Source: Rufibacter immobilis
GTDB taxonomy: Bacteria > Bacteroidota > Bacteroidia > Cytophagales > Hymenobacteraceae
Direction: 5' to 3'
Length of the DNA stretch: 64,000 nucleotides
Assembly (NCBI RefSeq): GCF_003721565.1
Contig: NZ_RJJE01000017.1
Coordinates: 248,001 to 312,000, forward strand
Both the position numbers and the translations under genes were made by a program. Each line of letters opens with the position of its first letter. Position 1 is the first letter of the stretch. The notes under the pieces are model-generated. The model searched no databases. It was given only the letters and a program-made list of their open reading frames with translations, and was not told the DNA's origin. Below are positions 1-64,000 of the stretch, in pieces.

Positions 1-1039
1 GCTTTTCAATGGGCGGAATTTTAGTCAGATAAGACGGTTTCTCGCCGGGCTGGAGCAGCAGGTAGCTGGTGCCTTTGGCGTTCATGCGGGCAGTGCGGCC
101 GTTGCGGTGGGTGTAATTGTCCTCATCGGGCACCTGAAAATGCACCACGTATTCCACCTCCGGAATGTCCAGCCCGCGGGCCGCCAGGTCTGTGCTCACC
201 AGCGTACGGTACGTGCCGTTCCTAAATTTCATCAGGACACGTTCACGGTCGGGTTGCTCCATGCCGCCGTGGAAAATGCCGTGCGGTAGGCCTTTGCTTT
301 GCAGGAAGTCGCTCACGGCCTCCACCGTTTCGCGCTGGTTGCAGAACACAATGCTGGGCGCGGTGCCAATGGCGCAGAGAACCCCCAGTAAAGCCTGCTG
401 CTTGTTGCCTTTCTCCACTTCCACGGTTTTCACCTCCAGTGCCGGGGCATTGGCCGCCGCCTGCAGGTAATTAACCGTGATGGGATTTCGGAGCCCAGTG
501 AACGCCGGAATTTCTTCCATGGCCGTAGCCGATACCAGAATGCGCCGCTTCAGACCTTTCAGGTGCCATATAATGGCGCCCATGTCATCTTTAAACCCGT
601 ATTCCAGAGATTTGTCAAACTCGTCCAGCACCAATGTCTTGAGGGCCGAAGTCTCAAAGTTCTGCTCCCGCAGGTGATAGGCAATGCGCCCCGGCGTACC
701 TATGAGCAGGGCCGGCGGATTGGCGAGGCTGCGTTTCTCGGGGTTGGTGGCGTGTCCGCCGTAAAGGCAATCTACCTTAAAACCGGTGGCCATGCTCCTG
801 AACACCTGCTCAATCTGTAGCGCCAGCTCGCGGGAAGGCGCCAGCACCAGCGCCTGCACTCCCTTTGCCTCGGGCTGGAGCCGCGGTAGCACAGATAGCA
901 GATAGGCCAGCGTTTTGCCGGAACCGGTGGGGGAGAGCAGCACCACATCGCTTTTCTGGGCCGCCGCCAGGGTGGCTTCCTGCATGGCGTTGAGGTGCGG
1001 AATCTTGAGCGACTGCAGGATTCGGATCAATTCGTTCAT
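1..1039 (-). CDS. DEAD-box RNA helicase, N-terminal part (3' end outside window)
   Basis: Reading leftward from the ATG at 1037-1039, an open frame runs through position 1, so about 346 residues are visible and the C-terminus is missing. ATP-dependent RNA helicases of this family unwind short RNA duplexes in ribosome assembly or RNA turnover. Visible motifs in order are a Q-motif-like NAMQ, motif I SPTGSGKT, Ia PSRELA, Ib TPGR, motif II DEFD (instead of DEAD), motif III SAT, and in the second RecA domain the motif V region STDLAARGLDIP and motif VI HRNGRTAR. All catalytic elements except the third letter of DEAD are canonical. The gene is divergent from the TelA operon, with a class II repeat between them. 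The helicase superfamily is certain. The subfamily (DbpA/RhlB-like) is not, because the C-terminal tail is missing. Confidence 0.93.
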   Translation of the reverse strand, partial: MNELIRILQSLKIPHLNAMQEATLAAAQKSDVVLLSPTGSGKTLAYLLSVLPRLQPEAKGVQALVLAPSRELALQIEQVFRSMATGFKVDCLYGGHATNPEKRSLANPPALLIGTPGRIAYHLREQNFETSALKTLVLDEFDKSLEYGFKDDMGAIIWHLKGLKRRILVSATAMEEIPAFTGLRNPITVNYLQAAANAPALEVKTVEVEKGNKQQALLGVLCAIGTAPSIVFCNQRETVEAVSDFLQSKGLPHGIFHGGMEQPDRERVLMKFRNGTYRTLVSTDLAARGLDIPEVEYVVHFQVPDEDNYTHRNGRTARMNAKGTSYLLLQPGEKPSYLTKIPPIEK

Positions 1040-1419
1040 AGGCAACAGTTAAGTACACGAAGGTACGCCGCTATTTCTGAAATACGGTGGCGGGAGAGTA
1101 TTTCAGGGCAAAACCGTACTGTCGCTGCGGGTGAACCAGCGGAAGAACCTGCCGTTTAGCGGCTCTTTTTCCGGATTTAGCCCCAAACCAGCCATTGGGG
1201 TAAAGCCGGGTTATTATTTCATTGCGTTGATGTTATAATCAGTGCCCAACCACGACTAATATGCAGGAATAGGGCTGCCAGGGAGCGAATGTCGCAATTG
1301 GAAGCTACAGACTTGCAGAAGAATTACTATCTTGATTGGGAGAGGAGCGGCAATGCGACACGCATTCGCGTATAGAATGGGGTGATTTCATCGTTCTCAG
1401 ATAAAACAGCTTACAACCT
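1040..1419. other. Divergent intergenic region
   Basis: This is the 380-bp gap between the helicase (minus) and the TelA operon (plus). It holds one class II 39-bp repeat at 1153-1191. I see no further gene and no clear TAnnTTTG promoter that I would defend. Confidence 0.5.
1153..1191 (+). repeat. Class II 39-bp quasi-palindromic repeat
   Basis: Left arm CGTTTAGCGGCTCTTTTTCC, right arm ending CCCCAAACCAG. It is exactly 39 bp, as are nine other class II copies in the window (one more is 40 bp). It lies in a divergent promoter region. Confidence 0.85.
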
Positions 1420-1857
1420 ATGGCATTTTTCTTTGCATTTCTACTGGCCGCATTTTTAGGATATCTCTACGGCTACTACATTAGGCCCAACCAAAAGCTG
1501 CGGAAGGCGGTGGAAAAGGTGAAGGCCCAGTGTGTGGCGGCGCTGGAAGAGGGGAGGAAAGGCGTGTACAAAACCATTGTCACAGACCAGCAGAACGCCT
1601 CTGAGTTGGTGGTGGAGGTAAAGGAACTGGCCCTTACGCAGGGTGGGCAGGTGAAAGTGCAGTACCTGAACGCCTTCTACAAGAACCCAGAGTTCAGGAC
1701 CCGCAAAGGCGAGGCGCTGCTGCAGGAAGTACGCGGCCTGCTGGGCGAGTATCTGCCCGCCAGCGAGGTGGAGTGGTATGAAACCGAAGCGCGCCATGCC
1801 CGCATCAGAGAGCTGGTGCAAACCATTGACCCTAAACACAGTACCCACTTAAGTTGA
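1420..1857 (+). CDS. Membrane-anchored hypothetical protein, first gene of TelA operon
   Basis: A 145-residue protein I do not recognise. Residues about 2-21 form one hydrophobic segment (FFFAFLLAAFLGYLYGYYI), followed by a basic, helical, charged region (residues 22-145) with no catalytic motif. The simplest reading is a single-pass inner-membrane protein with a cytoplasmic tail. The stop codon (1855-1857) is 11 bp before the preferred ATG of the TelA-like gene, so the two are probably cotranscribed and may act together. No family could be assigned by eye. Confidence 0.75.
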   Translation: MAFFFAFLLAAFLGYLYGYYIRPNQKLRKAVEKVKAQCVAALEEGRKGVYKTIVTDQQNASELVVEVKELALTQGGQVKVQYLNAFYKNPEFRTRKGEALLQEVRGLLGEYLPASEVEWYETEARHARIRELVQTIDPKHSTHLS

Positions 1858-1868
1858 TAATAGACACC

Positions 1869-2960
1869 ATGGAAAATAACAACGAGATCACTCTGTCAGA
1901 GAACAAAGAGCTAGTGCAGCAGAAAGCGCTGGAAATCTCCAAAAGCATAGATCCCTCCAAACCCGAGAGCCTCAGCACCTTTGGCGTAGAGACGCAGCGC
2001 AAATTGGGCTATTACTCCAACGAACTGCTTTCTAAAGTGAAAGCCAAAGACTCCGGCGATGCCGGCGAGGCCATCAATGAGCTGTTGGCGCAGATCAACA
2101 TGATCAAGATTGACGAGACGGAGAAACCCGGTTTCTTCTCGCGCCTGCCGTTCATGAAAAAGATCACCGACAAAACCAAGAAGCTGGCCAGCCAGTACAA
2201 CACCGTGTCTGAGAACGTAGACGATGTGGTGGTGAAGCTGGAGAAAACCCGCCAGAGCGTCATGAAAGACAGCACCGGGCTGGAGGTCATGTTCAAACAG
2301 GTGGTGGAGTACATCCATGAGGTGCGCGCGCTCATTGCCGCCGGCAAGATGAAGATTGAGGAAATAGACACCGAGATCATCCCTAAACTGCGGGCCGAGG
2401 TGGAGAGCAGCGGCAACGATGAACTGGTGGTGCAGCGCCTGGCCGATATGGTGGCGTTCAAAGACCGGCTGGAGAAGAAAGTGCATGATTTCACGCTTTC
2501 GCACACCATTGCCACGCAGTCTATGCCGCAGATCCGCATGATCCAGACCACCAATGAAGTGCTGGCGCAGAAGATCCAGAACTCCATTGTGACCGTGATC
2601 CCGGTGTGGCGCCAGCAGGTGGCCATCGCGCTGGGGCTGGAAAAGCAGCGCAAGGCCCTGGAGATTCAGAAGAAAGTCACGGATACCACCAATGAGATGC
2701 TCATGAAGAACTCCCAGATGCTCAAGACCAACGTGGTCACGGCGGCGCAGGAAAATGAGCGCGGCATTGTGGACGTGGACACGCTCAAGAAAGTAAATAA
2801 AGACATGGTGGAGACGCTGGATGCCGTGCTCAAGATCTCTGAGGAAGGCCAGCGCAAACGCGCCGAGGCAGTGAAAGAGCTGGCGCAGGTGCAGGAGGAA
2901 CTCAGCAGTAAAATTGTGGGTGCCCTGGGTACCAAATCCAAAAGAATTGAAACCGAATAA
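1869..2960 (+). CDS. TelA/KlaA-family toxic anion resistance protein
   Basis: About 363 residues of almost entirely alpha-helical, charged protein with the layout of the TelA (PF05816) family: an N-terminal region with a GFFSRLPFMKKITDKTKK segment, a long helical core with SQSMPQIRMIQ-like and VIPVWRQQVAIALGLEKQ segments, and a C-terminal helix. The IPVWRQQ...AL segment is the recognisable family signature. Members are linked to tellurite and other toxic-anion resistance and cell-envelope stress, but the biochemical role is unsettled. I chose the ATG at 1869. A TTG at 1854 would add five residues and overlap the previous gene. The stop TAA shares its last A with the ATG of the next gene (TAATG), suggesting translational coupling. 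Confidence 0.88.
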   Translation: MENNNEITLSENKELVQQKALEISKSIDPSKPESLSTFGVETQRKLGYYSNELLSKVKAKDSGDAGEAINELLAQINMIKIDETEKPGFFSRLPFMKKITDKTKKLASQYNTVSENVDDVVVKLEKTRQSVMKDSTGLEVMFKQVVEYIHEVRALIAAGKMKIEEIDTEIIPKLRAEVESSGNDELVVQRLADMVAFKDRLEKKVHDFTLSHTIATQSMPQIRMIQTTNEVLAQKIQNSIVTVIPVWRQQVAIALGLEKQRKALEIQKKVTDTTNEMLMKNSQMLKTNVVTAAQENERGIVDVDTLKKVNKDMVETLDAVLKISEEGQRKRAEAVKELAQVQEELSSKIVGALGTKSKRIETE

Positions 2961-3136
2961 TGGCCCATACTTCCCCCACCGGTACAGATCTGAACGCCAT
3001 CCTCACACAGGAGCAGGATGCGCTCTTGGATCTGTACCTGCAAAACCTGGACAACTTCTTTGAGAATCAGAAAAACGCTGAGAAGATTCAGGTAGAAATT
3101 GAGACGCAGCACCTTAAAAAGATACTGTCTGAATGA
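2960..3136 (+). CDS. 58-residue protein coupled to the TelA-like gene
   Basis: This small gene begins on the final base of the TelA-like stop (TAATG) and ends in an ATGA overlap with the next gene, whose ATG is at 3133. The predicted 58-residue protein starts MAHTSPTGTDLNAILTQEQD and continues as an acidic amphipathic helix ending HLKKILSE. There is no signal peptide or membrane segment. One-base and four-base overlaps on both sides are strong evidence that it is translated as part of the operon. No function is known. A small adaptor or subunit of the TelA-like complex is a guess. Confidence 0.75.
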   Translation: MAHTSPTGTDLNAILTQEQDALLDLYLQNLDNFFENQKNAEKIQVEIETQHLKKILSE

Positions 3137-3963
3137 TGGATTTCATGCGCTCCCTGTTTGGGAGGAAAGAAGAGACGGGCAGCAGAAAAGTGGTGGGCGC
3201 TCCGGCCGATTTCGGGTTGCAGGAGGTGGCATACATGCAGGAATCCAATAGGCGGCTTAGTCAGTTGCAGGAACTCTCCACGCGCTTTGCCGGAACGCCG
3301 CACGCCCCCAAAATGAAGGCGGTGTATGAGAAGTCCCGCAACATCCATGCGTATCTGGTGTCGCGTAAGAAAGTGCATGAACTGGAAATGTTCCACCTCC
3401 AGAATACAGACCATTTCATTACCGCGTTCACCGCCATTCTGGATGTGCACCAAAAGCACCAGGACCTGTTGCTGGCCTCTACCCACGGCTCAGAAAAGGT
3501 AGAGCCCGCTATGAAAAGCAGCGCGGCGGAGCGCCTGAAACGCTTGGAAAAGGCTGCCACGCTGCCTGATCTGGTAAAGCCCGTGGAGACATCTGTGCAG
3601 GTGTACCATGACCGCGGCGCCAAAGCTACCGTGCCCCGCCTCTATGTGCCCGAAATCTCCATCAATACCTTTGAGCGCATTACGTACTATGCTCCCACTA
3701 AGGCGGAGGAACTGGTGCCTAAACAGGTAGGGTTCACTTCGTCCAAAGAAGAGAAAGAAGCTTTTCAGGATTTTCTCATGCTGCGGTTGGGGCTTAAGGA
3801 TGTGTCTTATGTGGGCAACGCGCTGGTGACCATCCCCAACAACAACGGCATCACACCCACCGGACTGGTGCCCGTGCTCCACTGGGAAGGCTTTCTCTAT
3901 GCCCTCAACCTGAATGACTACCGTCTGTTCCCCGTCAAGATTTACCGTTCCAGCGGAAAATAA
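3133..3963 (+). CDS. Hypothetical protein, last gene of TelA operon
   Basis: A 276-residue protein of unknown family. Residues 1-15 are basic (MMDFMRSLFGRKEE). Residues 30-130 are predicted helical with heptad-like leucines (RRLSQLQELSTRF). Residues 165-276 look like a mixed alpha/beta domain with several aromatic residues. There is no signal peptide, no transmembrane segment and no obvious catalytic motif. Its ATG overlaps the stop of the 58-residue gene. It ends 10 bp before the full-length palindrome at 3974, which it shares as a putative terminator with the convergent ctaA. Possibly a cytoplasmic partner of the TelA-like protein. Confidence 0.75.
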   Translation: MMDFMRSLFGRKEETGSRKVVGAPADFGLQEVAYMQESNRRLSQLQELSTRFAGTPHAPKMKAVYEKSRNIHAYLVSRKKVHELEMFHLQNTDHFITAFTAILDVHQKHQDLLLASTHGSEKVEPAMKSSAAERLKRLEKAATLPDLVKPVETSVQVYHDRGAKATVPRLYVPEISINTFERITYYAPTKAEELVPKQVGFTSSKEEKEAFQDFLMLRLGLKDVSYVGNALVTIPNNNGITPTGLVPVLHWEGFLYALNLNDYRLFPVKIYRSSGK

Positions 3964-3973
3964 CGCATCTACT

Positions 3974-4027
3974 AACCAAGCCGTTTAGGGGCCGTTTTTA
4001 GAAAAACGGCCCCTAAACGGCTTGGTT
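3974..4027. terminator. Class I palindrome, bidirectional terminator overlapping ctaA stop
   Basis: A perfect inverted repeat: two 26-bp arms (3974-3999 and 4002-4027) around a 2-base centre. The 38-bp core (CGTTTAGGGGCCGTTTTT and its complement) is at 3982-4019. The outer 8 bp, AACCAAGC/GCTTGGTT, are found at no other copy. It lies between two convergent genes, and the TAG of the core is the stop codon of ctaA. Confidence 0.85.
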
Positions 4028-5059
4028 GTTTGGGGCATACGTATACCGTAATTGGTGCACCGTAAGCAAAGTACTGGAGTAGAGAACCACCGCCACCACT
4101 TGGTGCAGCACTCCCAAACTTACCGGCACCTGCATTACCAAGGTGGCAATTCCTAAACCCACCTGCACCAATACCACCAGCAGCAGAACCTGAATAGTGT
4201 GTTTCGTACGCAGCGATATTGCCGCTGACCGGCTCATGAACCAGAACCGCAGGAACAGGAGCAGCACCAGCATGGCTACCCAACGGTGCACAAACTGCAT
4301 GAGCGACCCGTTTTCCATGAAATTGCCCCAGGTGAGGATTTCGCCCAGCACAGATGGGAAGAACTCGTGATTCATGAGCGGGAAGGTGTTGTAATAGAAC
4401 CCCGCCTTGAGGCCGGCCACAAATGCGCCTAAAACAATCTGTACCAGCACCGCGCCCAGCAGCCAATAAGAGAAGCGGGTTAAAGAGGTGGCGAAGTGTT
4501 GCCGTTGGTCATGTTTAAGCCGCAGGTCAGCCACTGTCCAAAGGATGGTGCCGATGAGCGCCAGAGCCAAACAGAAATGGGCAGCCAGCCGGTAATGGCT
4601 CACGTGGGGGTTGTCTACCAGTCCGCTTTTCACCATGAACCACCCCATGGCACCCTGGAGCATCCCCAGGAACAGAATGAACAGCAGCCGCTTGAGCAGC
4701 CAGTCCTTGAGCCTTTTCTGGAGCAGAAACACCCCGAACGGAATGAGAAAAACAATGCCTATGACCCGGCCCAGGAGACGGTGCAGGTACTCCCACCAGA
4801 AGATCTGTTTAAAGCCCGCCAGGCTCATGCTGTAGTTCACTTTCTGGAACTCAGGAAATTGCTGGTATTGCCAGAACGCTTTCTGCCAGGCTTCTTCAGA
4901 GAGCGGCGGCAGCGTGCCGGAGATGACGTTCCATTCCACAATGGAAAGGCCGGAACCCGTTAACCGGGTAATGCCCCCAATAACCACCATGGCCAGAATG
5001 AGAAAAGCGCCCGTGAGGAGCCAGTACTGTATGCTTTTGGTATTGCTTGCGGTATGCAT
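4013..5059 (-). CDS. ctaA: Heme A synthase, CtaA/COX15 family
   Basis: Inner-membrane enzyme that oxidises the C8 methyl group of heme O to make heme A for cytochrome oxidase. About 348 residues with eight hydrophobic segments. The four family histidines that act as heme ligands are visible in EYLHRLLGR, HVSHYRLAAHF, FVHRWVA and GVLHQVVA. The N-terminal GGITRLTGSGLS and GAMGWFMVKSGL signatures also fit COX15/CtaA. The ATG at 5057-5059 is preferred; an upstream ATG at 5080 would add seven residues. The last residues (NQAV-stop) are encoded by the palindrome at 3974-4027. No cytochrome oxidase genes are next to it. A tandem kinase gene upstream is separated by another perfect palindrome (5185). 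Confidence 0.95.
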   Translation of the reverse strand: MHTASNTKSIQYWLLTGAFLILAMVVIGGITRLTGSGLSIVEWNVISGTLPPLSEEAWQKAFWQYQQFPEFQKVNYSMSLAGFKQIFWWEYLHRLLGRVIGIVFLIPFGVFLLQKRLKDWLLKRLLFILFLGMLQGAMGWFMVKSGLVDNPHVSHYRLAAHFCLALALIGTILWTVADLRLKHDQRQHFATSLTRFSYWLLGAVLVQIVLGAFVAGLKAGFYYNTFPLMNHEFFPSVLGEILTWGNFMENGSLMQFVHRWVAMLVLLLFLRFWFMSRSAAISLRTKHTIQVLLLVVLVQVGLGIATLVMQVPVSLGVLHQVVAVVLYSSTLLTVHQLRYTYAPNNQAV

Positions 5060-5184
5060 GTGTCCAGAGAAATAAGGCAAAACTCTGGAAAAGGGCAGGA
5101 GGAATCAGTGACCAATCTCATCCCTAAAGATGACCTGCGTCAGTTTCTGGGAATGGAGACGGATGAAAAGGAACGTGATTCGTT

Positions 5185-5230
5185 TTTGCGTTTAGGGGCT
5201 CTTTTTCCAAAAAGAGCCCCTAAACGCAAA
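5185..5230. terminator. Class I palindrome downstream of CheB/CheR kinase
   Basis: Perfect 22-bp arms with a CC loop. The core is at 5189-5226 and the 4-bp outer arm is TTTG/CAAA. It lies 9 bp past the stop of the minus-strand kinase and upstream of ctaA, so it likely ends the kinase transcript. Confidence 0.8.
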
Positions 5231-5238
5231 TTACAGCT

Positions 5239-8200
5239 TTAATTAAGACTGCTGAAAGGGAAGCGGTTGGTGTTGAAGTATACTTTAAAGGTAGTGCCTT
5301 CACCCAGCGTGCTTTCTACCTCAATTTTGCCGCCTGCGTTGTTGATGATCTTTCTCACCATGTAAAGGCCAATGCCAGACCCGTCTACGTGGTCATGGAA
5401 GCGCTGGAACATAGAGAAAAGCTGTTCCTTTTGCTCCGGACTTAGCCCCAGACCATTGTCCTGCACGCGCAATACCACAAACTCGTCCTCTTTTTTGCAG
5501 GAAAGCTTGATGTGGACCGTGCGTTCTGGGGAGCGGTATTTCACGGCGTTGGAAAGCAAGTTGTAGACAATGCTCCGGAGGTTCTTTTCAGAGAAGGAGA
5601 TGTAGGGGCAGGCGGCAATGTCAAGATCTATCTTGGCCTGCGCTTCCTTGAGCATAGGCTCCAGGTCAAGGGTGACGTCTTGTATCAGCTGGGCCAGGTC
5701 TATGGTGCTGACTTCGGTGGTGTTGTGCTCGTTCTGTAGTTTGGTGATCTCGGTGAGGTTGCCAATGGTTTTCTTGAAACGCTCCACCGCGCCCTGCATC
5801 ATGTTCATGATCTGCTGCACGTCTACCATCTCATACTCTTCCTGCGGCAGCTCTACCTGCAACTCACGCAAAAGCGCCTCTATGTTATGGATAGGGGCCT
5901 TTAAGTCATGCGAGGCGGTGTACACGAAATTGTCCAGGTCATCAATCACGCGCAGCAGGTGGGCGTTGGTTTCCTTCAGCTTCAGCTGGGTGTCTTTGAG
6001 GTCTGAGAGATCAATGAACGAGCCCAACACGCGGTACGGCATCTGGTACTCGTTGTGCAGGATGTAGGCGCGGTTGTAGACAAAGGCGTACGTGCCGTCT
6101 GCCCTAATCAGCTTGAACTCCTCCACCCATTGGTCCTGGCCCGTGTTGATGGCTTCATTGATACTCTGCACCACGCGTTGCCGGTCCTCTGGGTGGATTT
6201 TGCTGAACCAGCTGTTCACGCCGGTGCCCATTTGGGCGGGTTCATAGCCTAAGATGCTTTTGAGGGTGTCACTCCACCACAGTTCATTGGAGATGAGGTT
6301 CCAGTCCCAGATGACGTCATTGGTAGCCATGGACACCAGCCGGAAGCGGTCTTGGCTGGCGGTTAGTTCCTGGGTTCTCTCGGCCACCCGTAGCTCCAGC
6401 TCGCTGTTGAGTTTGAGCAGGTTTTCCTCAGCTTTCTTGAGGTCTTCATAGGCCAGCAGGATTTTCTCCTCGCTGTTTTTCTTCTCGGTGGTGTCGGCCA
6501 TGGTGAGGGTTAAGCCATCGCCCATTTTGGCGGCGGCAATCTCATACCAGTTGCGCTGGCCGTTCAGTTCCAGGCTCTGCTCTATGTGCAAAGGCTGACC
6601 GGTTTCCACCACCTGCATGAATTTACGGAACAGCCCCGTTTTCTTGAGGAAGGACATCTCAGACTGCACACTTTGGTGCAGCAGTTGCTCCTGGGGTTTG
6701 CCAATGAGCTGCTCGGCCTGCTTGTTGAGCAGGCTCCAGTTGAAATCAGTGATTTCCTGCTCCTGGTTACGCACCGCCGTAAAGGCCATGATGCTGCTCA
6801 GGGAACTGTTCAGGACTCCCTGCACCACATTGCTGAGGGTTTTAAGGGTGGTCACCTCCACAAAGCTGAGCACTACGCCGTCTTTGTTGCCGTCATGCTT
6901 CAGGTAGGGGATAATGCGCAGCAGGAAATATTTGCCGTCCATGGTTTCTATCTCCTGCTCAATCTCTGCTGAGGTGTTGTTCACCTTCTGGATGTCCTCG
7001 AGCCAGCGGGTGTACTTGAAGTTGTGCGACAGGTGATGGATGGGCCTGCCCAGATCAATGTCAATGATGTTGATGAGCTCTTTCACGTTGGGCATGAACT
7101 TCCTGATGACCAGATGGTGGTCCAGGAACAGCTGCCCAATGTTGGAGCTCCGGATGTAGTTGTCCAGGTCCTCGTTGAGTTCCTGCAGCTCTTTTATCTT
7201 GAGCTGGTGCTCAGAGTTTACCGTGTGCAGCTCCTCATTGAGGGATTGCATCTCCTCATTGGAGCTTTGCAATTCCTCATTGGAAGACATAAGCTCCTCA
7301 TTGGTAGACTGCAATTCTTCATTGGAGGTACTCAGGTCCTGTACGGTGAGGTGCAGGCTTTCACGGGCCTCCTTCAGTTCCGCCTCCAGTACCGACAGCT
7401 GGTGGTAGTAATCTGTGTCTGCCTGTGTGACCAGAGAAGGCTCCAGGGTTTTGAGCGAGGGACTTAGTTTGCCCATTTCCTGCAGCAGCACCAAAATAAC
7501 CTTGGGCAGGTCTTTTTCCACTGAAATGGGTTTGACCGTAAGGTGCACCAACTGGTTTTTAGTACCCATCTTCACCATCACCTGCCTAGACAGGGTTTTA
7601 GGGTTTTTCAGTACTTTCCTGATGTCTACGCTCAAGGTCACGGCTAGCTCTTTGGGCACCATTTTGAGCAGGTTCAGCTGCAGGCGCTTCTCAGGAAGTT
7701 TGAGGAAGCGGTTGAAATCACCTATGCCGTGCAGTAGCTGGTAGTTGTCGTCTATGTAGAGCCCGGTCATTTTGAGGTCCTCGGCCACGGCGTCCATGAA
7801 CAGCTCGTTGTACCGTAGTACCTGGGTATTGCGGTAGTTGGGGCTGCCTTCGTCTGAGAGTGCCCGCGTGTGCTGCGTTACCCCATAGGTTTGTTGAAAG
7901 CCTTTGCTTTCCTTCACCTTCTGGAAGAGTTTCCATTTGCGGTTACGCTCCACAAAAAGAGATTTGAGGTCGCTCACCAGATGCTCGCTGGGCCCCAGAA
8001 ACAGGAAGCCGTGCAGCTTTAACGCGTACGGGAACACAGACAGTACCTTTTTCTGCAGGTCAGGATTAAGGTAGATGAGCATGTTGCGGCACGAGATTAA
8101 GTCTATGCGGCTGAACGGCGGATCCTTCTGGAGATCATGTTGCGCAAATACCACCAGCTTGCGCAATTCTTCTTTGATGATATAGCGGTTGCTTTTGTGG

Positions 8201-9372
8201 TGGAAGAAGCGCTGGAGCCGGTCTTCAGACACATCCTTGGTAATGGAAGCAGTATAGGTCCCTTTGGAGGCCTGCTTAATGGCCCGCTGGTCAATGTCTG
8301 TGGCAAACAGCTTTACGTGCGGCTCACGTCCCATGCGCTCAAAGCATTCCTGAAACAGGATGGCAATGGAATAGACTTCCTCGCCGGTACTACAGGCGGT
8401 AACCCACACTTTGATGGTTTCTTCCGGCGGCGTTTGGGCTATAATCTGAGGGATCACTTCCTGTTCCAGCGTCTCGAAGGCTTCGGGGTCGCGGAAAAAA
8501 CGGGTTACCCCAATCAGAAATTCCTGGCAGAGCTGCTTGATTTCGGCCGGGTTCTCATGGATGTAGTTCAGGTAATCGGGTAGGGTGGGTACATTGAGCA
8601 AATCCACCCGCTTTTTGAGGCGGCGGTAAATAGTGCCCTGCTTGTAGTTCTTGAAATTGGTCTGGGTATGGGTGCAAATAAGGTCCAGGATTTCCTGCAA
8701 CACCTCATCATTCTCTTCTAAGCTATTATTCCGCTCAATTATGGTCTGTACCAGCGGGATTTGGCGGGTGTATTCCAGAATTTCATTGGGCATACGTTCA
8801 GGGGGAAAAACATAATCAACAAAACCAGCGTCAATGGCGCTTCTGGGCATGCCGTCAAACTTGGCGGTGGATGGGTCTTGCACCATCACCATGCCTCCGG
8901 CAGCCTTAATCATTTTCACGCCTTTGGTGCCGTCTGTGCCCGTCCCGGACAAGATAATGCCTATGGCGTAGCGGCCAAGGTCATTGGCCAGGGATTCAAA
9001 GAAAACATCTATGGCGAAATTGGGCTCCCGGTTCCTGATCTGGTCTGTCAGGCGAAGGCGCCCGTTCCGGATGGTCAATTGTTTGCCGCTGGGCAACACA
9101 TAGATGCAATTGGGGCGGGTAGCCATTTTATCTTCGGCTTCCTGCACCCGCATTTTGGTGTGTTTCGTGAGCAGCTCGGCCATAAGACTCTTGTGGTCTG
9201 GCGAGAGGTGCTGGATAATGACAAAGGAAAAGCTTGAATTATTGGGGAAATGGTCAAAGAGTTTATGGATCGCTTCCAGTCCGCCAGCAGATGCGCCTAT
9301 CCCAATGAGGTAGTGATCTGTTTTTGGGAGTATGTCTGGTTGTTGTACGCGTACCATAGGCAAATGACTCAT
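5239..9372 (-). CDS. CheB-CheR-PAS-histidine kinase fusion
   Basis: A 1377-residue multidomain signalling protein. Residues about 20-200 form a CheB methylesterase domain (GIGASAGG with nucleophile S28, QHLSPDH, GTGTDGTKG). Residues 215-480 form a CheR SAM methyltransferase (VWVTACSTGEEVYS, DLISCRNMLIYL). Residues 660-760 are a coiled coil with repeated NEEL heptads (STNEELMSSNEELQSSNEEM). Several PAS regions follow, including a PAS/PAC ending near YRVLGSFIDLSDLK. The C-terminal kinase has the H-box FVYTASHDLKAPIHN, N-box NLLSNAVKY and G-boxes DNGLGL and GSGIGLYMV. There is no receiver domain. CheB and CheR usually set chemoreceptor methylation, but no receptor or CheA is nearby, so here they may instead modulate the kinase. 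It lies 39 bp downstream of the bacteriophytochrome gene in the same direction, making it the probable output of that photosensor. Confidence 0.95.
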   Translation of the reverse strand: MSHLPMVRVQQPDILPKTDHYLIGIGASAGGLEAIHKLFDHFPNNSSFSFVIIQHLSPDHKSLMAELLTKHTKMRVQEAEDKMATRPNCIYVLPSGKQLTIRNGRLRLTDQIRNREPNFAIDVFFESLANDLGRYAIGIILSGTGTDGTKGVKMIKAAGGMVMVQDPSTAKFDGMPRSAIDAGFVDYVFPPERMPNEILEYTRQIPLVQTIIERNNSLEENDEVLQEILDLICTHTQTNFKNYKQGTIYRRLKKRVDLLNVPTLPDYLNYIHENPAEIKQLCQEFLIGVTRFFRDPEAFETLEQEVIPQIIAQTPPEETIKVWVTACSTGEEVYSIAILFQECFERMGREPHVKLFATDIDQRAIKQASKGTYTASITKDVSEDRLQRFFHHKSNRYIIKEELRKLVVFAQHDLQKDPPFSRIDLISCRNMLIYLNPDLQKKVLSVFPYALKLHGFLFLGPSEHLVSDLKSLFVERNRKWKLFQKVKESKGFQQTYGVTQHTRALSDEGSPNYRNTQVLRYNELFMDAVAEDLKMTGLYIDDNYQLLHGIGDFNRFLKLPEKRLQLNLLKMVPKELAVTLSVDIRKVLKNPKTLSRQVMVKMGTKNQLVHLTVKPISVEKDLPKVILVLLQEMGKLSPSLKTLEPSLVTQADTDYYHQLSVLEAELKEARESLHLTVQDLSTSNEELQSTNEELMSSNEELQSSNEEMQSLNEELHTVNSEHQLKIKELQELNEDLDNYIRSSNIGQLFLDHHLVIRKFMPNVKELINIIDIDLGRPIHHLSHNFKYTRWLEDIQKVNNTSAEIEQEIETMDGKYFLLRIIPYLKHDGNKDGVVLSFVEVTTLKTLSNVVQGVLNSSLSSIMAFTAVRNQEQEITDFNWSLLNKQAEQLIGKPQEQLLHQSVQSEMSFLKKTGLFRKFMQVVETGQPLHIEQSLELNGQRNWYEIAAAKMGDGLTLTMADTTEKKNSEEKILLAYEDLKKAEENLLKLNSELELRVAERTQELTASQDRFRLVSMATNDVIWDWNLISNELWWSDTLKSILGYEPAQMGTGVNSWFSKIHPEDRQRVVQSINEAINTGQDQWVEEFKLIRADGTYAFVYNRAYILHNEYQMPYRVLGSFIDLSDLKDTQLKLKETNAHLLRVIDDLDNFVYTASHDLKAPIHNIEALLRELQVELPQEEYEMVDVQQIMNMMQGAVERFKKTIGNLTEITKLQNEHNTTEVSTIDLAQLIQDVTLDLEPMLKEAQAKIDLDIAACPYISFSEKNLRSIVYNLLSNAVKYRSPERTVHIKLSCKKEDEFVVLRVQDNGLGLSPEQKEQLFSMFQRFHDHVDGSGIGLYMVRKIINNAGGKIEVESTLGEGTTFKVYFNTNRFPFSSLN

Positions 9373-9411
9373 TCTTCAAAATTCAATAGTAAAACAGGCA
9401 ATGGTGCCTTC

Positions 9412-10968
9412 TCAGTACCTGTCTTTGATTATTTTTTCCAGTACAGCGCTCCGCAAGGTCTCAGCGGCCTCCACTTCCTCAGCCAGCCATGGCAACGATG
9501 TGTGCTTAACCGTCTGCTGGTAAATAGCAAAAGAATTACGCGGATGGTACGTTTTGCCATCTGGCTCCATCTGGATGGCCTGGTCTGGATTACCGCCCCA
9601 ACTGATGGTCTGGAGCACTTCTGGCCGGAAGCCAAGAATGTACTCGCCCTGCTCTGCGTTGATGGGCAAGGCAATGAGGCCGCTGGCCAGCTCTTTGTAA
9701 TCACGGGCCCGTACATATTGGTTGGGCAGTGAATCTGTGGCGTAACTCCGTTCGGTTTTATTTCGGCGGAGCCAGTAAATGAGCTCCTTCAGGTCCTGTG
9801 CAGAGGGTACGGAGCCGCTCGTCCATACGCCGCCTTCGTATAACACGGCTGCGCCTGATAGGTTTAGGAGCGTTGCCAGACTTGTGTTTCCGGTTAAAAG
9901 TCCATCGGCGAAGTTGGGGATGGTGTATAGCTGTTCCAGCAATTGGGCATGGATACCGCTTAAACGCGCCTTTCGCTCAATGGAGTTCTCGCGCTCCTTA
10001 GAGGCTAACTGCGCAGAGATAATGCCCGACAGCAACTCCAGCGCCGACCGCATCTCATAGCCGGGGTTTTTAGGCGTTTTGTTGTGGCAGGAGATGAGGC
10101 CCCACAGTTTGTTGTCAATGATCAACGGTAATGACATAGAGGCCTGAATCTTCAGGTTACCCAAATACTCTAAATGCACGGTAGCCACACTGCGCAGGTT
10201 GCACTCAGACAAATCTGTGAAACGCTGGGTAAACGGGTTTATAACAGGGTTTAAGCGGACCGGTGTATAATCGCGCGCCGGGATAAGCCGGTAAGGGTTG
10301 CTGAAGTACAGATCTCTGGCCTGTTTGGGCACATCTGAGGCCGGGAACCGGAGGTCCATGAAATCATCCATGTCCTCTTCCTTGGCCTGGCCCACTACAA
10401 TGCCGTTCCACTGTGGGTCAAACTGGTAGGCGAGCACACGGTCAAAGCCCGTCATGTCCTTGAGGGCCTCCACGGCCAGCTGTGTGATCTGCTGGGTGCT
10501 GCGGGCCTGTTTCAGTTGCGACGTGATGTACTTGATCTGCTGGTAGAGCTTCAGGAAAGATTCCTGTTGGGGAGGATTCTGGTTGTCTTCCAGTTCCATG
10601 AGCACGTATTCCTCTTTGGGGTGCAGCAGCGCGGTATACGTCACCTCCTTGCCTTGCACCAGAAACGTGAGGCCAAACGGAATCTTCTCTCTGCTTTCAG
10701 CTTTCTGTAGTTTATCCTGGAGGTCCTCCAGTTGCTGTGCCGGAAGAAATTTGGCAATGGGTTCATTTAGAATATTGAGGACCTTATCCCCCAGCAATTG
10801 CTCGGCATTCTCGCTTACCTGTATCAACCGCAGGTTGGCCTTGTCTAAGGTGAGCAGTACTCCATGAGGCTGAATCAGGTTCACCAGGTGCAGCGGAATG
10901 CTGCCGCAGAACTCTGAGTCATAGTTCTTTTCTGGAGTAATACTGATGGGGGCTTGTAAATTTTCCAT
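9412..10968 (-). CDS. Bacteriophytochrome photosensory module (PAS-GAF-PHY) without kinase
   Basis: About 518 residues covering exactly the three photosensory domains of a bacteriophytochrome. The N-terminal cysteine (C21 from the ATG at 10968) stands in the EFCGSIPLHL context that aligns with the biliverdin-binding Cys of DrBphP (CEREPIHI), just before LIQPHG of the PAS domain. The GAF domain carries FPASDVP (DIP motif), the TVHLEYL histidine and LWGLISCHNKTP (second pyrrole histidine). The PHY tongue carries SWGGNP and the PRNSF motif. The protein ends shortly afterwards with no HisKA/HATPase. It should bind biliverdin and switch between red and far-red states. The kinase gene immediately downstream is the natural partner. 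No heme oxygenase (biliverdin source) is visible in the window. A start at 11007 would add 13 residues. Confidence 0.93.
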   Translation of the reverse strand: MENLQAPISITPEKNYDSEFCGSIPLHLVNLIQPHGVLLTLDKANLRLIQVSENAEQLLGDKVLNILNEPIAKFLPAQQLEDLQDKLQKAESREKIPFGLTFLVQGKEVTYTALLHPKEEYVLMELEDNQNPPQQESFLKLYQQIKYITSQLKQARSTQQITQLAVEALKDMTGFDRVLAYQFDPQWNGIVVGQAKEEDMDDFMDLRFPASDVPKQARDLYFSNPYRLIPARDYTPVRLNPVINPFTQRFTDLSECNLRSVATVHLEYLGNLKIQASMSLPLIIDNKLWGLISCHNKTPKNPGYEMRSALELLSGIISAQLASKERENSIERKARLSGIHAQLLEQLYTIPNFADGLLTGNTSLATLLNLSGAAVLYEGGVWTSGSVPSAQDLKELIYWLRRNKTERSYATDSLPNQYVRARDYKELASGLIALPINAEQGEYILGFRPEVLQTISWGGNPDQAIQMEPDGKTYHPRNSFAIYQQTVKHTSLPWLAEEVEAAETLRSAVLEKIIKDRY

Positions 10969-11718
10969 TGGTGAGGGATTTGTTAGGCAAACGAAATCAA
11001 AACGCACAGCGCAGGCGGCTCCTCTGCTGTGTACTAAACGTTGCCAGACCTCCGGAAAAACACGGATCTAAAATAGGTCTGCCAAAGCAAGGTCTTCTAC
11101 CCAAATGTACGACAGGTTGGGAAACTTCAAAAATAAGGCAATAAGTCAAAGGAGGCGGATAGGGGAAAGAAAGGGAAGAAGAAGAACTGCGGAGACACAA
11201 AAATAAGCATACTGTAACCTGTGGTTGAGCTAATACTTACGAAAACAACCGGAGTATTGGATTTTGGAGCGCGCTTCTTCTCCGTTTTCACCTCACAAGT
11301 CGTTGCAATGCTTTCGTTCTCCTATGTCAGTTCCAATTGCGTTTAGGGACTGTTTTTCCAAAAATAGCCTCTAAACGCCATTGGAGTGCAATCCCTCTTC
11401 TCCGGTCTCACAACAGAAATACATCTGTAACAGGTGGTTCACGCTTAATTGATTATGGATTGAATATTTTATTTCATTTAAAAATACAATTATTGTTGTG
11501 CTGGTTTAGGGGGTGAATGATTGAGGATTGAGTTTAAATTCAATAGGAATATTTCTGAAGATGGTAAAGCTTAAATAGCATTGCTGGAGTACAATTTTAT
11601 GAAATATAAATGTCTATGCAATAGGAGATTGGTGAACTTATGGGTGGCGTTTCTGGTTTGACCAATCAAGATAATTATACCATATAAAATAGTTTGCTAA
11701 ATATAAATTCACTGTTGC
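10969..11718. other. Divergent AT-rich intergenic region
   Basis: 750 bp between the phytochrome (minus) and the large exported protein (plus). It holds a decaying class I palindrome at 11332-11385. The right half is AT-rich and probably carries the promoter of the exported protein. A TAGTTTGC at about 11691 resembles a -7 element but has short spacing. No gene is seen. Confidence 0.45.
11332..11385. repeat. Class I palindrome, partly decayed
   Basis: The 38-bp core is at 11340-11377 with a few arm mismatches. The outer arms TCCAATTG and CCATTGGA still pair except at one position, so this looks like a once-longer perfect palindrome that is degrading. Confidence 0.75.
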
Positions 11719-14700
11719 ATGTTGATGTCAGGTACTCTTAGAAAAAGGAAAAATCGGCTGTTTGCTTTCTTGCTGGTGTGGACCTCTACTCTTTTTACCA
11801 GTTCCCTTTCCTTTGCCCAAAGCTCCTTTACGTATACCATCGGTGATTACCGAACCACATCGGCCGGTACTCTCTCGCAAACCGGAGGAACTGTTGGGGT
11901 AGAACAATTAACCGCCCAAGGTGCTTGGGTACCCGCCACATATCCGCTGCCGGTTTCGTCCACTCTGTTTGTGGAGCATGCCGCACAACTTGCCGGACCA
12001 TTGCAGGTTGGCCAACTTTATCTGGCGCAACAGAAAGAAGTTACAGTCCCATCCGGAAGCTCCCTGCTCACTTCCAATGGCCTCACGGTTGCGGCCGGGG
12101 CTGTTTTAACCCATGAAGGGGAGATAGAGAACCGGGGAGTGCTGCAATTGCAGGCCAATGCCCGGCTGGTGATCAAAGCACCTTCTTATCAGGCCACCTC
12201 CCTGCTTTGGGCGGGAACTGAGGTGATTGATGCCTCAGCAGAGGTGAGAATTGAGGCGGCGCAGGCAAACGCGCTCCTGTTTAGTGGCAGCCAACTTACT
12301 ACCCAATCTCACGGGTACTGGTTTGGGAAACTGACGGTGGCGCTGGCACAGACCAGTAACCAGTGGAAATTAACTGATTCAGGAGCACCTTTGGCCGCCC
12401 AAACCTTTACCGCTACTCTTCCTGCTTCGTCCTCATTGCTCTTGCTTACCAAAGAGAGCCAAACCCTTTCCTTCGGGCAGGACGTGAACTTAACGGGCGG
12501 TACTTATTTTCTTCAGAACCAAAGTGCAGGTACGGCATCTGTGACGGTGGCAGGACAGCTTACCTTGCAGAATGCCACGCTTACATTAAATCAAGCAGCC
12601 AGTGCCACCGCCGTTTCTACTGTAGACCTCAAAGGAAATTTAGTGGCCGATGCCACTTCAATGATCAATAACAGCAGCACCGTGAATACCACCGCTACCA
12701 GCGGTATCAGGTTTACAGGATCAGCTTGGCAGACTTTGCAGATGGCCGGTACGGTTAACCATGTGTCTTTGGCAGTGAAGCCCGGGGCGATGGTGCGGTT
12801 ATCTCAGCACCTGCGGCTCAACCCTAGCAACTCGGTTTATGCGGGTATTTTCTCTGTAGAGAATCTGGCATCATTGGATTTTGGAACTGATGCCGCAGGC
12901 AACGGATACCAAGTACAGGGCCAGGGCTACTTTAAGCTGGAACAGGGCGGCACCTTGTTCATCACCAGCGCCCAGGGGCTCAATGCCACCGGTGCTGCAG
13001 GTAACGTGCAGGTAACCGATGCGCGCCGCACCTTCAGTCAGGTAGCCACCTTTGTGTACAGCGGCAAAGTGCCTCAGCAAACCGGAAACGCCCTAGGCTC
13101 TACTTCCAGCGGGAAAGTGATCATCATAGATAATCCCACTACCGTAGCAGTGACCCAGAACATTGGCGTTTCCAGCAGTACTACTGTTTCAACTTTGGGA
13201 GCAAGGTTGGAAATACGGCAAGGTACTCTTATCGCGTCGCCCACGGCAGACATTACCGGGGCCGGTAAATTGGTCATGAGCGGTGGAACCTACCAAGTGG
13301 CTGCCAATACCAACGTTCCGCAATTGTCAGGGGCCTATGAGCTTACCGGAGGTACGGTTGAATTGGTAGGAGAGGAGCAAATCTTGAGAGGGAAAACCTA
13401 CCATAAAGTCATTATTGGCGGAAGTAGCGCTCCCAAAAGTATTTCTTCCACCACAACCATCAACCAGAACATCAGCATTCTGCCTAATGCCGTTCTGGAC
13501 ATCAGTAACAAAGCCTTGAAAGGCGACGGTGGTTTAACCATGACGGGCGGCCTGCTCAGAATCAGTAAGACCTCCAACTCCCAACCAGAACTGACCGGGA
13601 AGAATGATGCCTATAAGTTAACAGGCGGAACAGTGGAGTTTTACGGTTCTATCAACGGGCAAACGCAGAGCATCAGGGGAACTTACGGCAGCTCGCAGAA
13701 GATCACTTACCACCATCTCCTGTTAACGGCCGCTGAAGCGAACACCTTGAATGATCAGGGCAATCACCTGATCAGTGCGAACCTGGATGTGTCCGGAACC
13801 ATGACCGTTACGGCTCCGGCGGTGTTGCAGCTGGCCAGTAACCGTGCCATTGGCGGTACCGGAAACTTTGTGCTGGAAGCGGGGGCTACGTTGCTGTACG
13901 GTTCGGCGCAGGGTATTAAGATGAGCGGAACAGGCACCCAGGACGGAAACATCCGCGTAAGCGGTACCCGGTCCTTCTCTTCGCAAGGGAATTACGGCTT
14001 TATTGGTCCTGCTGAGATGGTGAGTGGAGATGGCTTGCCTGCCACCGTGGCCAACCTGCAGGTGGCCAAAACCGGTGCCGGCGTAGGAGTTACGCTTTCT
14101 AAATCAGTGACGGTAACCAATACCTTCTCGTTGAAAAGCGGTCTCTTCAAAACCGGGAATAATGAACTTTCGCTCGCCAGCCAGGCTGCTACGGCTTTGC
14201 AACTGGCAGATTCTACTTTCTACATTGAAGGAAACCTGAGACGGGCGGTGGGCAGTAGCGGTACGTATTCCTTCCCGGTGGGTAATGCGAACGGCAAACG
14301 GCAGTTGGATCTGTTATCAATAGGGCTGAGCGGGAATGGTTTTCAGAGCATTAGTGTCAGTTTCAGGCCGCTGACCCACCACCAGGATGCGGATTTACAA
14401 CCCACGGATGGTGAGTACAGGTACATCCACCTAGAAACGGAAGGGGTCTGGTATGTGGAGCCTAACGCGCAGCCCAGCAGCGGCAGCTTTACTGCCATGG
14501 CCTTTTTGCAAGGATTTCCTAATCTGGTGGACAACAAGTTTGCGCTGCTCATCAGGCCTTTGGCCTCCACCAGTGGCCGCGACTGGACCACGGGCGGCGG
14601 TGTTCTGGACGCTCCCGGCAAAGACGGAAGAACAGTGACCAGCGGCTACGCCAAACGCAACTTCATCAAGCCCTTCGGGCAGTTGGGTATTGCCAACATG

Positions 14701-15252
14701 GAAACGGTACTGCCGGTAACGTGGCTTCAGGTAGCGGCCAACCGGACCAAACAACACGTGGAAGTAAAATGGGCAACGGCGACGGAGGTAAACAACGAGA
14801 AATTTGTGGTGGAATACGCCCCAGACGGTAAGAACTTTAAAACCGTAGGCGTGGTGGCCGGTGCGGGCAACAGCAATCTGGCCAAGGATTATATATTCCG
14901 GCATTTGGCACCTTCCGCCACGACAGGCTATTACCGCATTAAACAGGTAGATTTTGACGGCAAGTTTGAATACAGCAAAACTGTGGCGGTGCAGGCGATT
15001 TCCGCCAGTCTGGCGCAGGTAACACTGTATCCCAACCCCAGCCATGATTTTGTATATCTGAGCAATGTCTCCCTGTCTGGAGATGCTTCTGTGGAAATTC
15101 TGGATACAAACGGCAGGCGCGTGCTATACACCAAGCCGGTCATGACGGGAGCTACACCGGTAGTGGAAGTGCGGCATCTGCCGGCGGGCACTTATCTGCT
15201 GAAGATCCATTCCGGCAAACAGGTCACGCAGCAACGGTTCATGAAGCTGTAG
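11719..15252 (+). CDS. Large T9SS-secreted surface protein
   Basis: A 1177-residue exported protein. Residues 1-33 are a signal peptide (basic KRKNR, a hydrophobic stretch, cleavage after SFAQ). The body (about 40-1000) is rich in Gly/Thr/Ser/Val with repeated short motifs such as LTGGTVE and NATL, typical of a beta-helix or beta-sandwich adhesin-like exoprotein. Residues about 1000-1090 resemble a fibronectin-like module (VKWATATEVNNEKFVVEY). Residues about 1100-1177 form a Por secretion tail (LYPNPSHDFVYLS, RRVLYTKPV, LPAGTYLLKIHSGKQ), the signal for type IX secretion and surface anchoring. The substrate or function is unknown. ATG at 11719, with an alternative at 11725. It is followed within 2 bp by a repeat and then by a very strong terminator. 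Confidence 0.88.
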   Translation: MLMSGTLRKRKNRLFAFLLVWTSTLFTSSLSFAQSSFTYTIGDYRTTSAGTLSQTGGTVGVEQLTAQGAWVPATYPLPVSSTLFVEHAAQLAGPLQVGQLYLAQQKEVTVPSGSSLLTSNGLTVAAGAVLTHEGEIENRGVLQLQANARLVIKAPSYQATSLLWAGTEVIDASAEVRIEAAQANALLFSGSQLTTQSHGYWFGKLTVALAQTSNQWKLTDSGAPLAAQTFTATLPASSSLLLLTKESQTLSFGQDVNLTGGTYFLQNQSAGTASVTVAGQLTLQNATLTLNQAASATAVSTVDLKGNLVADATSMINNSSTVNTTATSGIRFTGSAWQTLQMAGTVNHVSLAVKPGAMVRLSQHLRLNPSNSVYAGIFSVENLASLDFGTDAAGNGYQVQGQGYFKLEQGGTLFITSAQGLNATGAAGNVQVTDARRTFSQVATFVYSGKVPQQTGNALGSTSSGKVIIIDNPTTVAVTQNIGVSSSTTVSTLGARLEIRQGTLIASPTADITGAGKLVMSGGTYQVAANTNVPQLSGAYELTGGTVELVGEEQILRGKTYHKVIIGGSSAPKSISSTTTINQNISILPNAVLDISNKALKGDGGLTMTGGLLRISKTSNSQPELTGKNDAYKLTGGTVEFYGSINGQTQSIRGTYGSSQKITYHHLLLTAAEANTLNDQGNHLISANLDVSGTMTVTAPAVLQLASNRAIGGTGNFVLEAGATLLYGSAQGIKMSGTGTQDGNIRVSGTRSFSSQGNYGFIGPAEMVSGDGLPATVANLQVAKTGAGVGVTLSKSVTVTNTFSLKSGLFKTGNNELSLASQAATALQLADSTFYIEGNLRRAVGSSGTYSFPVGNANGKRQLDLLSIGLSGNGFQSISVSFRPLTHHQDADLQPTDGEYRYIHLETEGVWYVEPNAQPSSGSFTAMAFLQGFPNLVDNKFALLIRPLASTSGRDWTTGGGVLDAPGKDGRTVTSGYAKRNFIKPFGQLGIANMETVLPVTWLQVAANRTKQHVEVKWATATEVNNEKFVVEYAPDGKNFKTVGVVAGAGNSNLAKDYIFRHLAPSATTGYYRIKQVDFDGKFEYSKTVAVQAISASLAQVTLYPNPSHDFVYLSNVSLSGDASVEILDTNGRRVLYTKPVMTGATPVVEVRHLPAGTYLLKIHSGKQVTQQRFMKL

Positions 15253-15253
15253 G

Positions 15254-15291
15254 CATTTAGGGGCTGTTTTTGGAAAAAGAGCCTCTAAACG
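15254..15291. repeat. Class I repeat, imperfect
   Basis: 38-bp core (CATTTAGGGGCTG...GAGCCTCTAAACG) with mismatches, starting 2 bp after the stop of the exported protein. There are no paired outer arms. The dedicated terminator follows immediately. Confidence 0.8.
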
Positions 15292-15292
15292 G

Positions 15293-15335
15293 AAAAAGGG
15301 GAAGGCGGTTCAAACTGAACCGCCTTCCCCTTTTT
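15293..15335. terminator. Strong bidirectional rho-independent terminator
   Basis: Two perfect 20-bp arms (15293-15312 and 15316-15335) around an AAC loop, with an A-tract on one side and a T-tract on the other. It therefore works for both convergent genes, the exported protein (plus) and purF (minus). Confidence 0.93.
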
Positions 15336-15351
15336 TTATCTATAGCTGAGT

Positions 15352-17244
15352 TTAATACGCTCTCCCGGCTTTGTTCTCCATGAAGTTCACAAAGGCGCGG
15401 TTTACGACGCGCATTCCGCCGGGGGTGGGGTAGTTGCCCGTGAAATACCAGTCACCCAAGTGGTTGGGGCAGGCCTGGTGCAGCGCGTCTACCGTCTGGA
15501 AAATCACCTGAACCTCGGCCTGTATGTTAGAGGCTTTCACTATCTGCGCCACCTTGCCGCTGATTTCCTCCGGGGTAAACTGGTCGTAGAGTTCCTGCAC
15601 AAAGTTCTTCTCTTTGGCGGCACCCGAGGTCAGGGCTTCCTGGCATTTCTGGTATACTTCCTGCGCCAAACCTTCTTTCTGCTGGTCTTTGAGTAAGCCC
15701 ATCATGGCCCGGAACGCCACAAACTCCTTCATCTTAGACATGTCAATGCCGTAGCAGTCTGGATAACGGATCTGCGGAGCGCAGGACACAATGATGATCT
15801 TCTTGGGGCCCAGGCGGTCCAGCATCTTGATAATGCTTTTCTCCAGCGTAGTACCGCGCACAATGGAATCATCAATCACCACCACGGTGTCAACACCTTT
15901 TTTCACCACTTCATAGGTAGTGTCATAGACGTGGGCCACCAGGTCATCGCGGGAATTGTCATCGGTGATGAACGTGCGGAGCTTGGCGTCTTTGATCACC
16001 AGTTTCTCCACCCGGGGCCGGAAGGAGAGGAGGTTGTCCAGTTTGGCTTCGTCTCCGTCGGCTTCCAGAATGGCCTTGCGGCGATAGGAGCGCAGGTAAT
16101 CTTCCATGCCTTCCATCATGCCCATGAAAGAAGACTCGGCGGTGTTGGGGATGTAGGAGAAAACGGTGTTCTCCAGATCATAGTCAATGGATTTGAGCAC
16201 CTGCGGACAAAGCAGTTTGCCCAGCATCTTGCGCTCCTGGTAAATCTCCGGGTCGTTGCCGCGGGAGAAGTAGATGCGCTCAAAGCTGCACGATTTTTTC
16301 TCCAGGCCGGCCAGCACTTCCTTCTCGGCGGCCTCGCCGTTCTTCTGGATGATGAGCGCGTGGCCCGGCGTTACTTCCTTGATCTGGCTATAGTCAATCC
16401 CGAAGGCGGTCTTGATGGCCGGTTTCTCAGAGGCGATCACCACCACCTCGTCATCCATATAATAGTAGGCCGGGCGGATGCCCGATGGGTCGCGCACCAC
16501 AAAAGCGGCGCCGTAACCGGTGAGGCCCGCCATGGCGTAGCCGCCGTCAAAGTCTTTGCAGGCCCGGCGCAGCACGCGTTGCAGGTCCAGGTGCTCTTCA
16601 ATGAGGGCGGTGATTTCCTCGTTGTTGTGGTCTGGCTTGAAATAATCAAAGAGGCGTTGGTTTTCCTCGTCCAGGAAGTGGCCAATTTTCTCCAGCACGG
16701 TCACTGTGTCAATTTTCTGGCGGGGGTGCTGGCCCAGGTCGGTGAGCACGTGGAAGAGCTCGTCTACGTTGGTCATGTTGAAGTTACCGGCCACCGCCAG
16801 GCTGCGGTTACGCCAGTTGTTCTCCCGCACCATGGGGTGGCAGTTGTCTACGCTGTTGAGCCCGTGGGTACCGTAACGCAAATGGCCCAGATACACATCG
16901 CCTAAAAAAGGCAGATTTTGTCTGAGCCACTCTAGATTCTTGCTTTCCTCTGGGTATTTCCGCTTGAGCTTGCCGTACTTCATGCTCATCTTGCCAAAGA
17001 TGGCGTCAATGGCTTTGGTCTTGACCGAGCGGTAGCGGGAAATGTACTCGGTGCCGGGGTTGGTGTTGATCTTGATACTGGCAAACCCTGCGCCGTCTTG
17101 CCCACGGTTGTGTTGCTTTTCCATGAGCAGGTACATTTTCTGTACGCCGTACATGGGGGTGCTGTATTTCTCTGTGTAGTACTCTAAGGGTTTGCGGAGG
17201 CGGACCAAGGCAATGCCGCACTCATGTTTTATCGCATCACTCAT
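15352..17244 (-). CDS. purF: Amidophosphoribosyltransferase-like (PurF)
   Basis: A 630-residue protein with a class II glutamine amidotransferase domain (residues about 8-290) and a PRPP-binding phosphoribosyltransferase domain (about 300-560). PurF makes 5-phosphoribosylamine from PRPP and glutamine, the first committed step of purine synthesis. The candidate nucleophile is C9 in KHECGIALVRL, so eight residues would have to be removed to expose it, as with the B. subtilis propeptide. The PRPP loop is VVVIDDSIVRGTTLEKS. RGQDGAGF and HLRYGTHG fit the amidotransferase fold. At 630 residues it is longer than classical PurF (about 470-500), a form I believe is common in Bacteroidota. A paralogue with a different acceptor cannot be excluded. 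It shares its terminator with the convergent gene. Confidence 0.88.
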   Translation of the reverse strand: MSDAIKHECGIALVRLRKPLEYYTEKYSTPMYGVQKMYLLMEKQHNRGQDGAGFASIKINTNPGTEYISRYRSVKTKAIDAIFGKMSMKYGKLKRKYPEESKNLEWLRQNLPFLGDVYLGHLRYGTHGLNSVDNCHPMVRENNWRNRSLAVAGNFNMTNVDELFHVLTDLGQHPRQKIDTVTVLEKIGHFLDEENQRLFDYFKPDHNNEEITALIEEHLDLQRVLRRACKDFDGGYAMAGLTGYGAAFVVRDPSGIRPAYYYMDDEVVVIASEKPAIKTAFGIDYSQIKEVTPGHALIIQKNGEAAEKEVLAGLEKKSCSFERIYFSRGNDPEIYQERKMLGKLLCPQVLKSIDYDLENTVFSYIPNTAESSFMGMMEGMEDYLRSYRRKAILEADGDEAKLDNLLSFRPRVEKLVIKDAKLRTFITDDNSRDDLVAHVYDTTYEVVKKGVDTVVVIDDSIVRGTTLEKSIIKMLDRLGPKKIIIVSCAPQIRYPDCYGIDMSKMKEFVAFRAMMGLLKDQQKEGLAQEVYQKCQEALTSGAAKEKNFVQELYDQFTPEEISGKVAQIVKASNIQAEVQVIFQTVDALHQACPNHLGDWYFTGNYPTPGGMRVVNRAFVNFMENKAGRAY

Positions 17245-17514
17245 TTTTATTGGCTTTAAAGCGAAAGCACGTGTCCCATGACTTTCGTTCGCCCGAGGTC
17301 CTTCTGTAACGGGAAGGCAGAACAGGCATGCAAAGTAAGGGTAAAAACACGTAACCCACTACAGTAAAAACCATTTTCTGCGCGCATTCATTCCTTTTGC
17401 CCAGCACAAAAACGGAGGTCGACCAGTGGGTTATTCCTAGGCGGGGAGGAAGATGTAAGGTTAGCGGGCTCGGTTTGGATTTTCTCATGTAGCAGAAGAA
17501 TTGAGGACAGTTGG

Positions 17515-17553
17515 CGTTTAGCGGCCCTTTTTCCCAAATCGGCCTTAAACCAG
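17515..17553 (+). repeat. Class II 39-bp repeat
   Basis: Begins CGTTTAGCGGCCCTTTTTCC and ends GGCCTTAAACCAG, 39 bp, in the divergent region. Confidence 0.85.
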
Positions 17554-17613
17554 AGAGTATAGGGTGAATACAGTCTTTCTCCTAAGTCTGGAGCAGGAGC
17601 CACCGGGAATTTG

Positions 17614-17651
17614 CGTTTAGCGGCCGATTTCTCCAAAGTAACCCCCAAACG
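17614..17651. repeat. Class I repeat, degenerate
   Basis: 38-bp core beginning CGTTTAGCGGCCGATTT and ending ACCCCCAAACG. The arms are poorly matched. It lies 47 bp before the transporter start. Confidence 0.7.
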
Positions 17652-17664
17652 CCCCCAGGCGTTA

Positions 17665-17693
17665 TTGACCCAGTGGGTTGTTTTCTACCTTTG
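17665..17693 (+). promoter_or_regulatory. Bacteroidota promoter of DMT transporter
   Basis: TACCTTTG (-7 type) at 17686-17693, with TTG at 17665-17667, 18 bp upstream. The expected start site falls at or next to the ATG (17699), so the transcript may be leaderless. Confidence 0.6.
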
Positions 17694-17698
17694 CCGCC

Positions 17699-18589
17699 AT
17701 GAACAGACAAGTACAGGTACACAGTGCGTTATTTCTGGTGGCGCTCATCTACGGGGCCAACTACAGCATCGCCAAGGAGATCATGCCGGCCTATGTGCTG
17801 CCCTTCGGGCTGATTGTGATACGGGTGGTGAGCGCGGTGCTGGTGTTTGGGGCTATTTCGCTGTTCATCACCAAAGAGAAAGTAACGGGCCGTGATGATT
17901 GGGCGCGTATTGCCTTGTGCGGCCTCTTCGGGATCACCATCAACCAGCTTTCGTTCTTCAGCGGGCTTAACCTTACCTCGCCCATCAACGCCTCGCTAAT
18001 CCAGACGGTATCGCCGGTGGTGGTGTTGCTCATGTCTTCGTTTCTGCTGAAGGAACGGCTCAAGATCTTCCGGATGGTGGGTATTCTGCTGGCTGGGCTG
18101 GGGGCCATGCTTCTGATTTCAGGTAGGGCCGGCCAAGATGCGCAGGGCCACATGCTGGGCGATTTGCTGGTGCTCCTGAACGCGGCTTCGTATGGGGTGT
18201 TTCTGGTGCTGGTGAAACCGCTCATGCAGAAGTACAACGCCATTACCGTGGTGAGCCGGGTGTTTCTGGTGGGGTCTCTGGGGGTGGTGCCGTTTGGTTT
18301 GCAGCAGGTGATGGCTCCTGATTACGCCGCATTCTCGGCGCACGTGTGGGCCGCTATTGCGTTTGTGATCATTGGCATGACCATTCTGGCGTACCTGTTA
18401 AACGTGTGGGCTATGAAGTACGCCAGTCCGTCGTTGGTGGGCGTGTACATTTACCTGCAACCGGTATTTGCCATTCTCATTGCTGTTGGCTTGGGCAAAG
18501 ATGTGTTCACCTGGCAGAAGGCGCTGTACGCGGCCATGATCTTCGGGGGCGTGTACCTGGTGAGCAAACCCAAGAAAACAACCGTATAA
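17699..18589 (+). CDS. EamA/DMT-superfamily transporter
   Basis: A 296-residue inner-membrane protein with about ten hydrophobic segments arranged as two EamA repeats (residues about 5-140 and 155-290). LTSPINASLIQTVSPVVVLL in the first repeat and SPSLVGVYIYLQPVFAILIA in the second are typical family helices. Members export amino acids, nucleotides or other small metabolites; the substrate cannot be read from sequence. The ATG at 17699 follows the TACCTTTG promoter directly. A TTG at 17678 would lie upstream of that promoter and is rejected. It ends 81 bp before a small hypothetical gene in the same direction. Confidence 0.92.
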   Translation: MNRQVQVHSALFLVALIYGANYSIAKEIMPAYVLPFGLIVIRVVSAVLVFGAISLFITKEKVTGRDDWARIALCGLFGITINQLSFFSGLNLTSPINASLIQTVSPVVVLLMSSFLLKERLKIFRMVGILLAGLGAMLLISGRAGQDAQGHMLGDLLVLLNAASYGVFLVLVKPLMQKYNAITVVSRVFLVGSLGVVPFGLQQVMAPDYAAFSAHVWAAIAFVIIGMTILAYLLNVWAMKYASPSLVGVYIYLQPVFAILIAVGLGKDVFTWQKALYAAMIFGGVYLVSKPKKTTV

Positions 18590-18670
18590 GCAGAACAAAT
18601 AAACAGTAAAAGGGCACAGGGCACCCAAACCGGCGCCGCTGCGTTGCCCTTACAAGACCAGCACCGCTAC

Positions 18671-18931
18671 ATGATGGAACAAACTAATTATGGAGAAGAC
18701 GCATTGCACCACCTCTTCCTGCTGGTGGAGGCCCAGGACGCTACCTGTATGCTTAACTTGGCGGGCCACCCGCTGCGCATAAGGGAAGTGGTGTTCCAGA
18801 TGGTGGAGAACGGGTGCCGCGTGAGCAAAGTAGAGGCAGACGGCTACAATACATTTCTCTATGATAAAGAAGTAACCGAGATCTATGATTACCTCACCAC
18901 CATCATTAAGGTGAAGTTCATGCATGTCTAG
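18671..18931 (+). CDS. Small hypothetical protein
   Basis: An 86-residue soluble protein starting MMEQTNYGEDALHHLFLLVE and ending IKVKFMHV. It has no membrane segment or catalytic motif. The compact mix of hydrophobic and charged residues looks like a folded alpha/beta domain. The ATG at 18671 is chosen over a TTG at 18644. It may be cotranscribed with the transporter. The stop is 6 bp before a perfect palindrome, a likely terminator. Function unknown. Confidence 0.65.
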   Translation: MMEQTNYGEDALHHLFLLVEAQDATCMLNLAGHPLRIREVVFQMVENGCRVSKVEADGYNTFLYDKEVTEIYDYLTTIIKVKFMHV

Positions 18932-18937
18932 TGCCTG

Positions 18938-18991
18938 CGTCATTGCGTTTAGGGGCTCTTTTTCCAAAAAGAGCCCCTAAACGCAATGACG
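18938..18991. terminator. Class I palindrome after small hypothetical gene
   Basis: Perfect 26-bp arms with a CC loop. The core is at 18946-18983 and the outer arms are CGTCATTG/CAATGACG, unique to this copy. Confidence 0.82.
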
Positions 18992-19107
18992 TTCTAAAGT
19001 CTATCTCAGCCATCCTGCCTTCGGCCCCGGGCCCTCCCGTACAACAAAGTTCTGCCAAAAGCGGTACTGTAGGGTTGATCCCCAACATCCGTACATACCA
19101 CTACCGC

Positions 19108-20520
19108 ATGAACCCATCCTTTAGAATTGAACACGATTTCCTGGGCGAGAAACAGATTCCCAATACCGCGTATTATGGCGTGCAGACGCTGAGGGCGCTG
19201 GAAAACTTCAACATCACGGGCATTACCAATGCCTCAGAGCCGCTCTTTATCGTGGCCTTCGCCTACGTGAAGAAAGCCGCCGCCATGGCCAATTGTGACC
19301 TGGGCGTGCTGGACAAGAAAATAGCCGAGGCCATCATCTTCGCCTGCGACGAGCTCATTGCCGGCAAATACCGCGACCAGTTCATCACAGATTTAATCCA
19401 GGGCGGGGCGGGTACCTCCGTGAACATGAACGCCAACGAAGTCATCGCCAACATTGGGCTGGAGTACCTGGGGCACCAGAAAGGGCAGTATGAGTTTCTG
19501 CACCCCAACAACCATGTAAACTGTTCCCAGTCTACCAATGACACGTACCCCACCGCTATCATGATGGCCGTGCACCTGAAAGTAGACGTGTACCTGAAGG
19601 CGCTGGCCAGTCTGCGGGAGTCTTTCCTGAAAAAATCTGAGGAGTTCAAAAACGTGCTCAAGATGGGCCGCACGCAGCTGCAGGACGCCGTGCCCATGAC
19701 GCTGGGGCAGGAATTCCACGCCTTCGCCACCACCATCCATGATGATATCAAGCACCTGGCCGAGGCCCAGCAGAAACTCACGGAGTGCAACATGGGGGCC
19801 ACGGCCATTGGCACCAGCATCAACGCGCCGCAGGGTTATCCGGAGCTGTGTACCCGTTACCTGGCGCAGATCACCAAATTGCCCATCACCCTGGCGCCCG
19901 ATCTGATTGAGGCTACTTCAGACATGGGTTCTTACGTGTTGGTGTCGTCTATGCTCAAGCGGAGCGCCATCAAAATCTCCAAGATTTGCAATGACCTTCG
20001 TTTGCTGGCCTCGGGGCCGCGGGCCGGGTTGAACGAGATCAAGTTGCCGCCCATGCAGCCGGGGTCGTCCATTATGCCTGGCAAAGTGAACCCGGTGATT
20101 CCGGAGGTGGTGAACCAGACGGCTTTCTACGTGGTGGGCGCCGACATGACCATTACCATGGCCGCCGAGGCCGGACAGTTGCAGTTGAACGTGATGGAGC
20201 CCGTGATTGCGTTCAGTCTGTTCACCTCCATGAATTATATGATCAACGCCATTAACACGCTGCGCACCAAATGCATAGACGGCATCACGGCCAACGTGGA
20301 GGTGTGCCGCGAGGAAGTGATGCGCAGCATTGGCATTGTCACGGCCCTTAACCCCCTCCTGGGTTATGAAACGTCTGCGTCTATTGCCAAAGAAGCCCTG
20401 GCCACGGGCAAATCTGTGCACCAGATTGTGGTGCAGGAGCGCAAGCTCATCACGCAGCAGAAATGGGACGAAATTTATTCGTTTGAGAACATGATCCACC
20501 CGGTGTATGTGAAAGGCTAA
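19108..20520 (+). CDS. aspA: Aspartate ammonia-lyase
   Basis: A 470-residue member of the fumarase/aspartase superfamily, the usual length for aspartase. It converts L-aspartate to fumarate and ammonia in the cytoplasm. The superfamily signature GSSIMPGKVNP, containing the catalytic serine loop, is near residue 320. QGGAGTSVNMNANEVIAN and NCSQSTNDTYPTA are the other two conserved active-site regions. The aspartase-type start EHDFLGEKQIPNTAYYGVQT distinguishes it from fumarase and argininosuccinate lyase. The open frame extends back through the upstream palindrome to 18931, but that stretch encodes the repeat and is not protein-like, so the ATG at 19108 is used. A class I repeat follows the stop. 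Confidence 0.95.
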   Translation: MNPSFRIEHDFLGEKQIPNTAYYGVQTLRALENFNITGITNASEPLFIVAFAYVKKAAAMANCDLGVLDKKIAEAIIFACDELIAGKYRDQFITDLIQGGAGTSVNMNANEVIANIGLEYLGHQKGQYEFLHPNNHVNCSQSTNDTYPTAIMMAVHLKVDVYLKALASLRESFLKKSEEFKNVLKMGRTQLQDAVPMTLGQEFHAFATTIHDDIKHLAEAQQKLTECNMGATAIGTSINAPQGYPELCTRYLAQITKLPITLAPDLIEATSDMGSYVLVSSMLKRSAIKISKICNDLRLLASGPRAGLNEIKLPPMQPGSSIMPGKVNPVIPEVVNQTAFYVVGADMTITMAAEAGQLQLNVMEPVIAFSLFTSMNYMINAINTLRTKCIDGITANVEVCREEVMRSIGIVTALNPLLGYETSASIAKEALATGKSVHQIVVQERKLITQQKWDEIYSFENMIHPVYVKG

Positions 20521-20532
20521 CAGAACCAATTT

Positions 20533-20576
20533 TTGCGTTTAGGGGCTATTTTTCTAAAAAGAGCCTCTAAACGCAA
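20533..20576. repeat. Class I repeat after aspA
   Basis: Core at 20536-20573 with two arm mismatches. The outer arm is TTG/CAA only. It begins 15 bp past the aspA stop and probably serves as its terminator. Confidence 0.75.
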
Positions 20577-20717
20577 GCCTTTAGGTTAAAAAGGAAAATG
20601 GTGTGCCTAGATTTTCCGGCGGAAGAGCGGGCTTTTCCAGAAGTTTGGCCATCTTTAGATGAAACTTTATGTGCCCCGTTAAGCTTATGGAGAGAAACCC
20701 CACCCGTGAAGGATGAC

Positions 20718-20972
20718 ATGTTAGAACATTCGCTTTTCCATAAATTACCCCCCTGGCGACAGGCCGAAATAGTGGAGCAGAAAGGAGTGGCGCTGGCGCA
20801 GCGTCAGTTCAAGGACTGGTCCATTACCCTGTTTTCCTTTGAGCACCGTTTTCTGGAAGTCTGGACGAAGCCCGGCACCGAGGTGGTGACTTCTTTCCGG
20901 CCCGGAGCCGCCTATATGGACATTATTGAGCCGTATATGCACGGCCTCCCCGTTCCCACTCCCGAGGCATAA
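20718..20972 (+). CDS. Small hypothetical protein
   Basis: An 84-residue soluble protein starting MLEHSLFHKLPPWRQAEIVE. A possible N-terminal helix is followed by alternating hydrophobic residues (WSITLFSFEHRFLEVW) that suggest a small beta-sheet, then a Pro-rich tail. The ORF can be extended to an ATG at 20598, but the extra 40 residues look like non-coding sequence. No family is recognised. Confidence 0.6.
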   Translation: MLEHSLFHKLPPWRQAEIVEQKGVALAQRQFKDWSITLFSFEHRFLEVWTKPGTEVVTSFRPGAAYMDIIEPYMHGLPVPTPEA

Positions 20973-21048
20973 GCAAATAAGGGAACAGCGTTGCCAAGGC
21001 CCTGCGTCCGCATTTTTTACGGTGCCGATTTACTTTTTTCAAGTCTAG

Positions 21049-21110
21049 ACCCCATATAAGCGTTTAGGGGCCGTTTTTCTAAAAACGGCCCCTAAATGCT
21101 TATATGGGGT
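21049..21110. terminator. Class I palindrome with longest outer arms
   Basis: Two 30-bp arms (21049-21078, 21081-21110) with a single C-to-T mismatch. The 38-bp core starts at 21061. The outer 12 bp, ACCCCATATAAG and its complement, occur only here. It lies between the small hypothetical gene and the hydrolase promoter. Confidence 0.83.
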
Positions 21111-21216
21111 TCTTCAAAGGGAATAGGAACCTAGGATTTATCTATGGGCAGACCTTGGTTTTACTGCCAAGGGTAAAACGAAAAGCCCTAGTTTACAAGA
21201 TTATACCAGAAATAGG

Positions 21217-21248
21217 TTGGATTGAATATTTCGAATACCGTACCTTTG
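21217..21248 (+). promoter_or_regulatory. Promoter of RsbQ-like hydrolase
   Basis: TACCTTTG at 21241-21248 with TTG at 21217-21219, a 21-bp spacer. A start site near 21255 would give a leader of about 30 nt. This supports the ATG at 21287 and argues against the longer frame from 21104. Confidence 0.65.
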
Positions 21249-21286
21249 CTCCTCCGCATACTTTGCAATCAATAATACGATTCCGG

Positions 21287-22084
21287 ATGGATATTTTGAG
21301 TAGGAACAACGTACGGGTGTTCGGGAAGGGGACGCAGGCCATGGTGTTTGCGCATGGTTTCGGGTGTGACCAGAATATGTGGCGTTATGTGACGGCCGCT
21401 TTTCAGCAGGATTATAAAATAGTTCTATTTGACCACGTAGGGGCCGGTCTGTCAGATATTGCTGCGTACAGCAAAGAAAAATACTCCAATTTAAGTGGCT
21501 ACGCTTCTGATCTGCTGGAAATTTGCCAGCACCTGGAGCTTGAGAATTGTATTTTTGTGGGACACTCCGTTGGGGCCATGATTGGGGTGCTGGCGGCCAT
21601 ACAGGCCCCGGAGCAGTTTGAGAAGCTGATTCTCATCGGGCCTTCGCCCTCCTATATCAATGACGGTGATTATATAGGCGGCTTTGAGCCCGCAGACATC
21701 CACGCCATGCTGGAGTTCATGGAGACCGATTACATGGGGTGGTCGGGTGCGTTTGGGCCGTTTATTATGGGCAACCCAGACCAACCCTCTCTGGGCCAGG
21801 AACTCACCAACAGTTTCTGCAACACCAATTCCACCATTGCCAAACACTTCGCCCGCGTGGTGTTCCTCTCAGACAACCGCCTGGACTTACCCAAGCTGAA
21901 GACCCGCTCCCTGATCATGCAGTGCGACCAGGATATGATAGCGCCCACAGAAGTGGGGGAATACGTGCACAAGGTCCTCAAGGACTCTACGCTGGTGCAC
22001 CTGAAAGCCACCGGCCACTGCCCAAACGTAAGCGCGCCTTTAGAGACCATCTCGGTGATGGAGAAATACCTGGCGGCCGTATAG
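21287..22084 (+). CDS. RsbQ/KAI2-like alpha/beta hydrolase
   Basis: A 265-residue cytoplasmic hydrolase with the compact layout of the RsbQ/D14/KAI2 family. The oxyanion region is VFAHGFGCDQNMWR, the nucleophile elbow FVGHSVGAM, the acid CDQDMIAP and the histidine ATGHCPNVSAP. In Bacillus, RsbQ is needed for RsbP-dependent energy-stress activation of sigma B and probably hydrolyses or senses a small hydrophobic ligand. Here the next genes encode a histidine kinase and response regulators instead of a PP2C phosphatase. A palindrome and a terminator separate them, so the functional link is only positional. No signal peptide. Confidence 0.9.
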   Translation: MDILSRNNVRVFGKGTQAMVFAHGFGCDQNMWRYVTAAFQQDYKIVLFDHVGAGLSDIAAYSKEKYSNLSGYASDLLEICQHLELENCIFVGHSVGAMIGVLAAIQAPEQFEKLILIGPSPSYINDGDYIGGFEPADIHAMLEFMETDYMGWSGAFGPFIMGNPDQPSLGQELTNSFCNTNSTIAKHFARVVFLSDNRLDLPKLKTRSLIMQCDQDMIAPTEVGEYVHKVLKDSTLVHLKATGHCPNVSAPLETISVMEKYLAAV

Positions 22085-22124
22085 TAAGATCAACCTCCGC
22101 TAATAAGTTAATTCTATTTCTTGA

Positions 22125-22170
22125 TTTACGTTTAGGGGCTGTTTTCTGAAAAACAGCCCCTAAACGTAAA
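22125..22170. repeat. Class I palindrome after hydrolase
   Basis: Core at 22129-22166, near perfect with one base offset at the centre. The outer arm is TTTA/TAAA. A dedicated terminator follows within 4 bp. Confidence 0.78.
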
Positions 22171-22173
22171 AAC

Positions 22174-22208
22174 AAACTGCCACGGGACATACCCGTGGCA
22201 GTTTGTTT
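22174..22208 (+). terminator. Rho-independent terminator
   Basis: AAACTGCCACGGG and CCCGTGGCAGTTT around ACATA, followed by GTTTAG. It ends the hydrolase transcript. Confidence 0.88.
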
Positions 22209-22385
22209 AGTGAATGGCTAAAGATCTGTTTCGCGGGCTGCGCCCATTGAATGCGCTGCAACGGGAGCGGCTACCACTTGTCTATCGCTTGGAAGGTGAG
22301 GGCCATGCGCAAATTTACACAGTGCCTCTAAGGCAGATATCATTAAAAAAACTACCTTTAGCCAAAGATAAAGGCAGTTACCGTT

Positions 22386-23756
22386 ATGTACTTTTTTTCC
22401 TTCCTGGCCGCATTCCTGCTGTTGAGACGTCTGCGGAAATCCATGCTTCTGACCGAGATGGGGTTCAAATGGGACAAACCCCTCAACACGGCCAGTTGGG
22501 TGAGCCTGGGGTTGTTTATTGTCGCCAGCGCCACTCTGAAGGAAACGCTGCAGGATTGGCTAGGGATTCTGTACCTGACGGGCATTTTGGCCTACATCAA
22601 CCGCGAGCCGGATTTTAAGCCCATCAAATCACTGGTGCAGGCGTTTTACCCCTATGTGCTCATCTGCTTCTTCAGTCTGCTGCTAGAGTTGCTGTTCCCT
22701 GATTTCCATAGAAAGTGGGAAGATTTGATTGGCATGGGAGCCTTGGCGGGTTTTGTGTATTTCTTCGCCGCCTGGGTGAACTTCAACAAAGGCCAGAAAG
22801 CGCTGGAATCAGAGCGGCAGAAAAGGCTGGTGGAGGAAGAGCAGCGCAGAATCATAGAGGCCCACAAGTCTGAGCTGGAAGTGCTGGTGGCGCAACGCAC
22901 TGCCGAGCTCACAAACCAAAAGGAAGAATTGCTGCAAACGGTGGAAGAACTCAAGGCCACGCAGGCGCAGCTCATTCAGCAGGAGAAGCTAGCCTCTTTG
23001 GGTGAGCTCACCGCCGGTATTGCCCATGAGATTCAGAACCCCTTAAACTTCGTGAACAACTTCGCAGAGGTGAGCGCCGAGCTGCTGGAGGAACTGGAGG
23101 AGGAACTGCGCAAAGGCGACATTGAGGAGGCCGTGGCCATTGCCGGCGATGTGCGCCAGAACCTGCAGAAAATAGGCCACCACGGCAAACGCGCCGACTC
23201 CATTGTGAAAGGCATGCTACAACACTCCCGCGTGAGCAACGGGCAGAAAGAACTCACCGATATCAATAGCCTGGCCGACGAATACCTGCGCCTGAGTTAC
23301 CATGGTTTGCGCGCGAAGGACAAAACCTTCAATGCCGGGCTGGTCACAGATTTTGCCTCAGACCTGGAGAAACTGGAAGTGGTGCCCCAGGATCTGGGCC
23401 GCGTGTTGCTCAACCTGTTCAACAATGCCTTCTACTCTGTGCAGCAGAAACAGAAAACCTCTGAGCCGGGCTTTAAGCCGCAGGTCACGGTGTCTACCAA
23501 GAGAATAGGCGACGAGGTGGAGATACGGGTAAAAGACAACGGCTCAGGGATTCCGGAGAACATCAGGCACAAGATTTTGCAGCCGTTTTTCACCACCAAA
23601 CCTACCGGACAGGGCACCGGGCTGGGCCTTTCCCTGAGCCATGACATCATTGCCAAAGGCCACGGCGGCACCCTGGCCATAGAGACCAAGGAAGGGCAGT
23701 TTGCCGAATTTATCATCCGTATCCCTAGCAAAAAAGAGAAAGAAGTTCTAATTTGA
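22386..23756 (+). CDS. Membrane-bound sensor histidine kinase
   Basis: A 456-residue kinase. Residues 1-135 contain about four hydrophobic segments (for example WVSLGLFIVASATL and VLICFFSLLLELLF). Residues 136-205 form a coiled coil. The kinase core has H214 in GELTAGIAHEIQNPLNF, the N-box NLFNNAFYS, and G-boxes DNGSGIP and GTGLGLSLS. There is no recognisable periplasmic sensor domain, so the signal may be sensed in the membrane. It is the first gene of a tight operon with two response-regulator genes (15-bp gap, then 1-bp overlap) and most likely phosphorylates one or both. TACCTTTAG at 22353-22361 resembles a -7 element, but I find no matching -33 TTG. Confidence 0.93.
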   Translation: MYFFSFLAAFLLLRRLRKSMLLTEMGFKWDKPLNTASWVSLGLFIVASATLKETLQDWLGILYLTGILAYINREPDFKPIKSLVQAFYPYVLICFFSLLLELLFPDFHRKWEDLIGMGALAGFVYFFAAWVNFNKGQKALESERQKRLVEEEQRRIIEAHKSELEVLVAQRTAELTNQKEELLQTVEELKATQAQLIQQEKLASLGELTAGIAHEIQNPLNFVNNFAEVSAELLEELEEELRKGDIEEAVAIAGDVRQNLQKIGHHGKRADSIVKGMLQHSRVSNGQKELTDINSLADEYLRLSYHGLRAKDKTFNAGLVTDFASDLEKLEVVPQDLGRVLLNLFNNAFYSVQQKQKTSEPGFKPQVTVSTKRIGDEVEIRVKDNGSGIPENIRHKILQPFFTTKPTGQGTGLGLSLSHDIIAKGHGGTLAIETKEGQFAEFIIRIPSKKEKEVLI

Positions 23757-23771
23757 TTTAAAATCACCCGC

Positions 23772-24149
23772 ATGAAAGTATTGGTAGTGGATGACGAGGC
23801 AGACGTGCAGCCTTTGTTCTTACAGCGTTTCCGGCGCGAGATTAAAAACGGCGACATAGATTTCACCTTCGCCCAGTCTGGTGAGGAAGCGTATGAGTAC
23901 CTGGTGGATCATTACTCAGAGGTGGTCATGATTCTGTCAGACATCAACATGCCCGGTATGAGCGGCCTGGACCTGCTGCGCCAGATCAGGGCTAAACATG
24001 AATCGGCGCCGCCAACCATCATGATGGTGACCGCCTACGGCGATGAGGAAAATTACCAGCAGGCCATGCAACTGGGCGCCGATGATTTTCTCACCAAGCC
24101 GCTGGACTTTAGTGTATTGAAAGATAAACTTAAAACTTTTGCTTCCTAA
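23772..24149 (+). CDS. Single-domain response regulator
   Basis: A 125-residue stand-alone receiver domain. Acidic pocket VVDDE near residue 7, phospho-acceptor D57 in MILSDINMPGMSG, conserved Thr in MMVTAYG and Lys in FLTKPLD. With no output domain, it either relays phosphate or binds a partner protein. Its stop TAA overlaps the ATG of the receiver-cyclase gene (TAATG), so the two are translationally coupled and probably serve the same kinase. Confidence 0.94.
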   Translation: MKVLVVDDEADVQPLFLQRFRREIKNGDIDFTFAQSGEEAYEYLVDHYSEVVMILSDINMPGMSGLDLLRQIRAKHESAPPTIMMVTAYGDEENYQQAMQLGADDFLTKPLDFSVLKDKLKTFAS

Positions 24150-25192
24150 TGGCCAAAATACTGGTGGTTGACGACGAGACCGATCTAGAGTTATTGATTA
24201 AGCAGAAGTTTCGGAAGAAAATCAGGGAAAACGCGTACGAGTTTGTTTTCGCCCACAACGGGGTAGAGGCGCTGGAGAAGCTGGCCCAGCACCCAGACAT
24301 GGACATCATCCTTAGTGACATCAACATGCCCGAGATGGATGGCCTTACCCTGCTCACCAAACTGCCCGAAGCCAACCCCATTGTGAAAGCCGTGATTGTG
24401 TCTGCCTACGGCGACATGGACAACATCAGGATGGCCATGAACCGCGGGGCTTTTGACTTTGTGTGCAAGCCCGTGAACTTTGAGGACCTGGAGGTGACCA
24501 TGGAGAAAACCGTGCAGCACGTACTTCAGCTGCGCGAGACCATGCAGGCTATTAAGGAGAATAACATCCTGCGCATGTACGTAGATGAGAACGTGCTCAA
24601 ATTCATGACCCACAAGGAGTTTGAGAACAGCCTCATGGCCAATGAGACCATTGAAGGCACCGTGCTGTTCATGGACATCTGCGGGTTCACGTCCATCACA
24701 GAAAAAGTGCAGGCCAACACCGTGGTAAAACTCCTCAATACGTTCTTTGACCTCATGGTGAAGGAGATTATCGCGCAGGGGGGCCACGTAGACAAATTCA
24801 TGGGCGATGCCGTCATGGCCGTCTTCAAAGGCGAATACCACCTGGACCGCGCCATAGACGCCGGGCTGGCCGTAAGGCAGCATTTCAAAGAGGTGGAAGA
24901 GGTCAACATGGACGGGGTGGCGTTTAAACCGCAGGTATCCATCGGGATCAACTCTGGGGAGATGGTGTCGGGGAACATCGGTTCGGCCTCGCTACGACGG
25001 CTGGACTACACCGTGATTGGCGATGCCGTGAACCTGGCGCAGCGGTTGCAGTCGGCGGCCCAGCCGGGGCAACTGGTGATTTCTGAAGCGGCTTACCAGA
25101 AGGCCAAAGAGTCTTTCCACTGCCAGAAAATAGGGGAGGTCTCCCTGAAGAACAAAGCCAACCCGGTGACTATCTATGAAGTGATGGAGTAG
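24149..25192 (+). CDS. Response regulator with class III adenylate/guanylate cyclase output
   Basis: A 347-residue protein: receiver domain (residues 1-120, D57 in ILSDINMPEMDG, Lys in FVCKPVN), a helical linker (120-165) and a class III nucleotidyl cyclase (165-347). Metal-binding aspartates D176 (LFMDICGFTS) and D220 (KFMGDAVMAVF), the base-recognition lysine before D220, and the transition-state Asn/Arg in VIGDAVNLAQRL are all present, so catalysis is expected. The Lys/Asp-Thr pattern favours ATP, giving cAMP, but cGMP cannot be excluded. Phosphorylation by the upstream kinase would control output. The stop is followed at once by a class II repeat and a strong terminator. Confidence 0.94.
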   Translation: MAKILVVDDETDLELLIKQKFRKKIRENAYEFVFAHNGVEALEKLAQHPDMDIILSDINMPEMDGLTLLTKLPEANPIVKAVIVSAYGDMDNIRMAMNRGAFDFVCKPVNFEDLEVTMEKTVQHVLQLRETMQAIKENNILRMYVDENVLKFMTHKEFENSLMANETIEGTVLFMDICGFTSITEKVQANTVVKLLNTFFDLMVKEIIAQGGHVDKFMGDAVMAVFKGEYHLDRAIDAGLAVRQHFKEVEEVNMDGVAFKPQVSIGINSGEMVSGNIGSASLRRLDYTVIGDAVNLAQRLQSAAQPGQLVISEAAYQKAKESFHCQKIGEVSLKNKANPVTIYEVME

Positions 25193-25231
25193 CGTTTAGG
25201 GGCCGTTTTTCCAGAATCAGGGCTAAAACAG
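25193..25231 (+). repeat. Class II 39-bp repeat abutting cyclase stop
   Basis: Begins CGTTTAGGGGCCGTTTTTCC and ends GGGCTAAAACAG. The first base directly follows the TAG stop of the cyclase gene. Confidence 0.85.
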
Positions 25232-25253
25232 AATTCCTTCATCAACTTGCCAG

Positions 25254-25298
25254 CCGCCGGTCGTGCTCCCTTACCCCGGGAGCACGACCGGCGGTTTT
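25254..25298 (+). terminator. Strong rho-independent terminator of kinase-cyclase operon
   Basis: Perfect 17-bp GC-rich arms (CCGCCGGTCGTGCTCCC at 25254-25270 and its complement at 25278-25294) with a TTACCCC loop and TTTT. Confidence 0.93.
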
Positions 25299-25342
25299 GC
25301 GTTTAGGGGCTCTTTTTGGAAAAACGGCCCCTAAACGCAAAA
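25295..25342. repeat. Class I palindrome overlapping terminator T-tract
   Basis: Core at 25300-25337 with a small mismatch near the centre (TCTTTTT against AAAAACG). The outer arm is TTTTG/CAAAA. It shares its first four T's with the preceding terminator. Confidence 0.8.
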
Positions 25343-25516
25343 ATAGAAATTGCGTGGCCTGTACACGGCGGTTTCAGAATGTCTGCTTATATTTATCAGT
25401 TAAGAAGGAATACTCCATTTTGGCTGGCAGGAGAGAAAGCAATGGCTTTGGGAGCGGGTGGCGCGGGGCAGCATCTGGAGAGAGGTACGGTAGAAACTGA
25501 GTAATTCGCTTATCCA

Positions 25517-28291
25517 ATGAATAGCAAAATCAATTTGCTGTTGAATATAAAACCTGCCGAAGCCAAGCTGGTGAAGCAGTTGTTTGTAGTACAGTTCTTT
25601 TTAGGCGTAGCCACGGCCTTTCTCTTTACCAGCACGCTGGCTATGTTTTTGCATGCCTTTGAGGTGCGGGAAATCCCAAGGGTATACATCCTCTCGGCGG
25701 GCTTGCTGCTGGTGGCCAATGCATTCTATGCCAGGTTAGAGGCCAGGCTTCCGGCCAAGCGGCTCCTGCAGACCATTATCCTGTTCTCCACGTTTTCCAT
25801 TCTCTTCACCTGGGCGGGTGTCTCTTTTCTGGCCGCTGAGTGGCTGCCGTTGGTGCTCTCCGCCTGGAACATGGTGGTGTACATGCTGGTGGGCTACGCG
25901 TTCTGGGGCATGGCCGCCATCATCTTCAACGTGCGCGAAAGCAAGCGCCTGTTCTCTGTGGTGGGCGCCGGCGATATTCCGGCCAAACTGATGGGCTATA
26001 CGGCAGTCTCTGTGCTGGCGCCGCTGCTGGGGGTGGAGAATCTGCTCTGGTTTTCCATTGCGGGTTTTGTGCTGGCGTACTACTTCCTGAAAAAGTTGGA
26101 GCACCAGGCCATCTCCGGCCATGGGCACAGCCACTCCGATGATCCTCACCACAGCCATCACCACGCCCACGGATCAGCCCACGGCGGCGGTGAAAAGTCA
26201 TTCATCTCAAGATATTTCCAGAACCGCCTGATCTTTGCCATTACCCTTTTTTCGCTGGCGGCTTTCACGGTTTATTCCCTCATAGATTATACCCTGCTGG
26301 CCGAGGTAAAATCCAGGTTCACCAGCAGTCCAGACTTAGCCACCTTCATTGGGGTTTTCTTCGCGGTGGGGCGGGTGCTGGCCATGCTCATTAAACTGTT
26401 GTTCAGCAGCAGGGTCATTAGCAGGCTGGGGCTCACCAACTCCCTGTTAATTGCCCCGGTGGTACTGCTGGCCATCTCTGCGTTCATGCTCATTCCGGGG
26501 GAAAGCGAGAAGACCATTCTCTATACGTTTGGGGTGATGGTGCTGCTGTCTGAGGTCCTGAAGTCAGCCGTGCAGGAACCGGCGTTTTTTGTACTCTTCC
26601 AGCCTCTAGATCCCCATTCCCGGCTCAAGGGTCACCTGGTTTCAAAGGGGTATACCATGCCCATCGCGCTCTTGGTCACTGGTGTGTTTCTGGCCGTGTA
26701 CAAGAACTTCAGCGGGGGCAGTATTGCCATTACGGTGGTCTGCCAGATTTTAGCCGGCCTCATCATCCTCTGGATTGCCACCGTTTACCTCATTAAAAAA
26801 GAGTATGTCCGCTCGTTGGTGCAGGCGCTCAGGAAAGGCTATTTCACGGGGTCGGAGCTGTTCCTGAACGATGAGCCTGTCCGGAATTTATTGCTGGAAA
26901 AGCTGGAAAGCGGGAAAGCCAAGGAAGTGATTCTGGCCTTGGGGTTGCTGGAGCGTTCCGGCTACCGTAACCTGGAGAAGCGCATGTTGCCCCTGCTGCA
27001 AAGTCCATCGGGCACCATCCGGAAATACGTGCTTTCCAGAGCGGTTGACCTTAAGCTGAGCCAGGCCTATCCGCTGCTGGAACAGACCCTGGTGCTGTAT
27101 CCGGAGGATGTGCATAAACCTGAGTTCACCAGAGCTCTGTATTTCCTGAACCCTGAGATTCGTACGGTGCCAGACACGAACAGGTTAGCTTTGAAAACGG
27201 CTGCCTTGACGGGTTTATCGCGGAGGACTGAAGCGGAGGCGCAACAAGTGGTGCTCCAGCAGTTACATGGAATGGTGCAGAGCCCTGTCACCGAAGAGAA
27301 GTTGGCGGCCCTGGATGTGATGGCGCAAGCCCCAGGTCCCGCGTTTCTGCCCCTCCTGACCAGACTTTTGCAAAATGCCCAACCGGCAGTTTACAAGAAA
27401 GCCTTAGAGACGGCCGGAAAAATAAAGGCAGTAACCTTGCTACAGACCGTTTTGGATGTGGCCCATGCCCGAAAAGCTCCTTATGCCCTGCAAACGGCGC
27501 TGGTATTCTACGGAGATGAAGCGTTCACGGCACATCATCTGCCACCCGCTAAATTACCTCCTGATCTGAAATTGCCTGTCATCAAAGCGGCCGGTAAAGT
27601 GAAAGGCGAGCATTCCACCCACTTCCTCATTCAGTTGCTGGAGCAAGAACAGGCGGAGCAAGACACCATTATAGAGGCGTTGTGGAGCAAGAATGCTGTC
27701 TTAAACACAGCTGAGAAAGATTTGGTGGAAGCCTGGTTTAAAACCAAGTTGAGTCAGAGCAGGCAGAAAGCACTGTACCACCAATGCCTGAAAAGAGAGC
27801 AGGCGCTTCCGCTGGTGGCGGAGGCGTTACTGTCTGAGTTGAAACAGGACCTCAAGAAGATGATGGAAAGTCTGGCCTTGTTGCATGACCGCGTGCAGGT
27901 AAACCGAATAATGGAACTACTGGCCGCAGATTCTCCTGAGAAAGTAGCCAATGCCATAGAGATGCTGGAGCAACTGGTGCCCAAGAAATACTTCCTGCCC
28001 CTGGAGGCGCTCCTGGATTACCGCCTAGACCCTTCTAAACAACTGGTGCCGCTAAGTGAGATGCGCAATCTGGATGTTTCTGCACTGGTGCAGGATATTC
28101 TGACCCAGAACTCGGCGGGCTGCTCTTCCTGGACCAGATCAGTCACCTGCTACGGGTTGCTGCAAATGCCTTCGCCTGAATTGGCGGAGCTGTTGGCTGC
28201 TGAGCCGCTCGCTGCCCCAGACGCACTTTATTCAGAAACCCGCAGGTTCGTTTTATCACAGCTTACACCTACTGCCCATGTTGTTAATTGA
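25517..28291 (+). CDS. Npt1/Npt2-like nucleotide transporter fused to HEAT repeats
   Basis: A 924-residue protein. Residues about 15-440 contain about twelve transmembrane segments of the MFS-type Npt/ADP-ATP translocase group (FSVVGAGDIPAKLMGYTAVS and VLKSAVQEPAFFVLFQPL are typical). A cytoplasmic loop near residues 198-222 is extremely histidine-rich. Residues about 450-920 are helical HEAT-type repeats. Related bacterial proteins often continue into a cyclic-nucleotide-binding domain. Here that domain is a separate, overlapping gene in another frame. The transported substrate is unknown; nucleotide exchange is suggested by family only. The neighbouring cyclase and CNB gene suggest regulation by a cyclic nucleotide. 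Confidence 0.82.
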   Translation: MNSKINLLLNIKPAEAKLVKQLFVVQFFLGVATAFLFTSTLAMFLHAFEVREIPRVYILSAGLLLVANAFYARLEARLPAKRLLQTIILFSTFSILFTWAGVSFLAAEWLPLVLSAWNMVVYMLVGYAFWGMAAIIFNVRESKRLFSVVGAGDIPAKLMGYTAVSVLAPLLGVENLLWFSIAGFVLAYYFLKKLEHQAISGHGHSHSDDPHHSHHHAHGSAHGGGEKSFISRYFQNRLIFAITLFSLAAFTVYSLIDYTLLAEVKSRFTSSPDLATFIGVFFAVGRVLAMLIKLLFSSRVISRLGLTNSLLIAPVVLLAISAFMLIPGESEKTILYTFGVMVLLSEVLKSAVQEPAFFVLFQPLDPHSRLKGHLVSKGYTMPIALLVTGVFLAVYKNFSGGSIAITVVCQILAGLIILWIATVYLIKKEYVRSLVQALRKGYFTGSELFLNDEPVRNLLLEKLESGKAKEVILALGLLERSGYRNLEKRMLPLLQSPSGTIRKYVLSRAVDLKLSQAYPLLEQTLVLYPEDVHKPEFTRALYFLNPEIRTVPDTNRLALKTAALTGLSRRTEAEAQQVVLQQLHGMVQSPVTEEKLAALDVMAQAPGPAFLPLLTRLLQNAQPAVYKKALETAGKIKAVTLLQTVLDVAHARKAPYALQTALVFYGDEAFTAHHLPPAKLPPDLKLPVIKAAGKVKGEHSTHFLIQLLEQEQAEQDTIIEALWSKNAVLNTAEKDLVEAWFKTKLSQSRQKALYHQCLKREQALPLVAEALLSELKQDLKKMMESLALLHDRVQVNRIMELLAADSPEKVANAIEMLEQLVPKKYFLPLEALLDYRLDPSKQLVPLSEMRNLDVSALVQDILTQNSAGCSSWTRSVTCYGLLQMPSPELAELLAAEPLAAPDALYSETRRFVLSQLTPTAHVVN

Positions 28292-28724
28292 GAAGGTACT
28301 CACCCTGCATTCCTCCCGAATATTTCATGACACCCCGGAGTCTGATCTAGTGGAACTGGCCGGGGCTTTGGAAGAACTTCACCTGGAACCAGATACCCAA
28401 CTGTTTGCCAAAGGTGACCAAGGTGATAGCATGTATTTCGTGTACAAAGGGAAGGTGCGTATTCATGACGAGGAGCATACCTTTGCCACCCTGGGCGAAA
28501 ACGAGATTCTGGGGGAATTGTCTATCTTGGATGCTGAACCTCGGTCGGCCACGGCTACCACCCTGGAAGAAACTATTTTGCTGAAACTGGAGCGGGAACC
28601 GTTCTATGAGATCATGATTTCCAATGCCGAGGTGCTGAAAGGAATCCTGAAGACACTGTGCAAACGCCTCCGGCAAATGGACATTATGCTGGTGGAAAGC
28701 AAAGCGGCTACCGCTGCCGATTAA
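28278..28724 (+). CDS. Cyclic-nucleotide-binding domain protein
   Basis: A 148-residue stand-alone cNMP-binding beta-barrel. The phosphate-binding cassette ILGELSILDAEPRSATATT has both the Glu and the Arg needed to hold a cyclic phosphate, so real ligand binding is likely. The start MLLIEKVLTLHSSRIF resembles the linker that precedes the CNB domain in longer Npt-HEAT-CNB proteins. It overlaps the transporter gene by 14 bp in the +1 frame, which suggests either gene fission with translational coupling or ribosomal frameshifting. Its 3' end overlaps the convergent HD gene by 17 bp. It may relay the output of the cyclase encoded 3 kb upstream. Confidence 0.9.
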   Translation: MLLIEKVLTLHSSRIFHDTPESDLVELAGALEELHLEPDTQLFAKGDQGDSMYFVYKGKVRIHDEEHTFATLGENEILGELSILDAEPRSATATTLEETILLKLEREPFYEIMISNAEVLKGILKTLCKRLRQMDIMLVESKAATAAD

Positions 28725-29307
28725 GTTTAGCCTTGACCATTTCCAGGTGTTTCTGCTTTTGCGTTTCGCGGCTCTTTTTTGAAAAAGAGGTGAAAAACGT
28801 ATGGCTCTCCAGAAACTTCACCTGTAGTTGGTTCCATTGTTCCTCGTTGTGGACTATTCCATAGCAGAGAAACTCGCGGTAAAGCGTTTCGCCAATGGGG
28901 AAGAAGTCATCTCGGCCCAGGTAATCTAAATCTGCATCGCAGATAATCTCCTGTAGTTTGGTTTCTGGTCTTTGGGGTACTTTGGTGGCCATGATGAGCC
29001 CGCAGATGGTCTCTATCTGACCAGAGGTAAATCCAAAATCGGGTAATTCCGCTTGGGCGAAGCCACAGCCGCTCTCTTCGTGCTGCTGATAGGTGTCTAA
29101 AAAGCCGGTGTCATGGTAGAGGGCGGCTACCTGTAAGAGCAGAAGTTCTTCCGGGTCTTGGATTCCTTCCGCCTGCGCAATGATCGTTACCTGTTCGAAC
29201 ACATCCAGGGTATGCTGTAAGCTGTGGTACGTTAAATCTGAGGAAAGCCCTTGCTGGAGTTTCTTGACGATGTGCGTATAAACAGACGCTGTATTTGCCG
29301 GTAACAT
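28708..29307 (-). CDS. HD-domain phosphohydrolase
   Basis: A 199-residue protein with the metal-binding HD set: a His in YHSLQHTLDVFEQ, HD in AALYHDTGFLD, further His in QQHEESGCGF and Asp in ICDADLDYLG. HD proteins hydrolyse phosphate esters, including cyclic nucleotides and (p)ppGpp. A cyclic-nucleotide phosphodiesterase would fit the neighbouring cyclase and CNB genes but is inference. The C-terminal part (FFTSFSKKSRETQKQK) is encoded by a degenerate class I repeat (28762-28799), so about the last 30 residues probably arose from a repeat insertion. It converges on, and overlaps, the CNB gene. Confidence 0.87.
   Translation of the reverse strand: MLPANTASVYTHIVKKLQQGLSSDLTYHSLQHTLDVFEQVTIIAQAEGIQDPEELLLLQVAALYHDTGFLDTYQQHEESGCGFAQAELPDFGFTSGQIETICGLIMATKVPQRPETKLQEIICDADLDYLGRDDFFPIGETLYREFLCYGIVHNEEQWNQLQVKFLESHTFFTSFSKKSRETQKQKHLEMVKAKLNRQR
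28762..28799. repeat. Class I repeat inside HD-protein coding sequence
   Basis: A 38-bp copy (CGTTTCGCGGCTC...GTGAAAAACG on the plus strand) with a decayed right arm, inside the 3' end of the HD gene. 38 is not a multiple of three, so the insertion changed the downstream frame. Confidence 0.65.
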
Positions 29308-29418
29308 AGAAGCTGAATAGAAGACTTTGAACCAGCTATGGAATGACCGTAGCCTGGAGCCTGGTAAAGATATGCTTTTTCAGAAAAGATGCCAGTGCCG
29401 GGGTTAGCGCACTTTTAT

Positions 29419-30243
29419 TTAGACCTGTTGCCGGACTGGGGCTGCGCTTCTGGTATTCCTGAGGAAGACTAAAACAACTGCCAGTGCTACCACTGCCAAC
29501 CCAATCCATGCTGCGGTGATCAAATGAGGACTTTCCTCTACACCTATTTCACGCTGTTTTAAGATAATGCCGTAGAGTGCCCATACTCCAACCAGACCAA
29601 CAATTGGATTAGACCTTGTGAAGACTACGAAGGTAACAATGCACGTGGCTACCGCTATCATGATGGTTGCCCAAGCTCCGGCACTCATGTTGAAACCATC
29701 CCAACCCAAACCCACCAAGGCAGAGCTTGCATTGGCAACAGTGGCAATCATGATCCAGCCGAAGTATAGGCTCAAAGGCACTTGTGTCAACCACCGTGAG
29801 GCGGCGGACCTATTTGTATCAAAAATGCCCAGCCGCAAATGTATGACCAACAATGTGACAAGCTGGGTGAGGATAAGGAATACAGATAGCACCAGCCATT
29901 CGTGTACCCAGGCAATGGTCCAGGCACCAGTGGCCAGGTTATTGATCATGAACAAGTAGCCCAACTTCTGGAGGTCCTGATTAGCCTCATGTGCAGCGGG
30001 CTCTTGATAAGCTTTCACCAGATGATAAATACAGAAGGCTGACAGTGCCAGGTAAATTACTCCCCAGATAGAGAAAGTTATACCGGCTGGCGTAAACAGG
30101 GCGGGATATTTATCAGAAACATCGCCAATAGTTTGGTTATTGAAGAGCTTAAGTTGCGTTAATTGCGAGGGTGCTAAATGCAGCAGGAAGAACAACGTGT
30201 TGAGCACCGCCAGAACCTTTATATTTTTCATAGTGAAAGACAT
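29419..30243 (-). CDS. TspO/MBR-like tryptophan-rich membrane protein
   Basis: About 274 residues with seven or more hydrophobic segments. The first five resemble the TspO/MBR fold: FTPAGITFSIWGVIYLAL, INNLATGAWTIAWVHEWL, and PLSLYFGWIMIATVANASS. TspO proteins bind tetrapyrroles and act in stress or porphyrin handling. This longer type with extra C-terminal helices is annotated as a tryptophan-rich sensory protein in Bacteroidota, and its function is not established. An upstream TTG (30252) would add three residues; the ATG at 30243 is preferred, and 30231 is also possible. It is the first gene of the accessory stretch that is nearly free of repeats. Confidence 0.75.
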   Translation of the reverse strand: MSFTMKNIKVLAVLNTLFFLLHLAPSQLTQLKLFNNQTIGDVSDKYPALFTPAGITFSIWGVIYLALSAFCIYHLVKAYQEPAAHEANQDLQKLGYLFMINNLATGAWTIAWVHEWLVLSVFLILTQLVTLLVIHLRLGIFDTNRSAASRWLTQVPLSLYFGWIMIATVANASSALVGLGWDGFNMSAGAWATIMIAVATCIVTFVVFTRSNPIVGLVGVWALYGIILKQREIGVEESPHLITAAWIGLAVVALAVVLVFLRNTRSAAPVRQQV

Positions 30244-30773
30244 TATTTTCAACCTTCATATTTTACGTAAATTCCAAGGCTTAGAGAACTATTCTAAATT
30301 GCCTTACACAACCATAGTAAGACTTGTTTAATTGACATAACCTACCTGGTCTTGTCAATATGTTTATCTAATTGCTGTTAGTTTTCAATTTTATAGGAAA
30401 ACATGTTGGCAGAAGTAAACTTGGCTAAATATCTCTTTAGGTATAACCACCAAAGTAGCTTGACTGTTTTTTTAACTACTTTAAAAGGGGGGCAAGATAG
30501 TTTTCTTGTCTATAGAGCAACAGACACTTTATCTAAGAATCTAAATGTAGCATTAGCCTCTTAAATATTTTCGGTTAGGTGATTGAAGGCCGCTGTTATG
30601 TATTGAAGAGAAAGAACCTCATATTGGGAGGAGCTAGTAGCGTGAAATGGAATAATATTAAGTATTTTATATGTAGTTAGGGGAACTTTGGACATTGATT
30701 GCTGATGGAATATAACTTAGCGCAATACGCATTCCGTTGCTGTTGTTCTAAGTTAATTCTGCGGTGTAACCTG
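30244..30773. other. AT-rich divergent intergenic region
   Basis: 530 bp between the TspO-like gene (minus) and the Crp-AraC regulator (plus). GAACTTTG at 30683-30690 is one base off the TAnnTTTG -7 consensus and may serve the regulator. No gene, repeat or convincing hairpin is seen. Confidence 0.4.
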
Positions 30774-31757
30774 ATGAACCATACCTGCGAGAAATACAAA
30801 CCAGCCCAAGCCGAAGACGTTGCCCATGTCCTGACGTTACTGGAGGCCATACGTCCCATTACCCCTGACCTCAAGGAGGAGTTTTACGAACATGCGATCA
30901 CACTGGAGCTGCAGGAGGGAGAGCATCTGCTCCGCCAGGGAGAGAGGTGCCACCACATGTATTTTATCCGGAAAGGCGCCCTGATGGCTTATTCCCAGCA
31001 TAGGCAGAAGCAGATCACTACCTACATTTCAGTGGAGAATGAATTCGTCAGTTCCCTTTCAGGGTTATACGGGCAGCAACCTTCCCGGGAAGCCATCATA
31101 GCGGTGGAGCCAACCCTGCTAGTGGGAGTGTACACTGACATCCTGTTGGGCTGGTATGACCGTTACTTTGATCTAAACTATATTATCCGTCAGGTATACG
31201 AGAATTATTACCGCGATGCCCAGGAGCGGTCCCACGTGGTACGTATTGGCAATGCGAAGGAGCGTTACCTGTATTTCGTTAAATCCAAACCTGGGTTCCT
31301 GGACCGCCTGCCCATGGAGTGTGTGGCGTCTTTTCTAGATATGAAGCCAGAGACGCTCTCCCGTATCAGAAAACAAAGCCCGAGCACCTTGGATGCACAG
31401 GAAGCTAATAACCTCCTGCGGAAAGCAGCCCAGGTAATGCATGAGACGGAGTGCTTCAAAGAGAAAACGCTGAAAGTACAAGCCTTGGCTGAGCGGCTGG
31501 GTGTCCCGGCCTATAAGTTGTCGTGGGTGCTCAACACGTACTCCAAGACTAGCTTTACTGATTTTGTCAATCAGTATCGGATTGCATATCTAAAGGAGCA
31601 GCTTGAGCAGGGCGAGGGCCTGCAGAATTTCACCCTGGAGGCCCTCGCCCTGGAAGCCGGCTTCGCTTCCCGAAGCGGATTCTATAAGGCCTTCCGCAAG
31701 GCCGAGGGCATAAGCCCCAGAGCGTACATTAACTCTATGCAGAGCATGGATAAATAA
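30774..31757 (+). CDS. Crp-type regulator with additional AraC-type DNA-binding domain
   Basis: 327 residues from the ATG at 30774. Residues about 15-125 form a Crp/Fnr cyclic-nucleotide-like barrel (EGEHLLRQGERCHHMYFIRKG), but the cassette region SSLSGLYGQQPSREAII lacks the Gly-Glu of cAMP binders, so cAMP binding is doubtful. Residues about 165-210 match the Crp helix-turn-helix typical of this phylum (RLPMECVASFLDMKPETLSR). Residues about 235-325 form a complete AraC HTH (FTLEALALEAGFASRSGFYK, GISPRAYINS). Two complete DNA-binding modules on one chain are unusual. The target is unknown; the convergent T9SS protein and the TspO-like gene are candidates. Starts at 30699 or 30705 would add 23-25 residues. 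Confidence 0.85.
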   Translation: MNHTCEKYKPAQAEDVAHVLTLLEAIRPITPDLKEEFYEHAITLELQEGEHLLRQGERCHHMYFIRKGALMAYSQHRQKQITTYISVENEFVSSLSGLYGQQPSREAIIAVEPTLLVGVYTDILLGWYDRYFDLNYIIRQVYENYYRDAQERSHVVRIGNAKERYLYFVKSKPGFLDRLPMECVASFLDMKPETLSRIRKQSPSTLDAQEANNLLRKAAQVMHETECFKEKTLKVQALAERLGVPAYKLSWVLNTYSKTSFTDFVNQYRIAYLKEQLEQGEGLQNFTLEALALEAGFASRSGFYKAFRKAEGISPRAYINSMQSMDK

Positions 31758-31767
31758 AGGGCAGCCT

Positions 31768-34701
31768 TTACCACTTCCACAGCTTTCCTATGAGAACTCC
31801 TTCCTCCCCGTACAGCCGGAGTATGTAAGTGCCAGCCGCATGGCCGCCGATCTCCAGGTCAACACTGCCGGCGTTTGGCGCGATGTTGATGCGTTGCAGC
31901 ACTCTTCCACGCACATCAGATAGTTCTGCCCTGCCGTACCTCCCTGCCCTAAAGCGTGCTTTTACTGTCTCACCAGCGGGGTTAGGGAAGAGAACCAGCC
32001 GGTCTTCGGTTGAGGTATGGAGCACGGCTTTGATACTGAACCGCTCCCTACTCCCGTCGTAGTCTTCCTGCTCCAGCCTGTAATAATTCACCCCAGGCTC
32101 AGGCGTTTCATCCCAGTAGGAATAATCCTGCTTGGCGGAGGTATTTCCCGCCGCCGGTATTCTGCACATCTCCACAAACTGCCTTCCATCTGTTGACCGG
32201 TAGAGGATGAATTCTTTGCTGTTTATTTCGGCGGCCGTTTGCCAGGTAAGCTTGGTTCGTCCTCCCTGGACCTGAGCCGTGAATTGGATCAGCTTGACGG
32301 GGAGTGGATCGTTCGCCTGCCATTCAAAGGCGCCCATATCCACCAAATTATTGGAGAGGCGCCCATGGCCGGCCAGGTCGGTGGCAAGTCCTGGCATCAG
32401 GTATCCGTTGTCGCCGGCGTCAATAGCGGGGCTAAGCGGCTGGAGCGAATAGTTGCCGGCTGCGCTTAATCCGGGGGACAGAGGCGAAGCGAAGAGGGGG
32501 GAAGTGGCGCCGGGGATGTTGCCGTTGGCGGTGTCGGTGCGGCCCTGCACCAGGCTGTGTGACACCTGGGCGGTACCCGAATAAATATACAGACCACTCT
32601 CCCCGTAGCCGCTGCTGTTGCCGTGGAGGATGCTGTTGCGGATAGCTACCGGGCCGCCCGACTGATAGATGCCGGCCCCTTCATATTTGGCTTTGTTCCC
32701 CGCAATGGTGACATTGGTCAGGATGGGTTGAGAGTCTCTGGTGTATATCCCTCCAGCGCCATTAGCTGATAGGTTGCCGCTGATGAGCACATTGTTTAAC
32801 TGCGGTGAGGAATTCTCAAAATGAAAACCGGCCCCTTCAGCAGTTGCCTCGTTGCCAGACACCGTGACGTGGGTGAGCGTGGGGGAGGAATTTGTCAGAT
32901 GCCCCCCTCCGCCGTACATTGCCCTGTTGCCACTGATAATTAGGTTTGAGAGCGTGGGGGAAACATTTAAATTATACATCCCGCCCCCAAAGCCTGAATT
33001 GCCCCCCGTGAGGGTGAAGCCATCCAGGACAGCATGCGGGGTTAGCCCGTTCTTCTCGTTGCGCAGAACACTGTTGCCGTTCCCCTTCAGAATAGAGAGG
33101 TTGGCTCTGTGGTCCCGCTCTGCCAGTGTCTGCTCGGTGCCGCTGAACCCGCCGTAGACTTTCACACCCTCCTTCATGGAGAAGGAGCCTCCAGAATTGG
33201 GCTGGTACTCCCCGGCCGCCACCCAGATCTGGTCCCCGGCGGCAGAGGCGTTGATCATGGCTTTTAGGTCACCGGAGGCCAGTGCCCAAGAACTGCCGTC
33301 CCCGGTGCCCCCCACCTTCACGTAACGAATGGAGGCAGGGGCTGTCTGGTTTTCATAAGGCCCCAGGTCAACGTTACTGTTGTTGAAGCGGCGCGGCTTC
33401 CCGTCCAGATCAGTGGTAATGGAAGACAAGTCTGGGATCTGGCCCGAGTCCAGGAAGGTGTTGTTGCCCGCGTTGATGGCTGGACTGCCGCGGAAAAGCC
33501 TGTAGTCACCGGCCTGTGGGTTCACGAAACGCGGGTCAGTAGTACCGGGTAGGTTACCGTCCGTGCCGCCGGCAACGCCCTGTGCCAAGCTATACGCAAG
33601 GGTAGTCTGGGAACCGGAGCTGTTGTAGATACCGCTTTCGCCGGAGGAATTGGTGTTCCCGTGGAGGATGCTGTTGCGGATACTGGCCGAGGTGATAACG
33701 CCATCGTAGGCGCCGTTGTAAAGGGCTCCTCCCTGACCTGCCGCTGTGTTACCGCTGATGGTGACGTGGGTTAGTACTGGCCAGGAGGCGGAGTTGAAGA
33801 GGCCACCTCCGTGGTTGCGTTCGGCTATGTTGCCTGTCACAAGAGCATTGGTAAGCACAGGTGAGGAGTCGTAGCTGTAGATGCCTCCGCCGGCGAAGGT
33901 ACCGATGTTATTGCTGACAGTGATATAGGATAACAATGGATTTGAATCCCTGTTGTAGATGGCCCCACCGTTGGTAGCGCTGTTGCCCCTGAGGGTGGTG
34001 TGGGTGATGCGCGGAGAAGAATTGCTCTGGTTATTGATACCCCCGCCCCGTACGTCGGCCGCGTTGGCGGTCACAGTGAGTTGGGATAGGCCGGGGGAAG
34101 AAGCCGCCAAGAAAATACCGCCGCCATAGGATCTATAAATAGATTGGCCGTTGACGGTGATGCTGCCTGATCCGAAGGCATACCCGCCCGTAATGGTAAA
34201 GCCGCTAAGCTCAGCACTGCCCACATTACCCACAGAAATGACTATGTGGTGGGCGTTCTCTATATGCTTGTCAAAGCTGCCGGGCAGATCATCTCCGTTG
34301 TAGTCTCCGCTGAGCACAGTTGAATTGGCCATGGAGTTACGCTGAGCAAGTTGAGTCTCTGTACCGGTAAATCCGCCGTAGATTTTCACGTCTGCCTTGA
34401 GGACAAAGGCATTGTCGCGGTTATTAGGAGTTAAGGTGCCTAAGGCATCGGCTTTGCGGTTGGGCTTGTAGATGCCCTTTGCCACCCAAACTTGGTGGTT
34501 TGCTGAAGAGGCATTGATCATTGCCTGTAGGTCTCCTGAGGCCAGAGCCCAGGAACTGCCGTTACCGGTGCCCCCTGGTTTTACGTAACGAATTGTCTGT
34601 GCCAGAACAGGTCCGGCGACCAACCATAAGGAAAAAAAGAGTAGGGATTTGAATAAGGGGCTGAATGCGTGGAGATGGGGGATGAGTCGGCCTTTGGACA
34701 T
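31768..34701 (-). CDS. T9SS-secreted right-handed beta-helix protein with internal duplication
   Basis: A 977-residue exported protein. Residues 1-35 are a signal peptide ending GPVLAQ. Two homologous modules follow, each beginning with nearly the same block (RYVKPGGTGNGSSWALASGD near residue 38 and RYVKVGGTGDGSSWALASGD near residue 458), then many NxSxxxLTHVTVSGN-type coils of a parallel beta-helix with GGGIY/GGAIY turns, and each ends with a choice-of-anchor-Q-like block (AINAGNNTFL / AIDAGDNGYL). Residues about 800-890 are a fibronectin-like region (TKLTWQTAAEINSKEF). Residues about 900-977 are a Por secretion tail (LFPNPAGETVKARF, AAGTYILRLYGEEG). It is probably surface-attached and may bind or cleave polysaccharide. 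It converges with the regulator gene. Confidence 0.9.
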   Translation of the reverse strand: MSKGRLIPHLHAFSPLFKSLLFFSLWLVAGPVLAQTIRYVKPGGTGNGSSWALASGDLQAMINASSANHQVWVAKGIYKPNRKADALGTLTPNNRDNAFVLKADVKIYGGFTGTETQLAQRNSMANSTVLSGDYNGDDLPGSFDKHIENAHHIVISVGNVGSAELSGFTITGGYAFGSGSITVNGQSIYRSYGGGIFLAASSPGLSQLTVTANAADVRGGGINNQSNSSPRITHTTLRGNSATNGGAIYNRDSNPLLSYITVSNNIGTFAGGGIYSYDSSPVLTNALVTGNIAERNHGGGLFNSASWPVLTHVTISGNTAAGQGGALYNGAYDGVITSASIRNSILHGNTNSSGESGIYNSSGSQTTLAYSLAQGVAGGTDGNLPGTTDPRFVNPQAGDYRLFRGSPAINAGNNTFLDSGQIPDLSSITTDLDGKPRRFNNSNVDLGPYENQTAPASIRYVKVGGTGDGSSWALASGDLKAMINASAAGDQIWVAAGEYQPNSGGSFSMKEGVKVYGGFSGTEQTLAERDHRANLSILKGNGNSVLRNEKNGLTPHAVLDGFTLTGGNSGFGGGMYNLNVSPTLSNLIISGNRAMYGGGGHLTNSSPTLTHVTVSGNEATAEGAGFHFENSSPQLNNVLISGNLSANGAGGIYTRDSQPILTNVTIAGNKAKYEGAGIYQSGGPVAIRNSILHGNSSGYGESGLYIYSGTAQVSHSLVQGRTDTANGNIPGATSPLFASPLSPGLSAAGNYSLQPLSPAIDAGDNGYLMPGLATDLAGHGRLSNNLVDMGAFEWQANDPLPVKLIQFTAQVQGGRTKLTWQTAAEINSKEFILYRSTDGRQFVEMCRIPAAGNTSAKQDYSYWDETPEPGVNYYRLEQEDYDGSRERFSIKAVLHTSTEDRLVLFPNPAGETVKARFRAGRYGRAELSDVRGRVLQRINIAPNAGSVDLEIGGHAAGTYILRLYGEEGVLIGKLWKW

Positions 34702-35592
34702 ATTGAAGGGGTATACTGTGATTGAACTTTATAATGTATAAGAAGATAGCCCCTGGGGGTATATAGGTTCCTGTTGGCAGGTAAACATGAGAGTTTAGGT
34801 TTGCAAAAGCCGCTGTTTGGGTTGCTAAAGCAAAAATGGAGCGGCTAAGGCTGGTTGTACTTAGCTTAAACTAAGATTTTCTTGGAGACAAAAGTAAGAT
34901 GTGGCGTATGCTTAAAGTATTTTGCTTAAGCCGTATTTGTCTCCGTTTTTAATCCGAGACAAATTTCTCTCTATGTAAACCACAAGATAGATTCATTTGC
35001 ATAGCTGTCAATATTTGGTAGCTTGGGTGCGAGCTGAGGGAAGAAGAGATAATTGACTAAAAGTGAATTTATCAATGGTTGTACATTGGGAAAAAATCTA
35101 GCAGCATATTGACAGTGCTTAAGAGTGGGGACCTTGTTAAAGCTAAAATTTTATAATTTAACAATGAATTATCCTGTTTAATGCCTTCGTTAAAATTCTA
35201 AATAGTTGGTGCAACTTCTTAGAGAGCCTGCCCCTATTGCTTCAGAACTCCAATGGGTAAGCCTTTGAATGGAATGACTAAACAGAACAACTGCTAACAA
35301 AAGAGATTACTAGCTATTAGTAACAGTATGAAGGCGGTAGATCATGTTCTTTAAATAGTAATAGCCTCAATCAATGATTTGATATAGCGCCACGTCAATT
35401 AACAGATGTGTAAGGAAATAGAAGTTTCTGAATACCAATCAAGAGTAAGGAGCTTAGCTTTGATAGCGTAGCAGATACATCATTTCAAACGTCATCTCTG
35501 TGAGTAGCTGAGATAAACTTATATATTGAGCTTTTATCCAACAAATGCTATTGCGTAGATTGCTACCGGTAGCATATCTCTATAACATAATC
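34702..35592. other. Long AT-rich intergenic region
   Basis: About 890 bp with no ORF that looks coding, no repeat-family member and no clear promoter. It separates the divergent beta-helix protein (minus) and acyltransferase (plus). Confidence 0.4.
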
Positions 35593-36717
35593 ATGCATAA
35601 GCTTAAATTAGCCCCAGTTAATCTGAAAGGCAGCCTCAGCCTTCAGAATACAAAACAACACTTTGTCATACTAGATGGGTTACGGGGAATTGCGGCATTG
35701 GCGGTGGTGGTTTTTCATTTCATGGAGTGGATTTTCCCAGACCCCAGCAAGAACTTCATTGGGCATGGCTTCCTGGCCGTAGACTTCTTTTTCTGCTTGT
35801 CTGGGTTTGTCATCGGGTACGCCTATGACGACCGCCTCGGGAAAATGGGCGTGTTGGAGTTCTTCAAGTCAAGGTTGATCAGGCTGCACCCATTAGTGGT
35901 TTTAGGTTCTGTATTGGGTTTGTTGGCGTATCTTCTTGATCCATTCGCCATCTATACAGAAGAGTTGGGTACAGGTAAACTTTTCCTATTGTTTCTCTGC
36001 TCCATCTTTCTAATTCCCTTCCCAGTGATGAAAGACCGGGCTTTCAATCTGTTTGGCCTTAATGCACTTTCTTGGTCATTGTTCTGGGAATATATAGCCA
36101 ATATTGTGTATGGCGTTTTCCTCTACAAGCTACCCCGTCGCTATTTAGCCACTCTGACTGCACTGGCGGCGGTTGCTCTTTGCCTTGTTGGATACAGGGC
36201 CGGTAACCTCTTAGGAGGCTGGTCTGGGGAGAGTTTCTGGGATGGCTGTGCCCGGGTTTCGTACTCATTCTCGGCCGGTTTATTGGTCTACCGCTTTAAC
36301 TGGATCATCAAAAACAGGCTGGGGTTTGTAGGCTTGGCCCTCTTGCTGTCGCTGGCTTTTGTAATGCCGCAGTTTGGTCAATGGAATTGGGTGGCAGAGG
36401 CACTGATTGTGCTGTTCTACTTCCCATTGCTTGTGGCTCTGGGAGCTGGCTCCAGTTTGCCATCAGGTCTGAAGAAACTCTGTGTTTTCTCTGGTGCTAT
36501 TTCTTACCCCCTCTACATGACGCATTATGCCATTATGTGGATCTTTGGGAATTACTACACTAACTACAAGCCCGGTTCAACTGAGCTGTTCTTTATTGTG
36601 TCCATAGGTACCATTCTGTTGGTAGGGGCTGCTTATATCGTGATGAAAGTGTATGATATCCCGGTAAGGAAGTTCCTCAGAAGGAGATTGCGCACACTTA
36701 AGAACCCCTCCGCATAG
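35593..36717 (+). CDS. Acyltransferase family 3 (OafA/YrhL-like)
   Basis: 374 residues with about ten transmembrane segments. The N-terminal signature LDGLRGIAALAVVVFHFMEW includes the conserved histidine (in FHF), and GHGFLAVDFFFCLSGFVIGY follows, as in O-acetyltransferases that modify lipopolysaccharide, peptidoglycan or exopolysaccharide at the inner membrane. FFKSRLIRLHPL is also typical. The acceptor cannot be predicted. An ATG at 35545 would add 16 residues; 35593 is chosen because the family motif begins soon afterwards. It stands alone between two gene-poor AT-rich regions. Confidence 0.9.
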   Translation: MHKLKLAPVNLKGSLSLQNTKQHFVILDGLRGIAALAVVVFHFMEWIFPDPSKNFIGHGFLAVDFFFCLSGFVIGYAYDDRLGKMGVLEFFKSRLIRLHPLVVLGSVLGLLAYLLDPFAIYTEELGTGKLFLLFLCSIFLIPFPVMKDRAFNLFGLNALSWSLFWEYIANIVYGVFLYKLPRRYLATLTALAAVALCLVGYRAGNLLGGWSGESFWDGCARVSYSFSAGLLVYRFNWIIKNRLGFVGLALLLSLAFVMPQFGQWNWVAEALIVLFYFPLLVALGAGSSLPSGLKKLCVFSGAISYPLYMTHYAIMWIFGNYYTNYKPGSTELFFIVSIGTILLVGAAYIVMKVYDIPVRKFLRRRLRTLKNPSA

Positions 36718-37036
36718 AATGGGAAGCATTTACTAGGCCGGAGGATTCAGCGGGAGCATTAAACTACAATTATGGAATTCTTGCCATATGAGGGAAATAG
36801 GCGGCCGGTTCTTTTTAACCTGAAGAATGCAATGTCTTCATGATAGAACTAACCGACTCTTCAGTTTTTATTTCTGAAGTTCATTCCCCCTTGATCCAGA
36901 ATTCTTGTAATCTATCATTTGTCACTTAGGGGGTTATGAGTTATAAATTGAGTTGCCCACTTTAGAAGTACTTATAAATCTGGGAACTTGAAAAATCAAA
37001 GATGGGGAGTTATGGAAGATTGATTGCCCTATACCT
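36718..37036. other. Intergenic region
   Basis: About 320 bp between the acyltransferase and the AraC regulator, AT-rich. I see no gene, repeat or recognisable promoter in it. Confidence 0.4.
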
Positions 37037-37771
37037 ATGACATATAAAGAGGTAAAACCATATTTCGCATTAGAACCCTATATTCATTCCTACTGGGAGT
37101 TGAAAGGTGATAATAGCGACAGGCAATGGGAGCGAATCTTCCCTGACGGATGCGCGGGTTTGGTTTTCAATGCCGGGGATTCCTGTCTCACCGATAATGG
37201 GACAACTGTAATGGATTATGGTAAAACCTATGTGGTAGGAGCAATGTCCTCCTATAAGGACAATTTTATTGAAGGACACACGCATTTGTTTGGAGTATGC
37301 CTAAAGCCCGGCGCTTTCTCCAATTTTTATAGCTATGCTCCGCAACATGAACTGACAAATAAAACCATTCAGCTGGAAAAAGCGCATTCGTTTGATATAG
37401 ACAAGTTCAATAATAACCCGGTACAATATCTAAATACTTTTTTTACACGCAGGTTTCAAAACAAGATTGGACCCTTGCAAGCGGTTCTTGATGACATCCA
37501 TCAGTCCAAGGGTCAATTAAGCGTCACAGAAATAGCTAAAAGGAATTCCATATCTATAAGACAGGTAGAACGCACGTTTAAAACCCATATAGGCCTTACG
37601 CTAAAAGAATATGCCAACATTGTTCGTTTTCAGCACGCGTTGAGCCTCATCAAAAGCTCAGGCAGTAAGCGAAGTTTGCTGGACATTGCGTTGGAGTGCG
37701 GGTTTTACGACCATTCACATCTTACCAATGAAATCAGACGCAACACCGGGCGCGTGCCGTCACAACTTTAA
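37037..37771 (+). CDS. AraC-family transcriptional regulator
   Basis: 244 residues. The N-terminal 130 residues form the small cupin-like sensory domain found in many Bacteroidota AraC proteins (YKEVKPYFALEPYIHSYWEL, RIFPDGCAGLVFN, FGVCLKPGAFSNF). Residues about 155-240 are the double HTH: SVTEIAKRNSISIRQVERTF for the first and LLDIALECGFYDHSHLTNEI for the second, ending RVPSQL. The next gene, 77 bp downstream, encodes a DHFR-like reductase, so the two are probably cotranscribed. Inducer unknown. Confidence 0.9.
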   Translation: MTYKEVKPYFALEPYIHSYWELKGDNSDRQWERIFPDGCAGLVFNAGDSCLTDNGTTVMDYGKTYVVGAMSSYKDNFIEGHTHLFGVCLKPGAFSNFYSYAPQHELTNKTIQLEKAHSFDIDKFNNNPVQYLNTFFTRRFQNKIGPLQAVLDDIHQSKGQLSVTEIAKRNSISIRQVERTFKTHIGLTLKEYANIVRFQHALSLIKSSGSKRSLLDIALECGFYDHSHLTNEIRRNTGRVPSQL

Positions 37772-37848
37772 ATTGTCGTTTTTTTCCAAAGCAGAAATGA
37801 AGGCCCCATTCTATTATTGCAGGATAATTAACCCATACATAAAGAACA

Positions 37849-38391
37849 ATGAGACACTTATCCCTTTTCATCGCGGCAAGTTTGGACGGTTACATTGCCA
37901 AGCCTGATGATGACCTCAGCTTCTTAAAATTGGTAGAGAAAGAAGGCGAAGATTATGGTTACGCAGACTTCACGTCAGAAATTGACACCATCATTATTGG
38001 TAGAAAAACCTATGATTGGGTGGATAGGGAAATAGGTGCCGCTCACTATGACAATGGCGAAAGGGACGTGTATGTTATAACACGAACGGAAAGGCCAAGT
38101 GTGGGCAGAACACAATTTTATACCGGAGATCTGACCGAATTAGTGCAACAGCTAAAGAGCGGTGACGGAAAAAATATCTATTGTGATGGCGGGGCAGAAG
38201 TGATCAACGAACTTTTAAGAAACGATTTAGTAGATGAGTTTATCATTTCAATCGTGCCGGTACTGCTAGGTGATGGAACAAGGCTGTTCAAATATGGAAG
38301 ACCGGAACAAATCCTTGAGTTTATAACCGCAAAAACATTTGATACAGGATTAACGCAGCTGCGATACAGGAGAAGAAAATATGAAATCTGA
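37849..38391 (+). CDS. Dihydrofolate reductase / RibD C-terminal family protein
   Basis: 180 residues with the DHFR-like fold of the YyaP/YwjB group: SLFIAASLDGYIAKPDDDLS at the start, DTIIIGRKTYDWV (NADPH region), IYCDGGAEVINELLRNDLVD and ISIVPVLLGDGTRLF. These small reductases are not the housekeeping FolA; the natural substrate is unknown. It follows the AraC regulator in the same direction and ends before a terminator whose stem matches that of tRNA-Glu. Confidence 0.9.
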   Translation: MRHLSLFIAASLDGYIAKPDDDLSFLKLVEKEGEDYGYADFTSEIDTIIIGRKTYDWVDREIGAAHYDNGERDVYVITRTERPSVGRTQFYTGDLTELVQQLKSGDGKNIYCDGGAEVINELLRNDLVDEFIISIVPVLLGDGTRLFKYGRPEQILEFITAKTFDTGLTQLRYRRRKYEI

Positions 38392-38402
38392 AGGAGAAAA
38401 AT

Positions 38403-38436
38403 AAAAAGCCTCTCAGCATGAACTGAGAGGCTTTTT
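38403..38436. terminator. Terminator after DHFR-like gene
   Basis: AAAAAGCCTCTCAG, loop CATGAA, CTGAGAGGCTTTTT. Its stem is nearly the same as that of the tRNA-Glu terminator at 43585-43618. Confidence 0.9.
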
Positions 38437-38438
38437 AG

Positions 38439-38465
38439 TAGACCGTGGGAGTGAATTATCAAACC
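38439..38465 (-). pseudogene. Decayed tRNA-Glu 3'-end remnant (possible old att site)
   Basis: TAGACCGTGGGAGTGAAT followed by TATCAAACC resembles the 3' end of the tRNA-Glu at 43623 (TAGTCCGTAGGGGAATCGAA) in the same orientation and at the same distance from a near-identical terminator. On the minus strand the acceptor 3' strand reads ACGGTCTA against ACGGACTA in the intact gene, and the T-arm is partly preserved. Confidence 0.5.
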
Positions 38466-38467
38466 TT

Positions 38468-38701
38468 ATCCACAGTGATTTGGCGCTCTAGAGTGATTTT
38501 TTAGAATAAAGGAGAGGAGGTTTAATCTTCTAAGGGAGGCTTGCTGGGCATAAGAGTCGTTATTTGCTTTACATAAGGGTCATCATAAGGCTCTATATAT
38601 CATGATATGTTAATTTTGGCCAGATTCGTATTGCGTTTCGCTTCTGGGGCTGAGAGGCTTTTTTATGGTGCGCTCGTGATTGCCTTCCTAACCTGGGGGT
38701 G
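38468..38701. other. Gap before AraC regulator
   Basis: It contains GGGGCTGAGAGGCTTTTTT at 38647-38665, another half of the tRNA-Glu-type terminator stem. Otherwise nothing recognisable. Confidence 0.35.
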
Positions 38702-39598
38702 TCAGTTAAATGACTGTCGAAACTCCAGAGGTGACATCTCGGTTTTCTTCTTGAAAAGCGTGCTGAATGACTGTGCATGTTCAAAGCCCAAAGCATAAGC
38801 GATTTCGCTCACCGACAGATTGGTGGTGGATAGTTTCTCTTTTGCTTTTTCAATCAACTTCCCGTGGATATGTTGCTGAGTGTTCTGTCCGGTATGCAGG
38901 CGCAGGAAATCACTCAGGTAGTTTGGCGACAGGTTCATGCGTTCCGCAATGCGCTGTACCGTCAAAAGCCCCTGTTGCATGGTAGAATCAGTATTAAAGT
39001 ACTCCTCCACCAAAAGTTCAAATTTAGCAAGCAGTTGATGGTTGTGATTTTTGCGGGTGATGAACTGCCGCTCATAAAAGCGGTTGGAATAGGTAAGCAG
39101 CAATTCAATCTGTGATAGTATAATTTCTTGCGTGTGTTTATCTATATGCTGGCATTCTTTGTCAATCTTGCTGAGTATAGAAATAAGATCATCTTCTTCC
39201 TCAGCGGAAAGGTGCAGCGCCTCGTGGACTGCGTAAGAGAAGAAACCATAATCTTTGATAGAGTTTGCCAAAGAATGAGCCAGCAAAAAAAACGGATGGA
39301 AGATGAGCAGATAGCCCGATCCGCATTCTGTCTGCTGCAGATCCAGATACTGCACCTGGTTGGGTGCCGTAAAACTCAGTACCCCATTGTCATAATCGTA
39401 GTGTTGCTGACCATACCTAATTTTACTCTTGGCTTCCCTTTTCAAGGCTACGCAATAGAACCGGTTTACAAAACCGTTCCAAACCTTGTCTTCCAGGAAA
39501 ACGCTTTCCGCCAGATTAATGACACTCACCAGCGGATGGCGGGGCTCGGGCAAAGACAGTAACCGGTGGAACTCCGATACAGAATTGATGGCGTTCAT
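38702..39598 (-). CDS. AraC-family transcriptional regulator
   Basis: 298 residues. The N-terminal 180 residues form a cupin-like sensor (GVLSFTAPNQVQYLDLQ, GYLLIFHPFFLLAHSLA). The C-terminal AraC HTH contains VQRIAERMNLSPNYLSDFLR and SVSEIAYALGFEHAQSFSTL, ending MSPLEFRQSFN. It lies 73 bp downstream of the aldo/keto reductase in the same direction and may be cotranscribed with, or regulate, that gene. This pairing of AraC regulator and oxidoreductase is common in Bacteroidota. Confidence 0.92.
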   Translation of the reverse strand: MNAINSVSEFHRLLSLPEPRHPLVSVINLAESVFLEDKVWNGFVNRFYCVALKREAKSKIRYGQQHYDYDNGVLSFTAPNQVQYLDLQQTECGSGYLLIFHPFFLLAHSLANSIKDYGFFSYAVHEALHLSAEEEDDLISILSKIDKECQHIDKHTQEIILSQIELLLTYSNRFYERQFITRKNHNHQLLAKFELLVEEYFNTDSTMQQGLLTVQRIAERMNLSPNYLSDFLRLHTGQNTQQHIHGKLIEKAKEKLSTTNLSVSEIAYALGFEHAQSFSTLFKKKTEMSPLEFRQSFN

Positions 39599-39670
39599 AA
39601 CACTACTTTAGATAACACAAATTATAAAAATAACGGCTGCATTGTCAAAAATGCAGCCGCGGGGAAAGAA

Positions 39671-40675
39671 TCAATCAATTAGCCCCATGCTGAACTCATC
39701 ATATGGTTTACCGGTATCTGTACCCAGCGGCACAATGCTCTCCAGCTTGGACAGGTCTGCTCCGCTTAGCTGGATAGCGGTGGCCGCCATGTTCTGCTCC
39801 AGGTATTTTCTCCGCTTGGTGCCCGGGATGGGTAAGATGTCCTTACTCATGATCCAGGCCAACGCCAACTGGGAAGGTGTAACGTTTTTCTCTCCCGCCA
39901 AGGTCTCAATAGCATTGACTAACTCTAAGTTCTTGTAGAAGTGGGCTTCCTGAAAGCGAGGGATTGCGCGGCGGAAATCGTTCTCCGGCAGGTCATCTAT
40001 GCTACGGATCTGGCCAGACAAAAAGCCGCGGCCCAGCGGTGAATAGGCCACGAAACCTATGCCCAGATCATATAAGATTTGCAATACCCCCCGTGCTTCC
40101 ACGGTGCGCTCAAACAACGAGTATTCACTTTGTACGGCGGTGATGGGGTGCACCGCATGCGCCCTTCTTACCGTTTCTGAGGAAACCTCTGACAACCCGA
40201 TATAGCCCACTTTCCCTTCTTTCACCAGCTCGCCCATGGCGGTAACCGTTTCCTCTATAGGGGTGTTCTTGTCAAGCCGGTGCAGGTAATACAAGTCTAT
40301 ATAATCTGTGTTGAGGTTTTTAAGGGAACGTTCCACCGCTTTTTTCACATATTCCCTTTTGCCGTTGATTGCCCAGGTCACCTTGTTGTCATCGTCTATT
40401 TCCCAACCGAATTTGGTAGCGATGATGTACCTGCTGCGATTGCCCTTGATGGCTTTCGCGATAAGCTGCTCATTCTTTAGCGGTCCATACAAGTCTGCCG
40501 TGTCTAAAAAGTTACCGCCCAGCTCAAGGGACCGGTGGATGGTGGCAATGGCTTCCTGCTCGTCTGCCTCGCCGTACATATTTCCTTCTTCAAAGCCGGT
40601 CATGCCCATGCACCCCAAGCCGATACTTGGCACAACCAAACCCTGGCTTCCCAATGTCATTTTCTTTATTTCCAT
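39671..40675 (-). CDS. Aldo/keto reductase
   Basis: 334 residues, a TIM-barrel NADPH-dependent carbonyl reductase. Signatures: GLGCMGMTGFEEG, GGNFLDTADLYGPLKNEQLI (catalytic Asp/Tyr), ATKFGW (catalytic Lys), DLYYLHRLD (catalytic His) and PIPGTKRRKYLEQN (cofactor loop, AKR13-like). The substrate is unknown; members detoxify aldehydes such as methylglyoxal. Adjacent ATGs at 40678 and 40675 are equivalent. GAACTTTG just upstream on the minus strand resembles a -7 element with one mismatch. Confidence 0.93.
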   Translation of the reverse strand: MEIKKMTLGSQGLVVPSIGLGCMGMTGFEEGNMYGEADEQEAIATIHRSLELGGNFLDTADLYGPLKNEQLIAKAIKGNRSRYIIATKFGWEIDDDNKVTWAINGKREYVKKAVERSLKNLNTDYIDLYYLHRLDKNTPIEETVTAMGELVKEGKVGYIGLSEVSSETVRRAHAVHPITAVQSEYSLFERTVEARGVLQILYDLGIGFVAYSPLGRGFLSGQIRSIDDLPENDFRRAIPRFQEAHFYKNLELVNAIETLAGEKNVTPSQLALAWIMSKDILPIPGTKRRKYLEQNMAATAIQLSGADLSKLESIVPLGTDTGKPYDEFSMGLID

Positions 40676-40949
40676 CATGCTGATTTTTTATAGGTCAAAG
40701 TTCGCTATGGTTATACTATTGGATGTAGGCAAAGCCCTGAACCTTGTATGCAAATCAAGGGTGCTGTGAAATGTGGGGACGAATGAGCTCTAACGACGCC
40801 AAAGGTGAGCCGCGGGTGTCAAATGTGGGCTGGTTTGTGGCAAGCCCCGTGCATGGCCGCAAAGAGCTTTTTAGTGCTGTTGCCGCTTACATAATGCTGT
40901 GCGGAAGAGTTCTTAAACTTTTTTCGCCCCTTTTTATTCTTCATTTTAC

Positions 40950-40988
40950 TTTTTTGGGCTTCTTTTCCAGAAAGTAGGCCAGAACCAG
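40950..40988 (+). repeat. Class II 39-bp repeat, diverged
   Basis: Right half CCAGAAAGTAGGCCAGAACC fits the class II consensus and the length is 39 bp; the left arm is eroded. It is the only family member I find between 28.8 and 46.3 kb. Confidence 0.6.
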
Positions 40989-41164
40989 TTTCTATGTTAT
41001 CCATTTTCTGTCGTCGGCTCGTTTGGCTAAAATAAGGCCGGAAATTCAAACATAAAGACGGGCTGTACGCGTCGCTGATAATTTCATTCACTCGAACGCA
41101 GTGGCCATTCCTCTTTTACTTCTTTTACTGGTCAGAGTAGGGCAGTGTTCCAAACTTCTGCTAA

Positions 41165-41304
41165 GGTAATCAGTTCTTTTGCTGATTACCTTTGGTGGCT
41201 TTAACCACCCCAAAAGTTTTTCTTCTTGCTTTTACAGAGGGCGTCCCTGCTTGTGCTCTTTTTACCAAAACGGCTATTCCTTTCTGCTGAGAGGAATAGC
41301 CGTT
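41165..41304. other. Three consecutive hairpins
   Basis: GGTAATCAG/CTGATTACC (41165-41173, 41182-41190), GGTGG/CCACC (41194-41209) and AACGGCTATTCC/GGAATAGCCGTT (41269-41280, 41293-41304), all perfect. The first and last could be terminators or a structured RNA downstream of the NmrA-family gene. Confidence 0.6.
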
Positions 41305-41413
41305 GGGCTCCCTTGCGAAGTGAATAACCCCGGCATTGGCTTACTCAGGCATGGGACTTGAGATACTTGTTATAGACTTAATCTTGGCAAATGCTACTAT
41401 CTTATTAAATAAG

Positions 41414-42316
41414 TTAATGGTTTTCTTCTGATCCAACTGACCCGTAAACCTGATCAATAAATTGTTTAACGGTAGTAGGTTTTCTTCCCAGTAAAGACTC
41501 CAAAGTAGTATCTTCTACATCCATCATTCCTTCGGCTACTGCTGTGCCCCACATGACAAACATGCCAATGTACATATCAGGCACCCCTGCTTTTCCCAGA
41601 ATAGCTTTAAAATCCTCCACATTGGGAGAACTATAATGAATGTCTTTGCCCAGCGCTGCCGTAATGTATTGCGCTATCTCTTCAAAACCTACAGACGTGT
41701 TGTTAGTCAAATTGTACGTCTTGTTTTCATGGCCTTCAGTAGTCAATGCATTAATAGCCGCTTCAGCTAGTTCTTCCCGAAGTACCCAGCTGGCTTTGCC
41801 TGCCGCCGCCGGAAATAAAATTGCTCCTGTTTCAGCTACCTTTTCACCCACAAACGCCAGAATCATTTCCTGGTAGATGCCATTCTGGAGAATGGTATAC
41901 TTGATGCCGCTATCTTTCAGGAACTTCTCTGACTCTACATGAGAATTCTCAAAGTCGGCGATAGCCGAATCCTCATGACCGGGCTTCCTTACAAAAGAAG
42001 TGTAGGCAATGTGTTTTACGTTTGCTTCTTTGGCTGCGGTAATCGCGTTGATGTGGTGCTTTGTTCGGTTTTCGACCGGCCCTCGGTCACTGCTGGAGAT
42101 CAGTAACAATCTATCAACGCCTGCAAAGGCTTTGCGCATGGAAACTACATCCGCGTAATCTCCCATTCTCACATCGATTCCTTTGTCTCTAAGAGGTTGT
42201 GCGTCTTCTCCTTCTCTTACCAATGCTGCAATGTCTTTAGCAGGTAAGCCTTTGTTTAACAAGTGTTGTATGGCTTTAGAGCCAAAATTTCCGGTTGCCC
42301 CTGTAATTAAGATCAT
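41414..42316 (-). CDS. NmrA-like NAD(P)-binding oxidoreductase
   Basis: 300 residues with an N-terminal Rossmann motif ILITGATGNFGSKAIQHLL. The atypical SDR pattern of the NmrA/QorB (quinone oxidoreductase 2) group is visible: VDRLLLISSSDRG, HIAYTSFV and YTILQNGIYQEM. It probably reduces quinones or azo compounds with NAD(P)H, or acts as a redox sensor. It is transcribed divergently from an HxlR regulator gene. The 111-bp gap carries two palindromes that overlap promoter elements, so HxlR control of this gene is likely; HxlR/NmrA pairs commonly respond to electrophiles. Confidence 0.92.
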   Translation of the reverse strand: MILITGATGNFGSKAIQHLLNKGLPAKDIAALVREGEDAQPLRDKGIDVRMGDYADVVSMRKAFAGVDRLLLISSSDRGPVENRTKHHINAITAAKEANVKHIAYTSFVRKPGHEDSAIADFENSHVESEKFLKDSGIKYTILQNGIYQEMILAFVGEKVAETGAILFPAAAGKASWVLREELAEAAINALTTEGHENKTYNLTNNTSVGFEEIAQYITAALGKDIHYSSPNVEDFKAILGKAGVPDMYIGMFVMWGTAVAEGMMDVEDTTLESLLGRKPTTVKQFIDQVYGSVGSEENH

Positions 42317-42352
42317 GGTTGCTTTTTTTGTTGGGCGGCAAGTTCATGAATT

Positions 42353-42371
42353 AACTATAGGAAGTATAGTT
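42353..42371. promoter_or_regulatory. Operator-like palindrome 1 (HxlR)
   Basis: AACTATA-GGAAG-TATAGTT, perfect 7-bp arms. Its right edge covers the TTG of the hxlR promoter. Confidence 0.6.
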
Positions 42372-42400
42372 GTTTACTAAAAAGAACTCCTATACTTTTG
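42370..42400 (+). promoter_or_regulatory. Promoter of HxlR regulator gene
   Basis: TTG at 42370-42372, a 20-bp spacer and TACTTTTG at 42393-42400, an exact TAnnTTTG. The ATG is 28 bp downstream. Confidence 0.7.
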
Positions 42401-42405
42401 TATAG
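42390..42405. promoter_or_regulatory. Operator-like palindrome 2 (HxlR)
   Basis: CTATAC-TTTT-GTATAG, perfect 6-bp arms, lying on the -7 element. It shares the TATA half-site with palindrome 1, 34-37 bp away centre to centre. Confidence 0.6.
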
Positions 42406-42427
42406 TAAAATAGGTAGCATCTTCATT

Positions 42428-42805
42428 ATGAGCGACTTTAAGGAATTAGTAGAGGAGGAAAAATTAAAGCAATGTCCCAGGCAGTACATACTGGCCTTGA
42501 CGGATACCCTTCATGTGATTAGCGGGAAATGGAAGTTACCCATAATTGCATCCTTACTGTATGGTAGAAGCCGGTTTAAGGATCTACAGGAGAATATAGA
42601 GAAGATAACCCCCAGGATGCTTTCCAAAGAGTTGAAGGAGCTGGAGATTAATGGCATTGTACAGCGCAAAGTGTTTGACAAAACACCTGTCTTGATAGAA
42701 TATGCGTTGACTGACTCTGGCAAACGCCTAATCAATGTGGTAGATACTATGCTTGATTGGGGGTTAGCACACAGAAATGAAGTAATACAACAAGATAGGA
42801 CCTAA
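42428..42805 (+). CDS. HxlR-family transcriptional regulator
   Basis: 125 residues, a winged-helix dimer of the HxlR/MarR-like class. Typical features are the N-terminal cysteine in QCPRQYILALTDT, the ISGKWKLPIIASLL segment, FKDLQENIEKITPRMLSKEL as the recognition region, and the wing RKVFDKTPVLIEYALTDSGK. The cysteine is the one used for redox or electrophile sensing in relatives such as YodB/HypR. The ATG at 42428 is chosen; a TTG at 42398 lies inside the promoter. The divergent NmrA-like gene and the twin palindromes point to autoregulation and control of the oxidoreductase. Confidence 0.92.
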   Translation: MSDFKELVEEEKLKQCPRQYILALTDTLHVISGKWKLPIIASLLYGRSRFKDLQENIEKITPRMLSKELKELEINGIVQRKVFDKTPVLIEYALTDSGKRLINVVDTMLDWGLAHRNEVIQQDRT

Positions 42806-43584
42806 CGTTTGGATATCTGCACCGGTGCAGACAGTTTTCATATGTTTTCCGGTGGTATAGCTTAGCCAATATAGGGCAACCTCACACTATTTCAGACCCT
42901 CGAGTGGGTGACCCGTCGGCGCTGCCCCCAGGAATTGGAAAGTGTTGGCATTCGCTGGGTATGTGGTTCTTCGTTGCCTACGCCTCCTGAGAGGCAACAT
43001 TGATGCCCCTGGCAGTGGCTGCAGTTCATGGACGGAAGTCACTGCTTCGCAAAGTGCCTTCCCAAAAAATGGCCGTTTCATCGTACCGAAGTCTTTGGTA
43101 GATGAATCAGCAGGTATGCAGCACTTCTATCCGTACCATAATTCGGAATAGGTACGGGTACAAGACAGCCAGGTAAAGTCTGCTTTTCCGGATGGGGGAT
43201 CTTACGTTGCCAGATTCTTTGGGAGGCCACGACAGCATTGGGCAGGAGCGGGAGGAATCCTAAATCTGCCATCACTTTTGGTGGAAGGTAGGGCATTGTA
43301 GAGGATTACCTCTGTCTACGCTTTGCCCAAGTGCCTTGGCACATCATGTTCTTCTGGGTGAATGGCAGGCAGGTAAACCTTGCGCACTTCGCTCTACCCC
43401 GGAACCCGGCACCCCTGGTCGGGCATAATGGGGCAGGGCACGGTCATCAGTTAATCACGGAAACCTGTATTTTGGGGAGGTGCATGCCTTTCCTTCCTGA
43501 CTTTAAAGCTTGGCAGAGCCAGAAATCTGCTGCCCTAGTTCGGACTCTTGCAACATCCGGTGTCAGAATAGTGTCCAGGTGCAA
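42806..43584. other. Gene-poor region upstream of tRNA-Glu
   Basis: About 780 bp of fairly GC-rich sequence. Four overlapping short frames on both strands (60-92 residues) show no protein-like pattern. I find no transposase, integrase or repeat-family member. It may be a decayed coding or mobile region next to the tRNA. Confidence 0.4.
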
Positions 43585-43618
43585 TAAAAAAGCCCCTCAG
43601 CGTTAACTGAGAGGCTTT
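43585..43618 (-). terminator. tRNA-Glu terminator
   Basis: On the minus strand GCCTCTCAG, loop TTAACG, CTGAGGGGC, then TTTTTT, directly downstream of the tRNA. Confidence 0.9.
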
Positions 43619-43622
43619 CGTG

Positions 43623-43694
43623 TAGTCCGTAGGGGAATCGAACCCCTGTTACCAGAATGAAAATCTGGTGTCCTAACCCCTAGACGAACGGACC
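43623..43694 (-). tRNA. tRNA-Glu (anticodon TTC)
   Basis: A 72-nt cloverleaf. Acceptor GGTCCGT pairs with ACGGACT (G1-U72 wobble), discriminator A. The anticodon stem CCAGA/TCTGG closes a TTTTCAT loop, giving anticodon TTC. The T-arm GGGGTTCGATTCCCC is perfect. CCA is not encoded. It has a perfect upstream promoter and a terminator, so it is probably transcribed alone. Confidence 0.96.
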
Positions 43695-43714
43695 ATCTGT
43701 CGGTTTTGATGGTG

Positions 43715-43745
43715 CAAATATAGAGGAGGGATTTTGATTTGCAAA
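43715..43745 (-). promoter_or_regulatory. tRNA-Glu promoter
   Basis: On the minus strand TTTG (43745-43742), a 19-bp spacer and TATATTTG (43722-43715), an exact match to the Bacteroidota consensus. About 14 nt would separate the start site from the tRNA. Confidence 0.82.
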
Positions 43746-43810
43746 GCACCTGTTTTAAAAAAAGTGCGTTTAAACGCTAAATAGCTCACAATGAGCCTGA
43801 AAATTTTTAA

Positions 43811-44872
<1,062 letters not shown>

Positions 44873-44895
44873 TTTCCTATTTTAGCTTCCAACTG

Positions 44896-44930
44896 AAGTG
44901 GTGTTGCCAACCGGCGGCACCACTTTTTTT
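44896..44930 (+). terminator. gap terminator
   Basis: AAGTGGTGTTGCC and GGCGGCACCACTT around AACC, then seven T's. Confidence 0.9.
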
Positions 44931-45048
44931 ATGTATTTTTACCCGAACACAAAGTACAGCCCTCTTTTTTAAGATCAGGTACTTTAAAGGTTAAACCTGT
45001 TTTCACGCAAAACACGAGCTGCTGCGTTGTAAGACAGAACACACAAGC

Positions 45049-45954
45049 ATGAACTCAACAATAGCCCCAGAAAAAGTCTGCTTTATCTTGAACCCGAAAT
45101 CTGGGGTGAAGAGTAGCGTTTCGGTGCCTGACCTTATTGCGGCGCACCTGGACCATTCCCGCTGGGCTCCGGAAATCATCTATACCCAGTATGCCGGGCA
45201 CGCGCCCCAGCTGGCCCGGGAAGCGGCCGCGGCAGGGGCGCGTTTGGTAGTAGCCGTGGGCGGAGACGGAACCGTGAACGAAGTGGCCCGCGGGCTTTTG
45301 GGTACCTCAGCGGCGCTGGGGATTTTGCCCAAAGGATCTGGTAACGGGTTGGCCCGGCATTTGGGCATTCCGCTGGCCCTGCCCCAGGCCTTGGCGCTAC
45401 TGAATAACCCGGTGTTTCACCGGATAGATTCCTGCGCCATCAACGGACACCCGTTCTTCTGTACGGCCGGCATTGGGTTTGACGGTTTGGTGAGCTCAGT
45501 CTTCGCGAAGAGCACCAAGCGGGGGCTCAGCAGTTATGTGCAGCTGGTGGTGCGGGAATTCCGGACGTTTCAATCAGAGGCCGCTACCGTGAGCATCAAC
45601 GGCAAATCACTTTCCTCAGATTTCTTTGTGGTGGCGTTCGCCAATGCCTCTCAGTACGGCAACAACGCCTATATTGCGCCCATGGCCAACATTCAGGATG
45701 GATTGATGGACGTCTGCCTCATCCGGCACGTGGGCATAGCGGAGGCCATCCAGTTAGGGTACGGTCTCATGACCAAGCAGATTGCCCATTCCAGCCTGGC
45801 CGAGTTCCACACCTGCGCCACGGTGCGTGTGCAGAGCGAGAAGCCCCAATACTACCACGCCGATGGTGAGTTTATGGGGCAGGCGCAGGAGTTTGAAGTG
45901 CAACTCTTTCCGGAGTCTATAGAAGTAGTAGCGCCTTTACCGGCAAAGTCTTAA
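45049..45954 (+). CDS. Diacylglycerol kinase-family lipid kinase (YegS/BmrU-like)
   Basis: 301 residues. The catalytic [13 protein letters not shown] motif is near residue 67, after an N-terminal [11 protein letters not shown] strand. [15 protein letters not shown] follows as the second nucleotide-binding motif, and the C-terminal half is the beta-sandwich with [10 protein letters not shown] and QYYHADGE. Family members phosphorylate diacylglycerol or related lipids at the membrane using ATP. It lies 4 bp upstream of the SUI1-like gene and is likely cotranscribed with it. Confidence 0.92.
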
Positions 45955-45958
45955 GAAC

Positions 45959-46303
45959 ATGAGTAAAAACAAAAAGAACCGGGAAGGGGTGGTATATTCC
46001 ACCAACCCAGATTTCGATTATGAATACCAGCAGGAGGAAGCGGCGCAGACCCTGCCTCCGCAGCAGCAGAACCTGCGGGTGCAGCTAGACAAGAAAAGCC
46101 GTGGCGGCAAACAGGTCACCCTCATCACCGGTTTTGTGGGCCAGGACGATGACCTGCAAACCCTAGGCAAAACCCTTAAAACCAAATGTGGGGTGGGCGG
46201 CAGCGCCAAAGACAGCGAAATCACCATCCAGGGCGATTTCCGCGACAAAGTCCTGCAACTGCTCCTGGACCTGGGCTACAAAGCCAAGAAAGCCGGCGGC
46301 TGA
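45959..46303 (+). CDS. SUI1/YciH-family translation initiation factor
   Basis: 114 residues. The C-terminal 75 residues are a SUI1 domain ([56 protein letters not shown]), homologous to eukaryotic eIF1 and bacterial YciH. The first 40 residues are a Gln/Glu-rich flexible tail. It probably binds the 30S subunit and affects start-site fidelity or stress translation. It follows the lipid kinase by 4 bp. A class II repeat begins 13 bp after the stop. Confidence 0.93.
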
Positions 46304-46315
46304 GCCCGAGCAAAT

Positions 46316-46354
46316 CTAGTTTTGGGCAGATTCTGGATAAAGAGCCCCTAAATA
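46316..46354 (-). repeat. Class II 39-bp repeat
   Basis: Reverse orientation. On the minus strand it starts TATTTAGGGGCTCTTTATCC and ends CCCAAAACTAG. Confidence 0.75.
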
Positions 46355-46391
46355 GAAGTCCTGAGTCTTGAGTCTACATCTACAGCAGAAA

Positions 46392-46521
46392 CTGGCGCGG
46401 GACTATTGTCTCGTGCCAAAGGATGCTGCGAGTCTCCAGACTCGCCGGGACCCACAGGCCGGAACGCATGAGTCTGGAGACTCCACGCATCCCACGGCAC
46501 GAGTCTGGAGACTCGCGCCAG
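46392..46521. repeat. Nested GAGTCT palindrome cluster
   Basis: Three 14-bp palindromes: GAGTCTCCAGACTC at 46430-46443 and GAGTCTGGAGACTC at 46470-46483 and 46501-46514. The outer block CTGGCGCG...CTCGTGCC (46392-46417) is the inverse complement, in its two 8-bp ends, of GGCACGAG...CGCGCCAG (46496-46521). The inner blocks GGATGC and GCATCC also pair, so the whole 130 bp can fold as a large branched cruciform. Confidence 0.75.
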
Positions 46522-46800
46522 CCTGTAAGGCCAGTGTTCAGGGATATAGTTCTTTTATAGAATATTCAATCAGTCTCCCGTAAAGACTGCCTTTGCCAAA
46601 CGCACCTATTCCAGTCTTTCCCTAGAGCGCCTCGCTTGTGGCCAAGTAGGAAAGAGGCTAAGAGAAAGCTGTATTCCTTGGCCGCAAGGGCTTGCGAGAG
46701 GGGAAGACGGGGCCCCGCGGCCGTGAGCGCTTACCGTTAAAGATGAAACAACGCAGCACTTAAAGCCATAGACAAGCGGTTTAGCCAATGGTATCAGCCT

Positions 46801-47553
46801 TTACCGCCCCTCCATTCCCTGTAAAAAAGCCAAGGCCTTCTCCAAATCCGCCGGAGTGTCAATCCCGATGGTTTCCAGATCAGTGACTGCCGTCACAATC
46901 CGGTAGCCGTGTTCCAGCCAGCGCAACTGCTCCAGAGATTCGGCTTTTTCCAGTGGAGAGGGCTGCAATTGCGTGAGTTCCGCCAGCACCGTGCTGCGGT
47001 AGCCGTAAATCCCGATGTGCTTGTAGAACGGGTGGGCCGAAAGCCAATCGGGCTGCTCCACCCCGCGCAGGTAGGGGATAGGGTGGCGGCTGAAATAGAG
47101 TGCCTGCTGTTGCGCCCCAATCACCACTTTGGGGCTGTTGGGGTTGAAAAGCTCCTCAGTAGACTGCACGGCTTTGATAAGCGTGGCAATCTGCGCCTGG
47201 GGCTGCGCGAAACACTGCAAGACCCGGTTAATCTGCTCCGGCTGTATGAAAGGCTCATCGCCCTGGATGTTCACCACCACCTCGTAGGTTTGGCCAAGGA
47301 GAGAATAGGCTTCGTGGCAACGGTCGGTGCCGCTCTGGTGGTGGGTGGCGGTCATGACCACCTTTCCCCCGAAATCCTCTACGTGCTGCCTGATCCGCTC
47401 ATCATCGGTGGCTATGACCACTTCCTGGAGATCGGCTTTTTGGGCCTGTTCGTACACCCTCTGAATCATGGATTTCCCGTTCAGAAGCACCAAGGGCTTT
47501 CCGGGGTAACGGGTAGAGGCAAAACGGGCGGGAATAATACCAACGGCTTTCAT
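46801..47553 (-). CDS. kdsB: 3-deoxy-manno-octulosonate cytidylyltransferase
   Basis: 250 residues, the usual KdsB length. It activates Kdo with CTP to CMP-Kdo for lipopolysaccharide inner core synthesis. Motifs: VGIIPARFASTRYPGKPL (CTP binding), VVIATDDERI, HQSGTDRCHEA and VVNIQGDEPFIQPEQI (metal/Kdo site). The ATG at 47553 is chosen over a TTG at 47559. Its presence implies an LPS-bearing Gram-negative envelope. It is divergent from the YdcF-like gene, with a class II repeat between. Confidence 0.96.
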   Translation of the reverse strand: MKAVGIIPARFASTRYPGKPLVLLNGKSMIQRVYEQAQKADLQEVVIATDDERIRQHVEDFGGKVVMTATHHQSGTDRCHEAYSLLGQTYEVVVNIQGDEPFIQPEQINRVLQCFAQPQAQIATLIKAVQSTEELFNPNSPKVVIGAQQQALYFSRHPIPYLRGVEQPDWLSAHPFYKHIGIYGYRSTVLAELTQLQPSPLEKAESLEQLRWLEHGYRIVTAVTDLETIGIDTPADLEKALAFLQGMEGR

Positions 47554-47620
47554 AGTCAAATAGGCGAATGGGTGGAACGTGGGGCTAAAGATAAGGTAAT
47601 TTCAGAAGGAAGCAGAAAGG

Positions 47621-47659
47621 CGTTTAGGGGCTCTTTTTCTAAAAATAGGCCAAAACCAG
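47621..47659 (+). repeat. Class II 39-bp repeat
   Basis: Starts CGTTTAGGGGCTCTTTTTCT and ends AGGCCAAAACCAG. It is in the divergent kdsB/YdcF-like region. Confidence 0.85.
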
Positions 47660-47720
47660 CATCTCAGCCGTTGCGGCCAAAGCTAGCCGGAGAAACAAGC
47701 CACAGCGACTTGCAAACAGG

Positions 47721-47752
47721 TTTGGCGGTTTGGGCCCGGCCGCGTTACTTTG
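47721..47752 (+). promoter_or_regulatory. Candidate promoter of YdcF-like gene
   Basis: TTTG at 47721-47724, a 20-bp spacer and TTACTTTG at 47745-47752 (one mismatch to TAnnTTTG). Confidence 0.5.
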
Positions 47753-47795
47753 GGCGCAGGTACACCAAGCGCCGTGCCGTTACGTCTTCATATAT

Positions 47796-48560
47796 ATGTT
47801 CTTCGTTCTGTCTAAGCTGCTCCAGTACGCGGTGTCTCCGTTGCTCTGGATTCTGGGTTTGCTCGTTTTCGGGCTGATTTCGAAAAAAGCGCCCCTAAAC
47901 CGGAATTGCCTGCGGGCGGCGGTGCTGCTGTTGCTGTTCTTCACTAACCCCTTCCTGAGCAATGAGGTGTGGCTGGCCTGGGAACCCGCACCGGTCCTGA
48001 TGCGGGAGGTAAAAACCTACGACGCAGGCATTGTGCTCACCGGGGTCACCGAAGGAAACAAAGCCCCCTATGACCGCGTGCACTACGGCGAAGGCCCCGA
48101 ACGGATCTTAGATGCCATTCAACTCTACAAAACAGGCCGGCTGAAGAAAATCATCATTTCCGGGGGCTCAGGCTCCCTCTCAGCGGTAACCCGCACGGAG
48201 GCCAGCAACCTGCGGCAGACGGCCCTGTACGCCGGGGTGCCTGCGCAGGATATACTGCTGGAAGAGCGGAGCCGCAACACGCGGGAGAATGCGCTGTACA
48301 CCAAGGAACTGCTCCAGGGGCAGCCACAGCTGCACAAGCTGCTACTCATCACCTCAGCGTTCCATATGCGGCGGGCGCAGGGCTGCTTTGACCAGGCTGG
48401 CCTCCAGACAGACCCTTTCCCCACCGATTTCCGGACCCACAACCGTAGTTTTGCGGTAGACGATCTCCTCATCCCAGACCCGGAGGCCCTCCAGAAATGG
48501 TCGCACCTGATCCATGAGTGGGTGGGGTACGTTACCTATAAAGTGTTGGGTTACTCCTGA
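47796..48560 (+). CDS. YdcF-family (DUF218) membrane protein
   Basis: 254 residues. Two hydrophobic segments (about 5-28 and 38-55) anchor it in the inner membrane. The C-terminal DUF218 domain has YDAGIVLTGV, IIISGGSGSLSAV and the conserved RSRNTRENALYTKELL. The group includes ElyC/SanA-like envelope proteins; the molecular role is unclear. The loop between the two membrane segments (FGLISKKAPLNRN) is encoded by a class II repeat (47862-47901), an example of a repeat used as coding sequence. The ATG at 47796 is chosen over an earlier GTG/TTG-type extension. It ends with a 10-bp overlap with the convergent dehydrogenase. Confidence 0.87.
   Translation: MFFVLSKLLQYAVSPLLWILGLLVFGLISKKAPLNRNCLRAAVLLLLFFTNPFLSNEVWLAWEPAPVLMREVKTYDAGIVLTGVTEGNKAPYDRVHYGEGPERILDAIQLYKTGRLKKIIISGGSGSLSAVTRTEASNLRQTALYAGVPAQDILLEERSRNTRENALYTKELLQGQPQLHKLLLITSAFHMRRAQGCFDQAGLQTDPFPTDFRTHNRSFAVDDLLIPDPEALQKWSHLIHEWVGYVTYKVLGYS
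47862..47901 (-). repeat. Class II repeat inside YdcF-like CDS
   Basis: A 40-bp copy in reverse orientation (plus strand CTCGTTTTCGGGCTGATTTC...GCGCCCCTAAACC), one base longer than the usual 39. It encodes the loop after the first membrane segment. Confidence 0.7.
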
Positions 48561-49930
48561 GGGTTGCTTACCCAGATGGTTTTCTGGTTCACAAACTCCC
48601 TGATGCCCAGATAAGACAATTCGCGCCCGTACCCAGATTTCTTCACGCCGCCAAAAGGCAGGGCCGGGTCTGAGGCCACAATGGCGTTCACGAAAACCGC
48701 CCCAGATTCTACCTGCCGGGCTAGTTCCTGCCCCCGTTGGATGTCACGGGTCCAGATGGAGCCGCCCAGGCCAAAGGGCGAGTCATTGGCTATTCTAACC
48801 GCATCCTCGGCATCCTCAGCAACGAACACCAAAGCCACCGGCCCGAAGAATTCTTCCTCATACGCCGGGTTGCCAGGTTTGATGTCGGTGAGGATGGCGG
48901 GGTGGAAGAGGGCGCTGTCGGGATCGGGCTGGCCACCCTTGAGGTAAAGTTTGGCTCCGGCGGCCACAGAGCGCTCCACCTGCTCCGTGAGTTCCTGCGC
49001 CAGGTCTACCCGGGCCAAAGGACCGTAATCAATGTCTTCGTCTTCCAACGGGTTACCGGTGCGTTTCTCCTGCATGTTTTTAGAGAAAGCGGCCATGAAA
49101 GCCTCGGCAATGGGTTTCTCCAGGATGAAGCGTTTGGCGGCAATGCAGCTCTGGCCGGTATTGATGAGGCGGGCGCTGGCCGCTTTTTGGGCCACGGCTT
49201 CCACATCGGCATCGGCTAAAACAATGAACGCGTCTGAACCGCCCAACTCCAGCACGGTTTTCTTGATCTGGGCTCCGGCCACGGAGGCTACGTTGGCCCC
49301 GGCGCCCTCGCTACCGGTGAGTGTCACGGCTTTCACGCGTTCGTCCTTAATAAGCTGTTCCACTTCCCGCGAACCGATGAGCAATGACTGGAAGCACCCT
49401 TTGGGGAAACCCGCCTTCTCAAACACCTCCTGAATAGCCAGCGCACACTGCGGCACGTTGGAGGCGTGCTTGAGCAAACCTACATTGCCCGCCATGAGCG
49501 CCGGGGCGGCAAACCGGAACACCTGCCAGAACGGGAAGTTCCAGGGCATGACGGCCAGAATGGTGCCCATGGGCTCATAGGAGATAAAGCTGCGCACGGC
49601 ACTGGTCTGGATGTCTTCGTCTTGCAGGAATTCCTCGGCGTGCTGGGCATAATAGTGGCAGACCAGGGCACACTTATTTATTTCACCTCTGGACTGGTTC
49701 AGGGGCTTGCCCATTTCCAGGGAGATGATTCTGGCGTAATGGTCCTGGTTGCCGGCCAGCTCATCGCCGGCGCGCTGCATCAACGCGGCCCGGTGGGCGA
49801 AGGAAGTGGTGCGCCAGGCCCTGAAAGCATTGTCTGCGTGGTGCAGCGTTGTTTCTATTTCCTGTGCTGAGGCCGGCTCAAAAGTTTTCTCTACGGTATT
49901 GGTGTATGGATTAAGAGTTTGAATTGGCAT
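48551..49930 (-). CDS. NAD(P)-dependent aldehyde (succinate-semialdehyde) dehydrogenase
   Basis: 459 residues of the ALDH superfamily. Catalytic C262 in NTGQSCIAAKRF, general base E228 in KTVLELGGSD, cofactor segment VMPWNFPFWQ, and the C-terminal LPFGGVKKSGYGRELS. The overall pattern and length match the succinate-semialdehyde dehydrogenases (GabD/Sad type) of Bacteroidota, which feed GABA or 4-hydroxybutyrate carbon to succinate. Substrate specificity is inferred from similarity only. It stands alone on the minus strand, convergent with the YdcF-like gene. Confidence 0.93.
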   Translation of the reverse strand: MPIQTLNPYTNTVEKTFEPASAQEIETTLHHADNAFRAWRTTSFAHRAALMQRAGDELAGNQDHYARIISLEMGKPLNQSRGEINKCALVCHYYAQHAEEFLQDEDIQTSAVRSFISYEPMGTILAVMPWNFPFWQVFRFAAPALMAGNVGLLKHASNVPQCALAIQEVFEKAGFPKGCFQSLLIGSREVEQLIKDERVKAVTLTGSEGAGANVASVAGAQIKKTVLELGGSDAFIVLADADVEAVAQKAASARLINTGQSCIAAKRFILEKPIAEAFMAAFSKNMQEKRTGNPLEDEDIDYGPLARVDLAQELTEQVERSVAAGAKLYLKGGQPDPDSALFHPAILTDIKPGNPAYEEEFFGPVALVFVAEDAEDAVRIANDSPFGLGGSIWTRDIQRGQELARQVESGAVFVNAIVASDPALPFGGVKKSGYGRELSYLGIREFVNQKTIWVSNPQE

Positions 49931-50132
49931 TGTAAAGTGTTATTATTAGATGGGGAAAAGCAGCGAAAGGGGTAAAACCTGTAGAGGCAAAGTCCGTAGA
50001 AATACGGTGTTCAGAAACTAGCTCTACCTATCTTTCTTTAAACATATTCTACAGAACTGTGTTTAAAGAGTTACGTAAAGCATGAACTTTCATCTTTCCT
50101 GCTAAGTCTTCACCGCCGGCGCTGCATATTAG

Positions 50133-50699
50133 TTGGCTAAAATACGTTACTTGTTGGACTCAACATTGAATATTGCATCTGAAGAGGAACTGGTTGCCCG
50201 TTTGCGCGCGCAAGACCAACGGGCCATTACTCTTCTTTACCGTAATTACTCGGCGGCCCTCTATGGCGTAATTTTACGGATTGTAAAGCAGGAAGAGCTG
50301 GCTGAGGACGTGTTACAGGAGAGTTTCCTGAAAATATGGTCGGCTTTTGCCAGCTACGATGAGCAGAAGGGGCGCCTTTTCACCTGGATGCTGAACATTT
50401 CCCGCAACCTGGCCATTGACAAAATCCGGTCAAAGCAATATCGCGTAGGTTCTAAGACCCAACCCATGGAAAACACCGTTACCCACCACATGGTGAGCGG
50501 CGATGAAATTAAACCTGACCATATTGGGTTGCAGGAAATGACAGAACAATTGAATCCAGATCAAAAAGTAATCATAGATTTGATGTACTTTAACGGTTTC
50601 ACCCAAAGCGAGGTGGCAGAGGAACTGAACATCCCGCTGGGAACCGTGAAAACCAGGGCCCGCATGGCCATCAAATTCTTGAGCAAATTAATCAAATAG
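50133..50699 (+). CDS. ECF-type RNA polymerase sigma factor
   Basis: About 188 residues. Region 2 is visible in AITLLYRNYSAALYGVILRI, EDVLQESFLKIW and LFTWMLNISRNLAIDKIR. Region 4 is in MYFNGFTQSEVAEELNIPLG followed by TVKTRARMAI. There is no in-frame ATG before the conserved sequence; the start must be a TTG (50133, or 50151/50154/50166), which could keep translation low. The gene after it, 2 bp away, encodes an RskA-like anti-sigma factor, so the pair forms a membrane-regulated sigma switch. The regulon is unknown. Confidence 0.92.
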   Translation: MAKIRYLLDSTLNIASEEELVARLRAQDQRAITLLYRNYSAALYGVILRIVKQEELAEDVLQESFLKIWSAFASYDEQKGRLFTWMLNISRNLAIDKIRSKQYRVGSKTQPMENTVTHHMVSGDEIKPDHIGLQEMTEQLNPDQKVIIDLMYFNGFTQSEVAEELNIPLGTVKTRARMAIKFLSKLIK

Positions 50700-50701
50700 C
50701 G

Positions 50702-51541
50702 TTGAACATTCAGGAGTACATAGAGTCAGGAGTACTGGAACTGTACGCAGCCGGAGGGCTTACGCCCCACCAAAGCGCAGAGGTAGAGCAGGTGGCGGCG
50801 CAGCACCCAGAGGTGCGTGCTGCCCTGGATACTTGTCTGCGTGCCATGGAGGCTTATGCCCTTACCCACGCCAGCGCTCCGCGGCCCGAGTTGGAAGATA
50901 GGATACTTAAACAGTTGCAGGCGGCATCGGCGGTCAGGCAGGAGGAAACTGCCCCGGCAGGCAAGGTCTTCCCGCTAGACACGTTTGCCTCTGCGGTGCC
51001 GCAGGCTAACACCAGCAACCGCTGGTGGCAGATTGCCGCCGTAGTGGTGCTGCTTATTAGTGTCGCCTCCAATGTGTACCTGTACACCAGCCTGCAGGAA
51101 ACCCGGGAGGAGTTGTTCAGCTCGCGGCAGAATGCCCGGCAATATGCGTTGCAGGTGAACCGTCTGGAACAGCAGAACGTGCAGTCAGAATCCTTGCTGG
51201 GCGTGCTGCGCAACCCACAGACGCTGGCGGTGCAACTGAAGGGCGTGGCCCAGCATCCGCAGGCCCAAGCCATCGTGTTCTGGAACCAGGGTACCAAAGA
51301 GGTTTACTTTGATCCGTCTGGTCTGCCGGCAGCCCCCGCCGGGAAACAGTACCAGCTTTGGGCCTTAGTGAACGGGAAACCCGTTGATGCCGGGGTGGTC
51401 ACCAGCACAGACAGCAGCCTGCTTCGCCTGAAAACCGTGGCAGAAGCCCAGGCGTTTGCCGTAACGCTGGAGCAGGAGGGAGGTAGCCCCGTTCCCACGC
51501 TGGAAGAAATGTACGTAATGGGCGAAAGCAGCGCCCGCTAG
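50702..51541 (+). CDS. RskA-like anti-sigma factor
   Basis: 279 residues starting with TTG at 50702. The N-terminal 50 residues are a short zinc-free anti-sigma helix bundle (IESGVLELYAAGGLTPHQSA). A transmembrane segment is at about 110-128 (WWQIAAVVVLLISVASNVYL), then a periplasmic coiled coil and an RskA (PF10099) domain with PAAPAGKQYQLWALVNGKPV and FAVTLEQEGGSPVPT. It should hold the upstream ECF sigma factor at the membrane until a signal or proteolysis releases it. Translation may be coupled to the sigma gene (2-bp gap, TTG start). A perfect palindrome 15 bp past the stop probably terminates the operon. Confidence 0.9.
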   Translation: MNIQEYIESGVLELYAAGGLTPHQSAEVEQVAAQHPEVRAALDTCLRAMEAYALTHASAPRPELEDRILKQLQAASAVRQEETAPAGKVFPLDTFASAVPQANTSNRWWQIAAVVVLLISVASNVYLYTSLQETREELFSSRQNARQYALQVNRLEQQNVQSESLLGVLRNPQTLAVQLKGVAQHPQAQAIVFWNQGTKEVYFDPSGLPAAPAGKQYQLWALVNGKPVDAGVVTSTDSSLLRLKTVAEAQAFAVTLEQEGGSPVPTLEEMYVMGESSAR

Positions 51542-51556
51542 TTGGTCAATAACGGA

Positions 51557-51602
51557 GTTGCGTTTAGGGGCTGTTTTTGGAAAAACAGCCCCTAAACGCA
51601 AC
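51557..51602. terminator. Class I palindrome after anti-sigma gene
   Basis: Perfect 22-bp arms with a GG loop. The core is at 51561-51598 and the outer arm is GTTG/CAAC. Confidence 0.82.
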
Positions 51603-51678
51603 CGCTTTCTGCTGGGAAAGCCAGCACTTTTGCTGAAACCCTCGTAACAGAACCTATAAAACAGAACCAAGTAGCTGT

Positions 51679-52260
51679 ATGAGCAAACGTTTACTGCTGA
51701 TCATGGCGCACCCGCTGGCACAGGGGCAACCGGCAATGGACCCGTCGTTGGTTGGTGAGCAAGAAAAATCAGCGCTGGCAATGGAGCATATAACCAAACT
51801 CGCCTTAGCGGCAGCCCTTCCGGTAGATGCCCATCGGCGCATTTGCCATACAACCTCTAATGATCTTGAGAACGATACAATTCAGGAAGGATTTGAAGCC
51901 GTGGCGTTGCCAGCTGCGCCAGACACAGGTTCCCTGTTGCAGGCATTGTTCGCTCAGTCGTTGATTGACGGTTTTTCGCCCATTGTGCTGGTAAACTCCT
52001 GCTGCCCCGGAATTACCACCGCCCTGCTGGAAGAAGCGTTTCAGCAACTGGAGCAGCATGACGTGGTACTAGGGCCGGCGCAGGCGGGACAGTTCTATTT
52101 GCTGGGCCTCAATTACCTGGTGCCAGATTTCTTTACGCAAGTGGGTTGGGGAACCCAAACCGCGCTGGCCTCTGCCCAGGAGGTGGCCCGGCAACAGGAA
52201 CTAACCCTGGCGCTTCTCCCGTCTCTGGACTTGGTGCCGGAGCAAGACCTATCTCAATAA
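51679..52260 (+). CDS. DUF2064 glycosyltransferase-like protein
   Basis: 193 residues of the DUF2064 (TIGR04282-related) group, which has a nucleotide-sugar-transferase-like fold. SPIVLVNSCCPGITTALLEE corresponds to the usual IGSDCPGL segment, followed by LEQHDVVLGPAQAGQFYLLG (usually EDGGYYLLGL) and QVGWGTQTALASAQ. Two conserved acidic/glycine positions are replaced (SD to NS, and DGG to AGQ), so catalytic activity may be lost or altered. Flanked by palindromes on both sides. Confidence 0.8.
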   Translation: MSKRLLLIMAHPLAQGQPAMDPSLVGEQEKSALAMEHITKLALAAALPVDAHRRICHTTSNDLENDTIQEGFEAVALPAAPDTGSLLQALFAQSLIDGFSPIVLVNSCCPGITTALLEEAFQQLEQHDVVLGPAQAGQFYLLGLNYLVPDFFTQVGWGTQTALASAQEVARQQELTLALLPSLDLVPEQDLSQ

Positions 52261-52266
52261 AGCATT

Positions 52267-52305
52267 CTGTTTTACGTCTGATTTTGGGAAAAGAGCCCCT
52301 AAACG
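52267..52305 (-). repeat. Class II 39-bp repeat
   Basis: Reverse orientation, starting 7 bp after the DUF2064 stop. The minus strand begins CGTTTAGGGGCTCTTTTCCC and ends GACGTAAAACAG. Confidence 0.8.
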
Positions 52306-52397
52306 CAAGGGTGCTAGTGCTTGGTTTTGCGCTGTAGAACTTACTTTTGGGCAGGCTTGTTCACCATCAGTAGGCCGAGGCCTCAAGACCATACCAC

Positions 52398-53087
52398 ATG
52401 AAAAAGCATTTAGACCAATCTACCTTAGATTTCATCCGGGACCTGCGCCTGAACAACCAACGCGACTGGTTTGAACAGAACCGAAGCCGCTATGAGGCCG
52501 CCCGCAAAGACTTTATCTCTTTCCTGAAAACCCTGCTCCAGGGAGCATCTGCGTTTGAGCCCGCTCTGGACGGGCAGGAAGCCAAAGACCTCATGTTCCG
52601 GATTTACCGCGATGTGCGTTTCTCCCATGACAAACGTCCCTACAAAGACCATATCTGCGCCTACCTGGCCGATGGCGGACGCAAAACCATTAACCCCGGT
52701 TTTTATCTCCACATCAGTCCCAACGACGGTTCCTTTCTGGCGGGCGGGGTTTGGATGCCGCCGGCCCCTGAACTCAAAGCCATCCGGCAGGAGATTGACT
52801 ACAACTATGAGGAGCTGAAAGGACTGCTCAACGCGCCTTCGTTCAAGAAATACTTCGCCGGTTTGGGAGGGGATAAGCTCAAAACTACGCCCAAAGGATA
52901 CGATCCTGAGAATCCCGCCATTGACCTGCTTCGGCACAAAAGCTGGAACGCCACCTACATGCTCCCCGATGACGTGGTGACCAGCGAACGCCTCTATGAC
53001 GAAGTTCTGGCCGCCATGCAAGCCGTAAAACCCATCAACGACTTCTTCATCAGGCCCATGCAAGAACTCAAAGCCGAAGAAGTGTAA
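52398..53087 (+). CDS. DUF2461 (TIGR02453) family protein
   Basis: 229 residues. The family start TLDFIRDLRLNNQRDWFEQN and the KDLMFRIYRDVRFSHDKRPY segment are diagnostic, as are GGRKTINPGFYLHISPNDGS and FLAGGVWMPPAPELKAIRQE. Members are widespread soluble proteins of about 220-230 residues with no proven activity. No operon partner. A class II repeat starts 3 bp after the stop. Confidence 0.92.
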   Translation: MKKHLDQSTLDFIRDLRLNNQRDWFEQNRSRYEAARKDFISFLKTLLQGASAFEPALDGQEAKDLMFRIYRDVRFSHDKRPYKDHICAYLADGGRKTINPGFYLHISPNDGSFLAGGVWMPPAPELKAIRQEIDYNYEELKGLLNAPSFKKYFAGLGGDKLKTTPKGYDPENPAIDLLRHKSWNATYMLPDDVVTSERLYDEVLAAMQAVKPINDFFIRPMQELKAEEV

Positions 53088-53089
53088 AG

Positions 53090-53128
53090 CTGGTTTTGGC
53101 CTAATTTCAGAAAAAGGCCCTCTAAACG
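53090..53128 (-). repeat. Class II 39-bp repeat
   Basis: Reverse orientation: plus strand CTGGTTTTGGCCTAATTTCA then GAAAAAGGCCCTCTAAACG. It starts directly after the DUF2461 stop. Confidence 0.85.
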
Positions 53129-53136
53129 GTTATTCT

Positions 53137-53167
53137 AAGCGCCACCCCTGCCAGGGTGGCGCTTTTC
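53137..53167 (+). terminator. Rho-independent terminator
   Basis: AGCGCCACCC and GGGTGGCGCT around CTGCCA, then TTTTC. Confidence 0.9.
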
Positions 53168-53333
53168 TTTGATGCATGTACAAGGGTAGTTCTCCGGGCT
53201 TAATTTCCTGCGGCGTAGGTAGCTTATTCAACCAGATTCCCTTATCTTCCTCAGAGAGACTTGCAGGAAGTAAAAAGGAGATATTACGTCTTTGGCTGTT
53301 TTAATATGTTAAGTAAATAATCTTACTATCTCT

Positions 53334-54221
53334 ATGCTGATTATTAAGAGAGGCTTGTTTATTCTGGGCATGGGCGCGTGCGCTACGTCTGGAATGGCCC
53401 AGGGAATTCCTGATACAGAGATTTTTCTGGTTTCTTTAAAGCCGCACAAACAGGGGCTGCAGGTAGGAACCCCCGTCAATTTCACCCAGAGAACGGGCTA
53501 TGACAACCAACCCAGCTTTAGCCCAGACGGAAAGACGGTGCTCTACACATCGCAGCGCGATGGAAAACAGACAGATATTTACCAATATTCCATCAGCAGC
53601 AAACAAACCGTTCAGCTCACAGCCACGCCTGAAGCCGAATACTCGCCGCTGGTGATGCCAGACGGGAAGCGGTTCTCCGTGGTACGGGGGAAGGAGCAGC
53701 ACTTGTGGCAGTTTCCGTTGAAGCCAGGCAGCAGTCAGCCTGGGGTGGTTCTGGAGCTGGACCAACTCATTGGCTACCACGTGTGGTACAACCAGGATAC
53801 GCTGTTGGTGGCGGCGTTTAGGGGGCAACCGCCCATGGCGCTGTATCTGACGGTGCCTGCCGCTAAAACTGAGGTGAAAATGGAAGAATCCATCGGGCGG
53901 AGCCTGCACCGGGTGCCGGGTAAAAAAGCGATTTCTTATCTGGTGCCGTTGTCAGATTCACTGGGTGAGATAAAGCAGATGGACCTGAAAACCGGCTCCC
54001 GAGAAACGATCATCCAGACGCTGCCCGGCAGCCAGGACTTCGCCTGGACTCCTGACGGACGGCTGCTCATGGCCCAGGGTGCCAAACTGTACTTCTACCG
54101 CCCCGGCACCGACCGCCGCTGGCAGGAAGTGGCTGATTTCAGCCAGCAGGGTATTAAAAACATAACGCGTTTGGCGCTGAGCCTCAATGGGAGGCATTTG
54201 GCTTTTGTGGCTACATTGTAG
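53334..54221 (+). CDS. Exported PD40/TolB-like beta-propeller protein
   Basis: 295 residues. Residues 1-23 resemble a signal peptide (MLIIKRGLFILGMGACATSG, then MAQG). The rest contains WD40-like PD40 repeats: QPSFSPDGKTVLYTSQRDGK, YSPLVMPDGKRFSVVRGKEQ, QDFAWTPDGRLLMAQGAKLY. Such propellers bind ligands or proteins in the periplasm. It is convergent with the amidohydrolase gene, and the two share a 62-bp palindrome. The function may relate to the amidohydrolase, but orientation argues against an operon. Confidence 0.85.
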   Translation: MLIIKRGLFILGMGACATSGMAQGIPDTEIFLVSLKPHKQGLQVGTPVNFTQRTGYDNQPSFSPDGKTVLYTSQRDGKQTDIYQYSISSKQTVQLTATPEAEYSPLVMPDGKRFSVVRGKEQHLWQFPLKPGSSQPGVVLELDQLIGYHVWYNQDTLLVAAFRGQPPMALYLTVPAAKTEVKMEESIGRSLHRVPGKKAISYLVPLSDSLGEIKQMDLKTGSRETIIQTLPGSQDFAWTPDGRLLMAQGAKLYFYRPGTDRRWQEVADFSQQGIKNITRLALSLNGRHLAFVATL

Positions 54222-54237
54222 CATGTAACACGTTATA

Positions 54238-54299
54238 AAGTGCGGCAGGCGTTTAGGGGCTCTTTTTCCAAAAAGAGCCCCTAAACGCCTGCCGCACTT
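54238..54299. terminator. Class I palindrome, perfect 30-bp arms
   Basis: Arms at 54238-54267 and 54270-54299 pair without a mismatch around CC. The core is at 54250-54287 and the 12-bp outer arm AAGTGCGGCAGG is unique. It lies between convergent genes. Confidence 0.88.
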
Positions 54300-54313
54300 C
54301 TCCAAAAATTACC

Positions 54314-55627
54314 TTATGGTTCCCGATAGATCTGGCCGCCTTTCATGACCAGCTGTACGTTGCGTAAACTGCTGATGTCCTGGGTAGGATCACCGGACAC
54401 CGAGATAAGATCGGCTAGCAATCCTTCCTTAACCATGCCCAGGCGATTGTCCAAGTGGAAGCGTTTGGCGTTGCCCGCCGTGGCAGCCCGAAGCACGTCA
54501 AGAGTAGACATACCATACGAGACCAGCATTTCCAGTTCGCGGGCATTGTCGCCGTGCGGGAAAACACCCACATCGCCGCCCACGCAGATGGGGACTTTGG
54601 CGGCCAGGGCAGCTTTGAAGCTGGCGCGCTTCTGCACGATGCGGGCCGGTTCTGGGTCAATGCCTTTGCGCCAGCCGTTGTATTGCAGAATGGCATCGCC
54701 GGCGGCCAGGGTAGGGCAGAGCGCGACGTTCTTCTTGGCCATGAGCCGGAAAACCTCGGGAGTGCCGTTGTCGCCGTGCTCAATGGTTTCAATGCCCGCC
54801 TCGGCGGCGCGGCGCATGCCCTCTGGGGTGCTGGCATGGGCTACCACGGGTCTTCCGCTGCTGGCGGCAATTTCCACAATGAGTTTGAGTTCAGCCAGGG
54901 TAAAGGTGGGCATGGCCTCGCCGTTGGGTCCCCAGCGGTAGTCGGCGTAGACTTTGATGACATCGGCACCCTTGCCAATTTGGTCCCGCACCACCCGGGA
55001 GATATTGTCTATACCGTCGGCGGCCTCTGCGCCCTGGGGCACCTCAAACGCGGGATCGAACCCTTTGGGACCGTAGCTGCCGGTGGCGATCATGGCCTTG
55101 CCGGCCACCAACATGCGCGGCCCCGGAATGATGCCTTGGTCAATGGCCTGCTTGAGCCCTACATCGGCGTACTCGGCTCCCTCAGAACCCAAGTCCCGCA
55201 CCGTGGTGAAACCAGCCAGCAAGGTGGCTTTGGCATGGACGGTGGCGCGGGCTACCCGCAGGGCATCGGCTTCTTTGAGGACCTGGTCGTTCCAAGAAGT
55301 TTCATTGTAGGGGTGCAGCAGGAGGTGCGAGTGGCCTTCAATAAGCCCCGGGAGCAGGGTTTGGCCGGGTAGTTCCAGCACGCGCGCCTGCGGCGGAATG
55401 GCTACGGAGGCGGCGGGACCGGCTGCGGTAATCCGTTCGCCCTCCACCACCACTACCCAGTTTCTGTGCAGGTTCTGTCCGTCAAAGACCTGGCTAGGTT
55501 TAAGCACGAGCGTCTCTGGTTTGGGCCTGTTTTGGGAAAAAGAGCCGCTAAACGTCATGAGAACCAAGGCCAGAGCAAGTAGCCAGGAGCGATTGGCGAG
55601 GATCTGCGGAGAGGCATTAATGGACAT
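54314..55627 (-). CDS. Exported metal-dependent amidohydrolase
   Basis: 437 residues from the ATG at 55627. A signal peptide (about 1-29, ALALVLMTFSGSFSQ) is followed by a TIM-barrel amidohydrolase of the imidazolonepropionase/prolidase-like group. GLIEGHSHLLLHP supplies the first metal histidines, VVAHASTPEGMRRA and ETIEHGDNGTP the next two, and CVGGDVGVFPHG the final Asp. The substrate is unknown, possibly Xaa-Pro-type or cyclic amides. The signal peptide C-region and the first mature residues (TFSGSFSQNRPKP) are exactly encoded by a class II repeat (55516-55554, 39 bp, in frame). It overlaps the upstream PhzF-like gene by 11 bp, indicating coupling. Confidence 0.9.
   Translation of the reverse strand: MSINASPQILANRSWLLALALVLMTFSGSFSQNRPKPETLVLKPSQVFDGQNLHRNWVVVVEGERITAAGPAASVAIPPQARVLELPGQTLLPGLIEGHSHLLLHPYNETSWNDQVLKEADALRVARATVHAKATLLAGFTTVRDLGSEGAEYADVGLKQAIDQGIIPGPRMLVAGKAMIATGSYGPKGFDPAFEVPQGAEAADGIDNISRVVRDQIGKGADVIKVYADYRWGPNGEAMPTFTLAELKLIVEIAASSGRPVVAHASTPEGMRRAAEAGIETIEHGDNGTPEVFRLMAKKNVALCPTLAAGDAILQYNGWRKGIDPEPARIVQKRASFKAALAAKVPICVGGDVGVFPHGDNARELEMLVSYGMSTLDVLRAATAGNAKRFHLDNRLGMVKEGLLADLISVSGDPTQDISSLRNVQLVMKGGQIYREP
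55516..55554 (-). repeat. Class II repeat encoding a signal-peptide junction
   Basis: A 39-bp copy inside the amidohydrolase CDS. On the minus strand it reads CGTTTAGCGGCTCTTTTTCC and ends GGCCCAAACCAG, an almost exact match to the class II consensus. Confidence 0.88.
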
Positions 55628-56546
55628 ACCATTCTCCTTTCGCGATAAGCTGGACCTGTCCGCCCACCAGCAGTTCAAATTGATCTTCTTCCGTTAGCTG
55701 ACCCTGTAGTTTTATGGTGGCGAAGCGGTTAATTTCATAGCCCTGTTCTACCAGCAGTTCCAGTTGGTTTTCCTGAAAGTAGCGGTGTTTTAGCAGATAG
55801 GCGAGCAGACAGCCGTTGGCGCTGCCGGTGGCGGCATCTTCAATGATTTGCCCATTCTCCAGCGCTAGCATGCGCGCGTTGATCTGGTGCTCCGGTTTAT
55901 AGGTTTGGGGGCAGAAGAAGTAGAGCGCGACGGTAAGTCCATCGGGTCGTTGGGTTTTGTACAGGCCGTGCTGTTGCAGGAAAGCCAATAGTTTCTGGGG
56001 CTGCAGCTCGAGTTTCTGTATGTCTTCCAGCCGTTGCAGCGGGATGACCAGGAACGGCAAGCCCGTAGAGACTTCCAGTACAGGGTGGGTGGGGTGTAAG
56101 GCCTCTAACGGAAGCCCTAAAAGCGAAGCGAGTTCCTGCTGGGGAAGCGGCTCTCCGAAGAAAGGAGCCATTTGGCGCATGAGCAGGAAGTCGGGCTTAT
56201 CCTGGGCATACGTGAAAGCGACGGGGATGCTGCCCACTTTCAGCTTTAGCTGCAGGTGGGGCACTGGCCTTTGCAGTAGAAACTGTTGCGCCACATAGGC
56301 GGTGCCCAGGGTAGGGTGACCCGCGAACGGAACCTCATATTCCACAGTGAAGATTCTGGCCTCAAAACCTTCGGGATGGGGAGTGTTCTTCATTAGAAAA
56401 GCTGACTCCGCGAAGCCAATTTCCTGGGCTATCTGTTGCATCTGCTCCGTTGAAAGGTGCTCTGCCTCCAGAAACACCGCCAGCTGGTTCCCTTTGTATG
56501 GCGCCGATGCAAAGACGTCTACAATGTAAAATGGTAAGGTTTGCAT
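55617..56546 (-). CDS. PhzF-family isomerase/epimerase-like protein
   Basis: 309 residues with two DAP-epimerase-like halves. PFYIVDVFASAPYKGNQLAV is the family start, IGFAESAFL holds the conserved glutamate, VPFAGHPTLGTAYV and IEDAATGSANGCLLAYLL are the two substrate-loop signatures. PhzF isomerises a phenazine precursor; most homologues act on unknown small metabolites. The ATG at 56546 is used; a TTG at 56561 would add five residues. TACCTTCG on the minus strand just upstream resembles a -7 element. The downstream amidohydrolase overlaps its 3' end. Confidence 0.93.
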   Translation of the reverse strand: MQTLPFYIVDVFASAPYKGNQLAVFLEAEHLSTEQMQQIAQEIGFAESAFLMKNTPHPEGFEARIFTVEYEVPFAGHPTLGTAYVAQQFLLQRPVPHLQLKLKVGSIPVAFTYAQDKPDFLLMRQMAPFFGEPLPQQELASLLGLPLEALHPTHPVLEVSTGLPFLVIPLQRLEDIQKLELQPQKLLAFLQQHGLYKTQRPDGLTVALYFFCPQTYKPEHQINARMLALENGQIIEDAATGSANGCLLAYLLKHRYFQENQLELLVEQGYEINRFATIKLQGQLTEEDQFELLVGGQVQLIAKGEWYVH

Positions 56547-56608
56547 GTCCGAAGGTAGCAAGATCTACCCTAAGTTAGTAATGGTCTGTTAGCCCTGAGA
56601 AGCAAATG

Positions 56609-56647
56609 CGTTTAGCGGCTCTTTTTCCGGAAACAGGTTAAAACTGG
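56609..56647 (+). repeat. Class II 39-bp repeat
   Basis: Starts CGTTTAGCGGCTCTTTTTCC and ends CAGGTTAAAACTGG, 63 bp upstream of the PhzF-like start. Confidence 0.85.
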
Positions 56648-56831
56648 TGTGGCACTTACTGACGCGTTGGTTGATGTGCTATCCTGTGCTGCTGGTTGAA
56701 GGAAGTAATAACGTTGCTGTACCGTAATGAATCTTGACATGGATATGGCCGGGCATCTAATTCTAAATTTTTGGGGTAGAGGGGAGGGGTAAGCTTAGTG
56801 CCGGAGGGAGTCAGAAAAATTTGCAGTGGAC

Positions 56832-56862
56832 TTGCAGAAGAAAAAAGGAAGCAATACATTTG
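56832..56862 (+). promoter_or_regulatory. tRNA-Leu promoter
   Basis: TTG at 56832-56834, a 20-bp spacer and TACATTTG at 56855-56862, an exact consensus -7. Confidence 0.78.
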
Positions 56863-56895
56863 TACCACCAAATCAGGAAATGCCTTTTGGGACAT

Positions 56896-56978
56896 GCGCA
56901 CGTGGTGAAACTGGTAGACACGCCATCTTGAGGGGGTGGTGCCCTACGGGTGTGGGAGTTCGAATCTCCCCGCGCGCA
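56896..56978 (+). tRNA. tRNA-Leu (anticodon GAG)
   Basis: An 83-nt class II tRNA. The anticodon stem CCATC/GGTGG encloses TTGAGGG, giving anticodon GAG. A long variable arm (TGCCCTACGGGTG) marks it as Leu-type, and the T-arm is GGGAGTTCGAATCTCCC. Acceptor GCGCACG pairs with CGCGCGC with one A-C mismatch. CCA is not encoded. Confidence 0.94.
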
Positions 56979-56990
56979 CTTAAACCTTAT

Positions 56991-57025
56991 AAAAGCCCTG
57001 TAACTTAATTAGTTACAGGGCTTTT
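56991..57025 (+). terminator. tRNA-Leu terminator
   Basis: AAAAGCCCTGTAACT and AGTTACAGGGCTTTT around TAATT, perfect 15-bp arms. Confidence 0.92.
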
Positions 57026-57570
57026 GCCTTTTTAAGGCATCTCAATTATACTCTGCTTTCTTTAAGTGAAGTCAAAAGAAAGTGCTATACTAATTTCTAT
57101 TTATCCCTTCATCTCTTTTTCTCAACATTACAGCTGTTCAGGGTTTAAAAACATGTATTCTGCCCATCAGCACTTTAGTGTCTGTGATAATAGATAGAAT
57201 AATCTAAGTTCAGGTTCTATTTCCATTGAACCTGCCTATAAATGCTACTGCAAGCATTCAATGTTGCATTGATAGTAGCACCCTTCTTTTATGTATACCT
57301 TCAAGGAGTTTTTGCTAAATGATTTACCTGTACCTCTTAAGGGTAATGCTTGTCTTAAGTGGGCTAAATCTTGTGAGAGAAATTAATATTTATCAGCCTT
57401 AAAGTGTATATTAGAAGACGTAAATAATGTACCTAAATACCTCTGTTAAACTGCATTACTACTAATAAGCTGGACGTTTGGCAGCGTCATAATAAGAGAG
57501 CATCAAAGCGATAACAACCATTTATCTAATATTCTAAATCTATTTGATCTCATATTTTCTAAGAATCAAG
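57026..57570. other. AT-rich intergenic region
   Basis: About 545 bp of low-GC sequence before the small exported protein. No ORF, repeat-family member or clear promoter is seen. Confidence 0.4.
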
Positions 57571-58050
57571 ATGAAAAAGCACCTTTTATTGATTTTAGCC
57601 TTTGTACTGCCAATAAGGATGTATGCTCAGGCTCCCTTGGTCATGGCCCCCTCCAAGCAACTTAATACAAGTCTACAGATAAGTCTAGCACCTGAGACTA
57701 AAGAAGCTGCGCCACTATCCTATAGTAAACGTGCCGATACTTTTCTATTGTTTGGGTTAGGGCTGAACATCATCAGTGCCGGAACATATCTCATGGTACC
57801 GGGTCTTGTCAAGAAAGTGCACAATCCATCTGCTGAATATTTGTTTGCGCTGGATCAAAACAGGAACAACCCTGTTGTTTACCAGCAAATAACTAAGGAG
57901 TACGAATCAGCGATGGCTGCTTACGTAATTCAAAAAGCAGATAGGGACAAAAAAATCAAGAATGCCCGTTTAGCTTGCCTGGGTGCTTTCTCTTTAGGAG
58001 TAGCATTTGATTTGGCCAGTATCTATAATTTCAAAAAAGCGAAGCAGTAA
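57571..58050 (+). CDS. Small exported hypothetical protein
   Basis: 159 residues from the ATG at 57571. Residues 1-20 are a signal peptide (MKKHLLLILAFVLPIRMYAQ). One hydrophobic stretch is at about 60-80 (LFGLGLNIISAGTYLMVPGL) and a second near 140. The region between has Asn/Gln/Tyr and many Lys. No domain is recognised. It is likely periplasmic or membrane-associated. It converges with the NFACT gene, with 34 bp between the stops, and is AT-richer than its neighbours. Confidence 0.72.
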   Translation: MKKHLLLILAFVLPIRMYAQAPLVMAPSKQLNTSLQISLAPETKEAAPLSYSKRADTFLLFGLGLNIISAGTYLMVPGLVKKVHNPSAEYLFALDQNRNNPVVYQQITKEYESAMAAYVIQKADRDKKIKNARLACLGAFSLGVAFDLASIYNFKKAKQ

Positions 58051-58084
58051 TTTCTAGTTACCAGGTTGAATGGTGTGAGCAGAC

Positions 58085-59656
58085 TCAGGCTACAGTATAT
58101 TGTGTCTTAAAGGGATTCTCTGGTTTAACCAACAATACTTTCTCCCGTTCTACAATCACAGACCCGGGAGTGGCGCCCTTGGGTTTCCGTACGTACTTCT
58201 TAGGTGTATAGAGCACTGGGCAGAGGCTATCATTTTTCCGTTTGGAGTAGAAGGCAGCCAACTGGGCCGCGGCTTCAATGACGGGCGTAGGAAAGCTTTT
58301 GCCAGCTTGAAACTTAATGACAACATGAGACCCCGGAACATCTTTGGCATGCAGCCAGAGATCATCTTTGTGGGTATGCTTTAGCGTTAGTTTGTCGTTG
58401 GCTTTGGCATTTTTCCCAACTAAAATTTTAAAACCCATTGTCTCAAACGTATGGTAAGGCAGGTCTACCTGGGCAACTGCTTGCGTTGGGGCATGTTGCT
58501 TCAAAAACTGTCTCAGTTGGTTGGCCGTTTCCAGTGTCTCCAGTTCTTGTAACAACTGTGAAAGGCGTTCTACCTCGGCTTCTTTACGGGCAGCCCGTTC
58601 CTCCAAGAGCTGCAGCTCTATTTTCTGGTTTTTAGCCTTTTTGTACAGGCGTTCGGCGGTCTTCTGAGGCGTTTCTGTGCTCTGTAACTTAATCAGACGA
58701 ATGGTGTCTTGGTAAAAGTCATAGAGCTCCACTTCTTTGCTCCCGGGCGGGATGTTAGTAAGGTTAGCCATGATCACATCGGCGGTTTGGGAGTAAGGGG
58801 TGCCATGGTGCCAATGTTCTAACTGCTCCTGTATCTGCCACCAAATTTTCTGCGCCCCATCCAGTTGCTTTGTCAGCTGCTTATGGGCTGCTGCGTAATT
58901 CTTCTGAAAATACTCCTGTGCACGATACTGTAGTACAAAGGCATTCAGTGCAGAGATAGGATCCTGATAAGTCTCCAGAGTTTCGCCAACAGGCAGCAGC
59001 GAAAGACGTAACATTTTGTCTTTCTGCACCAGGTAGTAGCAGGTAGGGTTCTCCAGCACTTGGAGCATGACCTGCACCAAATCCCATTGCTGCTGGATCT
59101 CCATGGATGCAAAGCCGTTCTCTAGCAAGTACAGCCAAGGAAGGTCACCTAAGGTGGGAAGGAGCTTTCTAAGGCTTTCAGGAGCTTTAAAAAAGGCCTC
59201 CTTGTCCAGATGCCACGCCTGATCCATCTGCTGGTAGTCCAGGTTGAGGTCTTTAGCCAGCTTCTTGTGGAATAGCTCTACCGGCTGGTCTTCCACGTAG
59301 AGGACCACATTTGACCTGTTCCCGAACAGCTTGAACAGCAGCACTCGCTGATTGCTGAACGTGATGTAGAAACTACGTTCCTGCCGGTGCGCACGTACCT
59401 CCAACACTTCCTCCCCCACCAGAGGAACAAAAAGATCTACTGAATTCTGCCGGGCTCTGTTGAAGGTCTGCGGAAACTGCAGGCTGGAAAAAGTGGAGGT
59501 CTGGATGGTCTTAATGTAAAACTCCTGCTCTTTTTTGCAGAACGCCAGCATTAACTCATCCTTTTCTTGACTGAAAGCCGCTTGTAGCGTAAAGCCACGC
59601 AGAAGCCCATCTAGCTGGGTCGCTAACTGCCGGATAAAGAAATAATTCTGATGCAC
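58085..59656 (-). CDS. NFACT-family RNA-binding protein (RqcH/Rqc2/FbpA-like)
   Basis: 523 residues. The N-terminal part (about 1-250) is the NFACT-N region (FKLFGNRSNVVLY resembles the MGRHSN segment of RqcH). Residues about 260-390 are helical coiled coil (RLYKKAKNQKIELQLLEERA). Residues about 410-510 are the NFACT-R domain with DDLWLHAKDVPGSHVVIK and the YTPKKYVRKPKGATPGSV end. In Bacillus, RqcH binds obstructed 50S subunits and adds C-terminal alanine tails to stalled peptides. Assignment to tail-synthesising RqcH or another NFACT subgroup is not certain. It lies 2 bp downstream of the MBL hydrolase gene in one operon. Confidence 0.92.
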   Translation of the reverse strand: MHQNYFFIRQLATQLDGLLRGFTLQAAFSQEKDELMLAFCKKEQEFYIKTIQTSTFSSLQFPQTFNRARQNSVDLFVPLVGEEVLEVRAHRQERSFYITFSNQRVLLFKLFGNRSNVVLYVEDQPVELFHKKLAKDLNLDYQQMDQAWHLDKEAFFKAPESLRKLLPTLGDLPWLYLLENGFASMEIQQQWDLVQVMLQVLENPTCYYLVQKDKMLRLSLLPVGETLETYQDPISALNAFVLQYRAQEYFQKNYAAAHKQLTKQLDGAQKIWWQIQEQLEHWHHGTPYSQTADVIMANLTNIPPGSKEVELYDFYQDTIRLIKLQSTETPQKTAERLYKKAKNQKIELQLLEERAARKEAEVERLSQLLQELETLETANQLRQFLKQHAPTQAVAQVDLPYHTFETMGFKILVGKNAKANDKLTLKHTHKDDLWLHAKDVPGSHVVIKFQAGKSFPTPVIEAAAQLAAFYSKRKNDSLCPVLYTPKKYVRKPKGATPGSVIVEREKVLLVKPENPFKTQYTVA

Positions 59657-59658
59657 GC

Positions 59659-60420
59659 TTATAAGCTAATGGAAAGCCCGTCATAGGCCAGTTTCACATA
59701 GGGAGGCAGTTCTTTCTCCACCTCGCGGTGCTGGCCTAGGAGATGACTTATATGGGTTAAATATGCCTGTTCAGGAGCTAGTTCGTCTAATACCGCCAGC
59801 GCTTCTGAGAGGGAGAAATGGGAAATATGAGGTTCTTTCCTGAGGGCATTCAGGACTACTACCCGAGAACCTTTTATTTTCTCCTTCTCCTCAGGAGAAA
59901 TGAAATTGGCGTCCGTGATGTAGGTGAAATCCCCGAATCTAAACCCGAAGACCGGTAACTGGTGGTGTAGAACATGAATGGGAGTAACCGGAACCCCCTG
60001 GGCCAGAAAAGGTTCGTTCTGGATGGGATGAAGCTCTACTTTAGGAACGCCCGGATACGTATGGTTTGTGAAAATATAACTGAATTCCTGCTGTAACTGC
60101 TTGAGCACACGTGGATCTGCGTACAGGGGCATGTCAATGTGCTGCATGAAATTGAAAGCCCGTATGTCATCCATGCCAGCCGTATGGTCTTTGTGCTCAT
60201 GGGTGAAGAGGACAGCATCCACGCGTTTTACCCGTTCACGCAGCATCTGTTGCCTGAAATCGGGGCCAGAGTCTATAACCAGATTTTTACCGTCTGTTTC
60301 TACCAGAATGGAGACCCGCAAGCGCTTGTCACGGTAATCTAAAGAACGGCAAACCTCACATTCACACCCAATGACGGGTACTCCCTGTGAGGTGCCTGTT
60401 CCTAAGAAAGTGATTTTCAC
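59659..60420 (-). CDS. PhnP-like MBL-fold hydrolase
   Basis: 253 residues of a metallo-beta-lactamase-fold phosphodiesterase-like enzyme. GTGTSQGVPVIGCECEVC near the N-terminus is the PhnP-type start, FTHEHKDHTAGMDDIRAFN gives the metal-binding HxHxDH, and the later HVLHHQLPVFGFRF, ITDANFI and AYLTHISHLLGQH regions complete the site. The group probably hydrolyses cyclic phosphodiesters; the exact substrate is unknown. It overlaps the small protein gene upstream by 4 bp (ATGA type) and precedes the NFACT gene by 2 bp, so the three form one operon. Confidence 0.92.
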   Translation of the reverse strand: MKITFLGTGTSQGVPVIGCECEVCRSLDYRDKRLRVSILVETDGKNLVIDSGPDFRQQMLRERVKRVDAVLFTHEHKDHTAGMDDIRAFNFMQHIDMPLYADPRVLKQLQQEFSYIFTNHTYPGVPKVELHPIQNEPFLAQGVPVTPIHVLHHQLPVFGFRFGDFTYITDANFISPEEKEKIKGSRVVVLNALRKEPHISHFSLSEALAVLDELAPEQAYLTHISHLLGQHREVEKELPPYVKLAYDGLSISL

Positions 60421-60695
60421 GCAGTGGTTATGGTTTGTTGTTTAATGGCCAAATACAGGTCCTGAGTTTCCGGACGCAGTTTGTCTGCCTGAATGTCCAC
60501 GGCTTTGAGTATTTCCACCAGACAGTTGATCTTTCCCTCCAGCGGGAAGTACTTGTTCACTACTGCAACTTTGGTGTCTTTCAAAATGCAGAAACCAGAT
60601 TTAAAAGTACCTTTCTCATACCGCAGCATGTACTCAGACTCCGCAAAAATATCTTCTAACCGGTTTAAGAATGGCCGGGTATACTTTAGCTGCAT
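60417..60695 (-). CDS. Small conserved-looking hypothetical protein
   Basis: 92 residues, soluble. MQLKYTRPFLNRLEDIFAES is helical, followed by a beta-like region (YEKGTFKSGFCILKDTKVAVVNKYFPLEGKI split by turns) and a helix. The stop overlaps the start of the MBL gene by 4 bp, strong evidence that it is translated. It lies 21 bp downstream of the response-regulator gene. Function unknown. Confidence 0.78.
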   Translation of the reverse strand: MQLKYTRPFLNRLEDIFAESEYMLRYEKGTFKSGFCILKDTKVAVVNKYFPLEGKINCLVEILKAVDIQADKLRPETQDLYLAIKQQTITTA

Positions 60696-60716
60696 ACGTA
60701 AGTTTAGTAGTATGTG

Positions 60717-61094
60717 CTAGTGCACGTATTCTTTCACCGTTTGCACCAGCATGTCAAAATCAAGTGGTTTAGGCAAATAGGCGTTAATGCCCGCTTCCTT
60801 GAACTGCTCAAGAGTGTAGTTGTTTGCATTACCGGTTACGGCAATGATTGGAATCTGTGCGATCTGCGGATCTTGATTGGCTCTGATCTCTTTGGTGCAC
60901 TCCATTCCGTTCTTCACCGGAATGTTTAAGTCCATAAGAATCGCGTCAATTTTCTGATCCTGCACTTTCTTTAGAACTTCCCCGCCGTTCTTAGCTGAGA
61001 CTACTTTGTAGTTCTGTAGTTCCAAAATTTTCTTCGTAAGATTCAGAATTACAGAGCTATCCTCTGCAATCAAAATGGTTTTAGACTCGGCCAT
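60717..61094 (-). CDS. Single-domain response regulator
   Basis: 125 residues, receiver only. Acidic pair in LIAEDSSVI, phospho-acceptor D55 in AILMDLNIPVKNG, Thr in IAVTGNA and Lys in YLPKPLDF. The gene lies 2 bp downstream of a hybrid kinase with its own receiver and Hpt domains, so this protein is the probable final phospho-acceptor of that relay. With no output domain it must act through protein-protein contacts. Confidence 0.94.
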   Translation of the reverse strand: MAESKTILIAEDSSVILNLTKKILELQNYKVVSAKNGGEVLKKVQDQKIDAILMDLNIPVKNGMECTKEIRANQDPQIAQIPIIAVTGNANNYTLEQFKEAGINAYLPKPLDFDMLVQTVKEYVH

Positions 61095-61096
61095 GG

Positions 61097-64000
61097 TTAG
61101 TTCGCTATGATTTTATTTCTATAGTTTGCCTTAAAAATAGTAAAACTTGACTTTAAATCAGAAAATGTATCGCCAACAAATGTCATTTTACCTTTTAAAA
61201 TATCATGTTCTAGCTCTTTAGCCAGCGTGGAAATGGTACCAAGACCCAAGGTAGAGGCAGTGCCTTTGATTTGATGCAGTGTACTTAAAATACCCTCATA
61301 ATGTTGTGCGGCTACTTCTTTTTCAGCTTCAGCCAGCAGTTCTGCGGTTTCTTCCTCAAAGTCTATGTAGAGTTGTAGGGCAAACTCATCGCCGCCAATG
61401 CTCTTCAACTGGTCTACTACTCCCATGTCCAGCATCAGTTCATCTGGGGCCGGGGCTTCTTCTGGCGTTGGGGCAGGCGTTGCGTCCTGGTTTTCAGGAG
61501 TTATGCTGTTCCCGTACCACTTGGAGATACGGTTATGTAAATCTGAGATTTTAACGGGTTTAGAGATATAGTCATCTAAGCCTTCTTTGATGAATTTCTC
61601 CGCGTCGTCTTTCATAGAGTAAGCAGTCATGGCAATGATAGGAGGACAATCAATGCCTAAAAGCTTTTTCAACTCATGGGTAGCGGTAACCCCATCCATC
61701 TCCGGCATCTGAATATCCATGAAAATCAGATCATATTGTTTCTGAGTAGCTTTTTCAATGGCCTCAAAGCCATTGGAGGCTACATCTGCAAAACAGCCCA
61801 TTCGTTCAAGCAGCTTGAGTGCTACTTTCTGGTTGATCTGGTTATCATCTACCAGAAGCAGGATGGGAGCAGGATCAAAGCTACCTATCTGGTCTAACTC
61901 TTTGGAATGCTGTAACTGCTCATTGATTTGGGTAATGTTCTCTGCGTCTTTGCAAAGGATGGTAAACCAGAACGTGCTGCCTTTGTCTGGCTGGGACTCC
62001 ACACCAATTTGTCCCCCCAGCAACTCACTTAGTTGTTTAGAGATGGCCAGCCCCAGACCGGTTCCCCCAAAGGTTTTAGAAGAAGAATTGTCTAGTTGCG
62101 TGAAGTTAGTGAACAGCAACTGTATGTCTTCTTCACTAATGCCTATGCCAGAGTCATTGACTCTGAACAGTAGCAAGTGCTTGTCTTCTTCCCCGCTTAC
62201 TCGGCTTACTTCCACGCTTACGCTGCCTTCGTTCGTAAACTTGATGGCATTAGAAGTGAGGTTAGAGAGCACCTGTAGTAAGCGAATTTCATCAGTTACA
62301 ATATACCTAGGCGTATCTTCTGAGATGGAGTAGGTAAACGTAAGGTCTTTCTGTAAGGCACGGTTGGCAAACAATGAATGAATCTTGTCCAGTACATAGA
62401 AGAGGTCAATACCGGTCTCATTGAGTTGTAATTTCCCTGCCTGTATTTTAGATAGATCCAGAATGTCATTCAGGATTTCCAGTAGAGCATCTGAAGACTT
62501 GCGTAGGGTATCTATGTAGTCAATCTGTTCTTCATTGGCAGCGCTGTGGTGCAACAGGTCAATCATACCAATGATCCCGTTCATGGGAGTGCGAAGCTCG
62601 TGGCTCATGTTGGCTAGGAACTGGTTTTTCACCTGAAGGGAATTTTCGGCAAGTTCTTTGGCTCTGATCAACTCACGTTGCGTGTCTTTCAGCTCTGTGA
62701 TATCACGGCATACGCCTTCAATGGCTATGGGTTCCTGGTCAGCGTTAAGGATAAGGCGTGAGTTGATCAAAACTTCTATCTCCTGCTGCTGGCTGGTTCT
62801 GAGGGTAGTCTCAAAGTTGCGCACACTCCTCTGGTTGAAGAGCATGTTCAAAAGGTGTTCCCGGTCCTCCGGATACACGTAAAGCTGACTCACGTTCATG
62901 CCCATGGCTTCGCTTTGGGAATATCCCAATACCTCTTGTACCGAAGGACTTATCAACTGGAAATCACCGCCAATACCGGTTTTGTAATACAGGTCCTGGA
63001 ACGATTCAAAGATCTGCCGGAATTTCTCCTCATTCTCTGCCAGGGCTAACTGGGAGATTTTCTTTTCAGTGATATCCAGGGCTATGGCCGACACATCCTC
63101 GAAGCTACCATCTTCCAGGTAAATAGGGTTCAGGAGTACCTCACGCCAGGAACTGGTCCCGTCTGGCTGGTGCAATTCAATTTCAAACTGCTGGGCCTGG
63201 CCCGCAAAAGCCGACTCATACGTCTGCTTCATGAGGTCAAAGTATTCCTGAGAAACGAAGGAGCCTACCAAATCGCTCAACAAGACACCAAAGACGGGTA
63301 AGTTCCCTGTCCAAGTGTGGATGTCGTTGGAGAAGTTCTGGTTAAACGAGGTAAGTTGGTACTGGCGGTTAATGGACCACATCAAGTGCGTTCCGCTTTC
63401 AAAGATTGCTTTGAGGCGGGCGTTCTGGATGGTGATTTGCTCTTCGTTGCGCTTCCGTTCAATGGCTAGGGCTACCTGGTTGGAGATAAAGTGCAGTATC
63501 TCAATATCAGTTTGCACATAAGCTTCTGGATTCTTATAATCTCTAACGGCAATAACCCCAATGATACGGTCGCCAATGGAGAGTGGGGAGGAAAGCATTA
63601 CTTCCGGTACCACACCGTTTACTTCAATTTTGCCTTGCTCCACTAACCGCATAAAGTCAGCCTTGGAGGCGTAGAGCGGCTTACCGGTCTGAATGATGTA
63701 CTCGGTCATGCCTAGCGAAAACGGTCTGGGAGCGGCCGGAACGTTAGAAAGCTGATCTACATAGTACACAAAGTTGATGAGATTGGTATCTTCATCATAG
63801 AGGGCGATGTAGAAGTTATGCGTCTCAATGATCTTGCTGAGCTCCCGGTGGATAGCACTGTACAAAGACGGCAAGTCTTTGGAACTGATGGCTAGGTTGG
63901 CAATGCTGTAGTACACCTTCTGCAGGCGTTCTGCTTTGATGCGATCCGTAATGTCGTGTAGAATGGCGCGGGTGGCAATGGGTTTACCGTCTTGCCAGCT
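61097..64000 (-). CDS. PAS/GAF hybrid histidine kinase with receiver and Hpt (5' end outside window)
   Basis: An open frame through position 64000, so the N-terminus is missing. The internal GTG at 63914-63916 is not the start: the codons before it encode a PAS/PAC end (DGKPIATRAILHDITDRIKA). Visible domains in order are a PAS end, GAF (about residues 30-190), two PAS domains, HisKA with the H-box FLANMSHELRTPMNGII, HATPase (NLTSNAIKF, NDSGIGI, GGTGLGLAIS), a receiver (LLLVDDNQINQ, phospho-acceptor in FMDIQMPEMDG) and a C-terminal Hpt with LHQIKGTASTLGLGTIST. It is a complete phosphorelay chain on one protein. No membrane segment is visible. The response regulator 2 bp downstream is the likely partner. 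Confidence 0.94.
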   Translation of the reverse strand, partial: SWQDGKPIATRAILHDITDRIKAERLQKVYYSIANLAISSKDLPSLYSAIHRELSKIIETHNFYIALYDEDTNLINFVYYVDQLSNVPAAPRPFSLGMTEYIIQTGKPLYASKADFMRLVEQGKIEVNGVVPEVMLSSPLSIGDRIIGVIAVRDYKNPEAYVQTDIEILHFISNQVALAIERKRNEEQITIQNARLKAIFESGTHLMWSINRQYQLTSFNQNFSNDIHTWTGNLPVFGVLLSDLVGSFVSQEYFDLMKQTYESAFAGQAQQFEIELHQPDGTSSWREVLLNPIYLEDGSFEDVSAIALDITEKKISQLALAENEEKFRQIFESFQDLYYKTGIGGDFQLISPSVQEVLGYSQSEAMGMNVSQLYVYPEDREHLLNMLFNQRSVRNFETTLRTSQQQEIEVLINSRLILNADQEPIAIEGVCRDITELKDTQRELIRAKELAENSLQVKNQFLANMSHELRTPMNGIIGMIDLLHHSAANEEQIDYIDTLRKSSDALLEILNDILDLSKIQAGKLQLNETGIDLFYVLDKIHSLFANRALQKDLTFTYSISEDTPRYIVTDEIRLLQVLSNLTSNAIKFTNEGSVSVEVSRVSGEEDKHLLLFRVNDSGIGISEEDIQLLFTNFTQLDNSSSKTFGGTGLGLAISKQLSELLGGQIGVESQPDKGSTFWFTILCKDAENITQINEQLQHSKELDQIGSFDPAPILLLVDDNQINQKVALKLLERMGCFADVASNGFEAIEKATQKQYDLIFMDIQMPEMDGVTATHELKKLLGIDCPPIIAMTAYSMKDDAEKFIKEGLDDYISKPVKISDLHNRISKWYGNSITPENQDATPAPTPEEAPAPDELMLDMGVVDQLKSIGGDEFALQLYIDFEEETAELLAEAEKEVAAQHYEGILSTLHQIKGTASTLGLGTISTLAKELEHDILKGKMTFVGDTFSDLKSSFTIFKANYRNKIIAN

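Follow-up and report, generated by a model that had tools for sequence, protein, structure and literature searches.

Two adjacent genes on the minus strand

The minus strand of the window, a 64,000-nucleotide stretch of a Rufibacter immobilis contig, carries a phytochrome gene followed by the gene of a CheB–CheR histidine kinase, hereafter the partner (Table 1). Pfam recognizes PAS_2, GAF and PHY in the phytochrome and no domain after PHY; an in-frame GTG start at position 11007 is present in addition to the ATG. The chromophore-site residues found are Cys21, PASDVP with D212, H265, H295 and PRNSF, which we take to occupy the positions that hold the bilin. Cys21, presumably the bilin-binding Cys position, aligns with a Cys of the closest solved phytochrome, and comparison with profiles of solved phytochromes returned 9jry as the best match (2.2e-157). 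The earlier note, according to which the protein keeps its chromophore determinants and stops after PHY, is thus borne out. The PAS–GAF–PHY order, the bilin Cys in the N-terminal segment, the PASD motif, the two GAF histidines and the PRxSF tongue identify it by sequence as a bacteriophytochrome photosensory module; against the NCBIfam BphP equivalog NF041576 it scores 251.8, with a cut-off of 1040. Among the 85 phytochromes paired with such a kinase gene (see below), Cys21, D212, H265 and R477 are kept in all and H295 in 82 (L152 left out), and 0–2 residues follow the point at which the window phytochrome ends, versus 213–266 in 36 kinase-bearing phytochromes. An AlphaFold2 model of the phytochrome, built from 12 sequences, is poor (mean pLDDT 65) and thus supports no claim.

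The partner gene lies 39 bp downstream on the same strand, the coordinates matching what the earlier note had described. Its product matches CheB_methylest, CheR_N, CheR, PAS_10, PAS_4, PAS_3 and HATPase_c; HisKA scores 17.8, under its cut-off of 26.9, with H1155 and the HATPase domain clear. CheB, CheR, PAS_10 and kinase in one chain, together with intact active-site residues, make it a CheB–CheR–PAS_10 fusion kinase. We take the intact residues (S28, H55 and D147 of CheB, the SAM motif of CheR, and H1155, N1275 and D1305 of the kinase) to have their usual catalytic roles, and in all 39 partners tested those of CheB and CheR are preserved. Structure prediction, which took in 38 of 39 partner sequences, gave a window model with a pTM of 0.37, so that its domain arrangement was left unused. 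When this model was compared with solved structures, PAS folds were supported over roughly residues 853–1127 (for PAS_3, best Z 17.7, rmsd 1.3, 108 aligned); the first PAS-like block was hardly probed and stays a prediction.

Table 1. Features of the phytochrome–partner locus (window coordinates)
Feature	Residues	Coordinates	Strand	Remarks
Kinase-less bacteriophytochrome photosensory module, PAS–GAF–PHY	518 aa from ATG	9412..10968	minus	
Cys21 codon	21	10906..10908	minus	C in 85/85 paired phytochromes
PHY tongue motif PRNSF	476–480	9529..9543	minus	
Intergenic gap, phytochrome to partner		9373..9411	minus	39 bp
Partner, CheB–CheR–(PAS-like)–helix–PAS_10–PAS_4–helix–PAS_3–histidine kinase	1377 aa	5239..9372	minus	
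CheB methylesterase domain without receiver	20–200	8773..9315	minus	S28/H55/D147 intact
CheR methyltransferase	222–480	7933..8709	minus	
PAS-like block	535–633	7474..7770	minus	Predicted strand/helix order; no Pfam PAS match
Predicted 81-residue helix	662–742	7147..7389	minus	Glu-Glu pairs every 7 residues
PAS_10 domain	736–841	6850..7167	minus	
PAS_4–helix–PAS_3 segment	860–1125	5998..6795	minus	Proposed phytochrome input element
Histidine kinase core	1126–1368	5269..5997	minus	Phospho-acceptor H1155

Conservation of the gene pair in Bacteroidota

The gene pairing is old and specific. After identical phytochrome cores had been reduced to one copy, 126 phytochromes were left, 89 kinase-less and 37 kinase-bearing; four of the former had no partner directly downstream, among them L152 and L040, which were excluded as fragments of disrupted kinase-bearing genes. 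A partner lies directly downstream of 85 of the resulting 87 kinase-less phytochromes versus none of the 37 kinase-bearing ones, a linkage that makes the pairing more than chance; of the other two, one has the partner upstream and one a CheB–CheR-less relative. The named relatives are the best 80 of at least 585 matches and were picked for likeness to the kinase-less clade. The genomes surveyed for PHY matches and a sample of 395 genomes drawn evenly from the phylum were not so picked; in the latter, with two sub-cut-off fragments set aside, all three above-cut-off matches in frames shorter than 620 aa (one being the window's) are paired. The earlier note had proposed to gauge conservation of the pair in Cytophagales and would have taken rare adjacency in relatives as a refutation; the outcome was the reverse, the pair being conserved there and beyond, in Hymenobacteraceae, Rhodocytophagaceae, Cesiribacteraceae, Sphingobacteriaceae and one Chitinophagaceae MAG.

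The intergenic gap of the 85 paired loci ranges from −56 to 367 bp, the larger overlaps possibly being start-codon artefacts because longest-frame starts were used; one pair among these loci is >97% identical, and in five the partner is truncated where a contig ends or the reading frame breaks off. The flanks turn over around the pair: any of four flanking genes is shared by 45 of 534 locus pairs at 60–70% phytochrome identity and by 26 of 28 at ≥80% (80 of the 85 loci compared), and in L132 the cluster has a rearranged gene order. COX15 (4013–5080) was rejected as a member of the unit, other genes following the pair in most relatives. A same-strand gene of 355–358 aa comes next in the window as well as in L035 and L051, the identification as COX15 having been made for the window copy only.

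In a tree of 41 kinase-less and 18 kinase-bearing phytochromes, the kinase-less proteins form a single clade with a support of 100. The corresponding tree of 39 of the 85 partners and 14 unlinked CheB–CheR–PAS_10 proteins, the set also used for the collinearity comparison below, requires one change, with a support of only 36. Each of the 19 genomes with a kinase-less phytochrome, out of 39, encodes a partner frame of 1362–1387 aa, and neither frame length, domain content nor tree position points to a partner in any of the other 20. Mirror-tree correlations with the phytochrome are high for every part of the partner (0.85–0.93) and nominally highest for PAS_4–helix–PAS_3. Adjacency and correlated distances are equally expected from plain co-inheritance.

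A candidate input segment

Between 19 Cytophagales partners and 20 others, mainly from Sphingobacteriaceae, PAS_4, the helix and PAS_3 are collinear (coverage 0.97–1.00, identity 32–48%); the kinase dimerization helix is not (coverage 0.32). The 14 unlinked CheB–CheR–PAS_10 proteins, which come from related genomes, resemble the partner in having a receiver-less CheB, CheR, the Glu-pair helix and PAS_10, but their mean coverage is 0.39 for its PAS_4, 0.09 for the helix between PAS_4 and PAS_3 and 0.24 for PAS_3, and no phytochrome was found within 6–16 kb around them. One reduced partner (L138) lacks CheB–CheR and keeps only the PAS–helix–PAS_3–kinase part; its best match is the phytochrome-linked kinase in each of the 13 pair-bearing genomes among 19 searched. 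This variant is known from a single MAG. To judge by these sequence comparisons, PAS_4–helix–PAS_3 would most likely be the docking or input element for the phytochrome.

Probable signaling in trans and its alternatives

Adjacency in many Bacteroidota indicates that phytochrome and kinase are very probably one two-protein light sensor, and we consider it probable that they form a split bacteriophytochrome two-component system acting in trans via PAS_4–helix–PAS_3. The kinase-less phytochrome would use Cys21 to bind a bilin, probably biliverdin, and would switch between Pr and Pfr; it would then dock in trans on the neighboring kinase, most likely at the segment preceding the kinase core, and alter its autophosphorylation or phosphatase activity, phosphate passing from the partner to a stand-alone response regulator. 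The N-terminal CheB–CheR would add a second, tuning layer, whose substrate in most Sphingobacteriaceae would be something other than an MCP. A phosphorylation output appears likely from the intact kinase and the lone response regulators that adjoin 12 of the 85 paired loci (downstream in nine, upstream in three), none of them the window's. To recognize neighboring response regulators and heme oxygenases we built small profiles from six and three sequences, respectively, and checked four of the response regulators and three of the heme oxygenases against Pfam.

A heme oxygenase in the same genome is the usual bilin source of bacteriophytochromes, although it does not strictly define them. Such a gene lies directly upstream of the pair in 13 of 85 loci, all in other lineages. 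In the window's genus, none of the 16 genomes searched gave a PF01126 heme oxygenase; with an E limit of 10, the three-sequence profile of the linked enzymes, run with no positive control, returned nothing from the window's genome. One linked heme oxygenase (L036) is in pieces. The absence of PF01126 would suit a phytochrome fold that in this genus has been retained for sensing something else (temperature, redox, heme) or through linkage alone, but this seems unlikely, Cys21, D212, H265 and the tongue Arg being invariant in all 85 paired phytochromes, including those of lineages with an upstream heme oxygenase, and the search having covered the PF01126 family only. COX15, which follows on the same strand and looks like a mere neighbor, is a reminder that same-strand adjacency alone proves little; that phytochrome and partner are themselves neighbors with no functional tie is nevertheless very improbable given linkage in 85 of 87 cases versus 0 of 37 controls, the flank turnover, the reordered cluster in L132 and the joint absence from 20 genomes. 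It is just as hard to credit that the kinase-less phytochrome pairs, independently of the neighboring gene, with a kinase-bearing phytochrome of the same cell: although the window's genome encodes one of 760 aa, the kinase-less form is the only PHY match in several genomes (e.g. G003, G005, G006, G012 and G018), which also carry the adjoining partner.

A further reading is light-tuned chemotaxis, in which the partner's CheB–CheR would modify chemoreceptors and the phytochrome would set the methylation state of MCPs. The intact CheB and CheR of all 39 partners agree with this, as does the presence of an MCP in the window's genome and in all five pair-bearing Cytophagales genomes searched; overall, 6 of 22 genomes searched with PF00015 have one. 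The sole match in the window's genome, however, is a giant HAMP-array receptor on the same contig at a distance of ~335 kb, adjoining CheW, a CheA-like kinase and a separate CheB, so that this cluster has a CheB of its own; the earlier note's remark that no receptor lies near the pair thus holds for chemoreceptors. Moreover, in 15 of 16 pair-bearing Sphingobacteriaceae genomes, whose completeness is not given, no MCP reaches the PF00015 cut-off (a sub-cut-off match exists in one of these), and the L138 partner has no CheB–CheR at all. For these last two reasons, chemoreceptor methylation is unlikely to be the general rule, and the chemotaxis reading as a whole is quite unlikely. The split photoreceptor that the earlier note envisaged is strongly supported by the linkage; of the hybrid output that it added, phosphorylation is likely, and chemoreceptor methylation, unlikely as the rule, is conceivable in the window's own genome with its one MCP.

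Glu pairs on the long helix

The partner might also be a light-controlled kinase that modifies itself, its CheR methylating and its CheB demethylating the Glu pairs on its 81-residue helix, a tentative reading that we regard as rather doubtful. In the window the helix has five Glu pairs exactly 7 residues apart and flanked by Ser/Thr, presumably resembling the methylation helices of MCPs. No part of the partner is better conserved from lineage to lineage than the stretch 655–735 (67% identity), all 46 helix matches at E ≤1e-8 in 39 genomes (compared by eye) fall in CheB genes, and a four-pair pattern is missing from six PAS_10 kinases without CheB–CheR and from the L138 partner. Against self-methylation, the four-pair pattern occurs in an 832-aa protein without a CheB motif (L187) and a three-pair pattern in two others (L190 and L192), and the strict MCP site pattern is found at most once per helix. 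An exclusive tie between Glu-pair helix and CheB–CheR was therefore rejected: the association is strong but, with these three exceptions, not absolute. Self-methylation, if true, would let a phytochrome system adapt to steady light by carboxyl methylation without a chemoreceptor.

Relation to known systems

Bacteriophytochrome histidine kinases such as DrBphP and PaBphP, which have a separate response regulator, share with the window phytochrome the PAS–GAF–PHY module, the bilin Cys position, the GAF histidines and the PHY tongue; their kinase is fused, whereas here it is a separate CheB–CheR–PAS protein. In most phytochromes that have been studied, the signal runs through a continuous helix to an output domain fused to the sensor. 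The sensor of the kinase-less clade, a natural lineage, stops at the point at which a kinase would start, and it nearly always lies beside a separate kinase; the clade offers a route to studying how a phytochrome can control a partner in trans. Receiver-less CheB–CheR–kinase fusions in turn gain a candidate input signal, in genomes mostly without the classical substrate.

No description of the phytochrome/CheB–CheR-kinase pair was found in titles or abstract openings of the open-licence literature, and the available portions of PMC8396549 and PMC2890560 are not about it. Rhodocista centenaria, which has three chemotaxis-like operons (PMC2890560), possesses a photosensor, Ppr, linked to chemotaxis signaling (PMC2993699; PMC2890560); Ppr carries its histidine kinase domain within one fusion protein, whereas the window system consists of two proteins.

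As a sensor and kinase encoded separately, the pair could provide a ready two-part red-light tool. In the RpBphP1–PpsR2 system, a phytochrome reportedly signals to a separate PAS-containing protein, as proposed for the window pair; PpsR2 is said to be a transcription repressor, and RpBphP1, unlike the window phytochrome, to keep its own C-terminal domains. The BphP1–QPAS1 tool is derived from RpBphP1–PpsR2.

Architecture of the gene pair

The anatomy set out in the earlier note was borne out: the phytochrome chain carries no Pfam domain beyond PHY, and the gene for a CheB-CheR-PAS-histidine kinase, hereafter the partner, starts 39 bp past its end on the same strand. By sequence comparison, the phytochrome keeps the cysteine position for the bilin, the aspartate of PASD, the two GAF histidines and the arginine of the tongue; the partner retains the CheB catalytic residues, the CheR SAM motif and the kinase histidine, N box and G boxes, residues whose catalytic roles are assumed here.

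Features of the pair and its neighbourhood in the window
Feature	Position	Strand	Length (aa)	Domain matches
Bacteriophytochrome photosensory module	9412-10968	minus	518	Pfam PAS_2, GAF, PHY
Partner	5239-9372	minus	1377	CheB, CheR, PAS_10, PAS_4, PAS_3, histidine kinase
TelA-family (toxic anion resistance) protein	1854-2960
Protein after the TelA-family gene	3133-3963		276	no Pfam, no NCBIfam match

Residues 500-1130 of the partner, modelled at mean pLDDT 80.6 and pTM 0.37, are predicted to form four blocks with PAS element order (about 535-633, 745-839, 860-960 and 1020-1121), between which lie predicted helices of 81 (662-742) and 56 (962-1017) residues. Comparison of the model with solved structures backs a PAS fold for blocks 860-960 and 1020-1121, and block 535-633, which has no Pfam match, would be PAS-like by its element order.

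The pair probably works like a bacteriophytochrome two-component system; its phytochrome nevertheless falls outside the BphP kinase family, as it has no fused kinase and its equivalog score is far below the cut-off. The partner belongs to the CheB-CheR-PAS_10 fusions, an already known architecture with unlinked members in the same genomes, and the new element appears to be a fixed, widespread partnership with a phytochrome, of which no earlier description was found in the open-licence literature searched.

Linkage of phytochrome and partner

PHY is present in 37 of 59 relatives searched, and in their fetched stretches the partner lies directly downstream of 25 of 26 short phytochromes. In a distinct set drawn from the relatives' loci, 80 named loci (the best 80 of at least 585) and two phylum-sample loci, it directly follows 85 of 89 kinase-less and 0 of 37 kinase-bearing phytochromes (interrupted by a contig end or broken frame in 5 of the 85), a conservation that upholds the pairing proposed in the earlier note. 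Two of the four exceptions, L152 and L040 (the unpaired one of the 26), are fragments of broken kinase-bearing genes. In a third, the reordered cluster L132, CheB-CheR and the kinase lie upstream, split over two frames, followed by phytochrome, heme oxygenase and response regulator; in the fourth, the metagenome-assembled (MAG) locus L138, the order is heme oxygenase, phytochrome and then a PAS kinase of 795 aa that lacks CheB-CheR. This last arrangement (L138:6357-10500) is a natural variant, and the sole CheB match of that MAG comes from a frame of 202 aa at another place.

Among the lineages with the pair are Rufibacter, Pontibacter, Adhaeribacter, Rhodocytophaga, a Cesiribacteraceae, Mucilaginibacter, Pedobacter, Sphingobacterium, Hufsiella, Paradesertivirga and a Chitinophagaceae MAG; phytochromes of the named cyanobacterial and alphaproteobacterial loci are kinase-bearing. 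When two genes on each side of 80 paired loci were compared, counting any homologous gene as shared, a flank gene was common to 26 of 28 locus pairs at 80% phytochrome identity or more, as expected of close relatives, to 45 of 534 at 60-70% and to 6 of 601 below 40%. Moreover, of 39 genomes, the 19 with a kinase-less phytochrome all have a partner, in a frame 1362-1387 aa long, and none was found in the remaining 20, which lack such a phytochrome and include the same-genus genome G002; two long CheB-CheR proteins of genome G039 fall outside the partner group by domain content and tree. The differing flanks and the co-occurrence indicate that the pairing is more than descent without rearrangement. 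Kinase-less phytochromes form one clade (support 100). The partners fit one change on their own tree and, since support for that branch is only 36, are no more than compatible with a single origin. The phytochrome and partner trees agree in placing Sphingobacterium among the same Mucilaginibacter sequences.

A putative input site on the partner

When 19 partners from Cytophagales were compared with 20 from elsewhere, mainly Sphingobacteriaceae, the chain proved collinear up to PAS_3 (identity 29-67%), whereas their kinase dimerisation helices align over only 0.32 (identity 22%); kinase cores differ between the lineages, and extra PAS domains are frequent in Sphingobacteriaceae. Fourteen CheB-CheR-PAS_10 proteins without an adjoining phytochrome have the front half in common with the partner and cover its PAS_4 by only 0.39, the helix by 0.09 and PAS_3 by 0.24. 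The L138 kinase keeps PAS-helix-PAS_3-kinase and lacks CheB, CheR, PAS_10 and the 81-residue helix. Among 19 genomes searched with the L138 segment, the best match was the phytochrome-linked kinase in 13 of 13 pair-bearing ones, with E values between 4.5e-46 and 1.7e-36 and, in most, over almost the whole length; other proteins matched partially (best 3.0e-32), as in G002, without the pair (6.1e-29). Because it is collinear across lineages, poorly covered by the unlinked proteins and kept in L138, a single MAG, we infer that segment 5998-6795 would be the likeliest phytochrome input site.

Six PAS_10 histidine kinases at loci L182-L186 are short, with frames of 363-425 aa. They are similar to the partner's back part and lack CheB, CheR and the four-pair Glu helix.

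Bilin supply

Heme oxygenase lies directly upstream in 13 of 85 paired loci, good evidence for bilin in those lineages. All 16 genomes of the window's genus have phytochromes and none gave a PF01126 heme oxygenase match (positive controls did); a profile built from the heme oxygenases beside the pairs, run without a positive control, found nothing in the window's genome. The genus might obtain bilin from another enzyme, take it up, or have a phytochrome that is no bilin sensor; invariance of the chromophore residues favours the first two.

Phosphotransfer and methylation as possible outputs

The earlier note envisaged a methylation/phosphorylation hybrid output, of which the phosphorylation half is likely. 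Kinase residues are intact in 39 of 39 partners compared, and lone response regulators adjoin some pairs (downstream in 9 of 85 loci, upstream in 3), which together point to phosphotransfer as the probable output. Those 39 partners also have an intact CheB-CheR; however, chemoreceptor methylation is unlikely as a general output, because 15 of 16 pair-bearing Sphingobacteriaceae genomes, and 16 of all 22 searched, have no MCP above cut-off (genome completeness not given). In the window's genome, which has one MCP, such an output may still apply.

A candidate methylation substrate is the partner's own 81-residue helix, where Glu-Glu pairs stand 7 residues apart in 179 of 181 spacings across 39 partners. 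Scored against what we take to be the MCP methylation-site pattern, each helix gives 4-6 loose matches, versus 0.3 in shuffles, and at most one strict match. All 46 helix matches at E 1e-8 or better in 39 genomes (45 genes, one of them with the match in a broken frame next to its CheB) lie, compared by eye, within CheB genes. The apparent tie to CheB is not exclusive, because such pairs recur among weaker matches: four in L187, which has no CheB motif, and three each in L190 and L192.

The only MCP match of the window's genome (L176, G000:C10:588000-602000) lies in a giant protein of 1821 aa, in which HAMP matches about 14 times. Its neighbours are CheW, CheB, a CheA-like kinase and a lone response regulator; most searched genomes of the family likewise have a single MCP in a long frame. 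At L178 (G040:C1:5299000-5308000), a kinase-bearing phytochrome comes after a lone response regulator and a CheB of 200 aa that stands alone, a second link of phytochromes to receiver-less CheB.
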